DNA of 64,000 nucleotides from Rickettsiales bacterium (GTDB lineage Bacteria; Pseudomonadota; Alphaproteobacteria; Rickettsiales; UBA998), in assembly GCA_028279475.1 (NCBI GenBank), contig JANQNR010000010.1, forward strand, positions 1-64,000. Reading direction: 5' to 3'. Both the position numbers and the translations under genes were made by a program. Positions 1 to 64,000 of this stretch are shown one piece after another. Below the pieces are notes generated by a model, which was not told the origin of the DNA, made no database searches, and worked only from the letters and a program-made list of their open reading frames with translations. Position 1 is the stretch's first letter; the number at the start of each line of letters is the position of its first letter.

Positions 1-1227
1 GATCGCAGTACAATTGATGAAGAAGGGCTGATCGACATCATGCGCGACAGCGCCCGCTTGAAGATTGACGAAGACAGTCTTCAGGGATTGAGCCTGGCAA
101 AAGCACAACCGCTTGACGCATGGCCACAGGAAGGCGGTGCCCCCTTTGGCCATGGTGGGCACATGATTGGCGCTTCGCTGGACAATGTCGCTGACCAAGC
201 AACGATTGGTGATGGAAATGACTGGATTTCGGCAGCTATTGCACCTTCTGCCGTGATCAACGATCAAATCGTTATTGCCATGGATGGCCACGGCGTCATT
301 TCCGCACATGCGAGAAGCGATATCGACACGGTACGATGGGTCAGTGATGTACTGGAAAGCGATGCACCACTGCTAACCGGGGGACTGGCATTATCAGATG
401 ATACGGTCTACGGCCTGAGCGGACGCGGTTTGCTGGTAGCGCTAGATGCCACTTCCGGCAAGTTGCGCTGGCGCTACCGCGTTTCAGAGCCGGTGCGATC
501 TTCCCTGCGCCTCTCCGGCAACCGCCTGTTCCTGATGACAGCTGACAGTCAGTTGCTTTGTCTAGATGCTACCAACGGTGAGTTATTGTGGCGGCATCGC
601 GGCATCGGGGAAACGGATGGACTGTTCGGCACCTCACTACCTGCCGTTCAAGATGACGGCGTGTTCGTTGCCTATCCGTCGGGAGAAATGTTCCGCCTAC
701 AACTGGCTGACGGTACGATGGCCTGGAATGATGTGCTGGTACGTCCACGCCGTACCATGGCCATCGGTCTGTTCAGTGGTGTAGACGCCAACCCGGCGAC
801 AGACGGCGCACTGGTCTATGCGGCGAGCACCAGCGGCCTGTTGGTTGCCAACGACATGCGCAGCGGTTTGCGTCTGTGGGAATTACCCATTGGTACACGT
901 CATGCCCCGGCACTGGACGAAGACGTCGTTTTTGTTGTCAGTGAGTTTGGTGAGTTGATTGCTATCAACAAATATCAGGGGAAAGTCGGTTGGTCGCGCC
1001 CACTAGCGGAAACGGCTGAAATCACGCCACGCTTCTATGGTCCATTCCTCATGAATGACCGGTTAGTGACCTTTGACCATCTGGGGATGGTGTATATGCA
1101 TGCGCCGTTGACCGGCGAATTATTATCACAGGGTTCGCTGGTAGACAGTATCGCCGCATCGCCATCCTTCGCCGGGGATGCCGCTTACCTTGTCGGTGGC
1201 GACGCAACCCTATATCAGGTAAAGTAA
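1..1227 (+). CDS. bamB: BamB-like outer-membrane assembly lipoprotein, 5' end missing
   Basis: The frame is open from the first base, so the gene begins before the window; the internal ATG at 40 is not a likely start. The visible protein is a run of beta-propeller blades of the PQQ-like type, seen as repeated pieces such as LVALDATSGKLRWRYR, LLCLDATNGELLWRH and LIAINKYQGKVGWSR, each ending in a conserved W. BamB is the periplasmic lipoprotein scaffold of the BAM complex that inserts outer-membrane beta-barrel proteins. The gene lies 3 bp before der, the same pair as in many Proteobacteria, which supports BamB over another propeller protein. The lipoprotein signal would be outside the window. 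Confidence 0.85.
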   Translation, partial: DRSTIDEEGLIDIMRDSARLKIDEDSLQGLSLAKAQPLDAWPQEGGAPFGHGGHMIGASLDNVADQATIGDGNDWISAAIAPSAVINDQIVIAMDGHGVISAHARSDIDTVRWVSDVLESDAPLLTGGLALSDDTVYGLSGRGLLVALDATSGKLRWRYRVSEPVRSSLRLSGNRLFLMTADSQLLCLDATNGELLWRHRGIGETDGLFGTSLPAVQDDGVFVAYPSGEMFRLQLADGTMAWNDVLVRPRRTMAIGLFSGVDANPATDGALVYAASTSGLLVANDMRSGLRLWELPIGTRHAPALDEDVVFVVSEFGELIAINKYQGKVGWSRPLAETAEITPRFYGPFLMNDRLVTFDHLGMVYMHAPLTGELLSQGSLVDSIAASPSFAGDAAYLVGGDATLYQVK

Positions 1228-1230
1228 TCT

Positions 1231-2565
1231 ATGCTTCGTGTTGCCATTCTCGGTCGACCCAATGTCGGCAAATCCACCCTGTATAACCGGCTGGTAGGCA
1301 AACGCGAAGCCATTGTCCATGATCAGCCGGGCGTCACCCGTGACCGTAAATACGGGCAGGCTTCCATCGGTGGGCTGGACTTCGCGATCATTGACACGCC
1401 GGGACTGGAGGATTTGCAACGTGCTTCTCTTGCAGGACGCATGAGCGCGCAGAGCATGGCAGCGCTGGACGATGCCGACCTGATTCTGTTCGTTCTGGAC
1501 GCCCGTGCCGGTGTGACGACCGAAGACGAAACCTTCGCCCGACACCTGCGTAAAACCGGGCTACCGGTATTGCTGATCGCCAATAAGGCGGAAGCGATGA
1601 GTAAGGTACGTGACCAGCTACTTGAGATGCACCGGCTGGGGTTTGGCGATGCCGTCCCTTTTTCAGCCGAGCATGGTGACGGCATGAACGCACTCTATGA
1701 CGCGCTGAGCGAATACAACACCGAAACAGAGCATACCGACGCGGATAACATTGACACTCCCATCACACTGGCCATTCTGGGGCGCCCTAATGTCGGCAAG
1801 TCCACCCTCATTAATGCCCTACTCGGCGAAGAACGCGTACTGACCGGCCCGGAAGCGGGCATGACCCGTGATACCGTGACCGTGGCACTGGACTGGCACG
1901 GCCAACCTTTTCAGTTGGTGGATACCGCCGGAATGCGGCGCAAGGCCAATATCAATGAATCACTGGAGAAAATCTCGGTCAGTGCCACGATTCAGGCACT
2001 GAAATATGCGGAAGTCGCCGTGCTGATGCTGGACGCGACGGCACCGCTGGAAAAACAGGACAACACCATCGCCGGGCTGATCGAGCGTGAGGGCCGCGCC
2101 TGCGTCATTGCCCTCAACAAAGCCGACCAGATCACAGTCGATGACGCTTATCTGGCCGCACTCCACCGCCGCCTGCAGGACGTGGTGCCGCAAATGAAGG
2201 GGATTCGCGTGGTACCGATGGTGGCAACGGAAAAACACGGTACCGATGCCCTGATGCAAGCGGTACAGGAAACCTATGACATCTGGAATACCCGTATTCC
2301 TACGGCGCAGCTCAATAGCTGGCTACATGCGATCATCGAGCATCATTCGCCACCATTGGTAGGCGGGCGACGGCTGAAATTCCGCTACATGACCCAGACC
2401 AAAGCACGTCCCCCGACCTTTGTGTTATTTGCGAATAAAAGCAAGGAGGTGCCGGCGTCGTATCTACGCTATCTCACCAATAATCTACGCGAGGCGTTTG
2501 AATTACCGGGCGTACCGCTTCGCCTACTATTGCGTACTGGGAAAAATCCGTATGTGTCGGGGTGA
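1231..2565 (+). CDS. der: Ribosome biogenesis GTPase Der (EngA)
   Basis: Double GTPase needed for 50S subunit maturation. Two complete G domains are visible: first P-loop GRPNVGKST at residues 8-16, DTPG at 55-58 and NKAE at 118-121; second P-loop GRPNVGKST at 184-192 followed by DTAG and NKAD. The C-terminal part is the KH-like RNA-binding domain. Length of 444 residues is normal. It follows bamB by 3 bp and is probably cotranscribed with it. The last codons lie in an 8-bp inverted repeat (2558-2565 with 2571-2578) that is the edge of an intergenic repeat, so the final two or three residues may be repeat-derived. Confidence 0.97.
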   Translation: MLRVAILGRPNVGKSTLYNRLVGKREAIVHDQPGVTRDRKYGQASIGGLDFAIIDTPGLEDLQRASLAGRMSAQSMAALDDADLILFVLDARAGVTTEDETFARHLRKTGLPVLLIANKAEAMSKVRDQLLEMHRLGFGDAVPFSAEHGDGMNALYDALSEYNTETEHTDADNIDTPITLAILGRPNVGKSTLINALLGEERVLTGPEAGMTRDTVTVALDWHGQPFQLVDTAGMRRKANINESLEKISVSATIQALKYAEVAVLMLDATAPLEKQDNTIAGLIEREGRACVIALNKADQITVDDAYLAALHRRLQDVVPQMKGIRVVPMVATEKHGTDALMQAVQETYDIWNTRIPTAQLNSWLHAIIEHHSPPLVGGRRLKFRYMTQTKARPPTFVLFANKSKEVPASYLRYLTNNLREAFELPGVPLRLLLRTGKNPYVSG

Positions 2566-2624
2566 TGTTGTCACCCCGTCGCATGACGGGGTCTGGCCGG
2601 ATGCCGTCATACGACGGCATGACA
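2558..2624. repeat. Intergenic palindromic repeat, type F (copy 1)
   Basis: Two back-to-back hairpins: CCCCGTCGCATGACGGGG and ATGCCGTCATACGACGGCAT, joined by TCTGGCCGG. The reverse complement closely matches the repeat at 46828-46905, so this is a dispersed family and not just a terminator. It begins in the last codons of der and lies 13 bp from the 3' end of the convergent rpsP gene, so it may also end transcription in both directions. Confidence 0.8.
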
Positions 2625-2637
2625 AAAGCCAAGACGC

Positions 2638-3096
2638 CTAACTTTCGGCCTTGGTCTCTTCTTCAGCTGCCTCTTCTGCAGGTGCTTCCTCTTCGGTAAC
2701 TGCTTCCTCTACAACGGCTTCTTCGGCTGGCTCAGCCGCAGCCTGCTCGGCTTCCAGCTTAGCCGCCTCTTCCGCTTCTTTGCGCGCCTGCGCCCGTGGT
2801 GCTAGCTTTTCGGATTTTGGCTTCGGCGTATATTTCGGTGCTTCGTCCCACAGCCCGTCCTTACGCAGATAGCGTGCGACGGAATCGGTCGGCTTGGCAC
2901 CAACGCCCAGCCAGTATTTCACTCGCTCTGCGCTATACTGAAAGCGCTCGTCGCTGTCTTTTGGCAGGTTCGGATTATACGTGCCTAGTTTTTCAATGAA
3001 TGCGCCGTCGCGCGGTGCACGCACATCGGCTGCTACCAGCCGGTAAAACGGGCGCTTTTTTGCCCCGCCACGTGCTAAACGTAAATGTACCGCCAT
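2638..3096 (-). CDS. rpsP: 30S ribosomal protein S16 with long acidic/alanine tail
   Basis: Small-subunit protein. The first ~85 residues are the S16 fold (opening [19 protein letters not shown], then GTYNPN and the region ending in RYLRKDGLW). Residues ~95-152 are an added low-complexity tail of A, E and K/P, as in several alphaproteobacterial S16 proteins, making 152 residues against about 80-90 in E. coli. The usual partners rimM, trmD and rplS are absent from both sides, so the gene is separated from its common operon here. It is convergent with der across a repeat. Confidence 0.96.
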
Positions 3097-3174
3097 ATAT
3101 ATTCTTCCTGTGTCAATGATTCGGAAGACGCCTTAAAGCAGAAATGTGCACAGAAATCCAGTGTTTTTTTGTAT

Positions 3175-4299
3175 TTATGTGCTCAGAATATTTCGGATAG
3201 GACAGCTTCGACTACTCGTACGATGTGCATATTCTTCCGGAGGCAAAGTAATAAAATTAAGGACAGGCTTTTTACCATTACCCAGACTGCGCGTGTTGGC
3301 ACAATTGTGACATGCATTCAGCGCATACGCGATAACCTCTTTATTGGCAGCTAGATTTTCTTGATGCTGCGCATCAATCATTTCGCGATCAATAAAATCG
3401 GGCATGCCTTTTAGTTGACCCCATGTATCATTAGTTCGACCACGCTCTTGTGGTACACCCCGCAAGTGCACCATCGAAGATATGTTGTCATTGCTGCGCC
3501 AGTCACTAATCAATCGCTGCTCAAAATCCTGATGACTACCCATTGCATTACAACAAAATATATGGCGTACATTGGAGAATAACTCTTGATTTATTTCATC
3601 ACTACTGACCTTCTCCACATCTACCGAAACTTTTTTATCCCTTATATCTAGCTCAATAGCTTGATAATTCTCATCGAGCGCATGCTTCCCCGCAGGATTC
3701 GTCAAATAAATTTTCGAACAATAACGACCTAGATTTCTGCACACTCTTGCCGTCGCTTCATTTTTATCACCTATGACCAAGATAGCACCTTCATCGTCGG
3801 TCTTCATATCCAACATCTTTCTTGCGATTGTAGTAGGCTCATTGGTATAGCTTGCCAAGTTTTGCAATGCCATTTTGCGTATACTTTTCGTATCGTTGAA
3901 GACTTCCTGCATTAAGTGTGTCAGGTCACTGGGGACTTCCTGATTGCCGTCTCTCCAGCTATGAAAACACTTGGCCATTTCAGATTTTACATGCTCATCG
4001 CCACGGTGTTTCTCCAATAGACCCGTGGCCACCATAAGCAAATATGTATAGGCTTCCTCTCCCTCCAATACCATTGAAGGAATTCTGCTGGGGTTGATTT
4101 TCATATGCTCGTCCAGCGTAATATTTTCTTCGACGCTTAATGGTTCCGGAATTTTTGCATCTGGATCAGTAGTCACGCAGACATGCCTAGCGCACTGTTC
4201 TGCCATAAACCAATTGCCATACGCACCATCGCTAACCAAGTTTCCCATTTTCTTAGCATCGTATGCGATGAGCTTTAAGTTCTCTAATGGCCTTTCCAT
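3175..4299 (-). CDS. Divergent glutamyl-tRNA reductase-like protein, role unknown
   Basis: 374 residues. The order of elements follows glutamyl-tRNA reductase (C5-pathway HemA): QCARHVCV at residues 35-42 in the place of the catalytic TCNRxExY motif (Cys36 kept, Asn and Glu lost); a stretch near 84-113 like the conserved VAxGLxSxxxGExxIxGQVK block (here ATGLLEKHRGDEHVKSEM); and a Rossmann-type segment AILVIGDKNEATARVCRNLG at 172-191. Overall it is very divergent and lacks a classical GxGxM. The genome also has ALAS at 27.4 kb, so it is unlikely to be the main source of aminolevulinate. Codon use looks more A/T-rich than its neighbours, suggesting transfer. The GluTR link is my motif-level inference. 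Confidence 0.5.
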   Translation of the reverse strand: MERPLENLKLIAYDAKKMGNLVSDGAYGNWFMAEQCARHVCVTTDPDAKIPEPLSVEENITLDEHMKINPSRIPSMVLEGEEAYTYLLMVATGLLEKHRGDEHVKSEMAKCFHSWRDGNQEVPSDLTHLMQEVFNDTKSIRKMALQNLASYTNEPTTIARKMLDMKTDDEGAILVIGDKNEATARVCRNLGRYCSKIYLTNPAGKHALDENYQAIELDIRDKKVSVDVEKVSSDEINQELFSNVRHIFCCNAMGSHQDFEQRLISDWRSNDNISSMVHLRGVPQERGRTNDTWGQLKGMPDFIDREMIDAQHQENLAANKEVIAYALNACHNCANTRSLGNGKKPVLNFITLPPEEYAHRTSSRSCPIRNILST

Positions 4300-4410
4300 A
4301 ACAACGTCACTCTACCTTATAATTGTTACGAGAATATTACTTATACAGCCCGTAACGATCACTTAGAGTCCTAAGAAATGCGATGCTATCGGCGGCATGA
4401 TGGAGCACTA

Positions 4411-5190
4411 TCAGCACTGATCGCTATCGATCCACACCGTCTCGGTAATATTTGGCAGCAGTGCCTGATAGCGCTGATAGTCATGCAGCACCTTGCGCAC
4501 ATAGTTGCGCGTCTCACGATACGGGATACGCTTGGCAAATACCGCCGGAGACAGCTTCCCGAAGCGTTTCTTCCATTTCAGCAGATTGCCCGGCCCGGCA
4601 TTATATGCCGCCAGCGTGTAAACAATGTTATCACCGATATAGGGGCGCTCTTGCAGATATTCGATATAACGATGTCCGATTGCCAACGATACATACGGGT
4701 CTTTAAAGTCGAACGGGTTACGCGGTGTATAACCATGCGCTTCCGGCCCGCTGGTCACCAGGAAGGCATCCATTGCGCCGTGCTTCTGCAACATATAATG
4801 CGCCGTGGCCGGCATCAGCTGCATCAGGCCGATCGCTCCGGCATGCGATTGCGCATAGGGTAAAAAGCGGGATTCGTTCTTGGCAATCGCCAACACCAGC
4901 GCCTTATCAGCATGTTTTGGCAGAGAATAAATCCAGTGGGGAATCGGGTAGGCACGATCACTGGAAAGATCGATATAGCGATCGCGGCAGGTGGGAAATG
5001 GCACCACGTCATTAGTCGCACGCGTAGCTACCGTAACCGATTCCGGCACTGCCGCCGTTCTCACAGGAGCCGGTGCAGAAGATGTGCGTGCCCAGTGCAT
5101 ATGGTCGCTCAGCGCCGTAATCAGGATGTAGGTGGCAATAAATGCCCCCAGGGTCGCCCATTTAAGCCACCGGTAATAAGGTAAGGTCAT
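4411..5190 (-). CDS. Membrane-anchored lytic murein transglycosylase (SLT domain)
   Basis: Cleaves peptidoglycan glycan strands in the periplasm. An N-terminal membrane anchor (residues ~8-28, after MTLPYYRWLKW) is followed by the Slt catalytic domain: AKNESRF with the catalytic Glu, then GAIGLMQLMPATA, then AAYNAGPGN. The start at 5190 puts the anchor right at the N-terminus; earlier in-frame ATGs add up to 33 residues without obvious function, and no strong ribosome binding site decides between them. 259 residues from this start. It stands alone between two unrelated genes. Family (SLT) is clear; the exact subfamily is not. Confidence 0.9.
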   Translation of the reverse strand: MTLPYYRWLKWATLGAFIATYILITALSDHMHWARTSSAPAPVRTAAVPESVTVATRATNDVVPFPTCRDRYIDLSSDRAYPIPHWIYSLPKHADKALVLAIAKNESRFLPYAQSHAGAIGLMQLMPATAHYMLQKHGAMDAFLVTSGPEAHGYTPRNPFDFKDPYVSLAIGHRYIEYLQERPYIGDNIVYTLAAYNAGPGNLLKWKKRFGKLSPAVFAKRIPYRETRNYVRKVLHDYQRYQALLPNITETVWIDSDQC

Positions 5191-5391
5191 CTGTATCATT
5201 TTTATCACAATTAAACCCATACTATAGGGTTCGAATGTATTTATGCAAGTTTTTACAGGCATTTCACGAAAACTTAACATTTCGCACATGCAAAAAAATC
5301 ATGTTTTTCAATCGATTAGTTTTGTGCACCGCCAACTTCTTGTGACTTTGCAGCCGGTTTCAGTCAGCGTGACAGCAGTATGGCATACATG

Positions 5392-6480
5392 TTACACACC
5401 CGGCATCGAGATATTCGCATCACTGCATACGGTCAGCACCTTGAACAATTCTCCCATTGCCTGCGGGCTGACCAGCCGTTCATAACCACTGCTCAGCGCC
5501 TCCCCCTGTTCACGCGACCCTTCTCGTAGCAAGGTTTCCAGCCGCAACCCCCCGCCAATCGTATGCAGAAATTCTCCCTGTCCCTTGACTGGAGCAGTGC
5601 CAACTCCCTGCTCCTCAAAACAGGAAGCCAATTCATCAAACGCGACATGCGCGGTAATATCCGCCTCGCCGGGTGCCTGCAAGACCGGCCAGAACCCGTG
5701 TTGCCGCACCGCCTGTAACGTATTACCACGACTCTCGCCAGTATAACCGTAGTCAATTACCAACCCGGCACCACCATACTGCGCCAGATGCTGAGCCAGC
5801 GTATCAGCAATCTGCCGACCGGCCGGGCAGGACTCGGTAATTAGACCATCGGTATTGGCCTCTTCCCGGTGCGAACCACCTTTGACCAGTTGCACTCCCA
5901 TTGGCCGCACTTCAAACGCCAGATCACCGGTATCTTCATCCACTACCACCATGCGTTCCTGCAACCCAGCGGATGTTTTGACATATTGTCGCACCGGAAG
6001 CGCATCAAAAAACTCGTTGGCGACAAACAACATCGGCATATCTGGTACACCCTCCAATGTCGGCTGCCAGCTGATACGTGGGTGCAAACCACCTAGCGTC
6101 GCGCGCTGGAAACGCCGTAGTTGCAAGCTCGTTTCCACCAGCACAATGACTAGCGATTCATGAAAACCCTGCACGTGCCGCGTTGCCCTGAGTGCATCCG
6201 TCATCAGCGTCCCACGTCCGGGCCCCAGTTCGACTAGTACCATTTCCTGCTGTCCCAGCATTTGCCACATCGCTGCCAGCCAAGCGCCGATCAACTCTCC
6301 GAAAATCTGACACACTTCTGGGGCCGTGGTGAAATCGCCTTGTTCCCCAAACGGGTCACGGGTCATGTAATAGCCATGCTCCGGGTGTGCCAGTGCAAGC
6401 TCCATATACTCCGCAACCGTAATACCGCCACGCTCGGCAACTCTTTCACGAATCATGTTTTCCAAGGGAGATATACTCAT
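5392..6480 (-). CDS. SAM-dependent methyltransferase, MidA/NDUFAF7 family
   Basis: Family of mitochondrial NDUFAF7 (MidA), the arginine methyltransferase acting on the 49-kDa subunit during complex I assembly; in bacteria the target is presumed but less studied. Visible: N-terminal ERGGITVAEYMELAL and HPEHGYY, then the SAM-binding loop VELGPGRGTLM, and NEFFDALPV, all typical. 362 residues is normal. Its start overlaps the end of the ELM1-like gene by four bases (ATGA), so the two are translationally coupled. No complex I genes are in the window. Confidence 0.88.
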   Translation of the reverse strand: MSISPLENMIRERVAERGGITVAEYMELALAHPEHGYYMTRDPFGEQGDFTTAPEVCQIFGELIGAWLAAMWQMLGQQEMVLVELGPGRGTLMTDALRATRHVQGFHESLVIVLVETSLQLRRFQRATLGGLHPRISWQPTLEGVPDMPMLFVANEFFDALPVRQYVKTSAGLQERMVVVDEDTGDLAFEVRPMGVQLVKGGSHREEANTDGLITESCPAGRQIADTLAQHLAQYGGAGLVIDYGYTGESRGNTLQAVRQHGFWPVLQAPGEADITAHVAFDELASCFEEQGVGTAPVKGQGEFLHTIGGGLRLETLLREGSREQGEALSSGYERLVSPQAMGELFKVLTVCSDANISMPGV

Positions 6481-7463
6481 GTTTTATATTCCATTGTACG
6501 GCGTAATTTTTCAATAGCATCGGCAACACGTTTGGATTCGTCGAGGCGAGGACTGCTGGCCCAAAGCGGGTCATAGCTTTCCAGCGGTTTGGCATATCCT
6601 TCGCGAATGAGTTCTTCAACAAAGCGCAGATGTTTGGAGGCGGCGGCTTTCTGCGGAGCGAATGTGTAGAGTGGGACAGTTGTGAAGGCAGCCTCCGAAA
6701 TCATGGACACGGAATCGGCTGTGACAATGATACGATCCGCTTGCGATAACCAGGCATGGTATGGGTTTTCTTCCGGATATTCTGGGCTGTAGAACGACAG
6801 AGTCAGTTCCGGATAGGTAGCAGTAATGGCATCAACGGCGGCACTGGCCAGTGCCGGAGGCGTGCGACGGCTGGAGGTCATCAGAATAGCGCCACCATCC
6901 TTGGCAATGGGCTGTAGCTCTGCAACCAGCCGCTCGACATCGGTCAGCAGAAAACTGCCATGCGACGTGTTTCCACCAAGGCATAGCAGCGTCCAGGGTT
7001 TGGGTAACAGGTCGGGGTTCAAGGGCATACGGGCGCGGGCGGAAAACAGAGTTTCTTCCGTCAGTGTGTGGGGTGCGCCCAGTGTGGTTAGAATGTTGGA
7101 ACGCGGTGCCACATGGTCATGTGCCGGCAGTATCACTAGGTCAAACCGTTCCAGCGGCAACCAAGGATGCATCAGATGCACCACCACCGTTTTGGGAGAT
7201 TTACGCTTGATATAGGCACCCACCGGCGCGGCGCGGCGTCCAGCGGCAATCACGATATCCGGCCAGGGAGGGCTAATATGCGTGCGGCTGACACGGGTAA
7301 GCCCGGCCAGACCCAACACTCCCAGAATGCCATTGGGCAGCTTGGATAATCGACTGTAATGCAGTTTCTGTTCAGTAACGATATGCGGCATGCGGTGCGC
7401 GACGCCCAGCACTTGATTCGCCGTACCGGGGCGATGATCCGTCAATGCCCAGATGTTTACCAT
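6477..7463 (-). CDS. ELM1/DUF1022 family protein (possible glycosyltransferase fold)
   Basis: Belongs to the family named after plant mitochondrial fission protein ELM1, common in Alphaproteobacteria. Features: N-terminal WALTDHRPGTANQ, then DIVIAAGRRAAP, LGAPH, LLCLGGNTSHG and VTADSVSMISEA, the last two resembling the nucleotide-sugar binding region of GT-B glycosyltransferases. The bacterial role is not established; an envelope-glycan role is only inferred from the fold. 328 residues. It lies directly upstream of midA with a 4-base overlap, so they form one operon. Confidence 0.8.
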   Translation of the reverse strand: MVNIWALTDHRPGTANQVLGVAHRMPHIVTEQKLHYSRLSKLPNGILGVLGLAGLTRVSRTHISPPWPDIVIAAGRRAAPVGAYIKRKSPKTVVVHLMHPWLPLERFDLVILPAHDHVAPRSNILTTLGAPHTLTEETLFSARARMPLNPDLLPKPWTLLCLGGNTSHGSFLLTDVERLVAELQPIAKDGGAILMTSSRRTPPALASAAVDAITATYPELTLSFYSPEYPEENPYHAWLSQADRIIVTADSVSMISEAAFTTVPLYTFAPQKAAASKHLRFVEELIREGYAKPLESYDPLWASSPRLDESKRVADAIEKLRRTMEYKT

Positions 7464-7536
7464 GTGTGGACTATATCGTGCTGTGATGAAGAGTCACCAG
7501 GAAAGTTTGTACATCGCCCGACAGAACAGATTTTTG

Positions 7537-7998
7537 TTATCCCCGCCCGCGATAGGGGGGAACGTCAAGCGGCGGCACCCAGACGCCGGTCGGCGCATCC
7601 GAAGTCTGGTAGAATACGTCAATCGGGATACCACCGCGCGGATACCAGTAGCCAGCAATACGCAGCCACATCGGCTCGATCGCATCGACGACCCGCTTGG
7701 CCACAGCCACCGTACAATCCTCATGAAACGCACCATGATTACGGAACGCACCTAAAAACAGTTTGAGTGACTTGCTTTCTACGATGTGATGGCGTGGCAC
7801 ATAATCAATGACAAAATGGGCGAAATCCGGCTGTCCGGTCAACGGACACAGCGAGGTGAATTCCGGACAGGTAAAGCGCACCGCATAATCCACATTCAAA
7901 TGCGGATTCGGCACCGCTTCCAACACTGCCTCATCAGGCGAGGCAGGCAGCGGGGCATCTGCCCCCAGCTGTGTCAAAGATGATGTATCGGTGGTCAT
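7537..7998 (-). CDS. queF: NADPH-dependent 7-cyano-7-deazaguanine reductase
   Basis: Reduces preQ0 to preQ1 in queuosine biosynthesis. Short, single-domain type (153 residues). Cys51 in [10 protein letters not shown] forms the covalent thioimide with preQ0, with Asp58 as proton donor; the QueF signature ESKSLKLF is at residues 74-81, followed by [10 protein letters not shown]. It lies 74 bp upstream of the ELM1-like gene and downstream of rpsO on the same strand. No other queuosine genes are in the window. Confidence 0.96.
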
Positions 7999-8025
7999 GT
8001 GCGGCAGCCAATGGGCGCGTTCGCA

Positions 8026-8295
8026 CTATTTACGGATGCCCAAACGCTTAATCACGTTGCGGTAGCGGGACTCATCGCAAGTTTTAAGATAATCCAACAG
8101 ACGGCGACGGCGACCTACCAAAATCAACAGCCCGCGACGGGAATGGTGGTCTTTGGCATGGGATTTAAAATGCTCGGTGAGGTTTTTGATCCGCTCGGTA
8201 AGAATGGCTACCTGTACTTCCGGGGATCCGGTATCATTATCCTTGGTGGCATATTCTTTCACCAGTTCAGTTTTGCGCTCGGCAGTGATCGACAT
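8026..8295 (-). CDS. rpsO: 30S ribosomal protein S15
   Basis: 89 residues, the normal size. It contains the S15 signature region [19 protein letters not shown] and [12 protein letters not shown], contacting 16S rRNA helices. A good Shine-Dalgarno (AGGAG, reverse strand) lies just before the start at 8295. It is 24 bp downstream of truB, the widespread truB-rpsO order; the usual upstream rbfA/infB and downstream pnp are missing, with queF following instead. Confidence 0.98.
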
Positions 8296-8319
8296 CTTGT
8301 ACTCCTTATTTCATATAAC

Positions 8320-9258
8320 TTATAGGTTAAACAGTCGTTGCGGTGTGACACAGCGCCCTTGGCGTTTCACCAGCCCAATTAGTTTGGAGCCACGAAATGC
8401 CTTATACAACGTCGCTTTCTCTTCCTCAAATGAACAAGGAGACAGCAAACATTGCTGGCCATGACGCAACCGCTGCGCCTGCTCTTGATCCAGATGTGCA
8501 GCCGGGATGTCGTCCAGCGCCCGCTCAACTGGTTCAAGCCAATCTCCCGTTTGGGAAACTGCGCCCTTTATAGCACAGGATTCCAGTTCGTCCAGAGAAA
8601 TTGCGGCCTCCGCCTTAAAACAACCTACGCGTGTGCGTTGCAACGTGGCCACATGGCCGCAACTGCCTAATGCTTCAGCCAAATCCCGTGCCAACGAACG
8701 AATATACGTCCCCTTTCCACACGTGACGGAAAAGATAGCCATTTCAGCGTCCGGGCGTTCCAGCAATGTGAGCGTATCAATCCTAACCGGGCGTGGCTCC
8801 AGCACTACTTCTTCCCCCTGCCGCGCCATATCATAGGCACGCTTCCCCTGTACCTTGATCGCACTGAAAGCAGGGGGGCGCTGCTCAATCACACCCGTAT
8901 AGTGTGGCAGCAAGGCCTGTATCGACTTATCGGTGGGACGCACATCCGAACGGGCAATCACCGTCCCTTCCCGATCATCCGTATCGGTTTGCTTGCCGAA
9001 GGCCAATGTAAATCGGTATTCCTTGGTGGCATCCATCATGTACGGCACCGTCTTGGTCGCTTCACCCAGCGCCAGTGGCAACACCCCGGTTGCCAGCGGA
9101 TCGAGCGTCCCGGCATGGCCGATCTTCTTTGGTGACAAGATACGTTTCACCGCCCCTACCGCTTGTGTCGAGGTCATTTCATAGGGCTTATCCAGATTGA
9201 TCCACCCATTGATGGCGTGCTTGGGACGTTTGACAGCAATGTTGGAAGGTGAGGTCAT
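8320..9258 (-). CDS. truB: tRNA pseudouridine(55) synthase
   Basis: Makes the universal pseudouridine 55 in the T-loop of tRNAs. The N-terminal NLDKPYEMTS is followed by KIGHAGTLDPLATG, in which Asp53 is the catalytic residue; RPPAFSAIKVQGKRAYDMAR and the GTYIRSLARDLAEALG block complete the family pattern. 312 residues, normal. It precedes rpsO by 24 bp and is probably cotranscribed with it. Confidence 0.97.
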   Translation of the reverse strand: MTSPSNIAVKRPKHAINGWINLDKPYEMTSTQAVGAVKRILSPKKIGHAGTLDPLATGVLPLALGEATKTVPYMMDATKEYRFTLAFGKQTDTDDREGTVIARSDVRPTDKSIQALLPHYTGVIEQRPPAFSAIKVQGKRAYDMARQGEEVVLEPRPVRIDTLTLLERPDAEMAIFSVTCGKGTYIRSLARDLAEALGSCGHVATLQRTRVGCFKAEAAISLDELESCAIKGAVSQTGDWLEPVERALDDIPAAHLDQEQAQRLRHGQQCLLSPCSFEEEKATLYKAFRGSKLIGLVKRQGRCVTPQRLFNL

Positions 9259-9366
9259 GATGGATAATCTATAACAGTTCTCTTAGTACTAGCAGTAAGA
9301 AGAAACACAGATTTTCTAATGGTTTTTTTATTTGAGCTTCGGGCGAATCTATGACAGAATTCAAGT

Positions 9367-9621
9367 ATGGGTGACGTACTGGATAAAGCATTTTTTCTTG
9401 CGCAATTCAAGCGTATGCATCAGCGCTTTGACGAGGCAGATTTACGTATTAATCGCCTGACCGAGCGGATTGATGCCTTTCAAGAGCATCTGGGCGCACA
9501 GCAGCGTGATATTGCAAATCTCTACCATTCGGACGAAACGTTATTTTCATGGAAGCGTTCCGTAGAAGACCGGCTGCGCGCATTAGAGGATCGCATCGGT
9601 ACCGATCAGTCGGAGCATTAA
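9367..9621 (+). CDS. Small coiled-coil protein, unknown function
   Basis: 84 residues, not recognised. The sequence is polar and strongly helical with heptad-like spacing through residues ~12-78 (KRMHQRFDEADLRINRLTER and later VEDRLRALEDRIG), suggesting a coiled coil; there is no signal peptide or membrane segment. It is divergent from truB (108 bp apart) and convergent with the gene ending at 9642. The protein is plausible from codon use, but nothing in the context points to a role. Confidence 0.6.
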   Translation: MGDVLDKAFFLAQFKRMHQRFDEADLRINRLTERIDAFQEHLGAQQRDIANLYHSDETLFSWKRSVEDRLRALEDRIGTDQSEH

Positions 9622-9624
9622 ACG

Positions 9625-9653
9625 AAAAAAAAGCGCCTCCGTTAGAAGCGCTT
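9625..9653 (-). terminator. Rho-independent terminator of the 9642-10049 gene
   Basis: On the minus strand AAGCGC and GCGCTT form a stem followed by a run of eight T. The hairpin includes the gene's last codons and TAA. The plus strand has only A residues before it, so it works mainly for the minus strand. Confidence 0.75.
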
Positions 9654-10049
9654 CCAATAACGTTTTACAGCCTCTTTGGCTTCTTCATATCGACATTCTT
9701 GAAGATGCGATATAATGAGTTCTATGTGCCTCCAATTGAGGTCGCTTCTGTAATAGCAACCCTCCGGAAGCTTTTGATTACGGACATTATGGTACGCCAT
9801 ACGGTATAAGACGAGCCACCACCGTAACGGCATGGTGTGAATAGAGTTGTATATACCCGCAATTTCCTCTTGGGTTTTCCAACTCGCCACCCATAGTAAA
9901 GAATTCTCACGCACAATTACACGAGAACACTTGATGCCGTGATTACGTAAAACGTCATAATCACTGGAATAAATGTGAATCTCTTCACCTTTTTTCTCAT
10001 AGGAAACATTTAAAGTTTCCAATGTACAAACCAGTTCTTGAGGATTCAT
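9642..10049 (-). CDS. Hypothetical protein, 135 residues
   Basis: Not recognised. The ATG at 10049 (MNPQELVCTLETLNVSYEKK) is preferred; an upstream ATG at 10088 adds 13 residues and starts inside an A/T-rich stretch. The protein is soluble, rich in aromatic residues in the middle (LRWWLVLYRMAYHN) and basic at the end. Codon use is more A/T-rich than in gyrB or truB, hinting at a recent or non-core gene. It has its own terminator overlapping its stop, so it is probably monocistronic. Confidence 0.6.
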   Translation of the reverse strand: MNPQELVCTLETLNVSYEKKGEEIHIYSSDYDVLRNHGIKCSRVIVRENSLLWVASWKTQEEIAGIYNSIHTMPLRWWLVLYRMAYHNVRNQKLPEGCYYRSDLNWRHIELIISHLQECRYEEAKEAVKRYWKRF

Positions 10050-10155
10050 ATTTTCAAATCCAAAACAATAAAGCGGAGAAGGTAACAAAAATTAATTTAT
10101 TCCGCAAGTAAAAATTCTACGTTGTCTTTGCGATAGAGACACCGTCTCCACCTCA

Positions 10156-12627
<2,472 letters not shown>

Positions 12628-12723
12628 TTACCAGCACAAAGGCACTGTATTTGCCCCTTCCCGGCTTGTGTTGTCCTCCCCATGCTTCCCCGTATGGAAA
12701 GTTTGGAAGACGTTGAGCGAATC

Positions 12724-12785
12724 TATAGCAGTTCAACGTAAGAATTTCCTATGCAGGAAAATTCTTACGTTGAGAAACTGCTATA
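12724..12785. repeat. TATAGCA palindrome, type C (copy 1)
   Basis: A nearly perfect palindrome beginning TATAGCAGTTCAACGTAAG and ending CTTACGTTGAGAAACTGCTATA (arms interrupted by a two-base bulge), with a central hairpin. Its arms match the palindrome at 24827-24887, so it is a dispersed element. It lies upstream of gyrB on the other side of the promoter region. Confidence 0.85.
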
Positions 12786-12794
12786 TTTTAAAGG

Positions 12795-12853
12795 GTATAC
12801 TCGACCTTCAACTTCAAAATTTCACAGGAAATTTTAAAGTTGAACGAGTATAC
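12795..12853. repeat. Palindrome with GTATAC ends
   Basis: Near-perfect inverted repeat: left arm GTATACTCGACCTTCAACTT, right arm AAGTTGAACGAGTATAC, with complementary AAAATTTC and GAAATTTT inside. Only nine bases separate it from the TATAGCA palindrome. No second copy was found in the window. It directly abuts the truncated gene that follows. Confidence 0.8.
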
Positions 12854-13453
12854 ATTGAGTCGCAACTGTACCGGCTGAAAGCACTGGATGAGGAGCGCTT
12901 TGTCGAGGCGGGCAAGCTCCGTAACCTTGGCCTGGCCTTACAGGAACTCATGCAGATCATGCATGAGATCACATATAATCCGAACCAGCCGCGTGTTCCT
13001 GCTGGAAGCCCGGAAGGTGGACGATGGACAACGGATTATGAGGCTATAGCACGCCGATTTTGGTGGACTAGCCCGGAGGCACTTAAAAAACACGTTGCCA
13101 AACACGGCGAGAATTTCAATACACGTTCAGCAAGAGATTATGCCCGGAAAGCGCAGGAATTTCGCGAGCGCGCCATACGAAATAAATTTCCCATGCATGT
13201 AAACAAGAGTGGGAACATGCGTGCTTACGATCCAAAAACCAACACGTTTGGCGCATATCGTAAGGATGGCAGTCCAAGAACTTTCTTTAAGCCTCCTGAT
13301 GGAATAGAATATTACAAACAGCAGGAGAAACGTTTTGTGGGAAAGAGTGGTAGAGTCATCAATCCGATACCCCGATCAGGTGGCGGTGGAAGTGGCGCTA
13401 TATTTGATCGTATTAACTTGCCCGGTGGTCGATTCCGGCCACCAAATCGATAA
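12854..13453 (+). pseudogene. 5'-truncated phage-type protein with C-terminal toxin-like domain
   Basis: The frame is open from the palindrome edge but has no ATG before 12950, so the natural N-terminus appears lost. Residues before ~55 include NPNQPRVPAGSPEGGRWT, a linker type I know from phage structural proteins that carry C-terminal domains. The rest (KKHVAKHGENF, DYARKAQEFRERA, then YDPKTNTFGAYRKDGSPRTF and FKPPDGIEYY) resembles C-terminal nuclease domains of Rhs/CdiA-type and phage polyvalent toxins of the BECR class; this family link is from memory. The two small genes that follow look like immunity genes. If translated from 12950 it would still make the complete toxin-like domain (~167 residues). 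Continuation of the frame into gyrB antisense is not coding. Confidence 0.55.
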
Positions 13454-13467
13454 ATGGAGATAACGTT

Positions 13468-13746
13468 ATGAAATATATATGCCCGGTATGTGGCTATGAC
13501 CATTTATATGAACCTGCCTATGATGAGGAAGGAGGGGGGGGATCTTATGAATTTTGCCCTAGTTGTGGGTTTCAATTTGGTGTGAGTGATGACGCGTACC
13601 ATATAACTCATAATGAATGGCGCCAGCAATGGATTGAAAATGGTATGCAATGGGATGATACGGGACCAGGAGGACGCGAGAACGAACGGCCACCCAACTG
13701 GAACCCCGCCATCCAATTACTCAAAATTGGTGTGCAGGTGGAATAA
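13468..13746 (+). CDS. Cysteine-rich CPCC-type small protein, candidate immunity protein
   Basis: 92 residues with two CPxCG knuckles: Cys5/Cys8 in CPVCGY and Cys30/Cys33 in CPSCGF, forming a probable zinc ribbon, followed by NEWRQQWIENGMQW and a PPNWNPA motif. This matches the cysteine-rich CPCC family (recalled, not searched). Such genes are often found just after Rhs or phage-borne toxins, and this one starts 14 bp after the toxin-like fragment, preceded by GGAGATAA. A run of eight G inside codons 22-25 sits where relatives usually vary and could slip. Function as immunity is inference from position. Confidence 0.65.
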   Translation: MKYICPVCGYDHLYEPAYDEEGGGGSYEFCPSCGFQFGVSDDAYHITHNEWRQQWIENGMQWDDTGPGGRENERPPNWNPAIQLLKIGVQVE

Positions 13747-13793
13747 ACCATTTTGATCATTGTAAAAACGGAAATAATGGAAGGACAAGTTTC

Positions 13794-14071
13794 ATGCCAA
13801 ACCAGAATTTGATTCATGATCTTTTGAAAACCGAAGATATTGAAGGACTGATCGCCGCTGGTGCACCGGATGATGAATATGACAGTGAGGCGCGTGAAAT
13901 CAATGAGACGCTCAGTAAGCTGAATAAAGACGATTACTCGGAAGAGTCGGTCCGTGCGATTGTCGCATTGGTCTGAGTTCGAGCCTTTGATCTATCCGAA
14001 GAAGATATAGAGCAGCGAGTGACGGCATTATATAGAGTTAGCGCCATCCTGTACGCCAATTACATGGTTTA
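13794..14071 (+). pseudogene. DUF1871-like small gene interrupted by an in-frame TGA
   Basis: The first 60 codons encode NLIHDLLKTEDIEGLIAAGA, then PDDEYDSEA, a pattern I associate with the DUF1871 family. TGA at 13974-13976 stops it, but the same frame continues without another stop for 31 more codons (VRAFDLSEEDIEQRVTALYR and onward) to TAA at 14069, and the continuation reads like the missing C-terminal half of that family. A TGG-to-TGA change is the simplest explanation. AAGGACAAG precedes the ATG. Position after the CPCC gene suggests a second, now broken, immunity gene; a shortened functional product cannot be excluded. Confidence 0.55.
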
Positions 14072-14115
14072 AAGTAATTGTTTTTGGCCTTTGTTTGGTA
14101 AATGGGGATAATGTT

Positions 14116-14175
14116 ATGAAACATATGTGTTCGGTCTGTGCTAATGACAAGATGACCATACATGTACAATCATAA
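14116..14175 (+). pseudogene. Vestigial start of a second CPCC gene
   Basis: AAATGGGGATAATGTT followed by ATGAAACATATGTGTTCGG closely matches the leader and first codons of the intact CPCC gene (AAATGGAGATAACGTT then ATGAAATATATATGCCCGG at 13453-13487). It encodes MKHMCSVCANDK and stops after 19 codons, so only the first Cys pair survives. It shows that the immunity-like gene was once duplicated. Confidence 0.65.
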
Positions 14176-14177
14176 CG

Positions 14178-14921
14178 TTAAAGTGTATACCACACCTCAA
14201 CAAAATACAAACCGCAGGCAGGAGCAGTCGGACCGGCCGCAGGGCGAGAACGGGCGGCCAGTATGTCCTGTATGGTGGCGGGTGGATATTTTCCCCGGCC
14301 AATATCAACCAGTGTACCGGTGATGATACGCACCTGATGATGCAGGAAGGACAGGGCTTCCAGTTCCAGCGTGATGATGTCGTCTGTCTGCGTGATGTCT
14401 AACCGGTCCAGCGTACGCATGGGGGAATTTGCCTGGCACTGCGAATCACGAAACGACGTAAAATCATGATGTCCGATGAGATAAGCGGCGGCTTCCCGCA
14501 TCGCTCCTAGATCCAGTTGGCCAATGATCTGCCAGGCACGATTATGTTCCATCACCAGTGGCGCACGGCGGGTGATGATACGGTATCGGTAGCGGCGCTT
14601 CGTCGCATCAAAGCGGGCGTTAAATGTATCAGGAACCGCTTCGACGTTCACGATGCTGACCGCTTCTCTGCGTAGATGGGCATTGAGCGCTTCCATGATG
14701 CGGAAGCAAGAATAGTCGCCGACCAGATCCACATGGGCGACTTGTCCGAGTGCGTGCACCCCGGCATCGGTACGCCCGGCGCAGGTGAGTGACACCTGCT
14801 GCTGGCAAAAGCCGTAAATCGCGGTTTCAATGGCTTCCTGCACGCTCAGCACATCTTTCTGACGCTGCCACCCGGCATAAGGCGTGCCGTCATATTCAAT
14901 GGTAAGTTTATAGCGGGGCAT
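14178..14921 (-). CDS. truA: tRNA pseudouridine(38-40) synthase
   Basis: Modifies the anticodon stem-loop of tRNAs. Opening YKLTIEYDGTPYAGWQRQ and the catalytic block CAGRTDAGVHALGQVAH with Asp52; later RYRYRI and SFLHHQVRIITG are typical. 247 residues. Its start abuts the fmt stop (fmt begins upstream at 15850), and def-fmt-truA form one tight operon, an order common in Alphaproteobacteria. Confidence 0.97.
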   Translation of the reverse strand: MPRYKLTIEYDGTPYAGWQRQKDVLSVQEAIETAIYGFCQQQVSLTCAGRTDAGVHALGQVAHVDLVGDYSCFRIMEALNAHLRREAVSIVNVEAVPDTFNARFDATKRRYRYRIITRRAPLVMEHNRAWQIIGQLDLGAMREAAAYLIGHHDFTSFRDSQCQANSPMRTLDRLDITQTDDIITLELEALSFLHHQVRIITGTLVDIGRGKYPPATIQDILAARSRPAAGPTAPACGLYFVEVWYTL

Positions 14922-15850
14922 CAGCTAACGGTATCGAAGATAGTTCCAGACGGAATTGATAATCCCCGCAAACATTCTCCGGCATCCATTGGCTGTTTAC
15001 CGGCGCGTTGCAGTGTGACCGGACGCACGGCTGCATCTGCACATTGGACAGTAAGTTGATGGTCTAATACCATGCCGGGTGCCACGCCGTCATGCCCGGC
15101 TGCCATTTCCGCCCGCAGCCACTTGATGCGCTCACCTTCGCAGGTGATGTAGGCACCAGGAAACGGGCTGAGTCCGTGCACCTGATGCACGACCTGTCGC
15201 GCCGGTTTGGCAAAATCCAGTGCCGCTTCTGCTTTGCTGATTTTGTCGGCATAGGTCACCCCGACTTCGGATTGTGGAACAGGCGTTATCGTTTCTGCTG
15301 CTAATCCATCCAGCGTTTCCAACACCATGGGCGCCGATAATGTAGCAAGACGCTGCTCTAACTCCTGTGCTGTTTCACCCGGATGAACGATGACTTCGCG
15401 ATGCAACAGCACATCCCCGGTATCCAGCCCAGCGTCCATTTGCATGATACAAATAGCGGTGGTGGTGTCCCCGGCCATCAGGGTGCGCTGAATCGGAGCC
15501 GCTCCTCGCCAGCGCGGCAAGTCAGAGGGGTGGATATTAACGCAGCCATAGGGCGTTGCTTCCAGAATGACAGGCGGGAGTATCTGCCCATACGCGACCA
15601 CCACCGCAATATCGGCGTTATAGTCTTTGAATTGTTGTTGCGCATTGGCATCCTTTAAACTGGCGGGTGTCTGCACCGGCAACCCGTTTGTCTCCGCCAA
15701 TTGATGTACTGGGCAGTGGGTCAGTTTCTTGCCGCGATGCGCCGGGCGAGGCGGTGCGGTATAAACGGCTACCACCTCATGCGGCGAGTCGATCAGCTGT
15801 TGCAGCGCCGGACATGCAAAAGTAGGCGTTCCCATAAAGATCACCCGCAT
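14921..15850 (-). CDS. fmt: Methionyl-tRNA formyltransferase
   Basis: Formylates initiator Met-tRNA using 10-formyl-THF. N-terminal VIFMGTPTFACPAL, then AYGQILPPVIL, the catalytic NIHPSDLPRWRGAAPIQ (Asn105, His107) and MDAGLDTGD. The C-terminal ~100 residues form the tRNA-binding OB-like domain. 309 residues, normal. It starts 5 bp after the def stop and overlaps truA by one base, so the three genes are cotranscribed. Confidence 0.97.
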   Translation of the reverse strand: MRVIFMGTPTFACPALQQLIDSPHEVVAVYTAPPRPAHRGKKLTHCPVHQLAETNGLPVQTPASLKDANAQQQFKDYNADIAVVVAYGQILPPVILEATPYGCVNIHPSDLPRWRGAAPIQRTLMAGDTTTAICIMQMDAGLDTGDVLLHREVIVHPGETAQELEQRLATLSAPMVLETLDGLAAETITPVPQSEVGVTYADKISKAEAALDFAKPARQVVHQVHGLSPFPGAYITCEGERIKWLRAEMAAGHDGVAPGMVLDHQLTVQCADAAVRPVTLQRAGKQPMDAGECLRGLSIPSGTIFDTVS

Positions 15851-15855
15851 CGGTA

Positions 15856-16419
15856 CTAGGCCTCTTTCGATTGTAGTTTTTGGGTTTTCTTCAGCTTGCG
15901 TAAAATCATGTCACGCTTCAATCGTGACACATGGTCAACAAACACCACCCCGTTCATATGATCAATTTCATGCTGAATGCAGGTGGCCAGCAAACCGTCA
16001 GCCTCCAGCGTCTGCTCTTTCCCATCCAGATCGAGATAACGGATGGTCACACTGTCGGGGCGCGTCACTTCTGAATACTGACCGGGGAACGACAGGCACC
16101 CCTCATCATAGGCGCGTAGCTCCTCGGAGGATGTGACAATCTCCGGGTTGATTAGCACGATGGGATTGCCGGGCTTGCGTTCATCACTTTCATTATCGCT
16201 GTAACGTGACGACCCCCACTCCGTATCTACGACGATCAGGCGCTTCAACACACCGACCTGTACAGCGGCCAGCCCGATGCCGTTCGAAGCATACATGGTC
16301 TCGAACATATCAGCGGCGAGGGTGCGTATCTCGTCAGTGATAGTTTGCACTGGGTGCGAGCGCTCCTTGAGAAGCGGGTCTGGTGCAATCACAATAGGAA
16401 GAATCGTCATAGCACTCAT
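15856..16419 (-). CDS. def: Peptide deformylase
   Basis: Metallohydrolase removing the N-formyl group from new proteins. All three motifs are present: GIGLAAVQ (47-54), EGCLS with metal ligand Cys108, and QHEIDH with His150, Glu151, His154. A second ATG three codons in (MTILPIV) is an equally possible start. 187 residues. First gene of the def-fmt-truA operon, which couples formylation and deformylation. Confidence 0.97.
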   Translation of the reverse strand: MSAMTILPIVIAPDPLLKERSHPVQTITDEIRTLAADMFETMYASNGIGLAAVQVGVLKRLIVVDTEWGSSRYSDNESDERKPGNPIVLINPEIVTSSEELRAYDEGCLSFPGQYSEVTRPDSVTIRYLDLDGKEQTLEADGLLATCIQHEIDHMNGVVFVDHVSRLKRDMILRKLKKTQKLQSKEA

Positions 16420-16527
16420 CTTTAAAAGGGAGCGTATGTTAACGCAAGTATTAACATGATTCTTGCAAATGTGGTAGCACTACCCTGCATGTACGGCTGG
16501 AAGACCTGCAGGACGCGGAGGAAGCAT

Positions 16528-16556
16528 AAAAAAAAGAGCTAGTCAAAGACTAACTC
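16528..16556 (-). terminator. Rho-independent terminator after the 44-residue ORF
   Basis: On the minus strand GAGTTAGTC and GACTAGCTC pair around a TTT loop, followed by eight T. The stop codon TAG of the small gene lies in the left arm. This is among the clearest intrinsic terminators in the window and defines a real transcript end. Confidence 0.85.
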
Positions 16557-16684
16557 AATAAGTCAGGGTATTGAATATTGACATAGGCTACAATGTTAAA
16601 TATTGCGATCAACGCACCCAACATCCATATCATTAGTGAGGTAGCGCAGGTATAGACATCACGCTCATAATCTTTATCATTCAT
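16550..16684 (-). CDS. 44-residue single-pass membrane peptide
   Basis: Reads MNDKDYERDVYTCATSLMI at the start, then a hydrophobic segment (about residues 15-37, WMLGALIAIFNIVAYV), ending YPDLLS. A charged N-terminus plus one membrane helix is typical of small membrane proteins. It follows ubiA by 59 bp on the same strand and ends inside a strong terminator, so it is transcribed, perhaps as the last gene of the ubiA unit. No clear Shine-Dalgarno is seen. The function is unknown. Confidence 0.6.
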   Translation of the reverse strand: MNDKDYERDVYTCATSLMIWMLGALIAIFNIVAYVNIQYPDLLS

Positions 16685-16743
16685 GAATCTACACAAAGTA
16701 ACTGCTAGACACGCTACGCTACATCAACGTGTAAGTCAATGTG

Positions 16744-17628
16744 TCACTTGATTGATGTACCCATCGACGCATCAAATGACAGGCACAGCAAACAGATCAG
16801 TGTGCCAATCCAGACATGTTCCTTAAATAGCTGAAGGCATAATGTGCCATTCTCCGGATTGAGTCGCCAGACCTGACGAGCGAGCAATAATGCAATCAGC
16901 AGTAACACTCCCCATTGCCAAAACTGCATGAACGGTGCGCAGGCAACAATCAGCAACATCAGCATGGCAGCAAAGAAACCGCCGACCCAAAACCGTATGT
17001 GTTCGCCGAAACGCCGCGCCGTGGACTTTACACCGATACGGGCATCATCCTCCATGTCCTGACAGGCATAGATCGTGTCATAACCAATCACCCAGCAGAT
17101 GGCGGCGGTATAAAGTAGCAACCCATGCACCTGAATCGTGCCGGTCATCGCGACCATCCCGAAGAGTGATCCGGCACCAAACGTCATACCCAGAAATGCC
17201 TGCGGCCACCAGGTGATCCGCTTCATGCGGGGATAGAGCACCACCAATGGCAACCAGCACGCTCCCAGCAGCACTACCTTCCAACCAAGTGCAATCGCCA
17301 CTAGCAATGCCACAACCAATAGTGCAGCGATCAATCCATAGGCTTCGCGTGGCGTGACCGCCCCAGAGGCCAGCGGACGCGACTTGGTGCGAGCCACCTG
17401 CGCGTCAATCTCACGATCGGTCAGGTCATTGATGATGCACCCGGCAGAACGCATCGCCAGCGCACCCAGTGCAAACAGGGCAAGGATACCGTAGGGCATC
17501 CCACCATCACGATAGGCCAGTACACCCCACCAGCAGGGCAACATCAGCAGCCAAATGCCTACCGGCTTGTCCAGCCGCATCAATTGGGCATAAGGGTGAT
17601 TCAACAGGCGCGTGATTAATATGAACAT
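16744..17628 (-). CDS. ubiA: 4-hydroxybenzoate polyprenyltransferase
   Basis: Membrane enzyme that prenylates 4-hydroxybenzoate in ubiquinone synthesis. About eight hydrophobic helices, with the two Asp-rich motifs of the family: NDLTDREID plus RPLASG, and YACQDMEDDARIGVKSTA. 294 residues, normal. It is flanked by a palindrome upstream and the small membrane peptide downstream. Other ubi genes are not in the window. Confidence 0.95.
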   Translation of the reverse strand: MFILITRLLNHPYAQLMRLDKPVGIWLLMLPCWWGVLAYRDGGMPYGILALFALGALAMRSAGCIINDLTDREIDAQVARTKSRPLASGAVTPREAYGLIAALLVVALLVAIALGWKVVLLGACWLPLVVLYPRMKRITWWPQAFLGMTFGAGSLFGMVAMTGTIQVHGLLLYTAAICWVIGYDTIYACQDMEDDARIGVKSTARRFGEHIRFWVGGFFAAMLMLLIVACAPFMQFWQWGVLLLIALLLARQVWRLNPENGTLCLQLFKEHVWIGTLICLLCLSFDASMGTSIK

Positions 17629-17676
17629 AGGATTTGCAAATCCTTAAAAGATACACGCTCCCACTTCAAATATATT

Positions 17677-17740
17677 TATAGCACCTAACGCCTAATATGG
17701 AAGTGCTCTTATCCCATATTAGGCGTTAGGAAGTGCTATA
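17677..17740. repeat. TATAGCAC palindrome, type C (copy 2, different arms)
   Basis: TATAGCAC then CTAACGCCTAATATGG, a short loop, then CCATATTAGGCGTTAG and AGTGCTATA. The outer TATAGC/GCTATA ends match the other type C palindromes while the arm sequence differs. It sits between the Slam-like gene and ubiA, where it could also fold in RNA. Confidence 0.8.
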
Positions 17741-17757
17741 TTATAATAGGATATAGC

Positions 17758-19110
17758 CTAAAACCGTACCCCTACCGTCGTGGAAATCCGGTGATTGTCA
17801 TAGGAATAATTGGTAATATTGGCATCCACATCCAGATAATCATAGCCCAGCGTCGCGGTGACGTTACCATCAAAGGTTTTGCCAACCATTACTCCGGCGC
17901 GCCACTCCTTCTCCTTGCGCGTACGTAATGACACACTAGGGTCAGGCGCATGATAGTCGGTTGCACGGAACCCGGTATGTGCCCGTGTAAAGATATTTTC
18001 TTCAAACTGGCGGGTATAGCTCAGGCTGTAATCCTGTAGATGGTTATCGAAAAAATGCTGCTTCGTGTCTTCACTACGCACCCGCAGTTGGGCATCAAAA
18101 ATATCTTGTGGAGTATACAGATAGGTCACTCCAATACGCGCCTGCCGTGCATCACCATCACGACGATCGAGTGTCCGTACATCCGGAGAATTGACATAGT
18201 CGCGCAGTTCTTCAGTCAAAATCACCCGGAAACGTGTTGCTGCATCCAGCGCATATTGCGCTGAAATCTCGCCGGTATATTGGCGCTGATAAGTATGGTT
18301 ATCCAGGGTGATATGATTATAACCAGCTTTCAATCCGGTGCGTAACCTGCCATCAAGTGCCGTCAGCGTTGGTCCGGTACTAATGGATGTCACCGTAACA
18401 TTCAGCTCGTCACGATTGTCATATTCATTCATATAATGGCTGGCGGTGGACTGCCATCCGGCTTTCACACCATCGGTAACTTCGTCAGGATGACGGTATT
18501 CATGATTAAGCGTTAATGCTGTGAATCCCTGAAGATCGGACTGTTTGTCGGAATTGCCATCCAGTTCAAATGGTAATTCCTGCCCAGCAATGCGGATATT
18601 GATGATACCGGATTCAGGTGCGGCATTGGCGTTGGAATCATATTGTGCCCCCAGCGCCAGTGACCCGCTAAACAAATGCCGTCGCGTTGCTCTGTCCAGC
18701 TCCGCCAGCATTGGCTCTAGGTTCTCCCGTACCTTTGGTGGTACTTCACCTTCCAATACCTGATTCAATAATGTTTGTGCCTGCTCATACCGTTGCTGGC
18801 GCATATAGATCATCGCCAGTTCCAGCTTGACGCGCGGCAGGTTGGGAACAGCGCTCAGCATCCGCTCATACATGGAGGCTGCCTTGTCATATTCGCGTAA
18901 TTCCGTCGCCATGGTGGCATAGTGGAAATAGTGATCCAGATTGCCGGGATCGTTTTGTATCTCTCGTTCCAATTGATCGAGTTTCTCTAAACCAGGCAAA
19001 TGGTCGCTAATGATCGACACATCCAATGCAATAGACGGCACAGGCCAACCGCTTAACAATAGCGGCACCATGACAACACAGCTTTTCATCAGCATACGCA
19101 TGAATGGCAC
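17758..19110 (-). CDS. Slam-like outer-membrane protein (TPR plus beta-barrel, DUF560 type)
   Basis: 450 residues. An N-terminal signal peptide (cleavage probably after PSIALD region, ~28) is followed by TPR-like helices (~40-135: HYFHYATMATELREYDKAA, AMIYMRQQRYEQAQTLLNQV) and then a long stretch of alternating hydrophobic residues ending in VGVRF, the C-terminal aromatic of outer-membrane barrels. This architecture matches surface lipoprotein assembly modulators, which move lipoproteins to the cell surface. Divergent from the cyclase gene 53 bp away. No client lipoprotein is adjacent, so the client is unknown. Confidence 0.75.
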   Translation of the reverse strand: MPFMRMLMKSCVVMVPLLLSGWPVPSIALDVSIISDHLPGLEKLDQLEREIQNDPGNLDHYFHYATMATELREYDKAASMYERMLSAVPNLPRVKLELAMIYMRQQRYEQAQTLLNQVLEGEVPPKVRENLEPMLAELDRATRRHLFSGSLALGAQYDSNANAAPESGIINIRIAGQELPFELDGNSDKQSDLQGFTALTLNHEYRHPDEVTDGVKAGWQSTASHYMNEYDNRDELNVTVTSISTGPTLTALDGRLRTGLKAGYNHITLDNHTYQRQYTGEISAQYALDAATRFRVILTEELRDYVNSPDVRTLDRRDGDARQARIGVTYLYTPQDIFDAQLRVRSEDTKQHFFDNHLQDYSLSYTRQFEENIFTRAHTGFRATDYHAPDPSVSLRTRKEKEWRAGVMVGKTFDGNVTATLGYDYLDVDANITNYSYDNHRISTTVGVRF

Positions 19111-19163
19111 CCTACCGGGAAAATCTTTGTATTTTATTAAAACTATCCGGCAATAGTTAGGAT

Positions 19164-21356
19164 ATGGTCAAAATAGTCCGGTATTTCCTTAAGATTCTCT
19201 TGCCAATGTCAGTCCTCGGCGGGGCTGTTGTAGTGCACCTGACCGCACCCACACCGCTGGAACTATTACGCCTGAAAGTCTTTGACACCTATCAACGCCT
19301 GCAACCACGTACTTACGAGCCGTTACCTGTTACCATCATCGACATTGACGAGGCCAGCCTGAGCCGTCTGGGGCAATGGCCCTGGCCACGCCATCGTTTA
19401 GCGGAATTGACACAGCAGCTTTTTGTTCACGGCTCAGCGTCCGTCGGCTACGATATTGTGTTTGCCGAAGAAGACCGCACCTCTCCAACATTATTATTAC
19501 CGCAATGGGAGAGCTTCTTGGGCAAGGACGCCACACAACATGTCAACCCACCGGATTACGACCGACAGTTTGGTGATGCGATCACGAACGGGAATGTCGT
19601 CACCGGGTTTGTGCTCTCCGATTTTAACTTCGAGATGCCGGCTAAAAAATTTGGAATGGTATTCAAGGGCGACCCTCCATTTGACAGCGTCTTTCCTTAT
19701 GCCGGAGCGGTCAGCACCCTGCCGGTACTCACTGAAGGCGCGGCAGGGAATGGGGCTTTAAACGCGATTCCCGATACGGACGGCCTGATCCGCAAGGTAC
19801 CGATCCTGATGCGTGTACGCGACCAGTTCTTGCCGGGACTTGCTGCAGAAACCCTGCGTACGGCACAAGGGGCGTCCACCTATATCGTGACCACGACGCC
19901 TACCGGAGTCGAGCAGGTGCGCATCGGTGCATTCGATATTCCCACTGACCGGCATGGCCATGTCTGGGTGCATTTCACCCCTTACCAACAGGAACGCTAC
20001 ATTCCCGCCTGGGAAGTGCTGGAAGAAGGGTTCGATAGTACCCGACTGGAAGGACATCTGGTACTGATTGGTACCAGCGCTGCCGGACTGAAAGATATTC
20101 GAGCCACGCCACTTGATCCGGTTACCAATGGGGTAGAAGTACATACACAGGCACTGGAACAAATTCTGACGGGACATTATCTGCAACGCCCCGACTGGAT
20201 CGAAGCGGCAGAGCTACTGACCATGATCGCTGCCGGGGTGATGGTCTGGGCACTGGTCGCCTTCGCCTCACCATCCATCGGCGCGATTGGTACAGTCATT
20301 ATTCTAATTGGCGCATTCGGCGTTAGCTGGTTCGGCTTCCTGCAACACCGGATGCTGATTGATCCGGTATCACCAGGTATCACCATTGGGTTGCTCTACC
20401 TTGTTGAGTCATTGCGCCGCTATATGTCCTCTGAACGCGAACGCCGCCAGGTGCGCTCCGCCTTTAGCCATTACATGTCCCCGGCGCTCGTGGAACAACT
20501 GGCCGCACACCCGGATGCACTGAAGCTGGGTGGAGAGATGAAGGAAATGACCGTACTGTTTTGTGATATACGCGGCTTTACCACCATCTCCGAACAGTTT
20601 GATGCCGAAGGACTCACACAGTTTATCAACCGGTTTCTCACTCCGATGACCGAGGTGATTCTCTCACGCCAGGGGACGATTGATAAATATATGGGCGACT
20701 GCATCATGGCATTCTGGAATGCACCGCTGGACGATGCCAACCATGCTGTCCATGCTTGCGAGGCGGCACTGGCGATGCAGCATGACCTAATTGCATTAAA
20801 CGAAAAACTGAAAGAGGAAGCGAGCGCACAAGGCCATCGTTTTATTCCCGTACAGATCGGGATCGGCCTGAATACCGATGCGTGCTGCGTCGGCAATATG
20901 GGATCACAACAACGCTTTGATTACTCGGTGCTGGGGGATGGCGTGAACCTTGCCTCCCGGCTGGAAGGGCAAAGCAAGCAATATGGCGTAACCATTGTCA
21001 TTGGCGAAAACACCCGGCAAGCGGCGCAGGATGTCGCAGCCATCGAACTGGATCTGATTATGGTCAAGGGCAAAACCGAAGCGGTGCGTATCTATGGGTT
21101 GCTGGGGGATAAGGAAATGGCACAGACTACAGAGTGGCAAGCACTGGCGCAGGCGAATGACGCCATGCTGCAATCTTACCGCGCTCAGGACTGGGATCGG
21201 ACCGAGACGGAGTTAACACAGATGGAAGCGGCGGCGGACGCACTGTCTATTGATTTAAAAGGCTATGTCGCATTGTATCACAAACGTATCACCGCCTATC
21301 GCAACGCCACCCTGCCGGACGACTGGGACGGAGTCTATATCGCAATGAGTAAGTAA
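19164..21356 (+). CDS. CHASE2-domain adenylate/guanylate cyclase
   Basis: 730 residues. One N-terminal membrane segment, an extracytoplasmic CHASE2 sensor (~35-330: ITIIDIDEASLSRLGQWPWP, VGYDIVFAEEDR, LVLIGTSAAGLKDIRATPL), three short membrane helices (~350-415), and a class III cyclase domain (~450-640) with metal Asp residues in FCDIRGFTT and KYMGDCIMAFWNAP, and GDGVNLASRLE. All catalytic elements visible are intact; the substrate (ATP or GTP) cannot be told with certainty by eye. Divergent from the Slam-like gene, so they may share a promoter region. Confidence 0.92.
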   Translation: MVKIVRYFLKILLPMSVLGGAVVVHLTAPTPLELLRLKVFDTYQRLQPRTYEPLPVTIIDIDEASLSRLGQWPWPRHRLAELTQQLFVHGSASVGYDIVFAEEDRTSPTLLLPQWESFLGKDATQHVNPPDYDRQFGDAITNGNVVTGFVLSDFNFEMPAKKFGMVFKGDPPFDSVFPYAGAVSTLPVLTEGAAGNGALNAIPDTDGLIRKVPILMRVRDQFLPGLAAETLRTAQGASTYIVTTTPTGVEQVRIGAFDIPTDRHGHVWVHFTPYQQERYIPAWEVLEEGFDSTRLEGHLVLIGTSAAGLKDIRATPLDPVTNGVEVHTQALEQILTGHYLQRPDWIEAAELLTMIAAGVMVWALVAFASPSIGAIGTVIILIGAFGVSWFGFLQHRMLIDPVSPGITIGLLYLVESLRRYMSSERERRQVRSAFSHYMSPALVEQLAAHPDALKLGGEMKEMTVLFCDIRGFTTISEQFDAEGLTQFINRFLTPMTEVILSRQGTIDKYMGDCIMAFWNAPLDDANHAVHACEAALAMQHDLIALNEKLKEEASAQGHRFIPVQIGIGLNTDACCVGNMGSQQRFDYSVLGDGVNLASRLEGQSKQYGVTIVIGENTRQAAQDVAAIELDLIMVKGKTEAVRIYGLLGDKEMAQTTEWQALAQANDAMLQSYRAQDWDRTETELTQMEAAADALSIDLKGYVALYHKRITAYRNATLPDDWDGVYIAMSK

Positions 21357-21366
21357 ACTGATACGC

Positions 21367-21431
21367 GTCATTCCGGCGAAGGCCGGAATCTTTGGACATC
21401 ACATTGAGACCCCGGCCTACGCCGGGGTGAC
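21367..21431. repeat. GCCGGAA intergenic repeat, type E (copy 1)
   Basis: Two hairpins: TTCCGGCGAAGGCCGGAA and CCCCGGCCTACGCCGGGG, bounded by GTCA and TGAC. It matches the repeat at 33754-33812 at the 3' end of aroC. It lies between two convergent genes and can serve as terminator, but the second copy shows it is a mobile or dispersed sequence. Confidence 0.8.
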
Positions 21432-21442
21432 GACAACACCAC

Positions 21443-22078
21443 TCACCACCGCAGCCACAGACGTGCCGTATAGTAAGACAGCGCGATCAGTGCGACCATC
21501 GGCAGATAGCACCACAACAACACATTGATCAGGTTATCGTCGGCCATGGTCAGCCGCAGAATCAGATAGGCACAGCCACTGGCCGCTAGCCCGGTCAACA
21601 TACCGGTACGGCGCAGATGGGTCGGTGCGGCGCGTTTGATATGATAAAGCAGCCACAACATCGGCGGCAGCGACAACCCGACCAACATCGCCGTAACACG
21701 CAGATGGCCGATATTCAGCGCCTCGTTCCACCAGCCCGGCATTGCCATGGACAATGCTGTACTCACCACTAACGCGCCTATCGCCGCAGCACCAAGTGTT
21801 GCACCCACATGCAACAAGCGGGTATTGATACCGGGCAATGCCGATAGCATCGCCGCTACCCCGGTACCAATAATCAGCACGCTACAGAGTCCCATTTCCA
21901 GCGTATAGGCCGCATCGGCCAGCTTGGTGTGAATATCGGCACGCATCCCCATCAACAGGACAAACATCACGATATAGCCAAGCGCGAATCCCAGCCACAA
22001 CGCCACGCAGCGGCGACGGCTGATCGGCGTCACCGGCGTTAAGTCCTCCGTCAGGCGTGCATATATATCCTGGTTCAT
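21443..22078 (-). CDS. DUF1109/NrsF-type membrane anti-sigma factor
   Basis: 211 residues with six hydrophobic helices and the family's short cytosolic N-terminus (LTEDLTPVTPISRRR). DUF1109 proteins such as Caulobacter NrsF hold their partner sigma factor at the membrane and release it under stress. Its start overlaps the stop of the sigma-factor gene by four bases (ATGA), as expected for a sigma/anti-sigma pair. I infer the anti-sigma role from family and context. Confidence 0.85.
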   Translation of the reverse strand: MNQDIYARLTEDLTPVTPISRRRCVALWLGFALGYIVMFVLLMGMRADIHTKLADAAYTLEMGLCSVLIIGTGVAAMLSALPGINTRLLHVGATLGAAAIGALVVSTALSMAMPGWWNEALNIGHLRVTAMLVGLSLPPMLWLLYHIKRAAPTHLRRTGMLTGLAASGCAYLILRLTMADDNLINVLLWCYLPMVALIALSYYTARLWLRW

Positions 22079-22611
22079 GTCAGCCCCTCCATGGCATGAC
22101 GCAGTCGCTTCATGGCGCGGTGCGCACTGGTACGTACATCCGGCACGGAAATCCCCAACTGGTCGGCGACTTCCTGCGCACTCTGCTCCTTCAGATACAG
22201 TGTCTCTATAATAGTTCGTTGCTTGTCATTCAAACATGACAGGGCTTTGCCAAGTAATTGCTTGTGCGCGGCGGCGTCATCGGCAGGGGCGGCAAGCGCA
22301 TCGAGCACATGGCTGAAATCTTCACAGGCATCTTCCCGGCATCGGTACACCTGCCGGAAATAATCCTGCAGGCGGTAATGGCATATGGCATAGAGCCATG
22401 GGGCAAAGGGTCGTGGTGACTCATAACTGTGCCGCGCTTTGTGGATGGACATCAGGATTTCCTGTGCAATGTCCGGTACATCTTCCCGCACGGAAACGCG
22501 CTTGTAGAGGTAGGCCTCGACCATCGGCGTCACCTGCTCCAGTAAGGCGCCATACGCAGCTTTATCCCCCGCCTGCGCCTGCTGCATCAACTGTTCCAAA
22601 GACATGCCCAT
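22075..22611 (-). CDS. ECF-type RNA polymerase sigma factor (SigF/NrsF-associated)
   Basis: 178 residues with region 2 (EAYLYKRVSVREDVPDIAQE, then WLYAICHYRLQDYFRQ) and region 4 helix-turn-helix (SCLNDKQRTIIETLYLKE, QEVADQLGISVPDVRTSAHR). No sensing extension. Paired with the DUF1109 gene, it belongs to the group that responds to oxidative or metal stress in Caulobacter and relatives; the regulon here is unknown. Starting at 22611 it lies upstream of a long imperfect palindrome. Confidence 0.9.
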   Translation of the reverse strand: MGMSLEQLMQQAQAGDKAAYGALLEQVTPMVEAYLYKRVSVREDVPDIAQEILMSIHKARHSYESPRPFAPWLYAICHYRLQDYFRQVYRCREDACEDFSHVLDALAAPADDAAAHKQLLGKALSCLNDKQRTIIETLYLKEQSAQEVADQLGISVPDVRTSAHRAMKRLRHAMEGLT

Positions 22612-22635
22612 CAGCTTTACCCGCTATGATCGGTA

Positions 22636-22782
22636 TAGAACCTATTTTAGAATCTTTCAGCCATGAGCCGAAAACACTGATTTCTGAGAACCGTAGCGGA
22701 GTGTATGTTGTAATACATGAGCAACGGAAGCGAAGAAAATCAGTGTTTGCAGGCCATGGGTGGGAGATTATGGAAGGTTCTA
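22636..22782. repeat. 147-bp imperfect palindrome overlapping the gap stop codon
   Basis: Ends are TAGAACCT and AGGTTCTA. The arms match over most of their length, for example AAACACTGATTT on the left against AAATCAGTGTTT on the right, and CCATG-GCC blocks. The right end includes the TAG of gap. No second copy is seen in the window. It could fold into one long hairpin in transcripts of gap. Confidence 0.7.
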
Positions 22783-23799
22783 GGCCGCTTTTGCCAACTT
22801 CGTCTGCGCCAGATACCGCGCGACTTCAAGCATCCGGCAGGAGAAACCCCACTCATTGTCATACCAGGAAGCAATACGTCCCAGCCGATCCCCGGTCACA
22901 TAGATCGACGTCAGATCGACAATGCTGCTATGCGGGTTATGAGTGAAATCGATGGATACCAACGGCTCATCGGTGACACTCAGCACCCCTTTCATGGGAC
23001 CATTGGCGGCTGCAATACAGGCTTCGGCAATTGCTTCCTTCGTAATAGATTGCTTCGCGTTAAACGTCAGGTCAACGATCGAGACATTGGGCGTCGGTAC
23101 GCGAATCGCACACCCATCCAGTTTGCCCTGCAATTCCGGCAACACCGCGCCCAGTGCTTTGGCCGCGCCGGTCGACGTTGGAATCATCGACATCGCAGCA
23201 GCACGTGCGCGACGCGGATCGGCATGCCCGGCATCCACGATGTTCTGGTCATTGGTATAAGAATGCACTGTGGTCATAAACCCGCTCTCAATTCCGAATG
23301 TGTCATTGAGAATCTTGGCGAGCGGTGCCAGGCAGTTGGTCGTACAGGAACCGTTGGAGATCACCAGATCGTCATCAGAAATCGTGGTATGATTCACGCC
23401 GTAAACGACCGTTTTGGCATCATCTTTTGGTGGAGCGGACAGCAATACACGCTTGGCACCCCCATCCAGATGCGCCTGCGACTTTTCTTTGGAACTGAAA
23501 ATCCCGGTACATTCGAGCACAATGTCTACGCCATACTTGTCCCATCCGATATCCGCCGGGTTGCGCTCCTGCGTGGTGGTGATCTTCTGTCGTCCGAACG
23601 TGATCTCATTGCCGCTCGCTTTTGCTTCCCCTTTAAACGGACCATGCACCGAGTCATATTTCAAAAGGTGCACCAAGCTATCCACCGGCGCCAGATCATT
23701 GACGACCGCGACTTTAATATCGTCATAGCCCTGCTCTTCCAGCGCACGCAATACGCTACGGCCGATGCGTCCCAATCCGTTAATACCAATCGTTACCAT
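22780..23799 (-). CDS. gap: Glyceraldehyde-3-phosphate dehydrogenase, type I
   Basis: Glycolytic/gluconeogenic enzyme. N-terminal Rossmann motif GINGLGRIGRSVLRAL, catalytic Cys152 in NGSCTTNCLAP, and the C-terminal SWYDNEWGFSCRMLE. The ATG at 23799 is chosen because AAGGAGAGGAACC precedes it and homologues begin there; a longer frame to 23856 adds 19 residues without a ribosome site. 339 residues, normal. pgk and fba are not adjacent. Its stop codon lies in the end of a long palindrome. Confidence 0.97.
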   Translation of the reverse strand: MVTIGINGLGRIGRSVLRALEEQGYDDIKVAVVNDLAPVDSLVHLLKYDSVHGPFKGEAKASGNEITFGRQKITTTQERNPADIGWDKYGVDIVLECTGIFSSKEKSQAHLDGGAKRVLLSAPPKDDAKTVVYGVNHTTISDDDLVISNGSCTTNCLAPLAKILNDTFGIESGFMTTVHSYTNDQNIVDAGHADPRRARAAAMSMIPTSTGAAKALGAVLPELQGKLDGCAIRVPTPNVSIVDLTFNAKQSITKEAIAEACIAAANGPMKGVLSVTDEPLVSIDFTHNPHSSIVDLTSIYVTGDRLGRIASWYDNEWGFSCRMLEVARYLAQTKLAKAA

Positions 23800-23887
23800 G
23801 GTTCCTCTCCTTGTAAGTATGTCATGAATCTCTGCGCATGGTGTAAAATGCTTCACAGTACTTGTCCAGTGAAACCACCAGCCGCTC

Positions 23888-24658
23888 CTAATAATAATCC
23901 GGTGGCGGGGGATATTTCGGATTGGCGACCAACGGTGCCGTTGCGGTCTCGATGCGCTGCTGCAACTGCTCCAGAAACTCGGACTTGGGCAATCCCTGCG
24001 GCATCGGCTCCAGCACTTCCACTTCCACCGTACCGGGCTTGCGTACCAGGGCGTTGCGTCCCCAAAAGCAACCGGAATTCAGTGCGACCGGGTAAATCTT
24101 CGGTGCTAGCGCCTCATACATCGATGCAATCCCGCCCTTATAGCGCGTGGTTTCACCCGCCGGGGTGCGAGTACCTTCCGGGAAAATGACGATATTTCGC
24201 CCTTCCATCAGGTATTTCATGCCCTGCTCGATCATCTGCCCCACGGCTTTCTGGCCGGAGGAACGATCAATCACGATATTATCCGCCTGCCGTAAATACC
24301 AACCGAATATTGGAATGCTGAGCAACTCCTTTTTCAATACAAATACCGGGCGATCCAGTATATGCCACAATGCCAGCGTTTCCCATGCGGACTGATGCTT
24401 GACGGCATAGATCACGCCACCAGAGGACAATGGCGCTACGCTACGCACTTCATAATCCAGCCCCAGAATATATCGCTGTAAGTCCAACGCCCACCCCGTC
24501 CACTTATAGGGAATAACGAACGTTAACGCCGGATGTTTGATGGCCAGTAAAGGAAGACACAGAATACCCATGCCCAGCGTTAGTGTAGTAAACGCCACAT
24601 GATAGGCAACGGAGCGCGCCAGATTATTCAGTTCTTCCTGGGTAATCTGTGCCATCAA
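23888..24658 (-). CDS. plsC: 1-acyl-sn-glycerol-3-phosphate acyltransferase (PlsC family)
   Basis: Second acylation step in phospholipid synthesis, at the inner membrane. An N-terminal hydrophobic hairpin (~15-55) precedes the acyltransferase motifs: KHQSAWET (His-x4-acid, with Glu in place of the usual Asp), IDRSSG, and FPEGTRTPAG. 256 residues. The His-x4-Glu form is known in relatives. It is 88 bp upstream of gap on the same strand and may belong to a different unit. Confidence 0.9.
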   Translation of the reverse strand: MMAQITQEELNNLARSVAYHVAFTTLTLGMGILCLPLLAIKHPALTFVIPYKWTGWALDLQRYILGLDYEVRSVAPLSSGGVIYAVKHQSAWETLALWHILDRPVFVLKKELLSIPIFGWYLRQADNIVIDRSSGQKAVGQMIEQGMKYLMEGRNIVIFPEGTRTPAGETTRYKGGIASMYEALAPKIYPVALNSGCFWGRNALVRKPGTVEVEVLEPMPQGLPKSEFLEQLQQRIETATAPLVANPKYPPPPDYY

Positions 24659-24722
24659 TTAGTTACATGACCAATGTTTCATGCGCAGAATTCTACACCG
24701 AATTTACGGCTATGCAACCGGT

Positions 24723-24782
24723 TATCGTTTAAGTCATTCCACATAAAAACTGTGCAGTTTTTATGTGGGTAAAATGACGATA
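24723..24782. repeat. Palindrome with 14-bp perfect inner stem
   Basis: CCACATAAAAACTG and CAGTTTTTATGTGG (24739-24768) form a perfect stem with a 2-base loop, extended outward by TATCGTTT and TGACGATA arms with mismatches. It is the first of three palindromic pieces clustered before the toxin-antitoxin genes. Confidence 0.8.
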
Positions 24783-24826
24783 GCTATATAATTTATAGCA
24801 GTTTCTCCTGCATAATTTCCAGACAC

Positions 24827-24887
24827 TATAGCAGTTCAACGTAAGAATTTCCTCGAATGGGAATGCTTACGTTGAGAAACTGCTATA
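24827..24887. repeat. TATAGCA palindrome, type C (copy 3) with a partial copy beside it
   Basis: TATAGCAGTTCAACGTAAG at the left and CTTACGTTGAGAAACTGCTATA at the right, matching copy 1 at 12724-12785 except near the centre. A separate TATAGCAGTTTCTC at 24794-24807 is the reverse complement of the right end, as if an older copy had been cut or a new copy had inserted beside it. Confidence 0.85.
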
Positions 24888-24942
24888 TTGACATCAATGA
24901 TTGCAATGATTACAATGATATATATGTAAGGAGTACATCAAA

Positions 24943-25191
24943 ATGGCCAGTATTACGATCCGTGATTTACCAGATGCGACAAAAAACGTATTGCGCATTC
25001 ATGCTGCACAACACGGACAATCATTAGAAGCCTACCTGCGAAACATGCTACAGGAGGCGGCACGAAAGGATAGTCACAGTCATGAAAATATCCTGGAAAT
25101 TGCCACGAAATGTTTTGGTAAAAAACAAGGTATAGAGCTTGTGTTGCCGGATCGTCATTCCACACGCACCGTCACCACATTTGACGTATGA
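24943..25191 (+). CDS. FitA-type ribbon-helix-helix antitoxin
   Basis: 82 residues. N-terminal ribbon-helix-helix (ASITIRDLPDATKNVLRIHA, then HGQSLEAYLRNMLQEAA), typical of FitA/VapB antitoxins that bind their own promoter; the C-terminal part would bind the toxin. AAGGAG lies a few bases before ATG. The stop overlaps the toxin start by four bases (ATGA). Palindromes just upstream could overlap the operator, but no specific site was identified. Confidence 0.9.
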   Translation: MASITIRDLPDATKNVLRIHAAQHGQSLEAYLRNMLQEAARKDSHSHENILEIATKCFGKKQGIELVLPDRHSTRTVTTFDV

Positions 25192-25613
25192 TACTGCTTG
25201 ATACCAATGTGATCTCCGAGTTGATGCGTGAAACACCGGATACTTCCGTTGCGGCATGGATAAGTACACAAAAATCCGTGCATTTCGGCGTTACCACTAT
25301 TTCCATTGCCGAGATCATGCGTGGATTGGAGCGCCTGCCTGAAGGGAGACGCCGTTCCACCCTGAAAACGAATTTTGATCGGTTTATGAGTCAGGCGTTC
25401 AACAACCGGGTCTTTACATTTGATGTGGAATCCGCTCATCTCTACGGCGTCACGGCAATGAAGCGTGAAAAATCCGGACGACATGCGGAGCCGGTGGACA
25501 TGATGATTGCTGCGATTGCAACATCACTCAATGCGTCCATTGCCACTCGTAACCTCAAGGACTTTGAAGGGTGCGGTATTTCACTTATCAATCCATGGGA
25601 ATATTCCAACTGA
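25188..25613 (+). CDS. FitB/VapC-type PIN-domain ribonuclease toxin
   Basis: 141 residues with PIN acidic residues in place: Asp5 in LLDTNVISEL, Glu in ISIAEIMRGLE, Asp in EPVDMMIAAIA, and the C-terminal TRNLKDFEG block. PIN toxins cut tRNA, rRNA or mRNA when released from the antitoxin. It is coupled to the antitoxin by a 4-base overlap and is convergent with the phage portal gene 13 bp away. It appears intact. Confidence 0.92.
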   Translation: MILLDTNVISELMRETPDTSVAAWISTQKSVHFGVTTISIAEIMRGLERLPEGRRRSTLKTNFDRFMSQAFNNRVFTFDVESAHLYGVTAMKREKSGRHAEPVDMMIAAIATSLNASIATRNLKDFEGCGISLINPWEYSN

Positions 25614-25626
25614 CAGACGGCACATC

Positions 25627-26865
25627 TTACCGCCGGTCAAAACCCAACAATGCCCGCTTTTCATCAGCATCCAGAAACTCGGCTTCATTGATGCGGTGCC
25701 ACTCGGCCTCACGCTTTGGTGCCAGCGCCGGCAACCGATCAATATTCGCCTCCAATGTCATGTCCGTACCGAACATCGGATTTAGCCAACGCTGCAACTC
25801 ACCCAATATCAACCCACTTAGTGGCAAAATCGTTTGCTCCCACAATGACAGCCGCGCCTCGGCCAGATTAGCATAGGTATTGTCGCCCGGAATCCCCAGC
25901 AATTGCGGCGGCACCCCAAATGCCAGCGCAATATCGCGCGCCGAGGAATGTTTGATATTGAGAAAATCCATATCCCGTGGGTTCAGGCTCATTTCCTTCC
26001 ATTCCAGTCCACCTTCCAGCAGCAATGGACGTCCGGCATTTTGAGCACCAGCGAACTGCTCATCGACCTGCTGCTTGAGCCGCCAATACTGGTCGTCGGT
26101 GAGCCGTCCGGAACCACCATCTCCCATCTTCAACACCAGTGCACCGCTAGGGCGTGCACCGTTTTGCAACAACGCCTGGTTCCATGCCGCTGCCTGGTTA
26201 TGCTGGTCGATACTATAGGCCGCCGCTTCAGCAGGCGCCATGCCATGCCAATCACAGAGCGGGTTGAAATGCCGTAAATGCAGAATCTGTGACGTCCCGG
26301 TAATCGGATCAACCGGATACACCGTCTCCCGCCCGTCTACCGTATAGCGGTACCCCTGCGGAATACCCTGCCGCCCGGCGACCACCTTGACCCGATCCGG
26401 ACGCAGTAAATGTAGCTCGGCGGGATAGGATGCGTCGGCTCCGACTACCTTCACATACGCATCGCCTGCCAACAAATAATAGCTGACCAATGCCTCCATA
26501 AAAGCCGGTTTCGCCTGTAACGGATTGGGTGTGTGTAGCAGGTGGCACAAAGGATGCTGCTGCACCTCCTGCCGCGCCCCATCCCCGGTAAGCTCAAAGC
26601 AGCGCACCGGGATGCTGGCAACGCCGCGCGCAATCATGCTGATCGCACGATTGGCAATCACGTTACGCCGATAGGCTTCTTCGGCAAATTTCCGGTAGTC
26701 ACGCCCTGACCACATGGCCGTGCCGGGCGGTTGAACATATGCCTGCAACCCGGCATACCAACTCGGCGTTGCTCCTTTGGCTTCTGCCGTGTTTGCTGCT
26801 GCATTCTTTTTAAACCAGCCCCCAAACAGGCCGGTGGAACGGGGTGTGGTGGTTTGTTTGCTCAT
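25627..26865 (-). CDS. Orphan phage portal protein, HK97/gene-transfer-agent type
   Basis: 412 residues, complete. Typical HK97-family portal features: NVIANRAISMIARGVASIP near the N-terminus, HPLCHLLHTPNP, LLAGDAYVKV, the region around IKHSSARDIALAFGVPPQLLGIPGD and NLAEARLSLWEQTILPL. The closest type I recall is the gene-transfer-agent portal found across Alphaproteobacteria, where GTA genes may be scattered. No terminase, protease, capsid or tail gene is adjacent, so it is either a dispersed GTA gene or a prophage remnant kept intact. A hairpin covers its ribosome binding site. Confidence 0.88.
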   Translation of the reverse strand: MSKQTTTPRSTGLFGGWFKKNAAANTAEAKGATPSWYAGLQAYVQPPGTAMWSGRDYRKFAEEAYRRNVIANRAISMIARGVASIPVRCFELTGDGARQEVQQHPLCHLLHTPNPLQAKPAFMEALVSYYLLAGDAYVKVVGADASYPAELHLLRPDRVKVVAGRQGIPQGYRYTVDGRETVYPVDPITGTSQILHLRHFNPLCDWHGMAPAEAAAYSIDQHNQAAAWNQALLQNGARPSGALVLKMGDGGSGRLTDDQYWRLKQQVDEQFAGAQNAGRPLLLEGGLEWKEMSLNPRDMDFLNIKHSSARDIALAFGVPPQLLGIPGDNTYANLAEARLSLWEQTILPLSGLILGELQRWLNPMFGTDMTLEANIDRLPALAPKREAEWHRINEAEFLDADEKRALLGFDRR

Positions 26866-26870
26866 AATCG

Positions 26871-26902
26871 CTCTCCCAGGAACATAGTGAATTGTGGGAG
26901 AG
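26871..26902 (-). promoter_or_regulatory. Hairpin covering the ribosome binding site of the portal gene
   Basis: On the minus strand CTCTCCCA and TGGGAGAG form a perfect 8-bp stem with a 16-base loop. The right arm contains GGGAGAG five bases before the ATG at 26865, so pairing would hide the Shine-Dalgarno sequence. This suggests translational control; not tested. Confidence 0.55.
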
Positions 26903-27045
26903 ACTAGAAAGACGAATACATACCCGGAAGGGGTGAGTTTGACACGCGTTGATGCGGAGCCAAAGTAATTTTTTTATTTACTTTGATCGTGTTCGTACCT
27001 ATACTGATTTTATAAAACTTTGTATTGTCATTTGGAGTCTAATTT

Positions 27046-27366
27046 ATGGCCTCTAATGAATCTTCTTCAGTAGATTTCCCTCTGGAATCTACTTCAGAGA
27101 ATATATACATTCTGGCGCGTAATGTATTGTCGCCAGGCTACCTCGAACAAAAACCTCCTTACAAAATACTTAAGGAGCACGTCAAACCCTTGGGGGGAGA
27201 TGTGTGGTGTGCTGAGATGGGCGATTTCGCCCCATCACTGGTGCCAAAATATTACATTGTTGTAATTTCTGGGGTATCTTGGGAAGACATCGCTGAAAAA
27301 GCGAGAGAGTGCTTCGGAATAAATGCCCTACGCTTAACGGTTAAGTTTGAGATGGAGTCTCTCTAA
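27046..27366 (+). CDS. Hypothetical protein, 106 residues
   Basis: Not recognised. The ATG follows TTTGGAGTC, an acceptable ribosome site. Polar N-terminus, then a central KYYIVVISGVSWEDIAEKAR and ending TVKFEMESL; soluble, no membrane segment. It looks A/T-rich relative to hemA and lies alone between the portal gene and hemA, within the accessory stretch. No function can be proposed. Confidence 0.6.
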   Translation: MASNESSSVDFPLESTSENIYILARNVLSPGYLEQKPPYKILKEHVKPLGGDVWCAEMGDFAPSLVPKYYIVVISGVSWEDIAEKARECFGINALRLTVKFEMESL

Positions 27367-27392
27367 CTTAACCATTTTTTTTGCCTGCATTT

Positions 27393-28643
27393 CTATACTC
27401 CCAACTCTGCAAAAATCTCCGATAATGCACCCACCAGCGTATCCATCATCGCTTCGCTATGCAGCGGGGTTGGTGTCAGACGCAGGCGCTCGGAGCCGCG
27501 TGGCACGGTCGGGAAGTTGATCGGCTGCACATAAATCCCATACGCATCCCGCAGCGCGTCTGATGCTGCCTTGCACTTGACTGGGTCTTTCACCATGACC
27601 GGCACGATATGGGTCGGCGTAGGCAGATAGGGCAGTCCGGCCGCCTGCAATTTACCTTTCAATAACGATGCCGCCTGCTGGTGTGCTGCGCGCAACTCCG
27701 GGTGCGCCATCAAATAGCGGATACTGGCCTCGGCGCCTGCCGCCATCGCCGGGGGCATGGTCGTGGTAAAAATAAAGCCCGGCGCATAGGAACGAATCGC
27801 GTCAATCAGATTGGCAGAAGCCGTTACATAGCCACCCATCACTCCAAATGCTTTCCCCAACGTTCCCTGAATAATGTCAACGCGCCCCATGACGTTATCG
27901 CGCTCGGCAATGCCTGCGCCCCGGTCTCCATAGAGTCCCACGGCATGTACCTCATCCAGATAGGTCAGTGCATTAAACTCTTCGGCCAAATCACATATGT
28001 CGGTAATGGGGCCAATGTCCCCATCCATCGAATAAACCGACTCAAAAGCGATGATTTTTGGCCGCCACGGATCGCTTGCCTCCAGCAACTCACGTATATG
28101 CGCCACATCATTATGCCGAAAGATACGCTTCTCCGCCTTGCTGTAGCGAATCCCTTCAATCATCGACGCGTGATTACAGGCATCGGAAAAAATAATGCAG
28201 TCTTTCAGCATCGACCCCAGTGTCGACAGGCTGGTCTGGTTGGCAATGTAGCCGGATGAAAAAGCTAGTGCCGCTTCCTTACCATGCAGCTCACAAAGCA
28301 CCTGCTCCAGTTGCGTCACCGCATGATGCGTACCGGAAATATTGCGCGTACCCCCTGCACCGGCACCCATGGAATCCAGCGCTGTATGCATCGCTTCTAA
28401 CACAACCGGGTGCTGCCCCATTCCCAGATAGTCATTACTGCACCAGATCGTAATTTCTTCCCCGGTAGTATGGCTTTTGGCAACAGGAAAACGCCCGACG
28501 ATCCGTTCCAGATCATTAAACTCCCGGTACCGTCCCTCGCGCTTTAACGCATGAATCGCCTGTTCAAAGACGCCATCATAATCGATCCGATGATCGGCAG
28601 CGGTCGCAGCAGGCGTATGTACAACTGATGATTGTGCCTTCAT
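27393..28643 (-). CDS. hemA: 5-aminolevulinate synthase
   Basis: PLP enzyme joining glycine and succinyl-CoA, first step of haem synthesis in Alphaproteobacteria. Visible: [36 protein letters not shown] with Asp230, and the PLP lysine Lys264 in [13 protein letters not shown]. 416 residues. This alphaproteobacterial C4-pathway marker is one of the best taxonomic pointers in the window. Next upstream on the same strand is ctaA, another haem gene, 32 bp away, so haem synthesis and haem A formation may be cotranscribed. Confidence 0.96.
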
Positions 28644-28675
28644 GTGTTCTGTTTATAGCAGAATTGGCAGCGATA

Positions 28676-29728
28676 TTACAATGCTTTCTGTAGCGTTACA
28701 GTGCCCGGCACCTGCCTTAACACGAAAATATACCGCAATTGCATCACCACCAGCACCATCGCCGTCATCTGATGCGCGCTTGCCAGCGCAATATCGACAA
28801 CGGAAAGTAGCGTGGCCACGCCCAACGCCACCTGCACCACTGCCACTGCTAGCACCAGGTGTGTCCACGTGTTCCGATGCAACAGCCACTGATAGATAAT
28901 GGCCGCCAATACGACAAACGCCCCCCAGCGATGCAAAAACTGGACGGTTGGGATGTGCTCCAGCCAATGCCCCTGCCCAATATGCAATGGCACCCACTGC
29001 CCATCCATCAAAGGAAACGTATTATACACATACCCGGCATCCAGCCCGGCGACAAACGCCCCCAACACAATCTGTATGGCAATGAGCGTGAGTGTCACTG
29101 CGGCATGCGTTACGCTGCTTTCTTTGAATACACCAGCATGACAGCAGCCCCTCACCTGCCAGAACGTCCAGCACAACAGCCCTAAAATCACCGTTGCAAG
29201 TGACAAATGGAATGCCAATTTATACGGACTCACCCATGGATCATGCACCAGACCGCTCTTGACCATGTACCACCCGACAGCGCCCTGCACACAGACCATT
29301 AAAAACAGCCAGGCCGAACGCTTCAATAATGGCGGCGTGAGTGCACGCGTTGCCAGATGATAGAGTAGTGGTGCCATAAACACCAATCCGACGAGTCGCC
29401 CCAGTAAACGGTGAATATATTCCAACCAGTAAATCTGTTTGAAGTCCTGTAATTCCATAAAATAATGCTCTTTATGAAACTCCGGCGTTGCCTGATATGC
29501 GGCGAATTCCTCTTCCCAGGCCTGTTGACTCAGTGGCGGTAGGGTACCCGTCACCAGTTTCCACTCCACGATGGACAGCCCAGATTCCGTCAACCGCGTC
29601 AAACCACCGATCAAGACCATCAGGAAGACTAGAATAATACAGACACGCAACCACCAAAGATAAGAGCGCTGAATGCGCGCTTCATCCGGTTCGCACTTGT
29701 CAGCCGTGCTAAGACTCTTTACTAACAT
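28676..29728 (-). CDS. ctaA: Haem A synthase (COX15 type)
   Basis: Oxidises haem O to haem A for aa3-type oxidases; inner membrane. About eight hydrophobic helices with the COX15 landmarks: VLIGGLTRLTESGLSIVEWK near the N-terminus, EYIHRLLGRLVG with a haem-ligand His, VHDPWVSPYKLAFHLSLA, and HRWGAFVVLAA. 350 residues. The predicted start codon overlaps a possible ATG of the divergent oxidase-like gene, so both starts are packed into about 20 bp. Confidence 0.95.
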   Translation of the reverse strand: MLVKSLSTADKCEPDEARIQRSYLWWLRVCIILVFLMVLIGGLTRLTESGLSIVEWKLVTGTLPPLSQQAWEEEFAAYQATPEFHKEHYFMELQDFKQIYWLEYIHRLLGRLVGLVFMAPLLYHLATRALTPPLLKRSAWLFLMVCVQGAVGWYMVKSGLVHDPWVSPYKLAFHLSLATVILGLLCWTFWQVRGCCHAGVFKESSVTHAAVTLTLIAIQIVLGAFVAGLDAGYVYNTFPLMDGQWVPLHIGQGHWLEHIPTVQFLHRWGAFVVLAAIIYQWLLHRNTWTHLVLAVAVVQVALGVATLLSVVDIALASAHQMTAMVLVVMQLRYIFVLRQVPGTVTLQKAL

Positions 29729-29747
29729 GCAAAAGGTAATATCGCAG

Positions 29748-31298
29748 ATGACACCACCCGTCTATCCCCGTTTTCCACTTTCCTGGCTGACCATCGGCAT
29801 TGCGTCACTCGCTGCGTCCGGCGTTTTTTCCATCATTGTTTCCTTCGCCTGGCATCCATCCGTGCGCTGTGTTGCCTTATTTGAAACCCTGTTTCACCGC
29901 AGCCTGATTACGCATGTCAACCTGTCCATCTCCGTGTGGTTCATGGCCATCCTGTTCATGGTCTGGTCGTACCGTCCCTCCTCCCTGCCATTCTATGACG
30001 CCACAGCACGCTGGCTGACAATTGCCACCATTGTCTTTATGAGCATCGCCGCTTTACTCCCGGAGGCCGTTCCACTGCTGAGTAATTATGTGCCGACACT
30101 GGAACACCCGCTCTTCTTCGTATCGCTTGGCTGTATGACGGCCGCGATCATCGTAAAATCGATGGAGATATTCTATGGCTATATTCACAGGCCAGACATG
30201 ACAAATGAAAGTATTATTCCTCCCCACGCCTGCGGGGGGAGGCCAGGAGGGGGGCTTTCCCACCATGTAAGAATCGAGAATCAAGAATCGAGAACCACAA
30301 ACTTGAATATTCCCGATTCCCGATTCCCGATTCCCGATTCTGCAACAGCCCTTCCCCTATCCCCCTCCCGCAAGCAGGAGGGGGAACCATTGCAACAACC
30401 ATACATAACGTTAAAAACCTACACACTAACCAGCCTGTTCATGCTGCTGGTCGCACTTGGCGCGTTTGTCGCCAGCTATCAGGGGATCGACCGCGCTATT
30501 ACCGGGGAAATATACTATGAAATGCTGTTCTGGGGTGGCGGACACGTACTGCAATTCGTCTGGGTACAACTTACCCTGATCGCCTGGATTCTTTTACTGG
30601 AAGCACTAGTACCGGGATACCGGGCACATCGCGGTTATCGCGCACTGCTCATCATCAATGCATTGGCCGTGCTCACCACCCCCATCCCTTATTTCCTTTA
30701 TGAGGTAACCAGTGCTGATTTCCGCCAGATGTTTTCTCTGTTGATGGCCTGGATTTGCGGTGTTGCCCCCGTATTGTTCGTACTGCTCTACATCGTGCAG
30801 GCAGCGCAGGGGAAACACCCCCTACTCCCCCGCTACCGCCACCCACTCGGTGCCTGCCTGTGGTGGTCGCTTATTCTGTTCGGGCTAGGCGGCATGTTCG
30901 GGGTGATGATCGATGGTATCAATGTCAAGATTCCTGCCCATTACCATGGCTCTCTGCTAGGAGTTACCCTAGCACTGATGGGACTGACCTATCTGACACT
31001 GATGGCACATGACTATGAATATATGGAACGTTCCAAACTGGCCATCTGGCAGCCGACCTTATTGGGCGTGGGACAAATCATGCATATTGTCGGACTGTTC
31101 TGGTCGGGAGGCTATGGCGTAGAGCGAAAAAACCCATGCGCCGGCGGTGAAGCGATGCAACAAGCTGACCTGGCATTACGCATTCAAAGCACTGGCGGTG
31201 GCATCGCCATTCTTGGCGGCCTGCTCTTTGTCATCGTTTGTATGAAAGCTTGGAAAGGTGGAAAAACCCTGCTTGATAAACCTGCCGCAACCGAGTAG
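29748..31298 (+). CDS. Haem-copper oxidase subunit I-like membrane protein with repeat-encoded insert
   Basis: 516 residues from ATG 29748 (MTPPVYPRFPLSW); ATG 29727 is an alternative seven codons upstream. About 12 hydrophobic helices. Histidines sit as in haem-copper oxidases: HVNLSISVWF (helix II), WGGGHVLQFVW (helix VI), AHYHGSL (helix VII) and MHIVGLFWSGG (helix X). It is closer to NorB/cbb3 forms than to aa3 but does not match a standard annotated subunit; activity is unproved. Residues ~157-213 are encoded by a palindromic repeat placed in frame in a loop between helices 4 and 5. Divergent from ctaA, which supports a respiratory role. Confidence 0.7.
   Translation: MTPPVYPRFPLSWLTIGIASLAASGVFSIIVSFAWHPSVRCVALFETLFHRSLITHVNLSISVWFMAILFMVWSYRPSSLPFYDATARWLTIATIVFMSIAALLPEAVPLLSNYVPTLEHPLFFVSLGCMTAAIIVKSMEIFYGYIHRPDMTNESIIPPHACGGRPGGGLSHHVRIENQESRTTNLNIPDSRFPIPDSATALPLSPSRKQEGEPLQQPYITLKTYTLTSLFMLLVALGAFVASYQGIDRAITGEIYYEMLFWGGGHVLQFVWVQLTLIAWILLLEALVPGYRAHRGYRALLIINALAVLTTPIPYFLYEVTSADFRQMFSLLMAWICGVAPVLFVLLYIVQAAQGKHPLLPRYRHPLGACLWWSLILFGLGGMFGVMIDGINVKIPAHYHGSLLGVTLALMGLTYLTLMAHDYEYMERSKLAIWQPTLLGVGQIMHIVGLFWSGGYGVERKNPCAGGEAMQQADLALRIQSTGGGIAILGGLLFVIVCMKAWKGGKTLLDKPAATE
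30217..30386. repeat. G/C-rich palindromic element, type B, in frame inside the oxidase-like gene
   Basis: Left arm TTCCTCCCCACGCCTGCGGG, right arm CCCGCAAGCAGGAGGGGGAA. Between them lie inverted runs of GAATCGAGAATC on the left and TTCCCGA repeated four times on the right. The same arm type occurs at 52710 and 59625. The host frame stays open across it, producing a Pro/Gly/Ser-rich loop. Confidence 0.85.
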
Positions 31299-31337
31299 GC
31301 TGGCGTTTTACTATAGCTTCTTAAGGAGATATTCATC

Positions 31338-31835
31338 ATGAAACAATGGATTGCTTTATTGACGGTAGGTGCCATGGTGACCGCCTGTGCACAACCGGGA
31401 CAACGTGGTTACTCATCTGGTGGGCAAGGGCTTGATAAAGAATTGCTAGGTGGCCTGGCCGGTGCAGCAGGTGGTGCCGCCATCGGCTCGAACATCGGGA
31501 AAGGAAAAGGAAACATTGCAGCTATCGCCATTGGTACATTGCTGGGTGCCAAGCTGGGATCAGAAGTGGGCAAGTCACTCGACCGCGCCGACATGGCCTA
31601 TTACAACCGCACCTCACAACGAGCGCTGGAAACTGCACAGCCAGGCCAAAGCCTACCGTGGCAGAACCCAGAGACCGGCAACTCCGGCACGATTACACCA
31701 TCCAACTATTATCAAGCTTCCAACGGTCAATATTGCCGCGAATACACGCAAAGCATCAATGTCGGTGGGCAGGTATCACAAGGCTATGGCACGGCGTGCC
31801 GCCAACCGGATGGTTCCTGGCAAATCGTTCAATAA
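31338..31835 (+). CDS. 17 kDa surface antigen-like lipoprotein with glycine zipper
   Basis: 165 residues. Lipoprotein signal with Cys17 after MVTA; then a glycine-zipper segment (GGLAGAAGGAAIGSNIGKGK, and AIGTLLGAKLGSEVG), then a C-terminal domain with SINVGGQVSQGYGTAC and PDGSWQIV typical of the Rickettsia 17 kDa antigen family. Probably inserted in the outer membrane; the exact role of the family is not settled. Strong ribosome site AAGGAGATA. It lies 15 bp upstream of fabI, perhaps in one transcript. Confidence 0.9.
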   Translation: MKQWIALLTVGAMVTACAQPGQRGYSSGGQGLDKELLGGLAGAAGGAAIGSNIGKGKGNIAAIAIGTLLGAKLGSEVGKSLDRADMAYYNRTSQRALETAQPGQSLPWQNPETGNSGTITPSNYYQASNGQYCREYTQSINVGGQVSQGYGTACRQPDGSWQIVQ

Positions 31836-31850
31836 ATTAGGGAAACTGAC

Positions 31851-32672
31851 GTGACCTCTGCTGTTTTGTCCGGAGAATTGTTGAAAGGCAAAAAAGGTCT
31901 CATTATGGGGCTGGCCAATGACAAGTCGATCGCTTGGGGTATTGCCCAATATGCGGCGGCACACGGCGCACAACTGGCGTTCAACTATCAGGGAGAAGCT
32001 CTAAAGAAGCGCGTCGAACCATTGGCCGCATCACTCGGATCCGACATGGTGTTTCCCTGTGACGTGACCGATGATGCCAGCATGGACGCCCTGTTCGACC
32101 AGATCAAGGACACATGGGGTGAGTTGGACTTTCTCGTCCACGCCATCGCCTATTCCGACAAGAATGAGCTGAAAGGCGATTATGTGGATACGAGTCTGGA
32201 CAACTTCCTCAACAGCATGCAGATTTCCTGCTACTCGTTTACGGCACTCGCCAAGCGCGCCTACCCGTTGATGAACGAGGGTGGTAGTATGCTGACACTG
32301 ACCTATCTGGGTGCCGAGCGCCACATGCCGCATTACAATGTGATGGGCGTGGCCAAGGCGGCGCTGGAAGCCAGCGTCAAATATCTGGCGATGGACATGG
32401 GCAAGCACAATATCCGCGTTAACGGCATTTCCGCTGGCCCAATCAAAACATTGGCCGCTTCCGGCATCGGTGATTTTCGCTATATTCTGAAATGGAATGA
32501 GTATAACAGCCCGATGCAACGCAATGTCACCATCGAAGAAGTAGGTGGCGCAGCACTCTACCTGCTGTCGGGGCTGGGAGCCGGTACCACCGGTGAAATC
32601 CTGCATGTCGATAACGGCTACCATATTGTCGGTATGAAAAATGCCAATGCGCCGGATATCGGTGACATATAG
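31851..32672 (+). CDS. fabI: Enoyl-[acyl-carrier-protein] reductase (NADH)
   Basis: Last reduction in each fatty-acid elongation cycle and the target of triclosan in other bacteria. N-terminal [18 protein letters not shown] binds NADH; the catalytic pair is Tyr162 and Lys169 in the Y-x6-K arrangement, with Tyr152 before. 273 residues, GTG start. It is followed by aroC after 12 bp, the conserved fabI-aroC order of Alphaproteobacteria. Confidence 0.97.
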
Positions 32673-32684
32673 GTACGACGAGAC

Positions 32685-33788
32685 GTGACCATCAACAGCT
32701 TCGGACGTATTTTCCGTTTCACTACATGGGGCGAAAGCCATGGTAAAGCGATTGGTTGCGTGGTCGACGGCGTCCCGTCACAAATTCCACTTACCGAAAC
32801 CGACATCCAGCATTATCTGGATCAGCGCAGACCGGCACAGTCCAAGTATACCACCCAACGCAAGGAAAGCGACCGGGTAGAGATTCTCTCCGGGGTGTTT
32901 GAAGGACAGACGACCGGCACCCCGATCAGCCTCATCATCCATAATGAAGATCAACGCTCGAAAGATTACAGCGAGATCAAGGACACGTTTCGCCCTGGCC
33001 ATGCTGACTTCACCTATAACGCCAAATACGGCATTCGTGACTATCGCGGTGGCGGACGTTCCAGTGCACGGGAAACGGCGATGCGTGTCGCCGCCGGTGC
33101 TATCGCTCGTAAGATTCTGGCAACACAAGGCGTGCAGATTCGCGGGGCACTGGTGCAAATCGGCGAACATCACATCGATCACACGCGCTGGGATTGGGAA
33201 CATGTCACCGACAACCCGCTCTGGTGTCCCGACCCGGAGATGACACCTATCTGGGAAAATTATCTTAGTGCCATTCGCAAGGACGGCTCTTCCATTGGTG
33301 CTGTGATTGAAGTGCAAGCAGAAGGTGTCCCTACCGGTTGGGGAGCACCGATCTATGGCAAGCTGGATAGTGATTTGGCGCAGGCACTGATGAGTATCAA
33401 TGCCGTCAAAGGCGTGGAAATCGGGGACGGGTTCGACGCCGCAACATTACGTGGCGAGGAAAACGCCGATACGATTGAAATGCAGGACGGCCAACCGGTC
33501 TTTCATGGCAACCACGCTGGCGGCATTTTGGGTGGTATCTCCTCCGGTCAACCGATTATCGCCCGCTTTGCAGTCAAGCCAACCAGTTCCATCCTGAAAG
33601 AGGTAGCCACTATCGACACGCATGGCAATAATACGACCATCCGTACCAAAGGCCGCCACGACCCTTGTGTTGGCATCCGCGCCGTTCCGGTGGGCGAAGC
33701 GATGATGGCTTGCGTGTTGGCTGACCATTATTTGCTGGCACGTGCGATTAAATGTCATACCGGCGAAGGCCGGTATCTCGTGCAATGA
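32685..33788 (+). CDS. aroC: Chorismate synthase with repeat-derived C-terminus
   Basis: Makes chorismate from EPSP, FMN-dependent. GTG start; [19 protein letters not shown] at the N-terminus, [23 protein letters not shown], and [18 protein letters not shown] near the end are all present. 367 residues. The last 11 residues, [11 protein letters not shown], and the TGA are encoded by a GCCGGAA-type intergenic repeat (33754-33812) that has replaced the original end. The core fold is complete before that point, so the enzyme is likely active. Confidence 0.96.
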
Positions 33789-33812
33789 GACTCCGGCCTT
33801 CGCCGGAGTGAC
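33754..33812. repeat. GCCGGAA repeat, type E (copy 2), forming the aroC 3' end
   Basis: ACCGGCGAAGGCCGGT and CTCCGGCCTTCGCCGGAG, bounded by GTCA and TGAC, like 21367-21431. The aroC frame enters the first hairpin and stops between the two. Confidence 0.85.
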
Positions 33813-33892
33813 GAAAACACACGTAAAATTTATTGTGGCATTTTTGCCGAATCTTGCTATAACGCCGCCATTAAAGACAGCAGGAGTATTCT

Positions 33893-34435
33893 ATGGACAT
33901 CAGCAAAATCCCTACCGGTAAAAACGCCCCCGAAGAAATCAATGTGATTATTGAAGTCCCCATGGGATCAATCCCGGTCAAATATGAATTGGACAAGGCA
34001 TCCGGTGCGATTTTTGTTGATCGCTTCGTCCATACCGCCATGTACTATCCTTGTAATTATGGATTCGTGCCGCACACGCTCTCCGGCGACGGCGACCCAG
34101 CCGATGTACTGGTGGTGTCCAGCATGCCTGTCATGGCCAGTGCCGTGATTCCCGCCCGCCCAGTCGGTGTCTTGCTAATGGAAGACGATGGCGGTGTTGA
34201 TGAGAAAATCATTGCGGTACCTACCTCCAAGACCTACCCATTCTATGATAATGTAGAAGAATACAGCGACCTCCCGGACATCCTAATTGCCCAGATCCAA
34301 CATTTCTTTGAGCATTACAAGGATCTGGAGAAAGGCAAATGGGTCAAGATTATCGGCTGGGAAGGCAAGGCAAAAGCGCTGGACCTTCTACGCGAAGCGG
34401 TGGATCGCCATCAGCAGGTCGAAAACGCGGCATAA
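33893..34435 (+). CDS. ppa: Inorganic pyrophosphatase (family I)
   Basis: Hydrolyses pyrophosphate from biosynthetic reactions. Typical motifs: [41 protein letters not shown] with the metal-binding Asp cluster, and [16 protein letters not shown]. 180 residues, normal. AGGAG precedes the start. It stands alone after the aroC repeat, with no obvious operon partner. Confidence 0.97.
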
Positions 34436-34449
34436 AACCTACTGCGCCG

Positions 34450-34869
34450 TTAAAAATGGTGCAGCAACGGGGCACCTAATGCCGTTGATGTAGGTGTTGT
34501 TATGGGAGCGCCAGGTTGATGAGCGTCAATACCGCCAGCAATTTCCATAACTCCATCCTCTACTAAGCCATTTGCTCGTATCTGTTCCACCGCCAATACA
34601 TTCACCCCGTTTTTAATTTCATCAGCAATTGCTGCTGAGTTCAGCTTCTTTACCTCGTCTATTTGGTATGTATGATTGCCAGACTTTAGCACAATTGTAT
34701 CCACACGGTTGATTGGAATTAATATATTCTCATCCGCAATGGTCGTCACCTTTACATAGAGAGCCGGATCAATAAAGTCTTCAGGCGCTGGGCTAACTAC
34801 CTCTGTTCCTTCAGGCATATCGCCCAGATCAATATGTACTTGTGCTTCATCTTTTGATTTTTTTGACAT
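34450..34869 (-). CDS. Hypothetical protein, 139 residues
   Basis: Not recognised. A charged N-terminus (SKKSKDEAQVHIDLGDMPEG), then a central segment with regular hydrophobic spacing (VKVTTIADENILIPINRVDT, IVLKSGNHTYQIDEVKKL) that looks like beta strands, and a Pro/Thr/Ala-rich end. No signal peptide or membrane helix. It is convergent with ppa and has an A/T-rich upstream region of about 100 bp with no other signal seen. Unknown role. Confidence 0.6.
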   Translation of the reverse strand: MSKKSKDEAQVHIDLGDMPEGTEVVSPAPEDFIDPALYVKVTTIADENILIPINRVDTIVLKSGNHTYQIDEVKKLNSAAIADEIKNGVNVLAVEQIRANGLVEDGVMEIAGGIDAHQPGAPITTPTSTALGAPLLHHF

Positions 34870-34974
34870 TTCAAATCTACCTGAATAATTATAGTATATT
34901 ATTTGATATTACTATGCAAATATATCCTTTTTATTACAAAAAGAAAAACGTAATACATTTGTAACAAACAGGCA

Positions 34975-37110
34975 TCACCCCGAACGCACTAGTCGCATGG
35001 AGGCATCCAACTCAAACAACCGCAACAACCCCTGCAAACGCTGCCCTCTTTCCCCCGACAGTGCCGGATCATTCTCCAACGCTAGTGCCGCTTCCTTGCG
35101 TGCAGAGCGAAATAGTTCCGTATCTTTCTCCATATCCAGAAAGGTAAAGTCCGGCAACCCGGTCTGCCGCGTACCCAGCACATCTCCAGCACCGCGCAAC
35201 TTCAAATCCATCTCAGCAATCACAAACCCATCATTGGTATCACGCATGGTTTTCAACCGTTGCCGCGCCGTCTCGGAACAGCGCTCCTGATAGAGCAGCA
35301 AACAACGTGAGGGCTTATCACCTCGACCAACCCGCCCCCGCAATTGGTGAAGCTGCGCTAATCCGAACCGCTCGGCATTCTCAATCACCATAATGGTCGC
35401 ATCGGGTACATCGACCCCGACTTCCACAACGGTCGTTGCCACCAGAATGCGGACATCACCACGCTTGAATGCCTGCATCACCGGTTCGCGCTCCTGCATC
35501 GACATCCTGCCATGCACCAGCCCTACCTTTCCCGAAAATAGTACTTCCAATGCGCCGTAGCGCGACTCCGCTGCCTGTAACCCCGCCATCATGGGATTCT
35601 CCGGGGTTTCCATCTCTTCAACCAATGGACAAATCCAATAGACCTTCTCCCCATTCGCCAACGCCCGCCCTACACCTTCCAACAGCGCTTCCAGTTTACC
35701 AAATGCAATGGTACGCGTATCGATCGGCTGGCGCCCTGCCGGTTTCTGCTTGAGCAGCGACACGTCCATATCGCCGTAATAGGTCATTTGTAGCGAACGC
35801 GGAATGGGCGTCGCCGTCATCAACAACATATGCGGCTGGAATGCCTGGCCGGCCAATCCCTTTTCACTAAGCGCCAGACGCTGATTGACGCCAAAGCGAT
35901 GCTGCTCGTCAATCACCACCAATGCCAGATTGGCGAACTCCACCCCCTCCTGAAACAACGCATGCGTGCCAACCACAATCGCTGCCGGGTGAATGCGCAA
36001 CTGCTCACGTGCCTCCTCACGCTGGCGTGGCGTCAAGCTTCCGGCCAGAAAGATCACCGGAACATCCAGTACTCCTAGCAATGCGTCCATCGATTGAAGG
36101 TGCTGCCGTGCCAATATCTCCGTTGGCGCCATCAGCGCCGCCTGATGCCCGGCTTTTACCGTCGCCAGTATCGCCAGCGCCGCCACCACCGTTTTCCCCG
36201 CACCCACATCACCCTGTAACAGACGCAGCATCCGCTCGCCAGAGCGCATATCATGATCCATCTCCTGCAATACCTCCCGCTGCCCTTCCGTCAGTGCAAA
36301 GGGTAGAGCGGCAATGGTATCCTCAATATCATTGGTCAGTACGGGAATCGACACACCCGGCTGCTGTTTCTGCTGTCGACGCAACAGCACCAGTGACAAC
36401 TGATGTGATAACGCTTCGTCATAAGCCAGCCGCTGCCGGGCGATTGCGTGGACTTCCTCGGAATCCGGGTGATGCACCTGCCGCAAGCTGGCATCGAATC
36501 CTACCCATCCATGGTGCCGTACCGTCGATTCCGCCAACCATTCCGGCACAGGCGGCACCCCTTCCAATACCGCCTGAATCCAGCGCGACAGCATACGCGA
36601 CGAAATACCCTCTGTCGACGGATAGACCGGATCAAGACGGCATATCTGTTCACTCTGCTCCGGCGGTACAATCAAATCAGGATGCGTCATTTGCCACATG
36701 CCGTCATAGCGCTGCAACTGCCCGCTAATAATCACCTCGCCACCTACCGGGAGCTGTTGCTGCAAATAGCGCGAGTCCCCTCGAAAAAACACCAGTAGCA
36801 CACTACCGGTATCATCCTCACATTGCACCTTGTAGGGCACAGGTCGCGCACGCCGCTGGTGTCGGGCAGACAGATGCTTTAATACCCGCACCCGAATTGT
36901 GCGCACTCCCTCTCGCGCCATCCCTAGTGGCGTGACATGCCGCCGGTCAACATAATCATAGGGGATATGGAAGAGTAAATCCTTAAGCGTCGCTTCCGTA
37001 TCCTGCTGCTTTTTCTGGCGTGTGAAATATCGGGTAAGCCGCTGCGCGTGTTTTTCGCCGATTCCTTTCTGCAATGAAATACGGCGTGACAAATAGCGGA
37101 GATAGTCCAT
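34975..37110 (-). CDS. recG: ATP-dependent DNA helicase RecG
   Basis: Branch-migrating helicase for stalled forks and recombination intermediates. The N-terminal wedge (OB) domain covers ~60-165; helicase motifs follow: LLQGDVGAGKTVVAALA (Walker A), MAPTEILARQH, VIDEQHRFGVNQR (DEQH box), TATPIPRS, then VATTVVEVGVDVPDA and QLRGRVGRG. 711 residues, normal. Monocistronic, with palindromes directly upstream of the start. Confidence 0.97.
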   Translation of the reverse strand: MDYLRYLSRRISLQKGIGEKHAQRLTRYFTRQKKQQDTEATLKDLLFHIPYDYVDRRHVTPLGMAREGVRTIRVRVLKHLSARHQRRARPVPYKVQCEDDTGSVLLVFFRGDSRYLQQQLPVGGEVIISGQLQRYDGMWQMTHPDLIVPPEQSEQICRLDPVYPSTEGISSRMLSRWIQAVLEGVPPVPEWLAESTVRHHGWVGFDASLRQVHHPDSEEVHAIARQRLAYDEALSHQLSLVLLRRQQKQQPGVSIPVLTNDIEDTIAALPFALTEGQREVLQEMDHDMRSGERMLRLLQGDVGAGKTVVAALAILATVKAGHQAALMAPTEILARQHLQSMDALLGVLDVPVIFLAGSLTPRQREEAREQLRIHPAAIVVGTHALFQEGVEFANLALVVIDEQHRFGVNQRLALSEKGLAGQAFQPHMLLMTATPIPRSLQMTYYGDMDVSLLKQKPAGRQPIDTRTIAFGKLEALLEGVGRALANGEKVYWICPLVEEMETPENPMMAGLQAAESRYGALEVLFSGKVGLVHGRMSMQEREPVMQAFKRGDVRILVATTVVEVGVDVPDATIMVIENAERFGLAQLHQLRGRVGRGDKPSRCLLLYQERCSETARQRLKTMRDTNDGFVIAEMDLKLRGAGDVLGTRQTGLPDFTFLDMEKDTELFRSARKEAALALENDPALSGERGQRLQGLLRLFELDASMRLVRSG

Positions 37111-37119
37111 ACAGGCATC

Positions 37120-37184
37120 TATAGCACGTTCGGATGATTTTCATACATCCCGTATAAAATATCATTCCGAAGGTCGTGCTATTA
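37120..37184. repeat. TATAGCACG palindrome, type C (copy 4, different arms)
   Basis: TATAGCACGTTCGGATGA on the left pairs with TCATTCCGAAGGTCGTGCTA on the right, with small bulges. The outer TATAGCAC/GTGCTAT matches the palindrome at 17677. It starts 9 bp upstream of recG. Confidence 0.75.
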
Positions 37185-37190
37185 TGAAGT

Positions 37191-37244
37191 TATAGCCTGT
37201 CATTCGTTCCTATTTCCGTATGGAAATGAAACGAATCGACTATA
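37191..37244. repeat. TATAG palindrome next to the previous one
   Basis: TATAG...CATTCGTT on the left and AACGAATCG.CTATA on the right, with an inner ATTTCCGTATGGAAAT stem. It follows the previous palindrome by six bases, so two related elements sit in tandem. Confidence 0.65.
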
Positions 37245-37295
37245 AACCCGATCGTATGATACCTCGCAATCAAATTTGTACAGGCTCTGTTACAC

Positions 37296-38225
37296 CTAAC
37301 TACCGGATTGAGCAAACATAGTTGGCTCAAATGCTTCCCCACGGAACATAACCATGTCACGCTCGCTATCCTCATCCAGCAATCGCTGGCATATCGTCAC
37401 CACATCATCGGGCGGCATATCATCCAGCAAAACACAGCTTTGCCGTAACTTGGGAATATAGGCTTCCATACCAGGCAGCACCAACGGATCATGCGCCACC
37501 ATATGGGGAATACGTGCCAACGCCAGATGCACGGTCTCCTTATTCACATCAACCAGAATAATCCCCAGCGCATCTCTGTCAATGCGGCCAATCGTATCGT
37601 CACTGCGAAGGTTTCGTTGCACCACGCTACCGACGTGGCGCAAGACTTCATCAATATTGGCCTTACCTGAAGCAAGCATCTCGTCATCATCTTCCAACCG
37701 CAGATAGACAAAACAGGCATCCACGTCTTTGCCTTCTAACAGGGATTCTGCCAGCTGAATGTTTTTCCGCATGGTTTCCTGATTGGGCAGACCTGTCGTA
37801 TCGTCTAACTTCGCCTGCTCTTTGAATCCCTGGCTCAGAGTTCTGGCCAGCGTTTTTTGCTCTTCTCGCAGGGTCTCCCTGCTAACGACCAGTCGAAACA
37901 TATGGTTGCGATCCTGTGCTACGGTGCGGATGATAGTGAATTCTACCGGTATATCCGTGCCATCCTGGTGCTGTAACACAATCTTATGAAATTTTGACAG
38001 CACCTCAGCCAGATCCCTGGCGTCTCCCTCATATTCAATTTCTTCCTTCAGGAGGTTTGCCGTCGTTTTCGCCAATATATCCTGCAACGCAATACCTTCC
38101 GGCATGACGTCATACCCTAGCAGCGCACATAGATGCTGGTTTGCGCCAGCTATGGTGAGACTGCCTGCTTCATTATTCTGGGTGACTATCATCACCCCTT
38201 CATCTTTGCGCGATGACAAGCTCAT
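37296..38225 (-). CDS. PAS protein with degenerate GGDEF domain
   Basis: 309 residues. An N-terminal PAS-like sensor (~10-125, NQHLCALLGYDVMP and QDGTDIPVEFTIIR), a short helical linker, and a domain with the GGDEF family fold beginning DDTTGLPNQETM; the GGDEF loop is replaced by GRIDRDALGI, so it should not make cyclic di-GMP. It may act as a sensor or bind GTP or effector. It is on the same strand as the phoR-like kinase 60 bp upstream, and an EAL protein with a similarly degenerate GGDEF occurs at 55.6 kb. Confidence 0.7.
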   Translation of the reverse strand: MSLSSRKDEGVMIVTQNNEAGSLTIAGANQHLCALLGYDVMPEGIALQDILAKTTANLLKEEIEYEGDARDLAEVLSKFHKIVLQHQDGTDIPVEFTIIRTVAQDRNHMFRLVVSRETLREEQKTLARTLSQGFKEQAKLDDTTGLPNQETMRKNIQLAESLLEGKDVDACFVYLRLEDDDEMLASGKANIDEVLRHVGSVVQRNLRSDDTIGRIDRDALGIILVDVNKETVHLALARIPHMVAHDPLVLPGMEAYIPKLRQSCVLLDDMPPDDVVTICQRLLDEDSERDMVMFRGEAFEPTMFAQSGS

Positions 38226-38285
38226 AAAATATAGAATAGCGTTAAATAGTTAATTTTCTATTCCAGATTTGAATGAGAGATAAGA

Positions 38286-39692
38286 TTATATAATGTCGTC
38301 AAAAATCGGCAAATAGACCGTAAAACAGGAACCCTCACCTTCGGTCGAAGTAATGGCAATCGCTCCACGGTGACGCGTCAAAATTCCTTTGACGATTGCC
38401 AATCCAAGTCCTGTACCACCTACCTCACGGGTGCGAGCGGAATCCACACGGTAAAATCGCTCAGTCAGCCGCGCCACATGCTCTTTGGCAATCCCTTCCC
38501 CTTGATCTCTTACCGAGAACATAACCACTCGGGAATGATTGCGCATATTCTGATCCGGTGGCAATTCCGTTGTCACCTTGACCATCACGCGCACTTCTGT
38601 AGCAGCATTCCCATATTTGATGGCATTGCCGATCAGATTATGAACAATCTGCGCCAATTCATTACGATCACCCCGCACTTCAGGTACGGGATCATGAATA
38701 CTCGTAATGATAGTCATATCCTTTTCACGCGCTGGCAACTCGAAGTATTTGACTTCCGTGTCAATCACACTCGCCAGATTCACTGCGTCTGTTGGCGGCG
38801 TATGCGCATTCATTTCGATTTTTGATAATGATAGCAGATCATTAATCAGCTGACGCATCCGATCCGCCTGCTCTGCCATAATACCAAGAAATTCATCAAT
38901 GGCTTTATCGTCGTCACGCGCCGGTCCACGAATGGTTTCGATCATACCACTGATGCTGGCTAACGGCGTACGAATTTCATGACTGGCGTTTGCCACAAAA
39001 TCTGCCCGCATCTGCTCCACGCTTTTAAGTTCGGTGATGTCATTCATGGTAATCACGATACTGATCCCACCCGTCGATGTAATCGGAAACCGCTCGATAA
39101 TCGCCAGAAAATCCCGCATCACCGGCTCATTCAGGCGGAATTCCACTTCTCGGCAGCGCATGTCTTCCATCACACCTTCCAACGCCTCAGCCAGTGTCTT
39201 GCTGGGAATCACTTCCGACAATGGTAATTTTGCCAGATTCTGCCCAAAAATAGCGCGTGCCGCTCGGTTCGTTCGAACAATGCGCTGGTCATCACCGAGC
39301 ATAATCAAAATATCCGGCAACGTATCCACCAGAATTTCACGCTCACGGATGATGGTCTGCATCTCCTGCTTACGCCGCTCCCACAAGCCACGAAGACTTT
39401 CCAGCGCCTCTGACAATTCAAACATCATACTAATCAATGTCAGGTTTGGTGGGTCAACCTTGCGATCTGCCGCCATCGCCCGCACATAATCCGTCAGCGA
39501 AGCCATGTTTTTCAAAAACGGGTAGACCAGCAATACTGTCCCAAAAAGAATCAGTGTATACCCGACCAAAAAAGCGGTGATCTCCAGCTGACCGATAATA
39601 GCCATGGTTGCCAATACCAGTAACGGTGATAACGACACGAGCGCCACCGTTTTCAGGAGAATGGAAAACGGGAGATGCGACCTCGGAGACAT
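38286..39692 (-). CDS. PhoR-like sensor histidine kinase
   Basis: 468 residues: two N-terminal membrane helices (~12-35 and 40-60), a PAS domain (~120-220), HisKA with phospho-acceptor His238 in FVANASHEIRTPLA, and an HATPase domain with NLIGNAIKYGN, DQGEGI and GGTGLGLAIVKG. Domain layout is that of phosphate-sensing PhoR, but no response regulator, pst or phoU gene is adjacent, so the signal is not certain. It is 1 bp from hldE (which lies upstream), likely in the same transcript. Confidence 0.85.
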   Translation of the reverse strand: MSPRSHLPFSILLKTVALVSLSPLLVLATMAIIGQLEITAFLVGYTLILFGTVLLVYPFLKNMASLTDYVRAMAADRKVDPPNLTLISMMFELSEALESLRGLWERRKQEMQTIIREREILVDTLPDILIMLGDDQRIVRTNRAARAIFGQNLAKLPLSEVIPSKTLAEALEGVMEDMRCREVEFRLNEPVMRDFLAIIERFPITSTGGISIVITMNDITELKSVEQMRADFVANASHEIRTPLASISGMIETIRGPARDDDKAIDEFLGIMAEQADRMRQLINDLLSLSKIEMNAHTPPTDAVNLASVIDTEVKYFELPAREKDMTIITSIHDPVPEVRGDRNELAQIVHNLIGNAIKYGNAATEVRVMVKVTTELPPDQNMRNHSRVVMFSVRDQGEGIAKEHVARLTERFYRVDSARTREVGGTGLGLAIVKGILTRHRGAIAITSTEGEGSCFTVYLPIFDDII

Positions 39693-39693
39693 G

Positions 39694-41175
39694 CTATAAG
39701 ACCCCTTCGCGAATCTTCTGCACTGTATTGGTTGTGCTATAGCCGTCTACCAATGGAATACGCACAACCTTGCCACCATAGCTTTCTACGAAATCCCTGC
39801 CGACAATTTGATCCAGTTCGTAATCTTCGCCTTTCATCAACACATCCGGGCATAACTCTTCCAAGAGTGCTTCCGGTGTATCCTCACGGAAAATCACCAC
39901 CATATCCACGACTGAAATCGCCGCCAGTAACAGCGCCCGATCCATCTCCGTATTCACCGGACGAGCATCCCCTTTGAGACGACGCACCGATGCATCGCTG
40001 TTAATTGCTATGACCAGACGATCACATTGCTCCTTACAATGGCTGAGTGACGCAATATGTCCGGCATGGACAATATCAAAACAGCCATTGGTGAAGCCAA
40101 CACCAAGGCCACGCGCTTTCCATGCCTGCACTTGTTCCTGTGCCGCTGCACGGGAAAGAATCTTGCTACGCCCGGTAGTGATATGCGCCGTATGGATCGC
40201 TGTTTTCAAGTCGGTACGATGAATGGTCGCCGTCCCCAATTTCCCAACCACAATACCAGCCGCATGGTTGGCAAGCCGTGCCGCTTCTTCCAATGATGCG
40301 CCGGCAACAGTGGCAGTCGCCACTGTCGCAATCACCGTATCCCCGGCACCGGAGACATCAAATACATCCCGCGCCCTCGCCTTAATCCGGCTTTGCAGCC
40401 CATCAGCATTTACCAACATCATACCTTTTGCACCGAGTGTCACCAATACATGCCCAATCGCATACTCCTGACACCACTCCGCCGCGACATCCGCCATGTC
40501 CTGTTCGGAAGCAAGAGGAGCACGGTGAAGCTTCTCCATTTCCTGCTCGTTCGGACTCAACAGGGTCGCCCCTCGATATAACGAAATATCCCATTGCTTC
40601 GGATCAACAAAAACAGGCTTGCCGTTATCATGTGCAATAGTAATCAATCTCCGAATAACATCTGGTGTTAGGGCACCTTTGGCATAATCAGAAAGGATCA
40701 AAGCATCATAGGCATGCACATGTTGCCGGCATTGCGTAAGCAATACCTCATAGATGTCCTCCGCTGGAAGGCTGGTATCTTCATCATCGGCACGCAATAA
40801 TTGCTGCGCACCGGCGATATAGCGTGTTTTCAGTGTAGAACGCCGTCCAGCTTCCGTCGCCGGATGATACTCGGCTAATGGCTCGGCATCAACCAATGCC
40901 TGTATTTCCTGCCCGGTCGCGTCATCACCCTGCACCGACACCAACCCGGCTTTTACGCCCAACGCTGACAAATTACGCAGCACATTGCCCGCCCCACCCA
41001 ACATACGGGTTTCATGCGTACTTCGCAGTACCGGCACCGGCGCTTCCGGAGAAATACGCCGAGTTTCACCATACACAAACCGGTCCAACATAACATCCCC
41101 GACCACCAGCGCCGATACCTGATCAAAGCGCTCAATGATCGCAAGCAAACCGTCAGTCCCGGACGGAGCACCCAT
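39694..41175 (-). CDS. hldE: Bifunctional heptose-7-phosphate kinase / heptose-1-phosphate adenylyltransferase
   Basis: Two steps in ADP-heptose supply for lipopolysaccharide. The N-terminal ribokinase-like domain (~1-320) has GGAGNVLRNLSALG, DYAKGALTP and the GAGDTVIA catalytic motif; the C-terminal domain (~355-493) has GFTNGCFDIVHAGHI, the HxGH nucleotidyltransferase motif. 493 residues, fused as in E. coli. Presence implies a heptose-containing LPS core, unlike heptose-lacking obligate intracellular Rickettsiales. Downstream of pgi by 9 bp. Confidence 0.95.
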   Translation of the reverse strand: MGAPSGTDGLLAIIERFDQVSALVVGDVMLDRFVYGETRRISPEAPVPVLRSTHETRMLGGAGNVLRNLSALGVKAGLVSVQGDDATGQEIQALVDAEPLAEYHPATEAGRRSTLKTRYIAGAQQLLRADDEDTSLPAEDIYEVLLTQCRQHVHAYDALILSDYAKGALTPDVIRRLITIAHDNGKPVFVDPKQWDISLYRGATLLSPNEQEMEKLHRAPLASEQDMADVAAEWCQEYAIGHVLVTLGAKGMMLVNADGLQSRIKARARDVFDVSGAGDTVIATVATATVAGASLEEAARLANHAAGIVVGKLGTATIHRTDLKTAIHTAHITTGRSKILSRAAAQEQVQAWKARGLGVGFTNGCFDIVHAGHIASLSHCKEQCDRLVIAINSDASVRRLKGDARPVNTEMDRALLLAAISVVDMVVIFREDTPEALLEELCPDVLMKGEDYELDQIVGRDFVESYGGKVVRIPLVDGYSTTNTVQKIREGVL

Positions 41176-41184
41176 GATGCCTGA

Positions 41185-42471
41185 TTACCCCTGATTCAGC
41201 ACGTGCTTGGCACGCACCTTACTGTCTTCCACGGCAGGCTGGTCAAACGCATCAACACCAATAATTTCAGCAATAAGCACGGTCTCCAGCATGAAATACA
41301 TCAGTAATGCGCCCAGGTGGAACGCATCGACGACCGGCAGGTGAATGGTCTGGACGGGACGACGATAGGCCTGAAGCGAACCGATGGTTCCTTGCTGGAA
41401 GGCATCCAACACGTTGCCGATTGCCTGTCCGCCCAGATACCCAAGACCAGATAATTCTGCCAGGTTTTCCGGTATTCGTACGCCATTACCGGCATGATCC
41501 GTCGTAATTACGGTAAAGAATTTATCATCCGGCCCGTCCAGCAACAATTGCAACATACTGTGCTGATCGACCGTGCCGAGCGCTGCCAACGGGGTAATAC
41601 CTTTTCCATCTTTCCCCAGACTTTCGCTAATCAGTTGCCGGCACCAGGACGCCGTTGCCTCCAGACGGTCGATATATGGCATGATGGTGCGAATGGAACG
41701 CCCCCCTGCAAGCTGACGACAATTATACAATGCTCCCAGCAACGGCTGGTTTACATGTACGTCTGCACTAAGGGTATGCTGCAACATGGCGTTTACCCCA
41801 TCTCGGAATGCACCAACATCAACGCCTGTGCACGCAGCCGGCGTCAGGCCAATATTAGAAATGCACGACCAGCGCCCTCCCAGATCAGGATGGTGCTCAT
41901 AGAGCGGCATGTTATAATGTTTCGCCAGTTTTGTCAGGGCGGAATCCTTTGGCTCCGTCACCGCATAACAACGCTCGGCGATACCGGCAGCACCGATTTC
42001 CGACTCCAGCCACTCCAGCACACTTAATACCTGTGACAGTGTTTCCAGCGTACCGCCGGACTTGCTGACAAACAGCCAAGAGGTGGTTGATGTATTCAGC
42101 GTTGCCTGAAAATCAGCAAAACTGGCGGGATCCGGATTGTCCATAATATGCAGTTGACACCCTTGGCCAACACCAGCGATGGCGGTCAACGCCTCGGCAC
42201 CCAGACTTGAGCCTCCGATACCCACCAATACCACCGTATCCGACTGTGCGCGGATTTTATCGGCCAGCATGGTAATCTCCTCCAGATCGTCCCGTTGCTC
42301 TGGAATACGCAAAAGCGGGATCCCGTTGCCATAAAGTCGCTTCAACCCATCCAGCGCCGCTGACGCCGCCGCCTGGTCAAATCCTTCATCCTTTTCCGGC
42401 TCCCACCAGTCAAGCGTCAGCGGGCTGCTCTGTGCAGCATCGCTGCCGGACTGAAATGCGGTATTATTCAT
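41185..42471 (-). CDS. pgi: Glucose-6-phosphate isomerase, short form
   Basis: Interconverts glucose-6-P and fructose-6-P. Recognised by VLVGIGGSSLGAEAL, the FVSKSGGTLETL phosphosugar-binding loop, DLGGRWSCISNIGL and the later PAVEDSKVRAK with the catalytic Lys. 428 residues, shorter than the ~550 of E. coli but similar to other short bacterial forms. Its start overlaps the end of the M16 gene by eight bases. Followed by hldE, giving a sugar-phosphate pair feeding LPS precursors. Confidence 0.93.
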   Translation of the reverse strand: MNNTAFQSGSDAAQSSPLTLDWWEPEKDEGFDQAAASAALDGLKRLYGNGIPLLRIPEQRDDLEEITMLADKIRAQSDTVVLVGIGGSSLGAEALTAIAGVGQGCQLHIMDNPDPASFADFQATLNTSTTSWLFVSKSGGTLETLSQVLSVLEWLESEIGAAGIAERCYAVTEPKDSALTKLAKHYNMPLYEHHPDLGGRWSCISNIGLTPAACTGVDVGAFRDGVNAMLQHTLSADVHVNQPLLGALYNCRQLAGGRSIRTIMPYIDRLEATASWCRQLISESLGKDGKGITPLAALGTVDQHSMLQLLLDGPDDKFFTVITTDHAGNGVRIPENLAELSGLGYLGGQAIGNVLDAFQQGTIGSLQAYRRPVQTIHLPVVDAFHLGALLMYFMLETVLIAEIIGVDAFDQPAVEDSKVRAKHVLNQG

Positions 42472-43771
42472 CGTACTCTCCTGTCATAATAATAAGCTCT
42501 TCTTTTGTATCAAATAAACGCCGTGCCACGACATTGATCTGCGCGTGGGTGACACCATTAATATATTCGTTACGTTTTTCAAGATAATCTTTGCCTAACT
42601 GGTAACGCTGCATCACATTCAAATATCGCACCAACTCGGTATTGGAGTCGGTATTCAATGGAAAAGCACCCGTTAAATAGCGCTGCGCCTCTTGCAGTGC
42701 GTTTTCACTAATTCCATCATTTACAATAGCATCCAGCGTATCGTGAACGATCTGAATCGCTTGTTGTGCCGATGCGTTTTTGGTAGAAAAATCAATACTG
42801 AACCAGTGCGCATGATCCAATATGGCAAGATCGGAACCAATCGCATAGGTCAACCCCTGTTCCTTGCGCACGGCCTTCCCCAATCGTGACGACAGGCTGC
42901 CACCCCCAACAATATGATTGAGCACGAACGCAGCATAAAAATCTTCGTCCGAACGCCCGATACCCTGCATGACAATGCGTACTGGGGTTTGCGGCGTGAC
43001 CATTTTCTCAATAATCGGCTGAGGCCGCATATGTAAATCAGCATTTCCTACAACTGCATCACCTTCTACAATCACCAATTCCGGCACATTTCCCAAATAC
43101 TGCGCTAACAATCCTGACAGCGTTTCTGCATTCACATCACCGGCGACCGATACAATAAACCGGTTTTTTGCTATGACCGACTCCATAAATGTCTGCATGT
43201 CATCGCGGGTAATCGCTGTGATGCTCTCATCTGTCCCAAGTGACGGGCGGCCGTAAGGATGGCCGGGGAATGCTTCCTGATAAAACCGTGTTGATAGGCG
43301 ATGGGAGGGACGTTCCCACAATCGCTCCAACGTTGCCAGATGTTCGGCGCGTATGCGCTGCATATCTGGCACGTCAAAGCGCGGCTGCATCAGCATCAAT
43401 CCCAATAACTCAAATGCCTTGTCACGATGTTCGCTTAAGGCTTCCATACGAATGACCAACGCATCCCGACCGGCACTGACGGACAGGTCAATTGCATAAA
43501 AATCTAGCTCTTCCTGAAATGCACCATCACGGTAGTCGCCAGCCCCTTCCGTCAGCATCGCCGCCGTTAGATGCGCCAATCCTTCCCTGCCTTTCGGGTC
43601 ATAGGCACTGCCACTGTTGCGAATTTCCATTTGCAGAGAGAAAATCGGCAGGCTGGTATCTTCAATCAGCCATGCATGAAGACCATCTGCTTTAACTTCC
43701 TGTACTTCCAGCGCCTGCGCTGGCATCCAGGCCAGCACCAGTATCACGAAAAAACCAACACACCGGCTCAT
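42464..43771 (-). CDS. M16 family peptidase-like protein lacking the zinc motif
   Basis: 435 residues with a signal peptide (~1-20, VILVLAWMPAQA). It has the M16 fold (TSLPIFSLQMEIRNSGSAYD, later HIVGGGSLSSRLGKAVRKEQ) but where active members have HxxEH it reads GLAHLTAAMLTEG, so it cannot bind zinc normally. Its upstream partner, overlapping by four bases, has the intact motif. Such active/inactive pairs work as heterodimers, as in mitochondrial processing peptidase. Periplasmic. Confidence 0.85.
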   Translation of the reverse strand: MSRCVGFFVILVLAWMPAQALEVQEVKADGLHAWLIEDTSLPIFSLQMEIRNSGSAYDPKGREGLAHLTAAMLTEGAGDYRDGAFQEELDFYAIDLSVSAGRDALVIRMEALSEHRDKAFELLGLMLMQPRFDVPDMQRIRAEHLATLERLWERPSHRLSTRFYQEAFPGHPYGRPSLGTDESITAITRDDMQTFMESVIAKNRFIVSVAGDVNAETLSGLLAQYLGNVPELVIVEGDAVVGNADLHMRPQPIIEKMVTPQTPVRIVMQGIGRSDEDFYAAFVLNHIVGGGSLSSRLGKAVRKEQGLTYAIGSDLAILDHAHWFSIDFSTKNASAQQAIQIVHDTLDAIVNDGISENALQEAQRYLTGAFPLNTDSNTELVRYLNVMQRYQLGKDYLEKRNEYINGVTHAQINVVARRLFDTKEELIIMTGEYDE

Positions 43772-45123
43772 GATTTTGGCTCCTGCGGCATCAGATACCC
43801 GGTGACATTTCTTGTATTTAGCAATTGCTGCCGAACAGCCTGATGTATCGCTTCTTCATTCACACTTGCCACCAACTCTTCCCAGCGATTGAACCATTCC
43901 GGCTCCAGTCCGATCATTACCAACTGCCCCAAAATGAACGCCATTCCCTGCACGCTGTCACGGGCAAAAATGCTGGACGCCTTCAACTGGTTGCGGGTAC
44001 GTTCCATGGCGCGCGCATCGATCGGCACCTCGAGAAACTCGGTCAACGATTGTTCATACGCGGCAACCAGCGCGTCCGGCGCCACCCCCTCCACCGGGGT
44101 CAGCACCACGCTCAACGTCGCCTCACCAAGACTGAACGGTGAATAATACACTTGCACATTGGTGGCTAGCTTCTGCTCTTTTACCAACGAACGATACAGC
44201 ATCCCCGTGCGAGCATTGCCCAATAATTCTTCAGCAAAAAGCAGCGCCATCGATACCGATACCTGCGCATCACTTCCCAGACTACTCACCGCGTAGCGTC
44301 GAACAATCCGTGGTGCCGTCACATTCTCATGATACAACGTGAGTTGATGATCGGCACGGCGCGGCGGCTCACTGACCCAACTGCGCTCCGGTTTTTCTAC
44401 CGCCTCCCAGCTGCCATAATGCAACTGCGCCAGTGACAATCCCTCCTCCTGCGTGACATCTCCGACAATCATCAGCACCGCATTGGAAGGTGCATAATAC
44501 TGCTTGAAAAACGCCATTGCAGCGGCTTCATTCAATTGTGCCATTTCATGCGCCCAACCAATGATTGGACGGCCGTAAGGATGATGGCGGAACAGAGCGG
44601 CATTGATGGCCTCTGACAATAAGGCAGGCGGGCTGACATCGGTACGCAAGCGGCGTTCTTCCAGAATTACATCGCGTTCTGCGTCATAACTGTCAGCAGG
44701 TGGCGCCAAATGTATCATACGATCGGCTTCCAACTCCATCACCGTGGCCAGATGCTGCTTTGCCACCGTCACGTAATAGCCGGTCATATCAGCACTGGTA
44801 AAGGCATTATACTGCCCGCCCAACTGCTCAATACGCCGTGCATATTCGCCATCGGGCACCTTCGGCGTACCCTTGAAGAACATGTGTTCCAGATAATGCG
44901 CCACCCCGGAATCGCCGAGTGGGTCGTCTGCCGCACCTGCATAAAACAACAGCGTATGCGAAACCACTGGCGCCCGGTGCATCGGCACAACAATCACCCG
45001 CAGACCATTATCCAGCGTACGATCCGTGAATTGTAGTGGTTCCGACGCACGTAGTGATGCCGGCAACAAGGCAGCAAGCAGAATAACCATACCACATGCG
45101 ATTAGCCGTGATGGACGCATCAA
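43768..45123 (-). CDS. M16 zinc peptidase, catalytic partner
   Basis: 451 residues with signal peptide (~1-27). The zinc motif HYLEH is at residues 76-80, followed by MFFKGTPKVPDGEYARRIEQ, and the distal Glu in VMELEADRM. It lies between the DUF3035 lipoprotein (upstream, 4-base overlap) and the inactive M16 protein (downstream, 4-base overlap), the conserved order in Alphaproteobacteria. Substrates in the periplasm are unknown; a role in envelope protein turnover is likely. Confidence 0.92.
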   Translation of the reverse strand: MMRPSRLIACGMVILLAALLPASLRASEPLQFTDRTLDNGLRVIVVPMHRAPVVSHTLLFYAGAADDPLGDSGVAHYLEHMFFKGTPKVPDGEYARRIEQLGGQYNAFTSADMTGYYVTVAKQHLATVMELEADRMIHLAPPADSYDAERDVILEERRLRTDVSPPALLSEAINAALFRHHPYGRPIIGWAHEMAQLNEAAAMAFFKQYYAPSNAVLMIVGDVTQEEGLSLAQLHYGSWEAVEKPERSWVSEPPRRADHQLTLYHENVTAPRIVRRYAVSSLGSDAQVSVSMALLFAEELLGNARTGMLYRSLVKEQKLATNVQVYYSPFSLGEATLSVVLTPVEGVAPDALVAAYEQSLTEFLEVPIDARAMERTRNQLKASSIFARDSVQGMAFILGQLVMIGLEPEWFNRWEELVASVNEEAIHQAVRQQLLNTRNVTGYLMPQEPKS

Positions 45124-45722
45124 AACCAGGCATCCAGGATGGATTCGTTTTCCGTAATCGTTGGCACCTCACCTTCATTGGCTGCCTTGCCGGCCTTCTG
45201 ATTATCCAGCAGGCGCTCGCGCTCTTTGACCGCATCTACCACCGGTTCCTGCGCTTTGTACGGCTCACGTAAGGAATCTAACAGACTGTCAGACTCCGCC
45301 TCCAGCGCCCGCGATTCCTGACGTAGCGTTTCCCGGATAGTACCATCAGCCTGATTCACACCGATGCGCCCCAGTAACCGCTCTTCCCCCGGTGTTGGCA
45401 ACGCACTGGCTCCCACCGGTGCCACAGACGTATCATCACTACCGGCGGCTTTCACTGCCTCTTCACTATAGCGCTCCAGATAATTCCCCTGTCCGGCTCC
45501 AAACAGCAGGGAACGGGCTTCCTGATGACGATCCTGTGTTACCGCCTTCGCCCGCGCTTCCTCCGGTGGGTACAGGTAAAACTCCGGCGGCACGGTTAGC
45601 GGCGGACGCGACACCACACGAAACTCATCCGGTGCCGCTCGATTCAATCCCAGTGTCTCCCGCACTTCACCACCGGTGCACGCGGTACAAAACATTGCCA
45701 ATGCGCATATGATATATCTCAT
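45120..45722 (-). CDS. DUF3035 lipoprotein (BamF-like)
   Basis: 200 residues from ATG 45722 (MRYIICALAMFCTACTGG), which gives a short lipoprotein signal with Cys after TA; an upstream ATG at 45788 adds 22 residues and spoils the signal. TLGLNRAAPDEFRVVSRPPL and FYLYPPEE are the DUF3035 signature. In Caulobacter and relatives a DUF3035 lipoprotein (BamF) is tied to the BAM complex; that role is transferred by family. First gene of the M16-pgi-hldE run. Confidence 0.85.
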   Translation of the reverse strand: MRYIICALAMFCTACTGGEVRETLGLNRAAPDEFRVVSRPPLTVPPEFYLYPPEEARAKAVTQDRHQEARSLLFGAGQGNYLERYSEEAVKAAGSDDTSVAPVGASALPTPGEERLLGRIGVNQADGTIRETLRQESRALEAESDSLLDSLREPYKAQEPVVDAVKERERLLDNQKAGKAANEGEVPTITENESILDAWF

Positions 45723-45853
45723 AACAGGTAACATAAAAGAAACGTGCACGAAATCAAGAAGACATCGCTGGAATAAATACCGAATCATTTTGACAGATGA
45801 CGCACCGTAGCGATACAGTTTTACTTTGTAATATTTATAAACAGGGTGTCTTT

Positions 45854-46819
45854 ATGCTGATCGAACTGCTGCAATTATTTGGTGGACTGGCCGTACTGGT
45901 GCTCGGCGCGGATGTGATGATACGCGGTTCCGTTGCACTGGCCAAAAATTTTGGCGTACCCACCCTCGTCGTCGGCCTGACGATTGTGGCGCTCGGCACA
46001 TCCGCACCGGAGATGGTGGTGAGCGTACAAGCCGTACTGAACGGCCTGCCGGACATTTCAATTGGCAATATCGTCGGCAGTAACGTCACCAATGTTTTAC
46101 TGGTGTTAGGCATCACGGCGCTGATCTTTCCCATTGATGTGGAAGCCAAGGTGTTGAAACGCGATACACCATGGATGATGTTCGCCACCATCCTGTTCGC
46201 TGCCTTTATGTTTAATGGCATGATCGAACGCCCCCATGCGGCAGCATTGCTGGCACTGATTTTCTTCTATCTGATCTACCTGTTCAACAATGTCAAAAAG
46301 GGCGCAGATGCCGATCTGGTTGAAGAGTTGGAAGAAGAAACCGACGTCGAGTGGCCGACTTGGAAAGCATTCGGAGCGATCGTGGTTGGTATTGCCGCCA
46401 TGATTATCGGTTCCGATCAAATGGTCATCGGCGCGTCCGAACTGGCCCGTTCACTGGGTGTTACCGAGGCGATGATTGGCCTGACGATTGTGGCGTTCGG
46501 CACCTCCGCGCCGGAATTGATGGCCTGTGTCGTCGCGGCGTACCGCAAACATTCCGACATCGCCATTGGCAATATTATCGGCTCGAACCTGTTTAATGTC
46601 GCCACGATTACCGGCGTGGCCGGGCTGGTACATCCGATTGCCGTTAATCCATCCTTCCTCGACTATGACGTCTGGCTGCTGTTGCTGGTGTCCATGGTGC
46701 TGGTAGCCTTCATGCTGACCGGTCGTAAAATCTGCCGTACTGAGGGTGCTTTGCTGGCCATCGGCTATGTCGCCTACACGCTGTGGCAGGTGCAACAGGG
46801 CACGGGGGGTGGTGCATAA
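45854..46819 (+). CDS. Calcium/sodium antiporter, YrbG family
   Basis: CaCA-type exchanger of the inner membrane with ~10 helices. The two alpha repeats are plain: GLTIVALGTSAPEMVVSVQA with IGNIVGSNVTNVLLVLG, and GLTIVAFGTSAPELMACVVA with IGNIIGSNLFNVATITG. A charged central loop (DADLVEELEEETDVEW) separates them. Start at 45854 is chosen because homologues begin at the first helix; an earlier ATG at 45797 adds 19 unlikely residues. 321 residues. Divergent from the DUF3035 gene. Confidence 0.92.
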   Translation: MLIELLQLFGGLAVLVLGADVMIRGSVALAKNFGVPTLVVGLTIVALGTSAPEMVVSVQAVLNGLPDISIGNIVGSNVTNVLLVLGITALIFPIDVEAKVLKRDTPWMMFATILFAAFMFNGMIERPHAAALLALIFFYLIYLFNNVKKGADADLVEELEEETDVEWPTWKAFGAIVVGIAAMIIGSDQMVIGASELARSLGVTEAMIGLTIVAFGTSAPELMACVVAAYRKHSDIAIGNIIGSNLFNVATITGVAGLVHPIAVNPSFLDYDVWLLLLVSMVLVAFMLTGRKICRTEGALLAIGYVAYTLWQVQQGTGGGA

Positions 46820-46827
46820 TTTACAAG

Positions 46828-46905
46828 TGTCATGCCGTCGCATGACGGCATCCGGCCAGACCCCGTCACCCGCTGCGCTAGCGCGGCGAGTTCGACGGAG
46901 TGACA
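46828..46905. repeat. Intergenic palindromic repeat, type F (copy 2, opposite orientation)
   Basis: ATGCCGTCGCATGACGGCAT, then CCGGCCAGACCCCGTCACC, GCTGCGCTAGCGCGGC and TCGACGGAGTGACA. The first ~47 bases are the reverse complement of the repeat at 2558-2624 with few changes; this copy has a longer second hairpin. It lies just after the antiporter stop. Confidence 0.8.
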
Positions 46906-46923
46906 TTTTCCTAACTTTCACAC

Positions 46924-46970
46924 AAAAAAAATGATTGCTACCGAACCAGAGGTTCTAAGTGGCAATCATT
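46924..46970 (-). terminator. Rho-independent terminator of the 46986-47252 gene
   Basis: On the minus strand AATGATTGC and GCAATCATT pair, with an inner GAACC/GGTTC stem, followed by a run of eight to nine T. Clear intrinsic terminator 16 bp after the stop. Confidence 0.85.
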
Positions 46971-46985
46971 ATCGACGATCAGGAT

Positions 46986-47252
46986 TTACGATCCGTGCTC
47001 GTGGTCAGCTAAGAAATCATGATAATCGACGCCTGAGGGACAGGTGTCACCGTCATTATTCCCTAGCGTTGATTTAAGGGTCGCAATTACCTCATCGCTA
47101 GAGGCAGTGACCGGATCTAGACCTAGTTCCCAACAAGTCACTTTCCAAACCAGGTAGAAATCACCGGTTTTTCTAACCACCTCCACGGAATTAGCTGTAC
47201 TTGCTAATCCAATTGCAGCTCGGACTTGAACAACTTCCTGTTCAGGTGTCAT
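46986..47252 (-). CDS. Hypothetical protein, 88 residues
   Basis: Not recognised. Acidic, with an N-terminal helical region (TPEQEVVQVRAAIGLASTAN), a middle strand-like DFYLVWKVTCWELGL, and an acidic tail containing a Cys and the ending YHDFLADHEHGS. No signal or membrane helix. Its own terminator follows, so it is a single-gene unit. The role is unknown. Confidence 0.6.
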   Translation of the reverse strand: MTPEQEVVQVRAAIGLASTANSVEVVRKTGDFYLVWKVTCWELGLDPVTASSDEVIATLKSTLGNNDGDTCPSGVDYHDFLADHEHGS

Positions 47253-47436
47253 AATTTGATCCCAGAACTTTACTAAACAACCTTCTCACCAGGTGCGCCT
47301 AATTGACTCGCCTGCCTTTCCCGAAAGAAACACAAACGAAAACAATAACAGTTATACAAATAATATGTACAACTCAAGCACACCCGGTGAAAATTTGATA
47401 TATGTTACCAAAGCGTTGATGGAAATGCAAGTAAGA
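47253..47436. other. Intergenic stretch without recognisable gene
   Basis: Between the small gene and the composite repeat, A/T-rich, with no reading frame that looks coding. It must hold the promoter of the minus-strand gene; no motif stands out. Confidence 0.5.
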
Positions 47437-47718
47437 CTCGTACATATAACTCCCCCCTTGAGGGGGAGTCGGAGAGCACACGCCGAAGGCAGTGCGATCC
47501 GGTGGGGGGTAGAGTTCCCTCTCTCGTGATTTCACCCGCTAGCGGGTGCAGCGACGAGAGGGTTAGGGTGAAGGCTTCTATCAGTAACCACAAAGCCCTC
47601 ACCCGACTCGCTACGCTCGTCGACCTCTCCCAAAGGGAGAGGTTTCCCCCACCCAATCGACCTTCGCATTCGCTCGCTCTCTTGGACTCCCCCTCAAGGG
47701 GGGAGTTATATGTACGAG
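47437..47718. mobile_element. 282-bp composite MITE-like element with 33-bp terminal inverted repeats
   Basis: Ends are CTCGTACATATAACTCCCCC and GGGGGAGTTATATGTACGAG, continuing inward as CCTTGAGGGGGAGTCGGAGA on the left and GACTCCCCCTCAAGG on the right. The centre (~47512-47645) carries further hairpins (CACCCGCTAGCGGGTG; CCTCTCCCAAAGGGAGAGG), as though a second element is nested inside. The core around GAGTCGGAGAGC...GATCCGGTG and CACCCAATCGACC...CTCTTGGACTC is shared with 62758-62886. No coding capacity. It occupies the space upstream of secF. Confidence 0.8.
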
Positions 47719-47759
47719 ACCTCTTGCAATCCTTCGCCCCATCTGACACATAGGGAATC

Positions 47760-48695
47760 ATGGCATTACTCAAGCTCATCCCCCAAAATACCCATGTCCG
47801 CTTTATGAAATTCAGTCGGGCGGCGGCTATCCTGTCCCTGATACTCATCATCGCCACCATTGGCTGGATCGCTACGCGCGGCATCAACCTGGGTATTGAC
47901 TTCGCGGGCGGCATCCTGCTGGAAATCCGTACGGAAGCGCCTGCTGACCTGGCACAGTTACGTCCACTATTCGACGACCCGAAATATGGCGACACCAGCC
48001 TGCAACATTTCGGCGACGAACGTGAAGTGCTGATTCGGCTGGAAGGTAACCCGGACGCAGAACAAGCCGCCATCGTCGAAGACGCCAAAGCCGCCCTGAC
48101 CGATGCGCTGGGAGAGGGCGTCGAATTCCGCCGCGTCGATTATGTCGGCCCCACCGTGGGCTCGGAAATGCTGGAATCCGGGGCACTGGCGCTGTTCTTC
48201 GCCTTTGCCGGGATGCTGCTCTATATCTGGGTGCGGTTTGAATGGCAGTTCGGCATGGGAGCGCTGCTGGCCTTACTGCATGATGCCACCCTGACCATCG
48301 GCTTTTATGCGCTGGCCGGGTTTGAATTCGGTCTCAGCGCCGTGGCCGCCGTGCTGACGGTCATCGGGTATTCGATCAACGATTCCGTGGTCATCTTCGA
48401 TCGTATTCGCGAGAATATCCGCAAGCACAATGCCCGTCCCATCAATGAAATCATTGACATAAGCCTGAACCAGACCCTGTCACGCACCATCCTGACCGGG
48501 GTCACCACCCTGCTAGCCGCCGGCGCATTGGCATGGCTGGGCGGAGAAATCATTCGCGGCTTTGCGCTGGCGCTGTGCTTCGGGGTGATTGTGGGCACCT
48601 ACTCCTCGATCTATATCGCCGCTCCGTCACTGAAACTGTTCCGCCTCTCCGATGAGGCATTCCGCGAGGAAGAGGAAGCGGCGACTGCTTCATAG
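47760..48695 (+). CDS. secF: Protein translocase subunit SecF
   Basis: Membrane partner of SecD that uses the proton gradient to help export. Six helices; GINLGIDFAGGILLEI near the start, VGPTVGSEMLESGALALFFA, then GYSINDSVVIFDRIRENIRK and TLLAAGALAWLGGEIIRGFA. 311 residues. secD normally sits directly upstream but here a repeat element lies there and no SecD is in the window. A functional SecDF therefore needs secD elsewhere. Confidence 0.96.
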   Translation: MALLKLIPQNTHVRFMKFSRAAAILSLILIIATIGWIATRGINLGIDFAGGILLEIRTEAPADLAQLRPLFDDPKYGDTSLQHFGDEREVLIRLEGNPDAEQAAIVEDAKAALTDALGEGVEFRRVDYVGPTVGSEMLESGALALFFAFAGMLLYIWVRFEWQFGMGALLALLHDATLTIGFYALAGFEFGLSAVAAVLTVIGYSINDSVVIFDRIRENIRKHNARPINEIIDISLNQTLSRTILTGVTTLLAAGALAWLGGEIIRGFALALCFGVIVGTYSSIYIAAPSLKLFRLSDEAFREEEEAATAS

Positions 48696-48880
48696 TATTC
48701 GTCACTTAAGGCCAAGCTTGGAATGACGCCCTACATAAACCCTTGCCATCTCCATGATTCATCTTTATAAATAAAGCACTTCTTTTTTTCTTATGGAGTA
48801 AGGGTGCGTTTCTTTTGGAACGTGCCACCTGTTCATTCTGCGGTTACCCCGCAGGACTTATCATAAATCCAGGAGGGTTT

Positions 48881-49069
48881 ATGGCAACTTTAAGTGAAAC
48901 TGTAGCGTCTGTTTTTAAGATTTATGATCGGCTATGTTCGGCCCTTGAACAGCAGTCTCATACCTTCTTTAATTTGACTGTCGAGCTTAAGAAAGAAGTA
49001 GAACAACTTGAGGCTGAGAATGCATCTCTCAAAGCTCAGATTGATGAGCTGGAGGAGAATGGAAGCTAA
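48881..49069 (+). CDS. Small coiled-coil protein, 62 residues
   Basis: Starts at 48881 with a strong AGGAGG seven bases upstream; an apparent extension to 48815 is not supported. MATLSETVASVFKIYDRLCS leads into a leucine/glutamate heptad region (LKKEVEQLEAENASLKAQID) forming a coiled coil. A good terminator follows. Possibly a small structural or regulatory protein of the ZapB-like sort, but this is only shape resemblance. The upstream 180 bp contain a CTGCGG/CCGCAG hairpin before the ribosome site. Confidence 0.65.
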   Translation: MATLSETVASVFKIYDRLCSALEQQSHTFFNLTVELKKEVEQLEAENASLKAQIDELEENGS

Positions 49070-49095
49070 CGGCGCTGGCGCTTACAGAAACCACT

Positions 49096-49127
49096 AACCT
49101 GCTTTCCCATGGATGCAGGTTTTTTTT
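49096..49127 (+). terminator. Rho-independent terminator
   Basis: AACCTGC and GCAGGTT pair across a 12-base loop and are followed by seven or more T. It ends the small coiled-coil gene; the convergent thiL stops at 49144. Confidence 0.85.
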
Positions 49128-49143
49128 CGTCATATTAGTACGC

Positions 49144-50103
49144 CTAATGCGAATAGCCTTCATTGGGTAACGTGACTGGCTCACCGCTTCCATCAATCAA
49201 CCGGCAGCCTGCCTCCTCCTCAACCGTACCAATCCGTGTGATCGCAACATCCGCCTTGGCGCGCAATACCGTCACATCCATCTCCGGCGGCACGGTGAAC
49301 AGCAATTCATAATCATCTCCGGCAGAAATAGAGGCCTGCCACATGGCCGCATCCGCATCACGCACGGCCTGCGCGGCCAGAGACAACGGGCATTGCTCCA
49401 GCTCCAACATCATCCCCACCCCGGATGCCGTGCAGAGCTTCTGTGCATCCATCATCAGCCCATCGGAGATATCCATACAGGCAGTAGCGATCCCCTGCAG
49501 CGCTTGCCCCAACGCAATCCGTGGCGTTGGGCGCAAATAGCGCTGCACCAATGCCGCCTGCATCGCCGGTTCCAGCGGCAGTGACTCGCGTATGCAATGC
49601 AGCCCCAATGCGGCATCGCCAAGCGTCCCACTGACATAAACGTGATCGCCCGGGCGCGCACCGCATCGTGTCAGCGGCTGCCGCCCTTTCTTCAACACCC
49701 CATGCGCCGTGATGCTCAGACTCAGCGCCGGGCACCCCCGAATCGTATCCCCCCCGCTCAGACCAATAGCAAAGGCATGCTGCGCCTCCGTCAACCCGGT
49801 GCAAAATGCCTCCACCCACGTAGTATCCTGCCGCGCACTTAACCCTAACGCCAGCTGATATGCATGTGGCATCGCTCCCATCGCCGCCAGATCCGACACA
49901 TTGACGGCCAGCGCTTTCCAGGCCAGATCATCCGGGCGGGTATGCGGCAAGAAATGGATACCCTCGCACAGCATATCGGTTGTCACCACCAGCGACCCCA
50001 TGCCGGACACATCGACACAAGCCGCATCATCACGTAAACCAAGCGAAATATCGGGATGTGCCAATGGCCGGAAATAGGTAGCAATCAGGTCATGCTCACG
50101 CAT
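49144..50103 (-). CDS. thiL: Thiamine-monophosphate kinase
   Basis: Makes thiamine diphosphate, the active cofactor. GLRDDAACVDV near the N-terminus is the metal-binding DD motif, followed by TDMLCEGIHFLP and LAWKALAVNVSDLAAMGA, then SGGDTI and later GDDYELLFTV. Start at 50103 (MREHDLIATYF) matches the family; ATGs further upstream lie within nusB. 319 residues. It overlaps the nusB end by 8 bases; nusB-thiL is the usual alphaproteobacterial pair, though ribH is missing upstream. Confidence 0.94.
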   Translation of the reverse strand: MREHDLIATYFRPLAHPDISLGLRDDAACVDVSGMGSLVVTTDMLCEGIHFLPHTRPDDLAWKALAVNVSDLAAMGAMPHAYQLALGLSARQDTTWVEAFCTGLTEAQHAFAIGLSGGDTIRGCPALSLSITAHGVLKKGRQPLTRCGARPGDHVYVSGTLGDAALGLHCIRESLPLEPAMQAALVQRYLRPTPRIALGQALQGIATACMDISDGLMMDAQKLCTASGVGMMLELEQCPLSLAAQAVRDADAAMWQASISAGDDYELLFTVPPEMDVTVLRAKADVAITRIGTVEEEAGCRLIDGSGEPVTLPNEGYSH

Positions 50104-50560
50104 CACCACGGACATCCTGCAGGATTTCTCCCAGCACACCATTGACGAACCCAATATCGGCATCATCCAGGAATGCATCGGCGACGCCGACATATTGGTC
50201 AACTAAAATAGCCGTCTCCAGCTTCGGGTGATACAAAGCTTCATAGATAGCGCATAGCAACAGGGCGCGCATCAACAGCCCCATACGCTTACCCGTCCAG
50301 CGATCACTAAGAATACGCGTCAGGTGCGATTCCAGCGCCTCGCGGTTTTCCTCCACGCCCACCGTCACCCCTTGCAACAGCTTCTTTTCCGGGGCAATGG
50401 GTAATGGGGCATCATCCCCGACTTCCTCCATTTGCCAGGCCAGCATGGCGTCGAGCGTGCCGCCAGCGTGAATCATCCGGGCATAAACGCCCTGCACAGC
50501 CGCTAACCGCGCCGCGTGTTTGGCTTTGAGGGAAGAGTTTATCGCATGGGAATCAGTCAT
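50096..50560 (-). CDS. nusB: Transcription antitermination factor NusB
   Basis: Binds NusE/S10 and boxA RNA in rRNA antitermination. Helical throughout: AKHAARLAAVQGVYARMIH at the N-terminus, LLMRALLLCAIYEALYHP and a closing VDQYVGVADAFLDDADIGFVNGVL, with VNGVLGEI near the end, as in the family. The ATG at 50560 (MTDSHAINS) is preferred; 154 residues. It sits 44 bp from tolA and overlaps thiL. Confidence 0.93.
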   Translation of the reverse strand: MTDSHAINSSLKAKHAARLAAVQGVYARMIHAGGTLDAMLAWQMEEVGDDAPLPIAPEKKLLQGVTVGVEENREALESHLTRILSDRWTGKRMGLLMRALLLCAIYEALYHPKLETAILVDQYVGVADAFLDDADIGFVNGVLGEILQDVRGDA

Positions 50561-50604
50561 GTGCACAGAGGCATAGCGCCTGAATAACAATTAAGCCAGA
50601 AAAA

Positions 50605-51423
50605 TTAATATAACTGCATCTTCGGATCAAAGTTCAGACGCATCTCTTTCCAACGACTATATTTATTGGCGGGCAGGTTTTTGAGCGGGCTGCACATTTG
50701 CACCGCCCGCAAAGCGCTGTCTGCTGCCGCACGAAACACCGTGTCCGACCCGTATCGCCCACGCTGATCCGACGTCAGTGTCGCCTTAATCACGCTACCA
50801 TCGGCGCGCAGTGACACCTCCACACTGACCACCAGCGTGTAATCATTCGCCGCACCGGCAGGTACGCGCCAGCACTGGATAAACTGGCTGGTGATTGCAT
50901 CACGCTCACTCAGGGAAAGCGGCTGCGTTGGGTCGTAGGGCGCATCGGATCGCGTCAGATTTTGCGCCGGTCCTGGATCTTTTTTCGGCTTCTTATCCTT
51001 GTCACCATCCGGATCGCGCGCCTGTTCTTTCAAATCCTTGAGTACCTCATCCAATGCGTCGTCCTGCGGGGGTGTTGGTTTCGGCTTGTCTTTCGGTTTC
51101 TCCGGCTTCTTATCGGGCTTATCCTTGACCGGTTCCTTCACCGGTTCTGGCTTGGGTGCAGGAGGCCTCGGTTTGGGTTTGGACACTGGCGGCGTTGGTT
51201 TCGGCTTTGGCTTTGGTGCCGGTGGCTTTTTCTCGCGAATAATCGGCTTGTCCGACGGCTTCACATTGGTCTTGTCAGTAATCGGCAAATCCTCCAGCGT
51301 AATCACCAATGGCTGCGCCTCGATCTCCCTGTGAAACCAGTCCGGCATCCCGACATAGGCCAGCATCAGCAGGATCAGGTGAATCCCGCCGGAATAGACG
51401 ACGCCACGCTGCATCTCCATCAA
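50605..51423 (-). CDS. tolA: TolA-like envelope-spanning protein
   Basis: 272 residues: short N-terminus, one membrane helix (~10-27), a Pro/Lys-rich middle (~58-165; repeated PKPKP and DKPKP units) instead of the Ala/Lys helix of E. coli, and a C-terminal ~100-residue domain (LSERDAITSQFIQCW, SVEVSLRADGSVIKATL, FRAAADSALRAVQMCSPLKN) that contacts TolB/Pal and colicins in other species. It is third in the tolQRA run. tolB and pal, which usually follow, are not here. Confidence 0.9.
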   Translation of the reverse strand: MMEMQRGVVYSGGIHLILLMLAYVGMPDWFHREIEAQPLVITLEDLPITDKTNVKPSDKPIIREKKPPAPKPKPKPTPPVSKPKPRPPAPKPEPVKEPVKDKPDKKPEKPKDKPKPTPPQDDALDEVLKDLKEQARDPDGDKDKKPKKDPGPAQNLTRSDAPYDPTQPLSLSERDAITSQFIQCWRVPAGAANDYTLVVSVEVSLRADGSVIKATLTSDQRGRYGSDTVFRAAADSALRAVQMCSPLKNLPANKYSRWKEMRLNFDPKMQLY

Positions 51424-51435
51424 ACGACGCGGCCT

Positions 51436-51879
51436 TTACCGCCTGCCGGTCAGTTGCTCGGTCACCAGCGCCACCTTGCGAAACCCGGCATGGCTGATCT
51501 CGCCGACAATGGTCATCACCTCGCCGTAAGGGATGCTTTCATCACCGCGCACGAAGATACGCGTATCAAACTTCTCTCCTGCGATGGCTTTCAGCTTGGG
51601 CACCAGATTTTCAGACTGAATCTTGGTTTCCTGAATAAAGACAATGCCGCCCGGCTTGATGGTCACCGACAGGGGTTCATCCTTGCCTTGCAGTGAACCG
51701 GCCTTGGAGTCCGGCAGATCCACCTCTACCCCGGCGGTCAGCATTGGCGCGGTAACCATAAAGATAATCAGCAGCACTAGCATCACGTCCACAAACGGCG
51801 TCACATTGATTTCGGTGAATTGCTGCTTGCGATAGCCGTGCCCCCGGCCACCGGCGGACGTCCCCTGCTGCATACCCAT
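51436..51879 (-). CDS. tolR: TolR biopolymer transport protein
   Basis: 147 residues. One membrane helix with the essential Asp in VTPFVDVMLVLLIIFMV, then the periplasmic domain with VDLPDSKAG and VFVRGDESIPYGEVM-like segments. Works with TolQ as the proton-driven motor of the Tol-Pal system. Start overlaps the tolQ stop (TAATG); tolA follows after 12 bp. Confidence 0.95.
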   Translation of the reverse strand: MGMQQGTSAGGRGHGYRKQQFTEINVTPFVDVMLVLLIIFMVTAPMLTAGVEVDLPDSKAGSLQGKDEPLSVTIKPGGIVFIQETKIQSENLVPKLKAIAGEKFDTRIFVRGDESIPYGEVMTIVGEISHAGFRKVALVTEQLTGRR

Positions 51880-52649
51880 TAGCGTCGCGCCTCATCGGCC
51901 TGACGTGAGAGCAAGGCCAGAAATTCCACCTCAAAATCTTCAATACTCCCGGCAATCTTGCCCAACTGGCTGGAAAACCGGTTATAGGCCAGCACGGCTG
52001 GAATGGCGGCAAACAGGCCAATCGCCGTGGCCAGTAGCGCCTCGGCAATCCCCGGTGCTACCACCGCCAGCGAGGTGTTATTGGAAAAGGCAATCGACTG
52101 AAAGCTGTTCATGATCCCCCACACCGTGCCGAACAGCCCGACAAACGGGGCGGCGGAACCGACCGAGGCCATAAAACCCAGCCCGCGCTCCAGCTTTTCC
52201 AGTTCCCGGTTACGCGACACGCTCATCACTTTGGCGATGCGGTCAATGCCACTGGGCGCCAGCGCCGATACGCCCCGCTGTCGGGCATCCTTGCCAGAAC
52301 GGAACCACTCCTCCATCGCTGCCATAAACACCACCGAAAACGGATGCTTCCCGCGCCGTTTGATCTTTTCATAGAAGGATTCCAGATTGTCCGCCGACCA
52401 GAAATCCTTTTCAAAGCGCGACGCGCGATTGCGTACATCCCCAAAGCGCGCCATTTTCTCGAAAATCAGCGCCCAGCACCAGAACGACGCCAGCAACAGT
52501 GAAATCATCACCGCTTTCACAACGAAATCGGCTTGCAGGAACATGCCCCAGATTGACATGTCATGCATCACCGCCCCTGCCGCTTCAATCGTCCCGCTGG
52601 CAACCTCGCCAACCGCTGCGGATGTTTCCGTGGTTACGTTATTGGTCAT
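51879..52649 (-). CDS. tolQ: TolQ proton channel protein
   Basis: MotA/TolQ/ExbB family, three membrane helices: ~33-55 (VVKAVMISLLLASFWCWALI), then LGFMASVGSAAPFVGLFGTVWGIMNSF and LLATAIGLFAAIPAVLAYNRF, with the conserved Gly-Thr-Val-Trp block. Start at 52649 (MTNNVTTETS) is selected because the frame's upstream part (to 52853) is made of a palindromic repeat; 256 residues. First of tolQRA, no ybgC before it. Confidence 0.95.
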   Translation of the reverse strand: MTNNVTTETSAAVGEVASGTIEAAGAVMHDMSIWGMFLQADFVVKAVMISLLLASFWCWALIFEKMARFGDVRNRASRFEKDFWSADNLESFYEKIKRRGKHPFSVVFMAAMEEWFRSGKDARQRGVSALAPSGIDRIAKVMSVSRNRELEKLERGLGFMASVGSAAPFVGLFGTVWGIMNSFQSIAFSNNTSLAVVAPGIAEALLATAIGLFAAIPAVLAYNRFSSQLGKIAGSIEDFEVEFLALLSRQADEARR

Positions 52650-52709
52650 CTGTGCTACGCCCCTTATGTTTCTCACATGCGTCATTATGGATAAGCGGAA
52701 TCCAAAAGT

Positions 52710-52830
52710 CCCCCCTCCTGCTTGCGGGAGGGGGCTAGGGGGAGGGTGTCCGGTGATTTTCGTAAGAAAATCAAAACCGAAACTGTATGACACCCCCCTC
52801 CCAACCTCCCCCCGCAAGCGGGGGGAGGAG
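52710..52830. repeat. G/C-rich palindromic element, type B, upstream of tolQ
   Basis: CCCCCCTCCTGCTTGCGGG with GGGGGCTAGGGGGAGGG on the left and the matching CCCTCCCAACCTCCCCCCGC with GCAAGCGGGGGGAGGAG on the right; the centre has a GATTTTCGTAAGAAAATC stem. The same arm type lies inside clpB and the oxidase-like gene. It leaves an open frame into tolQ, but a true ATG and ribosome site lie after it. Confidence 0.85.
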
Positions 52831-52937
52831 TTTTGATAGATTCCGACCTTCACCCGGAATGACGCATGTTATTGCAGTGATAGGCAATCCCCCAAACCGG
52901 GGCAAGTGGAAAATGGTTTAGACTTTATTTGACAACG

Positions 52938-53555
52938 CTATGATTCCCGCGACAGCAAAAACACACCCTTTTCCCCGAACAGGTTACTGACCCGGGGATA
53001 GCGCATCAGGGCACCGGGCAGACCGGAATGGCTGAGCACCACCTGCCGCTCAATGCGCAGCCCCAGCATATCGGCAAAGGCGGTAAAGTCCTTGAGCGTG
53101 CAGAAATGGATATTGGGCGTTTCATACCATTCATAATCCAGCTGGCTGGTGACCGGCATCCGGCCATTCATCGCCAGATACCAGCGATTGCGCCAATGCC
53201 CAAAATTCGGCACGGAAACAATGATTTTCCCCGCCACCCGCGCTGCATGGGTCAGCACCGCCACTGGATCAGCCATCTGCTGAAGAATCTGGTTGAGGAC
53301 GATATAGTCATAGGCGCCATCCTGATAGTGCGGTAAATCTTCCTCGACATTCCCCTGCACCACCGACAACCCGTCGGCAATCGCGGCCTGCACCTTGTCC
53401 TTGCATATCTCGATGCCGCGCCCCTGCACGCACTTATTGTCCGCCAGCCAGCGCAGTAAATGCCCCTTTGAGCAGCCAACATCCAGCACCCGCACGTCCT
53501 GTGGAATCAGGGAAGCGATCGCCTGCAAATTTTCCGACAATGCCGAACGGCTCAT
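52938..53555 (-). CDS. metW: Methionine biosynthesis protein MetW
   Basis: 205 residues, SAM-dependent methyltransferase fold: [20 protein letters not shown] (motif I), then [33 protein letters not shown] and a C-terminal [18 protein letters not shown]. MetW works with MetX in making O-acylhomoserine in many Proteobacteria. Its start overlaps metX by four bases. Confidence 0.95.
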
Positions 53556-54727
53556 ATGCCCACCTCCCGCGCTTTGCCGTCCAAGAACCCGCCGATCACC
53601 TGCATATACTGCGTATCCTCTAACAGGAACGCATCATGCCCGTGCGGCGAATCGATTTCAGTAAAGCTGACATCGGCACCCACGGCGCTCAACGCCCTGA
53701 CAATCTCCCGGCTTTCCACAGTCGGGTACAACCAATCCGTAGAAAAAGACAACACACAAAACGATACCGGCGTCCCGGAAAAGGCGCGCGCTAACACGCC
53801 ATCATACGCTTCCGTCATGTCGAAATAATCCGCCGCCTTGGTGATATACAGGTAGGAATTCGGGTCAAACCGCTCGACAAAGCTTACCCCCTGATGCCGC
53901 AAGTAGCTCTCTACCTGAAAATTGGCATCAAAGGAGTAATCTAATGTTTCTCCCTGCTGTAACATACGTCCGAATTTATGTTGCAATGCCTGCTCGGAAA
54001 GATAGGTCACATGCGCCGTCATTCGCGCCACCGACAACCCCTTGGTCGGGAATGTGCCCTCCTCTTGATACGTACCCTTGCGCCAGTCGGGGTCGGCCAT
54101 AATGGCCTGTCGCCCGATTTCATGATAGGCGATATTCTGCGCATTATGGCGGGAGGTGGTCGCCATCGGCATGGCACAACGCACATAGTCCGGATAGGTG
54201 GATGCCCACTCCAGCACTTGCATCCCCCCCATCGACCCGCCAATCACGGCGAAGAGCTTCGGGATGCCCAAAGATGCCATCAACCGCTTCTGCACCCGCA
54301 CCATATCGGCAATGGTTACCACCGGAAAATGCAGCCCGAGCGGCACCCCCTCCTGCCCCTCATGTTTCGGGCCATACGTCCCCATGCAGCCACCCAGCAC
54401 ATTGGAACAAATCACAAAAAAGCGATTCGTATCAATCGGTTTTCCCGGCCCCACCATAAAATGCCACCACCCTGCCTTACCAGTTACCGGGTTGCCGGAC
54501 GCCACATACTGATCCGCCGTCAGGGCATGACAAATTAAAATCGCATTGGTCTTTTGGGTATTGAGCGTCCCGTACGTCTGGAATGCCACTGGAATATCGG
54601 AAAGCTCCACCCCACAGGACAGATGAATCGGACGCTCGGCAGCAATCGTCGTGATCTTGCCGACACTGACGCGCCTGCGCGATGCACCGAAAGTGAGTGT
54701 CTCCTGCCGTTCTTGTTCCATTGTCAT
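53552..54727 (-). CDS. metX: Homoserine O-acyltransferase
   Basis: First committed step of methionine synthesis. Alpha/beta hydrolase with nucleophile Ser165 in [15 protein letters not shown], Asp in FSTDWLYP and His in [20 protein letters not shown] precedes. 391 residues. The acyl donor (acetyl- or succinyl-CoA) cannot be told by name alone and was not assigned. Followed by metW; divergent from the chorismate mutase gene, an arrangement seen around tyrosine/methionine genes in Alphaproteobacteria. Only about 55 bp separate the two starts. Confidence 0.96.
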
Positions 54728-54782
54728 TGACTTCTGTGCGGTAATGCGTCTTTTTACGGGAATGCACTCGGTGACGCAAGCG

Positions 54783-55472
54783 ATGAAACAAAGTGACGAT
54801 TTTCAAGAACAGCTAACAAGCTATCGCGAAGCAATCGACGCGATTGACCGAGAACTGTTGGGCCTGCTGGCCAAACGCGCTGATATCGTCCAGCAAGTTG
54901 GCACCCTGAAACGTTCTCATGGACTGCCCGGCAGCGTCATTCGCCCTGGCCGGGAAGCGAAGATGCTGCGCGACCTGATTAAAGACGCCGAAGGCACTGC
55001 ACTGAGCGATACGATGCTGGCAGCTTTGTGGCGCATTATTATCGGCAGTTCCACGGCTTTGGAATCTCCGCTTCAGACACTGACACTGACAGACGATCCC
55101 GTTGCAGCAGCGCTGGCAGCTGATTATTTCGGCCCGGAGGTGCCCCACCGCAATATCCGTGAAGCCGACCTGATTGAGGAAACCTTGCGTCACCCACACG
55201 CCATCGCCGTGGTTCCCTATGATGCAGCCGGTGCCTGGTGGCCACATATCAACCTGCCGCTTCGGGTCTTCGCCTGCCTGCCATTCACCAACCCGACACC
55301 GACTCACTTGGCCATCGGGCATGTTACTCCAGAGCCCACCGGAGACGATGCCTCGTTATTTTATGACACAGATAGTAACGAACTTATCTGTAAAGAAGGA
55401 TTCCTAAGTGAAACTGATGGTAATGCGGGAGAGCATTACCTGGGTAGTTATGCTTTACCGCTACGTATTTAG
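54783..55472 (+). CDS. Chorismate mutase with uncharacterised C-terminal domain
   Basis: 229 residues from ATG 54783. Residues ~8-95 are an AroQ-type chorismate mutase ([26 protein letters not shown], then [11 protein letters not shown] and [10 protein letters not shown]). The rest (~100-229) has no catalytic motif I know; its strands and the [18 protein letters not shown] part look like a small-molecule binding or regulatory domain. ATGs at 54744 and 54651 are possible starts. It would supply prephenate for Phe/Tyr; usual neighbours hisC and tyrA-like genes are absent here. Confidence 0.85.
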
Positions 55473-55557
55473 CCTAGATTTTAACTTAATTACGCACCGT
55501 TAGTAATAATTTTACCGATCATACCGTACACTCACGCAATATGTAGCTAGCCTGAAT

Positions 55558-56889
55558 ATGGTATGTATGGATATTGTTTCTCCCCAAAGTCCCATTCCCA
55601 CTCCCCCACCTCCTGCCGGTTATTCCGACGCTGGCTCAATGGATGATGGAGGCTATCCTCGCGACTTCGTGACTTCGTTACAAACGACCATCGACGAACA
55701 TGGATCCGGTGCCAGCGCCGCTTTAATACTGATTTCGTTAAATAATCTGCCGATGATTATCAGCGGCTTCGGCCATCAGGAAAGTGAAGAAGCGATCCTG
55801 AAACTCACCAGCACCTTAAAGGAATTATTGCAAACTCGTCAGAACAGTGAAGCAGAATGCAATATCTTTCGTATTCAGAAAGACCAGCTGGCCATTATTA
55901 TTGAAGATAAGCGCACCTTGACTTTCGACAACCATGTACAGGATATCGGTCGCCATATCCAAGCATTCGGCTACGAATCCAGCTATGGTACGATTCATAT
56001 TCTGGCGTCCATTGCCAGCGTCACCCTGCCGGAAAGCACCGTCTCCGCCAGTGAAATCGTCAATCAGGCCTATGTTGCTGTCAAAAACTGCGGGGGCATT
56101 CAGAGCAACGATTTTGAACCCGTGCTCAGCAATGCCTCCAATAGCCGCAAAGAAATGAACATGGTGAATTACATCACCAAGGCAATTAAGGATGGTCAGT
56201 TCTGTATGGCATTCCAACCCATCATCAGTTCCTCCAATGGTGAGATTGCCTATTATGAAGCGTTGCTACGCTTAATGAAAGACGACGGTGATCTGGCAAC
56301 GGCCGGACCACTTATCCCCATCGCAGAACGTATGGGACTCATTGATATTATCGACGAGCTGGTGCTGGAAATGATCGTTGAGGATTTACGCAATGATCCA
56401 GCACTGCATGTATCCTTTAATGTCTCCAATCTGACGGCAAACAGCACGGCCTGGCTGAATAAATTTAATCAGATAGCGAAAGAGCACCCGGAAATTGTCT
56501 CTCGCATGATGGTGGAAATCACCGAAACTGCTGTCCATCTGGACTTGCGGCGCACCGCCTATTTCGTTGCCGCCATTCAGGCACAGGGAGCGAAAGTGGC
56601 ATTGGATGATTTCGGGTCCGGCTATACTTCGTTCCGCCAGTTAAAAACATTATCGGTAGACGTGGTCAAGATTGACGGGATTTTTATCCGGGATCTGGTC
56701 ACGAATCATGACAATCACCTGTTCATCAAAACCATGCTCGACTTTACGAACGGGTTCGGGCTGGAAACGGTCGCTGAATTTGTTGAGAATGGCGAAACCG
56801 CTAAGATGCTCATGGATCTTGGGGTCAACTACATGCAAGGCTATTATTTTGGCTTTCCTGAAGTGCGGCGGATTTTGGGGCAGGATTAA
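55558..56889 (+). CDS. EAL-domain cyclic di-GMP phosphodiesterase with degenerate GGDEF
   Basis: 443 residues, soluble. N-terminal ~35-190 has the fold of a GGDEF domain without the motif. The EAL domain (~205-443) keeps the catalytic set: Glu234 in YEALLR, Asn288 in SFNVSN, Glu320/Glu323 in VEITET, Asp350/Asp351 in LDDFGSGY, Lys371 in VKIDG and the Glu of LETVAEFVE. It should therefore break down c-di-GMP. No active diguanylate cyclase is in the window. The intergenic sequence before it (55473-55557) shows no clear signal. ATG 55567 is an alternative start. Confidence 0.9.
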   Translation: MVCMDIVSPQSPIPTPPPPAGYSDAGSMDDGGYPRDFVTSLQTTIDEHGSGASAALILISLNNLPMIISGFGHQESEEAILKLTSTLKELLQTRQNSEAECNIFRIQKDQLAIIIEDKRTLTFDNHVQDIGRHIQAFGYESSYGTIHILASIASVTLPESTVSASEIVNQAYVAVKNCGGIQSNDFEPVLSNASNSRKEMNMVNYITKAIKDGQFCMAFQPIISSSNGEIAYYEALLRLMKDDGDLATAGPLIPIAERMGLIDIIDELVLEMIVEDLRNDPALHVSFNVSNLTANSTAWLNKFNQIAKEHPEIVSRMMVEITETAVHLDLRRTAYFVAAIQAQGAKVALDDFGSGYTSFRQLKTLSVDVVKIDGIFIRDLVTNHDNHLFIKTMLDFTNGFGLETVAEFVENGETAKMLMDLGVNYMQGYYFGFPEVRRILGQD

Positions 56890-56905
56890 TGCCTGCCCCC
56901 TCCCT

Positions 56906-57433
56906 TCAGTTAATGACCCGCGCTTGCGCCGCAGCATTCACCACCGCCGCAATACGGATGGATGACTGAATACCGGATTTTGTGACACCCGCTTTCTCGA
57001 CTTCACGCACATGTGCGTCGATACACATCCCGCAGCCATTGATGGCGGATACGGCCAGACTCATCAACTCGAAATCAATCTTGGATATACCGGGCGATCC
57101 AATCACATTCATGCGAAGATTGGCCGGCATTTTAGCATAATCCTTATCGCTCGCCAGATGCACAAAGCGATAATAGATATTATTCATCCCCATAATGGTT
57201 GTGGCAGCCTTCGCCGCGTGACGTTCTTCATCAGACAGTACTGCTGATGCCTCTGACTCTATGGCAGCGATCACATCCGCCTGCTGTGTTGCATAAGCTG
57301 ACGCAAGTGCGATGCCCAACATCTGATTCTGATTCAACCCTTCAGCACCTTCCTCTGAGAGTACATTGCCCAGATTGATTTTAATGTCCTTGGCATAATC
57401 CTCAAGAGAAGCTCTTAATTCCTGTAGATTCAT
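56906..57433 (-). CDS. ahpD: AhpD-type alkylhydroperoxidase
   Basis: 175 residues, the CMD-fold AhpD family. Cys134 and Cys137 in NGCGMCIDAH with His141 form the thiol relay; the MGMNNIYYRFVHL block is also typical. AhpD either reduces AhpC or acts as a weak peroxidase. AAAGGAG lies before the ATG. It follows ahpC after a hairpin; no ahpF is present, so AhpD is the likely electron donor to AhpC. Confidence 0.95.
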   Translation of the reverse strand: MNLQELRASLEDYAKDIKINLGNVLSEEGAEGLNQNQMLGIALASAYATQQADVIAAIESEASAVLSDEERHAAKAATTIMGMNNIYYRFVHLASDKDYAKMPANLRMNVIGSPGISKIDFELMSLAVSAINGCGMCIDAHVREVEKAGVTKSGIQSSIRIAAVVNAAAQARVIN

Positions 57434-57457
57434 AATAGTCTCCTTTATTGTTTATTT

Positions 57458-57478
57458 GGGAGAGGACTCGCCTCTCCC
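57458..57478 (-). promoter_or_regulatory. Intercistronic hairpin between ahpC and ahpD
   Basis: GGGAGAGG and CCTCTCCC form a perfect 8-bp stem with a 5-base loop. It is not followed by a T run, so it more likely protects the ahpC 3' end or partly attenuates ahpD than ends transcription. Confidence 0.6.
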
Positions 57479-57495
57479 GGTTATGTTCGTGACGC

Positions 57496-58071
57496 TTATG
57501 CTGCGTCTGATGTTGCATCATTGAGATCAATCGTCTCTTCCCCCTTGCTCCAGTTGCAAGGACAGAGTTCATCCGTTTGCAATGCATCCAGTACGCGCAA
57601 CACCTCTTTGGGGTTACGCCCGACATTCAGGTCATTGACACTGACATGGCGGATGATCCCATCCGGATCGACAATGAAGGTCGCACGTTGCGCCACACCT
57701 TCCTGCGGATCCAGAACCCCCAGAGCGCTGGTCAACTCACGCTTCACATCCGCCAGTAATGGGAATGGCAGGTCACGCAACTCTTCCTGATGCTTGCGCC
57801 ATGCCCAGTGAACAAACTCACTATCCGTACTGCCGCCCAGCACCTGCGTATCGCGATCCTTGAATTCTTCGTTCAGTTCACCGAAAGCTGCAATCTCGGT
57901 CGGGCAGACGAAGGTAAAGTCCTTAGGATAGAAAAAGACCACCAGCCACTTGCCCACATAGGACGCATTATGGACATCAATAAACACATTATCGATGGTG
58001 ATCTGCTCCAGCGGCAACGCCGCCGTTGCTTTAACATTAAAGGTTGGAAATGGATTGCCGACTCCTAACAT
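57496..58071 (-). CDS. ahpC: Alkyl hydroperoxide reductase / peroxiredoxin AhpC
   Basis: 191 residues from ATG 58071, which has AAGGAG eight bases upstream. Peroxidatic Cys56 in DFTFVCPTEI; Cys170 and Cys172 in DELCPCNWSKGE as resolving/partner thiols. Reduces H2O2 and organic peroxides, with reducing power probably from AhpD. It is the second gene of an operon whose first gene is a 47-residue thiol peptide, divergent from oxyR. Confidence 0.96.
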   Translation of the reverse strand: MLGVGNPFPTFNVKATAALPLEQITIDNVFIDVHNASYVGKWLVVFFYPKDFTFVCPTEIAAFGELNEEFKDRDTQVLGGSTDSEFVHWAWRKHQEELRDLPFPLLADVKRELTSALGVLDPQEGVAQRATFIVDPDGIIRHVSVNDLNVGRNPKEVLRVLDALQTDELCPCNWSKGEETIDLNDATSDAA

Positions 58072-58084
58072 AGTTTTATACTCC

Positions 58085-58228
58085 TTAGTTGATGAATTGG
58101 TCATGCAGTAACGCCCCTTCCACGGATGGCGTCATACATCCGCAATCCTCTTTGGCCTGTTCAGGACTAAGACGGACTTCCTGCGCCTCCATAAGGCATT
58201 TCAGGATGGTTGCTTCTTGATCTGACAT
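58085..58228 (-). CDS. 47-residue cysteine-containing peptide at the head of the ahp operon
   Basis: MSDQEATILKCLMEAQEVRL then SPEQAKEDCGCMTPSVEG and ending LLHDQFIN. Strong ribosome site (AAGGAG seven bases before ATG), and its TAA overlaps the ahpC ribosome site, so the two are coupled. Cys11, Cys29 and Cys31 (CxC) could be redox-active or bind metal. No family recognised. Position between OxyR and AhpC points to a role in peroxide stress. Confidence 0.7.
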   Translation of the reverse strand: MSDQEATILKCLMEAQEVRLSPEQAKEDCGCMTPSVEGALLHDQFIN

Positions 58229-58310
58229 TGTACACTCCTTGGTTTCTGCGTTACGAGTTCACTATACGTGCGGCCATTTGATATGTATAATATATTGATT
58301 TTATATTTTT

Positions 58311-58327
58311 CATAAGTTATTCTTATG
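58311..58327. promoter_or_regulatory. Inverted repeat, candidate OxyR operator
   Basis: CATAAG-TTATT-CTTATG is a perfect 6+6 inverted repeat ending two bases before the oxyR ATG, inside the A/T-rich gap of about 100 bp between oxyR and the ahp operon. LysR-type regulators bind such dyads, usually in the shared region of divergent genes. Its closeness to the ATG would fit autorepression. Confidence 0.5.
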
Positions 58328-58329
58328 AT

Positions 58330-59226
58330 ATGAATTTGCGCGACCTCACCTACTTCGTTGCCGTCGCCGAGCACCGGCATTTCGGTCAGGCGGCACAGGC
58401 CTGCCATGTCAGCCAACCAGCGCTAAGCATGCAAATCCGTAAGCTGGAAGAACAGCTCGGCGTTACCCTGTTTGAACGCCGTCGCAAGCACATCATGCTA
58501 ACCCCCATTGGCGAAGACATGCTCACCCGCGCCCGCACCATTATTCAGGATGTGGACGCACTGAAGACCCTGGCACAACAGCATCAAAACCCACTGGCCG
58601 GCACCTTTCGCCTCGGTGCGTTTCCGACGCTGGCTCCTTATTTTCTACCGGACATCTTACCACCCATCCGTGAAGCATTGCCGGATTTGCGGTTATTGCT
58701 CACAGAAGAAAAAACGGACGTGTTGCTGAGTGCATTAGAAGATGGGACGCTGGATGCGGCGTTACTGGCACTGCCTGTCCCCGATGATCGCCTCGAGTCA
58801 CATATCCTGTTCGACGACCCATTCCTGCTGGCTGTGCCACCAGATCACCCCTTGGCGCAGGCGGTGCAGGTCACACCGGACGATCTCCATGAGGAACAGT
58901 TATTATTGCTGGAGGACGGCCATTGCCTGCGCGCTCAGGCACTGGATGTATGCCACCTGATGCAACTATCCGAACATCCCGACGTCCGCGCCACCAGCAT
59001 GGAAACCTTACGGCAAATGGTCGCGTCCGGTATCGGGATGACACTGATTCCTCAAATGGCACGGAAACAGGGCGATGGCGTGGTGTATATCCCGTTTGCC
59101 GATCCGGCACCTTCACGCCGAATCGGATTGGTCTGGCGCCCGACCTCTCCACGCCGCCCATGCTGCCGCGCACTTGCAGAGGTGATGGGAAAGGCTGCTG
59201 TTTTCCTTAACAACGACAAAAAATAA
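58330..59226 (+). CDS. oxyR: Hydrogen peroxide-responsive regulator OxyR
   Basis: LysR-type regulator, 298 residues. N-terminal helix-turn-helix (LTYFVAVAEHRHFGQAAQAC, VSQPALSMQIRKLEEQLG). The redox pair Cys199 and Cys208 in DGHCLRAQALDVCHL has the same numbers and spacing as the E. coli sensor disulfide. It faces the ahp operon across ~100 bp. Convergent with clpB, touching it at 59226/59227. Confidence 0.95.
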   Translation: MNLRDLTYFVAVAEHRHFGQAAQACHVSQPALSMQIRKLEEQLGVTLFERRRKHIMLTPIGEDMLTRARTIIQDVDALKTLAQQHQNPLAGTFRLGAFPTLAPYFLPDILPPIREALPDLRLLLTEEKTDVLLSALEDGTLDAALLALPVPDDRLESHILFDDPFLLAVPPDHPLAQAVQVTPDDLHEEQLLLLEDGHCLRAQALDVCHLMQLSEHPDVRATSMETLRQMVASGIGMTLIPQMARKQGDGVVYIPFADPAPSRRIGLVWRPTSPRRPCCRALAEVMGKAAVFLNNDKK

Positions 59227-61920
59227 TTACGCCACTTCCTTACCCTCTCCCACCTCAATCAATAGCCCATCCTTATCGGCACTGACCTGCACCGACGCGC
59301 CGTCGGGGATGGCACCGGAGAGGATATCAGAGGCAAGTTGGTTCTCCAGATGCTTCTGAATCACGCGCTTGAGTGGGCGGGCACCATAGACCGGATCATA
59401 ACCCACCTTCGCCAGCCAGTCATAGGCAAGGTCATCCAGACTCAGGGTGATATGGCGCTCCTCCAGCCGCGTCTGCAACCGTGCCAGTTGAATCTCGGCA
59501 ATCTCGCGGATGAGGTCGCTCCCCAGCCGGTTAAACAGCACGATCTCATCCAACCGATTGAGAAATTCCGGGCGGAAGGCAGCGCGCACCGCTTCCATGA
59601 CAGCATCGCGTACCTTGGGAGAAATTCCCCCACCGTTTACGGGTGGGGTTAGGGGGGGGCTCCCTGTATCTGCTTCCAGCCCCCCCTCTGTCCCCCCCGC
59701 AAGCGGGGGGGAGGAAAGATCAGGTTGCTCCGCAATATGATGCGCCCCCAGATTGGAAGTCAGGACAATAATGGTCTGGCGAAAATCGACAGTGCGCCCA
59801 TGGCTGTCGGTGAGCCGTCCGTCATCCAGCACTTGCAACAGCACATTGAACACATCGGGATGCGCTTTTTCCACCTCATCAAACAGAATGACCTGATAGG
59901 GGCGGCGACGCACCGCTTCAGTCAACGCGCCCCCCTGCTCATAACCGACATAGCCCGGAGGGGCGCCGATCAGCCGGGCGACGGCATGCTTTTCCATATA
60001 TTCCGACATATCAATGCGCAGCATCGCGCTCTCATCATCAAAGATAAACCGTGCCAACGCTTTGGTCAGTTCGGTCTTACCCACCCCGGTAGGACCCAGA
60101 AACAGGAATGACCCCAGCGGGCGATTCGGATCCTGCAACCCGGCGCGGGAACGACGTACGGCGTTACTCACCGCCACCAGTGCCTCTTCCTGCCCCACTA
60201 CATGCCTGCGCAGTTCGTCCTCGATGCGCAGGAGTTTCTCGCGCTCGCCCTCCAGCATTTTCTCCACCGGAATCCCCGTCCAGCGCGCCACAATCGCGGC
60301 AATATCCTGATCGGTGATGGCCTCACGCACCATGCTGTTTTCTGCTTCTTTATTGCCTTCATTATGCTCAGCCTGTTCCAGCTGCTTTTCCAGTTCGGGA
60401 ATGATGCCGTAGGCGATTTCACCGGCCTTAGCCAAATCGCCCTCACGTTGAGCGCGTTCCAGGTCAGCGCGTGCCGCATCCAGCTTTTCCTTCACCTCGC
60501 TGGAATCGGCAAGACGTGCTTTCTCAGCCTGCCAGCGTGCATTCAGGTCGAGCGATGTGGTCTCTAGTTCCTTCAGTTCCTCACTCAATCTTTCCAGCCG
60601 TTCCTTAGAGGCGTCATCGGTTTCTTTTTTGAGCGCCTCCGCCTCGATTTTGAGTTGAATGATTTTGCGGTCTAGCTCGTCCAGCTCTTCCGGCTTGCTG
60701 TCTACTTCCATGCGCAGCCGGGACGCCGCTTCATCCATCAGGTCGATGGCTTTATCGGGCAGGAAGCGGTCGGTAATATAACGATTAGAAAGCGTGGCTG
60801 CCGCTACAATTGCACCGTCGGTAATGCGCACTCCGTGATGCACCTCGTATTTTTCTTTTAAGCCCCGCAGGATGGACACGGTGTCCTCGACTGTCGGTTC
60901 GGCAACAAACACCGATTGAAACCGCCGTGCTAGCGCCGCATCTTTTTCAATATGCTGGCGGTACTCATCCAGCGTGGTTGCCCCGACGCAATGTAGTTCT
61001 CCACGTGCCAGTGCTGGCTTCAACAGGTTGGACGCATCCATCGCACCCTCGGATGCTCCGGCGCCGACCAGCGTGTGCAGTTCGTCAATGAACAGAATGA
61101 CCTCGCCTTCCTGCGCGTGAATCTCGGAGAGTACCGCTTTCAGCCGCTCTTCAAATTCACCACGAAACTTTGCCCCGGCAATCAATGCACCTAAATCGAG
61201 CGCCAACAGCTTTTTGCCACGGATCGTTTCCGGTACATCTTCGCTCACAATGCGCTGAGCCAGTCCCTCAATGATCGCGGTTTTCCCCACGCCCGGTTCC
61301 CCGATCAGCACCGGATTATTCTTGGTGCGGCGTGAGAGCACCTGCATGGTGCGCCGTATCTCTTCATCGCGGCCAATCACCGGGTCCAGCCTGTTCTCTT
61401 CCGCCAGTGCAGTAAAATCCTTAGTGTATTTCTCCAGCGCCTGATACTGATCTTCAGCATTGGCTGACTGTGCTTTTCGCCCGCCGCGCATCTCTTTGAT
61501 CGCCGTCTTTAATGACGTTGGCGTGATCCCTGCGTCCTTGATCGCTTCCGCCGCTTTGCCATCCTGCTGCGCGAGCGCTAACAGGAACATCTCAACGGTC
61601 ACAAACTCATCGCCTTCTTTCTGTGATAATTCTTCCGCCGCGCCGATGAGCTTGGCGGTCGCCGGATCGAGCATCAGATTGCCTGCCCCGCCGCCGGAGA
61701 CAGACGGCTGCGCTGTGAGCAACGCCTCTGTGGCCTGCTGGAGTTGCTCGACATTTCCACCGGCGGCTTGCAACAAATGCCGCGAGGCTTTATCCATCTG
61801 CTTCAAGGCGGCAATCAGGATATGCTCCGGCAGAAACCGCTGATGGTCGCGGCGCAGCGCCTCCGCCTGTGCCGATTGCATGAGTTGTTTAGCGGCGTCG
61901 GTATATTTCTCAATTTGCAT
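59227..61920 (-). CDS. clpB: ClpB disaggregase with a repeat-encoded insert in the second AAA domain
   Basis: Hsp104/ClpB chaperone. Start at 61920 ([12 protein letters not shown]) with AGGAG seven bases before; 897 residues. N-domain (~1-145), AAA1 with [10 protein letters not shown], coiled-coil middle domain (~400-525), AAA2 with [27 protein letters not shown] and arginine-finger region [11 protein letters not shown]. Residues ~735-766 (SSPPLAGG...LTPPVNGGG) come from a G/C-rich palindrome at 59625-59716, placed between [13 protein letters not shown] and [10 protein letters not shown]. Without it the length matches normal ClpB, and all catalytic motifs remain in frame. Confidence 0.97.
59625..59716. 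repeat. G/C-rich palindromic element, type B, in frame inside clpB
   Basis: TTCCCCCACCGTTTACGGG and TGGGGTTAGGGGGGGGCTC on the left; GCCCCCCCTCTGTCCCCC and CCGCAAGCGGGGGGGAGGA on the right. Arms and layout match 52710-52830 and 30217-30386. The codons across it are all sense and give a Pro/Gly-rich peptide. Confidence 0.9.
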
Positions 61921-61972
61921 GAAACTGCTCCTGCACTGTACTGTTTCGCTTATCAGTGATATAGTTATAGGT

Positions 61973-62752
61973 ATGAACTGGCTCAAGTCCCTAAATAGCG
62001 GTATTCTGTGTCTGCTTATTATGTGTGGTGTTCCTGCCCACGCGCTCGACATCATTAACCCGACCGAAACTGAAAAAGCCTCCTACCGCATCTATTATAC
62101 CGGCATTCCAGTGGGGAAACTCTGGTTCTGGTGGGAAGCCAATGATGAGTATTACAAAATCACCGCCTCGGTCAAAACCTCTGGAGTCGTGCGGCTGTTC
62201 AATAAGCAAAAACGGCTGGCGGAAGTGTCAGGCAAACGGGATGGCAGCCAGTTTGTTCCCATCCATTATCACGCCAGCGTGACCTACCCGCACAAGCAGC
62301 GCAGTACCGACATGGCTTATGATAATCATCGGCTGCAGCAAGTGGTCAATACGCCACCCAACGACCTGGAACTGAACGACGCCCAAAAGGCACGGGCGCT
62401 GGATCCGCTAAGCGTTATGCTGCAATTGCTGGTGTTTATGCGTGAACCACCGGAAGCGGAAGAACTCTATGCGAACGAAATCTATGACGGCAAGCGGTTG
62501 TTGCGTGGCTACGCGATTCCACATCATGCACCCTCGACGGAGTGTTTGCTCCCCTGCCGCACCTACGCGCTCTATCGCAAACCGTTGCTGGGTTATGATG
62601 AGGATGACCTGAAAAATTATCGGGATGGGGAACCACCACTCTATTTACGCCATAACCCAACTGTGTCGCACTTCCCTATCTCTTTGACTGCCGAAGCGCC
62701 ACTGGGCACAGTAGTCGTCAAGCGGGTTGAAGAAGAAGAGGAAAGGGAGTAG
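61973..62752 (+). CDS. DUF3108 secreted protein
   Basis: 259 residues from ATG 61973, which gives a good signal peptide ([20 protein letters not shown], cleavage near AHA-LD); an earlier frame start at 61880 lies inside the clpB leader. The mature part has [28 protein letters not shown], and [14 protein letters not shown], typical of DUF3108, a beta-rich periplasmic/outer-membrane family of unknown function found in Alphaproteobacteria. It is divergent from clpB by 52 bp. No typical ribosome site precedes it. Confidence 0.8.
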
Positions 62753-62757
62753 GTTTT

Positions 62758-62886
62758 CCACTCTCCCCTTGCGGGAGAGTCGGAGAGCGCAACGCGCGAT
62801 CCGGTGAGGGGTAAACATAGCACCCCTCACCCAATCGACCGGCGCTATCGCTTGGTCTCTTGGACTCTCCCGCAAGGGGAGAGTGG
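62758..62886. mobile_element. 129-bp MITE-like element with 24-bp perfect terminal inverted repeats
   Basis: Ends CCACTCTCCCCTTGCGGGAG and CTCCCGCAAGGGGAGAGTGG, perfect over 24 bp. Inside it shares GAGTCGGAGAGC, GATCCGGTGAGGGGT, CACCCAATCGACC and TCTCTTGGACTC with the longer element at 47437-47718. No coding capacity. It sits between DUF3108 and the dehydrogenase gene, starting 6 bp after the DUF3108 stop. Confidence 0.85.
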
Positions 62887-62913
62887 ATTCATATTAGTAG
62901 GGGAGAACACACC

Positions 62914-63699
62914 ATGACACTCACAGGGAAGACCGCACTCGTCACCGGATCAACGAGCGGGATAGGACAAGGAATTGCACAGACGCTGGCGGCGGCAGGC
63001 TGTAACATTGTGCTGAATGGATTTGGTGACGCAGACGCGATTGAAAAAGATCGTGTGGCATTAGAATCCACGCACGGCATCAAAGCTCTCTATAACGGCG
63101 CCGATTTGACCAAGCCCGATGCCATTGAAGCATTGATGCAGGAGGCAGTGGAGATATTAGGTGGTGTCGATATCCTGATCAATAATGCCGGGGTGCAGTA
63201 CGTATCACCAGTCGAGGAATTTCCGGTGGCGAAATGGGATCTGATCATCAGTCTGAACCTTACTGCCGCCTTCCACACCATTCGCCATGCCGTGCCGACG
63301 ATGAAAGAGAAGGGGTGGGGACGCATTATCAATATTGCCTCGGCGCATGCGCTGGTGGCCTCACCCTATAAATCCGCCTATGTCGCTGCCAAGCATGGGA
63401 TCGCCGGACTGACCAAAGTGATTGCACTGGAAGGGGCACAACACGGCATCACCTGCAACGCGATTTGTCCGGGGTATGTATGGACGCCACTAGTAGAAGG
63501 ACAAGTAGCCGATACGGCCAAGGCGCGGGGCATTAGTGAAGAGGAAGTCAAGAAAGACGTGCTCCTCGCCGCACAACCGACCAAGGAATTCACCACGACG
63601 GATCAGCTTGGCGCACTGGCTGTCTTTCTGTGCTCCGATGGTGCCTGTAACATCACCGGCACCTTGCTCCCTGCTGATGGTGGTTGGACAGCGCAATAA
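62914..63699 (+). CDS. bdhA: 3-hydroxybutyrate dehydrogenase
   Basis: Short-chain dehydrogenase, 261 residues. TGSTSGIGQGIA binds NAD, INNAG follows, and the catalytic triad is Ser143, Tyr156, Lys160. The substrate-side motifs HGITCNAICPGYVWTPLVEGQ and C-terminal TGTLLPADGGWTAQ are those of BdhA, which oxidises 3-hydroxybutyrate from PHB breakdown. Start at 62914 has GGGGAG upstream; a longer frame to 62860 runs into the repeat and is rejected. PHB genes are not adjacent. Confidence 0.92.
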   Translation: MTLTGKTALVTGSTSGIGQGIAQTLAAAGCNIVLNGFGDADAIEKDRVALESTHGIKALYNGADLTKPDAIEALMQEAVEILGGVDILINNAGVQYVSPVEEFPVAKWDLIISLNLTAAFHTIRHAVPTMKEKGWGRIINIASAHALVASPYKSAYVAAKHGIAGLTKVIALEGAQHGITCNAICPGYVWTPLVEGQVADTAKARGISEEEVKKDVLLAAQPTKEFTTTDQLGALAVFLCSDGACNITGTLLPADGGWTAQ

Positions 63700-63776
63700 G
63701 CCATCTCATGCCCAAAATTACGCAGAACTGCTATATATGCTGGCACGGTGCAAAACAATCCTGTATAATTAACAGT

Positions 63777-64000
63777 ATGAACCTACTGACTTCTTTCTTT
63801 GCTATACTCCTGCTTACGACCCAAGCTGCCGTGGCGGGGATTCTGGATCAACAACCGTATGACCGCGTGCTGGGTCATGACGATGCCCCGGTGACCATGG
63901 TGGAGTATTCCTCTTTATCCTGTCCGCATTGCGCGCAGTTTCACAACGAGATATTCCCGGAACTGAAAGAAAAATATATTGATTCTGGCAAACTGCGCCT
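63777..64000 (+). CDS. DsbA/thioredoxin-like secreted protein, 3' end beyond window
   Basis: Signal peptide (LLTSFFAILLLTTQAAVAG), then VLGHDDAPVTMVEYSSLSCP followed by HCAQFHNEIFPEL. CPHC is the redox motif of DsbA-family thioredoxins; the ~74 visible residues fit the thioredoxin-4 type that oxidises or handles periplasmic proteins. A TATAAT at 63764-63769 ends seven bases before the ATG and no ribosome site is seen, so the message may be leaderless. The rest of the gene is outside the window. Confidence 0.9.
   Translation, partial: MNLLTSFFAILLLTTQAAVAGILDQQPYDRVLGHDDAPVTMVEYSSLSCPHCAQFHNEIFPELKEKYIDSGKLR

Follow-up and report, generated by a model that had tools for sequence, protein, structure and literature searches.

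An in-frame palindromic insert in an oxidase-like membrane protein

The 64,000-nt stretch of Rickettsiales DNA analyzed here (the window) contains a gene for an oxidase-like membrane protein with a palindromic DNA sequence inside its reading frame. What is this sequence, and what could have moved it into a coding region? The relevant features are listed below. A and B denote two repeat families, and R1 is a model of the A repeat that we used to search the genome.

29748–31298, + strand: host gene, heme-copper-oxidase-subunit-I-like membrane protein, 516 aa (PF00115 COX1, AlphaFold2, Foldseek)
30217–30388, + strand: whole composite palindromic insert, 172 bp, in frame (R1 match 30216–30383, E = 3.4e-14; orthologues without insert)
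30217–30254, + strand: left arm of A, inner hairpin CCTCCCCACGCCTGCGGGGGGAGG, then CCAGGAGGGGGG (95% identity over 41 nt to other copies in the genome)
30270–30341, + strand: nested B, inverted pair of heptad arrays, GAATCGA.. / TTCCCGA x4 (pair 84% complementary)
30342–30388, + strand: right arm of A, GCAACAGCCC..CCCCCTCCCGCAAGCAGGAGGGGGAA (95% identity over 44 nt to the LeuRS copy)

The open frame runs from 29673 to 31298 (541 aa), with a likely start at 29748, and the adjoining gene on the opposite strand encodes CtaA. The protein matched PF00115 with an E-value of 1.5e-8, slightly below the curated cut-off. An AlphaFold2 model of all 516 residues (pTM 0.84, 30 sequences) gave as best Foldseek matches cbb3, ba3 and other heme-copper oxidases together with nitric oxide reductases (E ~1e-6). 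The insert corresponds to residues ~157–213 of the protein starting at 29748. In the model, pLDDT falls below 50 at 159–211, between helix 4 (121–147) and helix 5 (222–246), so that the insert, rich in proline and glycine, is predicted to form a disordered loop between these helices. An initial annotation of this DNA had assigned the insert to the loop joining helices 4 and 5, describing the frame as kept; the model and the open 541-aa frame bear out both points.

That annotation had also proposed that orthologues should lack the insert while aligning on both sides of it. All eight orthologues aligned (same order; three at 52–55% identity) indeed lacked it, and both flanks aligned. In this alignment, ~64 residues are unique to the protein studied here. 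The arms of the insert recur elsewhere in the genome (best E 1e-13). The eight insert-free orthologues and the recurring arms support the view that a mobile palindromic element lies in frame in the oxidase-like gene.

The insert consists of two nested elements

The arms start with CCTCCCCACGCCTGCGGGGGGAGG.. at 30219, and the opposite arm ends with ..CCCCCTCCCGCAAGCAGGAGGGGG at 30385. Between them lie the TTCCCGA x4 array (30310–30337) and its imperfect inverted partner (30270–30294), just where the initial annotation had put them. The RNA fold of the insert had a predicted energy of -76.6 kcal/mol (z = -6.2), and none of 200 shuffles was equally stable, indicating that the palindromic structure exceeds chance.

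When the insert was used as a query against the genome, three kinds of partial match were obtained: left arm, right arm and centre. A and B each have separate copies, which rules out a single repeat family. Independent copies of B lie at C1:75838, C11:366445, C14:24928, C14:157439 and other places. Judged by these repeats, the insert is two nested elements, with A outside and B inside its centre. B (30270–30341) interrupts the centre of A and leaves 22 of its 30 nt. The earlier description of one element of ~170 bp was thus right as to the palindromic insert and wrong as to its unity. Likewise, its 'same element type' holds for the A arms, which R1 also matches at 59623–59716 in ClpB, and fails for the TTCCCGA centre, which belongs to the other family.

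Family A is dispersed, mostly between genes

The genome searched comprises 1.98 Mb in 19 contigs (completeness 100%). R1 gave 44 strand-wise matches, equivalent to ~20 places. In an intact A (~108–110 bp), each arm contains a hairpin (CCTCCCCCCGCTTGCGGGGGGAGG); there is also a longer stem, and the centre was exactly 30 nt in 11 of 11 copies examined. The arms consist of C and G runs. The element is short, with terminal inverted repeats, and has no transposase gene of its own. When read, A encodes 31–38 residues and no domain. Judged from occupied sites, the borders of A and B showed no clear target-site duplication. Two further A elements lie in the window:

52703–52831, - strand: A element between genes, where a putative MotA/TolQ-like ORF has its 5' end (R1, E = 4.4e-23)
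59623–59716, - strand: A element inside ClpB, the second read in frame (gene 59227–62055, minus strand; R1, E = 3.2e-12)

The ORF behind the first of these we take to be MotA/TolQ-like. The second is very probably the other in-frame copy that the initial annotation had reported for the window; here ~38 A-coded residues (777–814) stand in for ~9 residues of E. coli ClpB.

The majority of A copies are intergenic. Those within conserved genes (COX1-like, ClpB, LeuRS, TsaC and, as a half copy, IspDF) are all in frame, as is an A-like copy with other arms in RibE. B lies in frame in RecO, and half a B in RluD. The reading frame used differs between in-gene copies, so no single peptide is conserved. 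The initial annotation had suggested selection for open frames. Given that A is mostly intergenic and that all its copies in conserved genes are in frame, these copies are best read as the result of survivorship, the simplest account.

Could the loop instead be an ordinary low-complexity expansion, selected at the protein level, with the palindrome incidental? A disordered loop rich in proline and glycine would fit. But copies of the same DNA occupy intergenic positions as well as unrelated genes, where they are read in differing frames, and the loop is missing from all aligned orthologues. The dispersed copies refute this explanation, to which we give virtually no credence.

Other palindromic repeats in the window and genome

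Several further repeats were seen. The palindromes of family B (L096, L098, L097 and L095) include the in-frame copies in RecO and RluD and also lie at the N-termini of YceI-like and GH114-like proteins. Upstream of a SecF-like gene, 47437–47718 holds a palindrome of another type (arms CTCGTACATATAACTCCCCCCTTGAGGGGGAGT.., 40 nt, 95% complementary) with a nested A-like repeat; arms of this type also border the DUF559 domain in this genome's DnaE. A second copy of the CTCGTACATATAACTCCCCCCTTGAGGGGGAGT arm type (62757–62887; 36 nt, 89% complementary) directly precedes a short-chain dehydrogenase gene. A further inverted repeat family (TGTCATGCCGTCGCATGACGGCATCC..) is present at 2569–2624 and 46828–46868, with 98% complementarity between both places; outside the window, some copies of A have similar CGTCATTCCGG repeats around them. 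LeuRS (L101, G000:C9:41200-45200) has two different in-frame palindromic inserts, A and one read as the peptide SSPRRRPGSDCNDVKDSGLRRNDD, which looks to be encoded by a TGTCATTCC-type repeat.

A nuclease domain lies between A arms

In IleRS of this genome, the two halves of A stand 350 bp apart, and the Vsr-like endonuclease domain DUF559 (PF04480, E = 5e-41) lies between them in frame. The match between the ends of this insert and the arms of the oxidase insert suggests what may move such repeats. No second IleRS gene was found in this genome, so the insert-bearing gene should be the working copy. The genome has two DUF559 domains in total, both in frame and both in essential genes: the one in IleRS, with A arms, and one in DnaE, with the other arm type.

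We considered whether A arose recently from the IleRS element by loss of its interior, and rejected this. The two match in their arms and at the first bases of the core but no further, so that the 30-nt centre of A retains little of the DUF559 core; this also weighs against the model proposed below. This mismatch and the 30-nt centres in 11 of 11 copies indicate that A is a lineage of its own.

We also analyzed 344 genomes of relatives labelled Rickettsiales. DUF559 was present at E <= 1e-10 in 59 of them. Stop-free frames of >250 aa contained 57 of 82 DUF559 loci, and frames of at least 500 aa contained 47 of 82. Outside the order, a class-wide sample gave 14 and 5 of 101 for these two lengths (Fisher 9e-15 for >250 aa and 8e-16 for at least 500 aa). 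The hosts that Pfam confirmed from domains surrounding DUF559 were GltB, IleRS, ValRS, DnaE, LeuRS, RecG, PriA, CarB, RecJ, RecO, TsaC, LipB, TlyA, HolC, RdgB, an L,D-transpeptidase and a restriction-modification enzyme. Among order loci with enough flank, inverted repeats flanked DUF559 in 65 of 80 (>99th percentile of shifted controls); outside the order, they exceeded the control threshold in 19 of 28.

Are these in-gene nucleases self-splicing inteins, with A as an intein remnant? Their hosts are essential, conserved enzymes, and an endonuclease is carried, as in inteins. Yet those DUF559-bearing ORFs that were scanned with Pfam showed DUF559 and host domains, with no intein/Hint domain, and peptides encoded by the arms connect DUF559 to the host protein. 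A itself encodes only its 31–38 residues. We therefore rejected an intein identity for the DUF559 inserts, and an origin of A from inteins is highly improbable.

Full and nuclease-free forms also meet at the same genes. Genome G038 carries two such inserts in its IleRS gene, at separate sites: a DUF559 element and a copy with the same edges from which the nuclease is deleted; in this copy (201 nt including flanks), the left ~70 nt and the right edge match the full element. IleRS insertion sites of DUF559 elements recur across genera, and the A elements in LeuRS and TsaC of the present genome lie at about the same positions as DUF559 elements in other families. Two other synthetase genes showed additional features. 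In IleRS of G007 (L298), a second in-frame insert of ~180 aa, GNAT acetyltransferase-like by eye, accompanies the DUF559 element, and in ValRS of G003 (L315) the left arm of the element is amplified to six in-frame repeats of ~15 residues each (EKPSPSGRGLGEGTT).

DUF559 is conserved as a protein and co-occurs with A-like elements

The motif E[LIVM]DGxxH is kept in 56 of 57 in-gene DUF559 copies. In two close pairs, dN/dS was 0.06 (pS 0.48, pN 0.04) and 0.03, within a range of 0.03–0.18 where computable. The kept motif and low ratios indicate that the nuclease domain is selected as a protein; by these sequence comparisons, DUF559 is under purifying selection.

DUF559 occurred in 20 of 20 genomes with A-like elements in the class sample, against 31 of 115 overall (p = 7e-15; from handles and listing order, we took the 115 genomes to be the first part of the larger class sample), and in 15 of 19 such genomes in the order sample (p = 2e-7), where these p-values are uncorrected for G+C, genome size and phylogeny, and the two presence calls are partly dependent because part of the R1 matches are arms beside a DUF559. 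In the four remaining relatives with A-like elements, two of them incomplete assemblies, DUF559 was not detected, which counts against DUF559 as the mover.

These data bear on whether DUF559 is the mover or mere cargo. Another transposase or recombinase that recognizes the hairpin arms might move palindromes with or without the nuclease, and the several arm sequence types that flank DUF559 (A, the CTCCCCCTTGAGGGGGAG type and others) are compatible with this. The purifying selection on DUF559 and its co-occurrence with the elements speak against it. The classic mover of palindromes is the Y1/RAYT transposase. However, PF01797 had no match in this genome and was found in 2 of 20 genomes with A-like elements versus 13 of 95 without (p = 1), so we rejected Y1/RAYT as the mover. 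Overall, we regard a cargo role for DUF559 as rather unlikely.

A proposed model for movement of the insert

We think it probable that the insert began as an RPE-like A element landing in frame, into which B inserted afterwards, that A is grouped with full members bearing DUF559, and that DUF559 drives the movement. A would be a non-autonomous palindromic mobile element that landed in a surface loop, and the unrelated heptad palindrome B would have inserted into it later, with the frame again kept. Full-length members of the larger group, with DUF559 between similar arms, would enter housekeeping genes in frame and be translated together with the host protein, to which they add a domain. The nuclease may cut DNA, either at hairpin-extruded arms or at a target, and repair of the break may copy the element into the cut. 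Arm-only derivatives such as A could then be mobilized in trans. Insertions in essential genes would survive only if they are stop-free, keep phase and fall within a tolerant loop. We infer that DUF559 is the mover and that the element travels by break repair; that DUF559 cuts DNA, that A moves in trans and that hosts retain the insert as an extra domain are likewise conjectural parts of the model.

More tentatively, the nuclease-bearing forms may constitute a class of splicing-free mobile elements in essential genes, with DUF559 between the arms, translated with the host and active, that spreads both itself and nuclease-free palindromes.

Comparison with known systems

RPEs (RPE-1 and following; Ogata 2000, 2002, cited in PMC10969869) are dispersed in-frame palindromes of ~100–150 bp. 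A is reminiscent of these, being a short, dispersed palindrome in many copies, in frame in unrelated genes, in the same bacterial order: it measures ~108–110 bp, lies at ~20 places and is in frame in COX1-like, ClpB, LeuRS, TsaC, IspDF and IleRS genes. It differs in its C-/G-run arms with a hairpin within each, in its tie to a nuclease-bearing version and in its nesting with a second palindrome family. Since A was set beside RPEs by description, we do not class it as an RPE. Might it nonetheless descend from the RPE families of Rickettsia, as a Rickettsia palindromic element proper? The shared order, the size and the in-frame habit (PMC10969869) would agree, whereas the arms built of C and G runs would not, nor did an Rfam scan of the 64-kb window match any family, though RPEs may be absent from Rfam. 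We consider such descent quite improbable and retain the view of A as RPE-like.

A also resembles MITEs: it is a non-coding inverted repeat with a fixed 30-nt centre, many copies and ends common to a larger coding element. The common ends are found in IleRS, where DUF559 lies between A arms, and G038 supplies a nuclease-deleted derivative. Unlike in MITEs, the candidate partner of A bears a DUF559 nuclease instead of a DDE transposase. No clear target duplication was seen.

REP sequences are extragenic. They share with A the dispersed palindromes and, in RAYT, a single-domain nuclease-type partner, but RAYT (PF01797) is neither in this genome nor associated with the elements, and A also lies within genes.

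By analogy, the nuclease-bearing form can be likened to a homing endonuclease that lacks an intron or intein. The nuclease lies within the host gene with its catalytic residues kept, in essential genes and at the same IleRS, LeuRS and DnaE sites across genomes. Such recurrence is compatible with cutting of an empty allele and copying into it, as in homing. In contrast to homing endonucleases and inteins, no splicing element was found, the arms are palindromic, the sites are many and nuclease-free copies are dispersed. As the splicing domain is missing, we do not class the elements as inteins.

The same domain, DUF559 (PF04480), occurs in Caulobacter VsrA, a Vsr-like member of the PD-(D/E)XK superfamily proposed as a mismatch-repair enzyme (PMC12907096); hence, DUF559 proteins need not all belong to such elements. 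VsrA is proposed to act as a free enzyme, whereas here DUF559 lies within other proteins between palindromic arms. Homing endonucleases of the PD-(D/E)xK and EDxHD families are known (PMC3943268). Together with the fold class of VsrA, this makes the model reasonable by analogy.

Implications for palindromic elements and DUF559

The literature surveyed gave no answer to how in-frame palindromes arise and move in relatives of Rickettsia. Among open-licence papers, we found no resident enzyme named for RPEs and no link of DUF559 to palindromic repeats or mobility. The present set supplies a named candidate enzyme, full and deleted forms together in one gene, and a genome-wide association. It also indicates that a nuclease domain of foreign origin, ~105 residues long, can be accommodated by aminoacyl-tRNA synthetases and by a subunit of DNA polymerase, in which no splicing domain was found. 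In addition, it points to a possible role for DUF559, one of the common domains of unknown function. If the model is true, protein-coding palindromes of the RPE type would gain an enzyme, and DUF559 a function.
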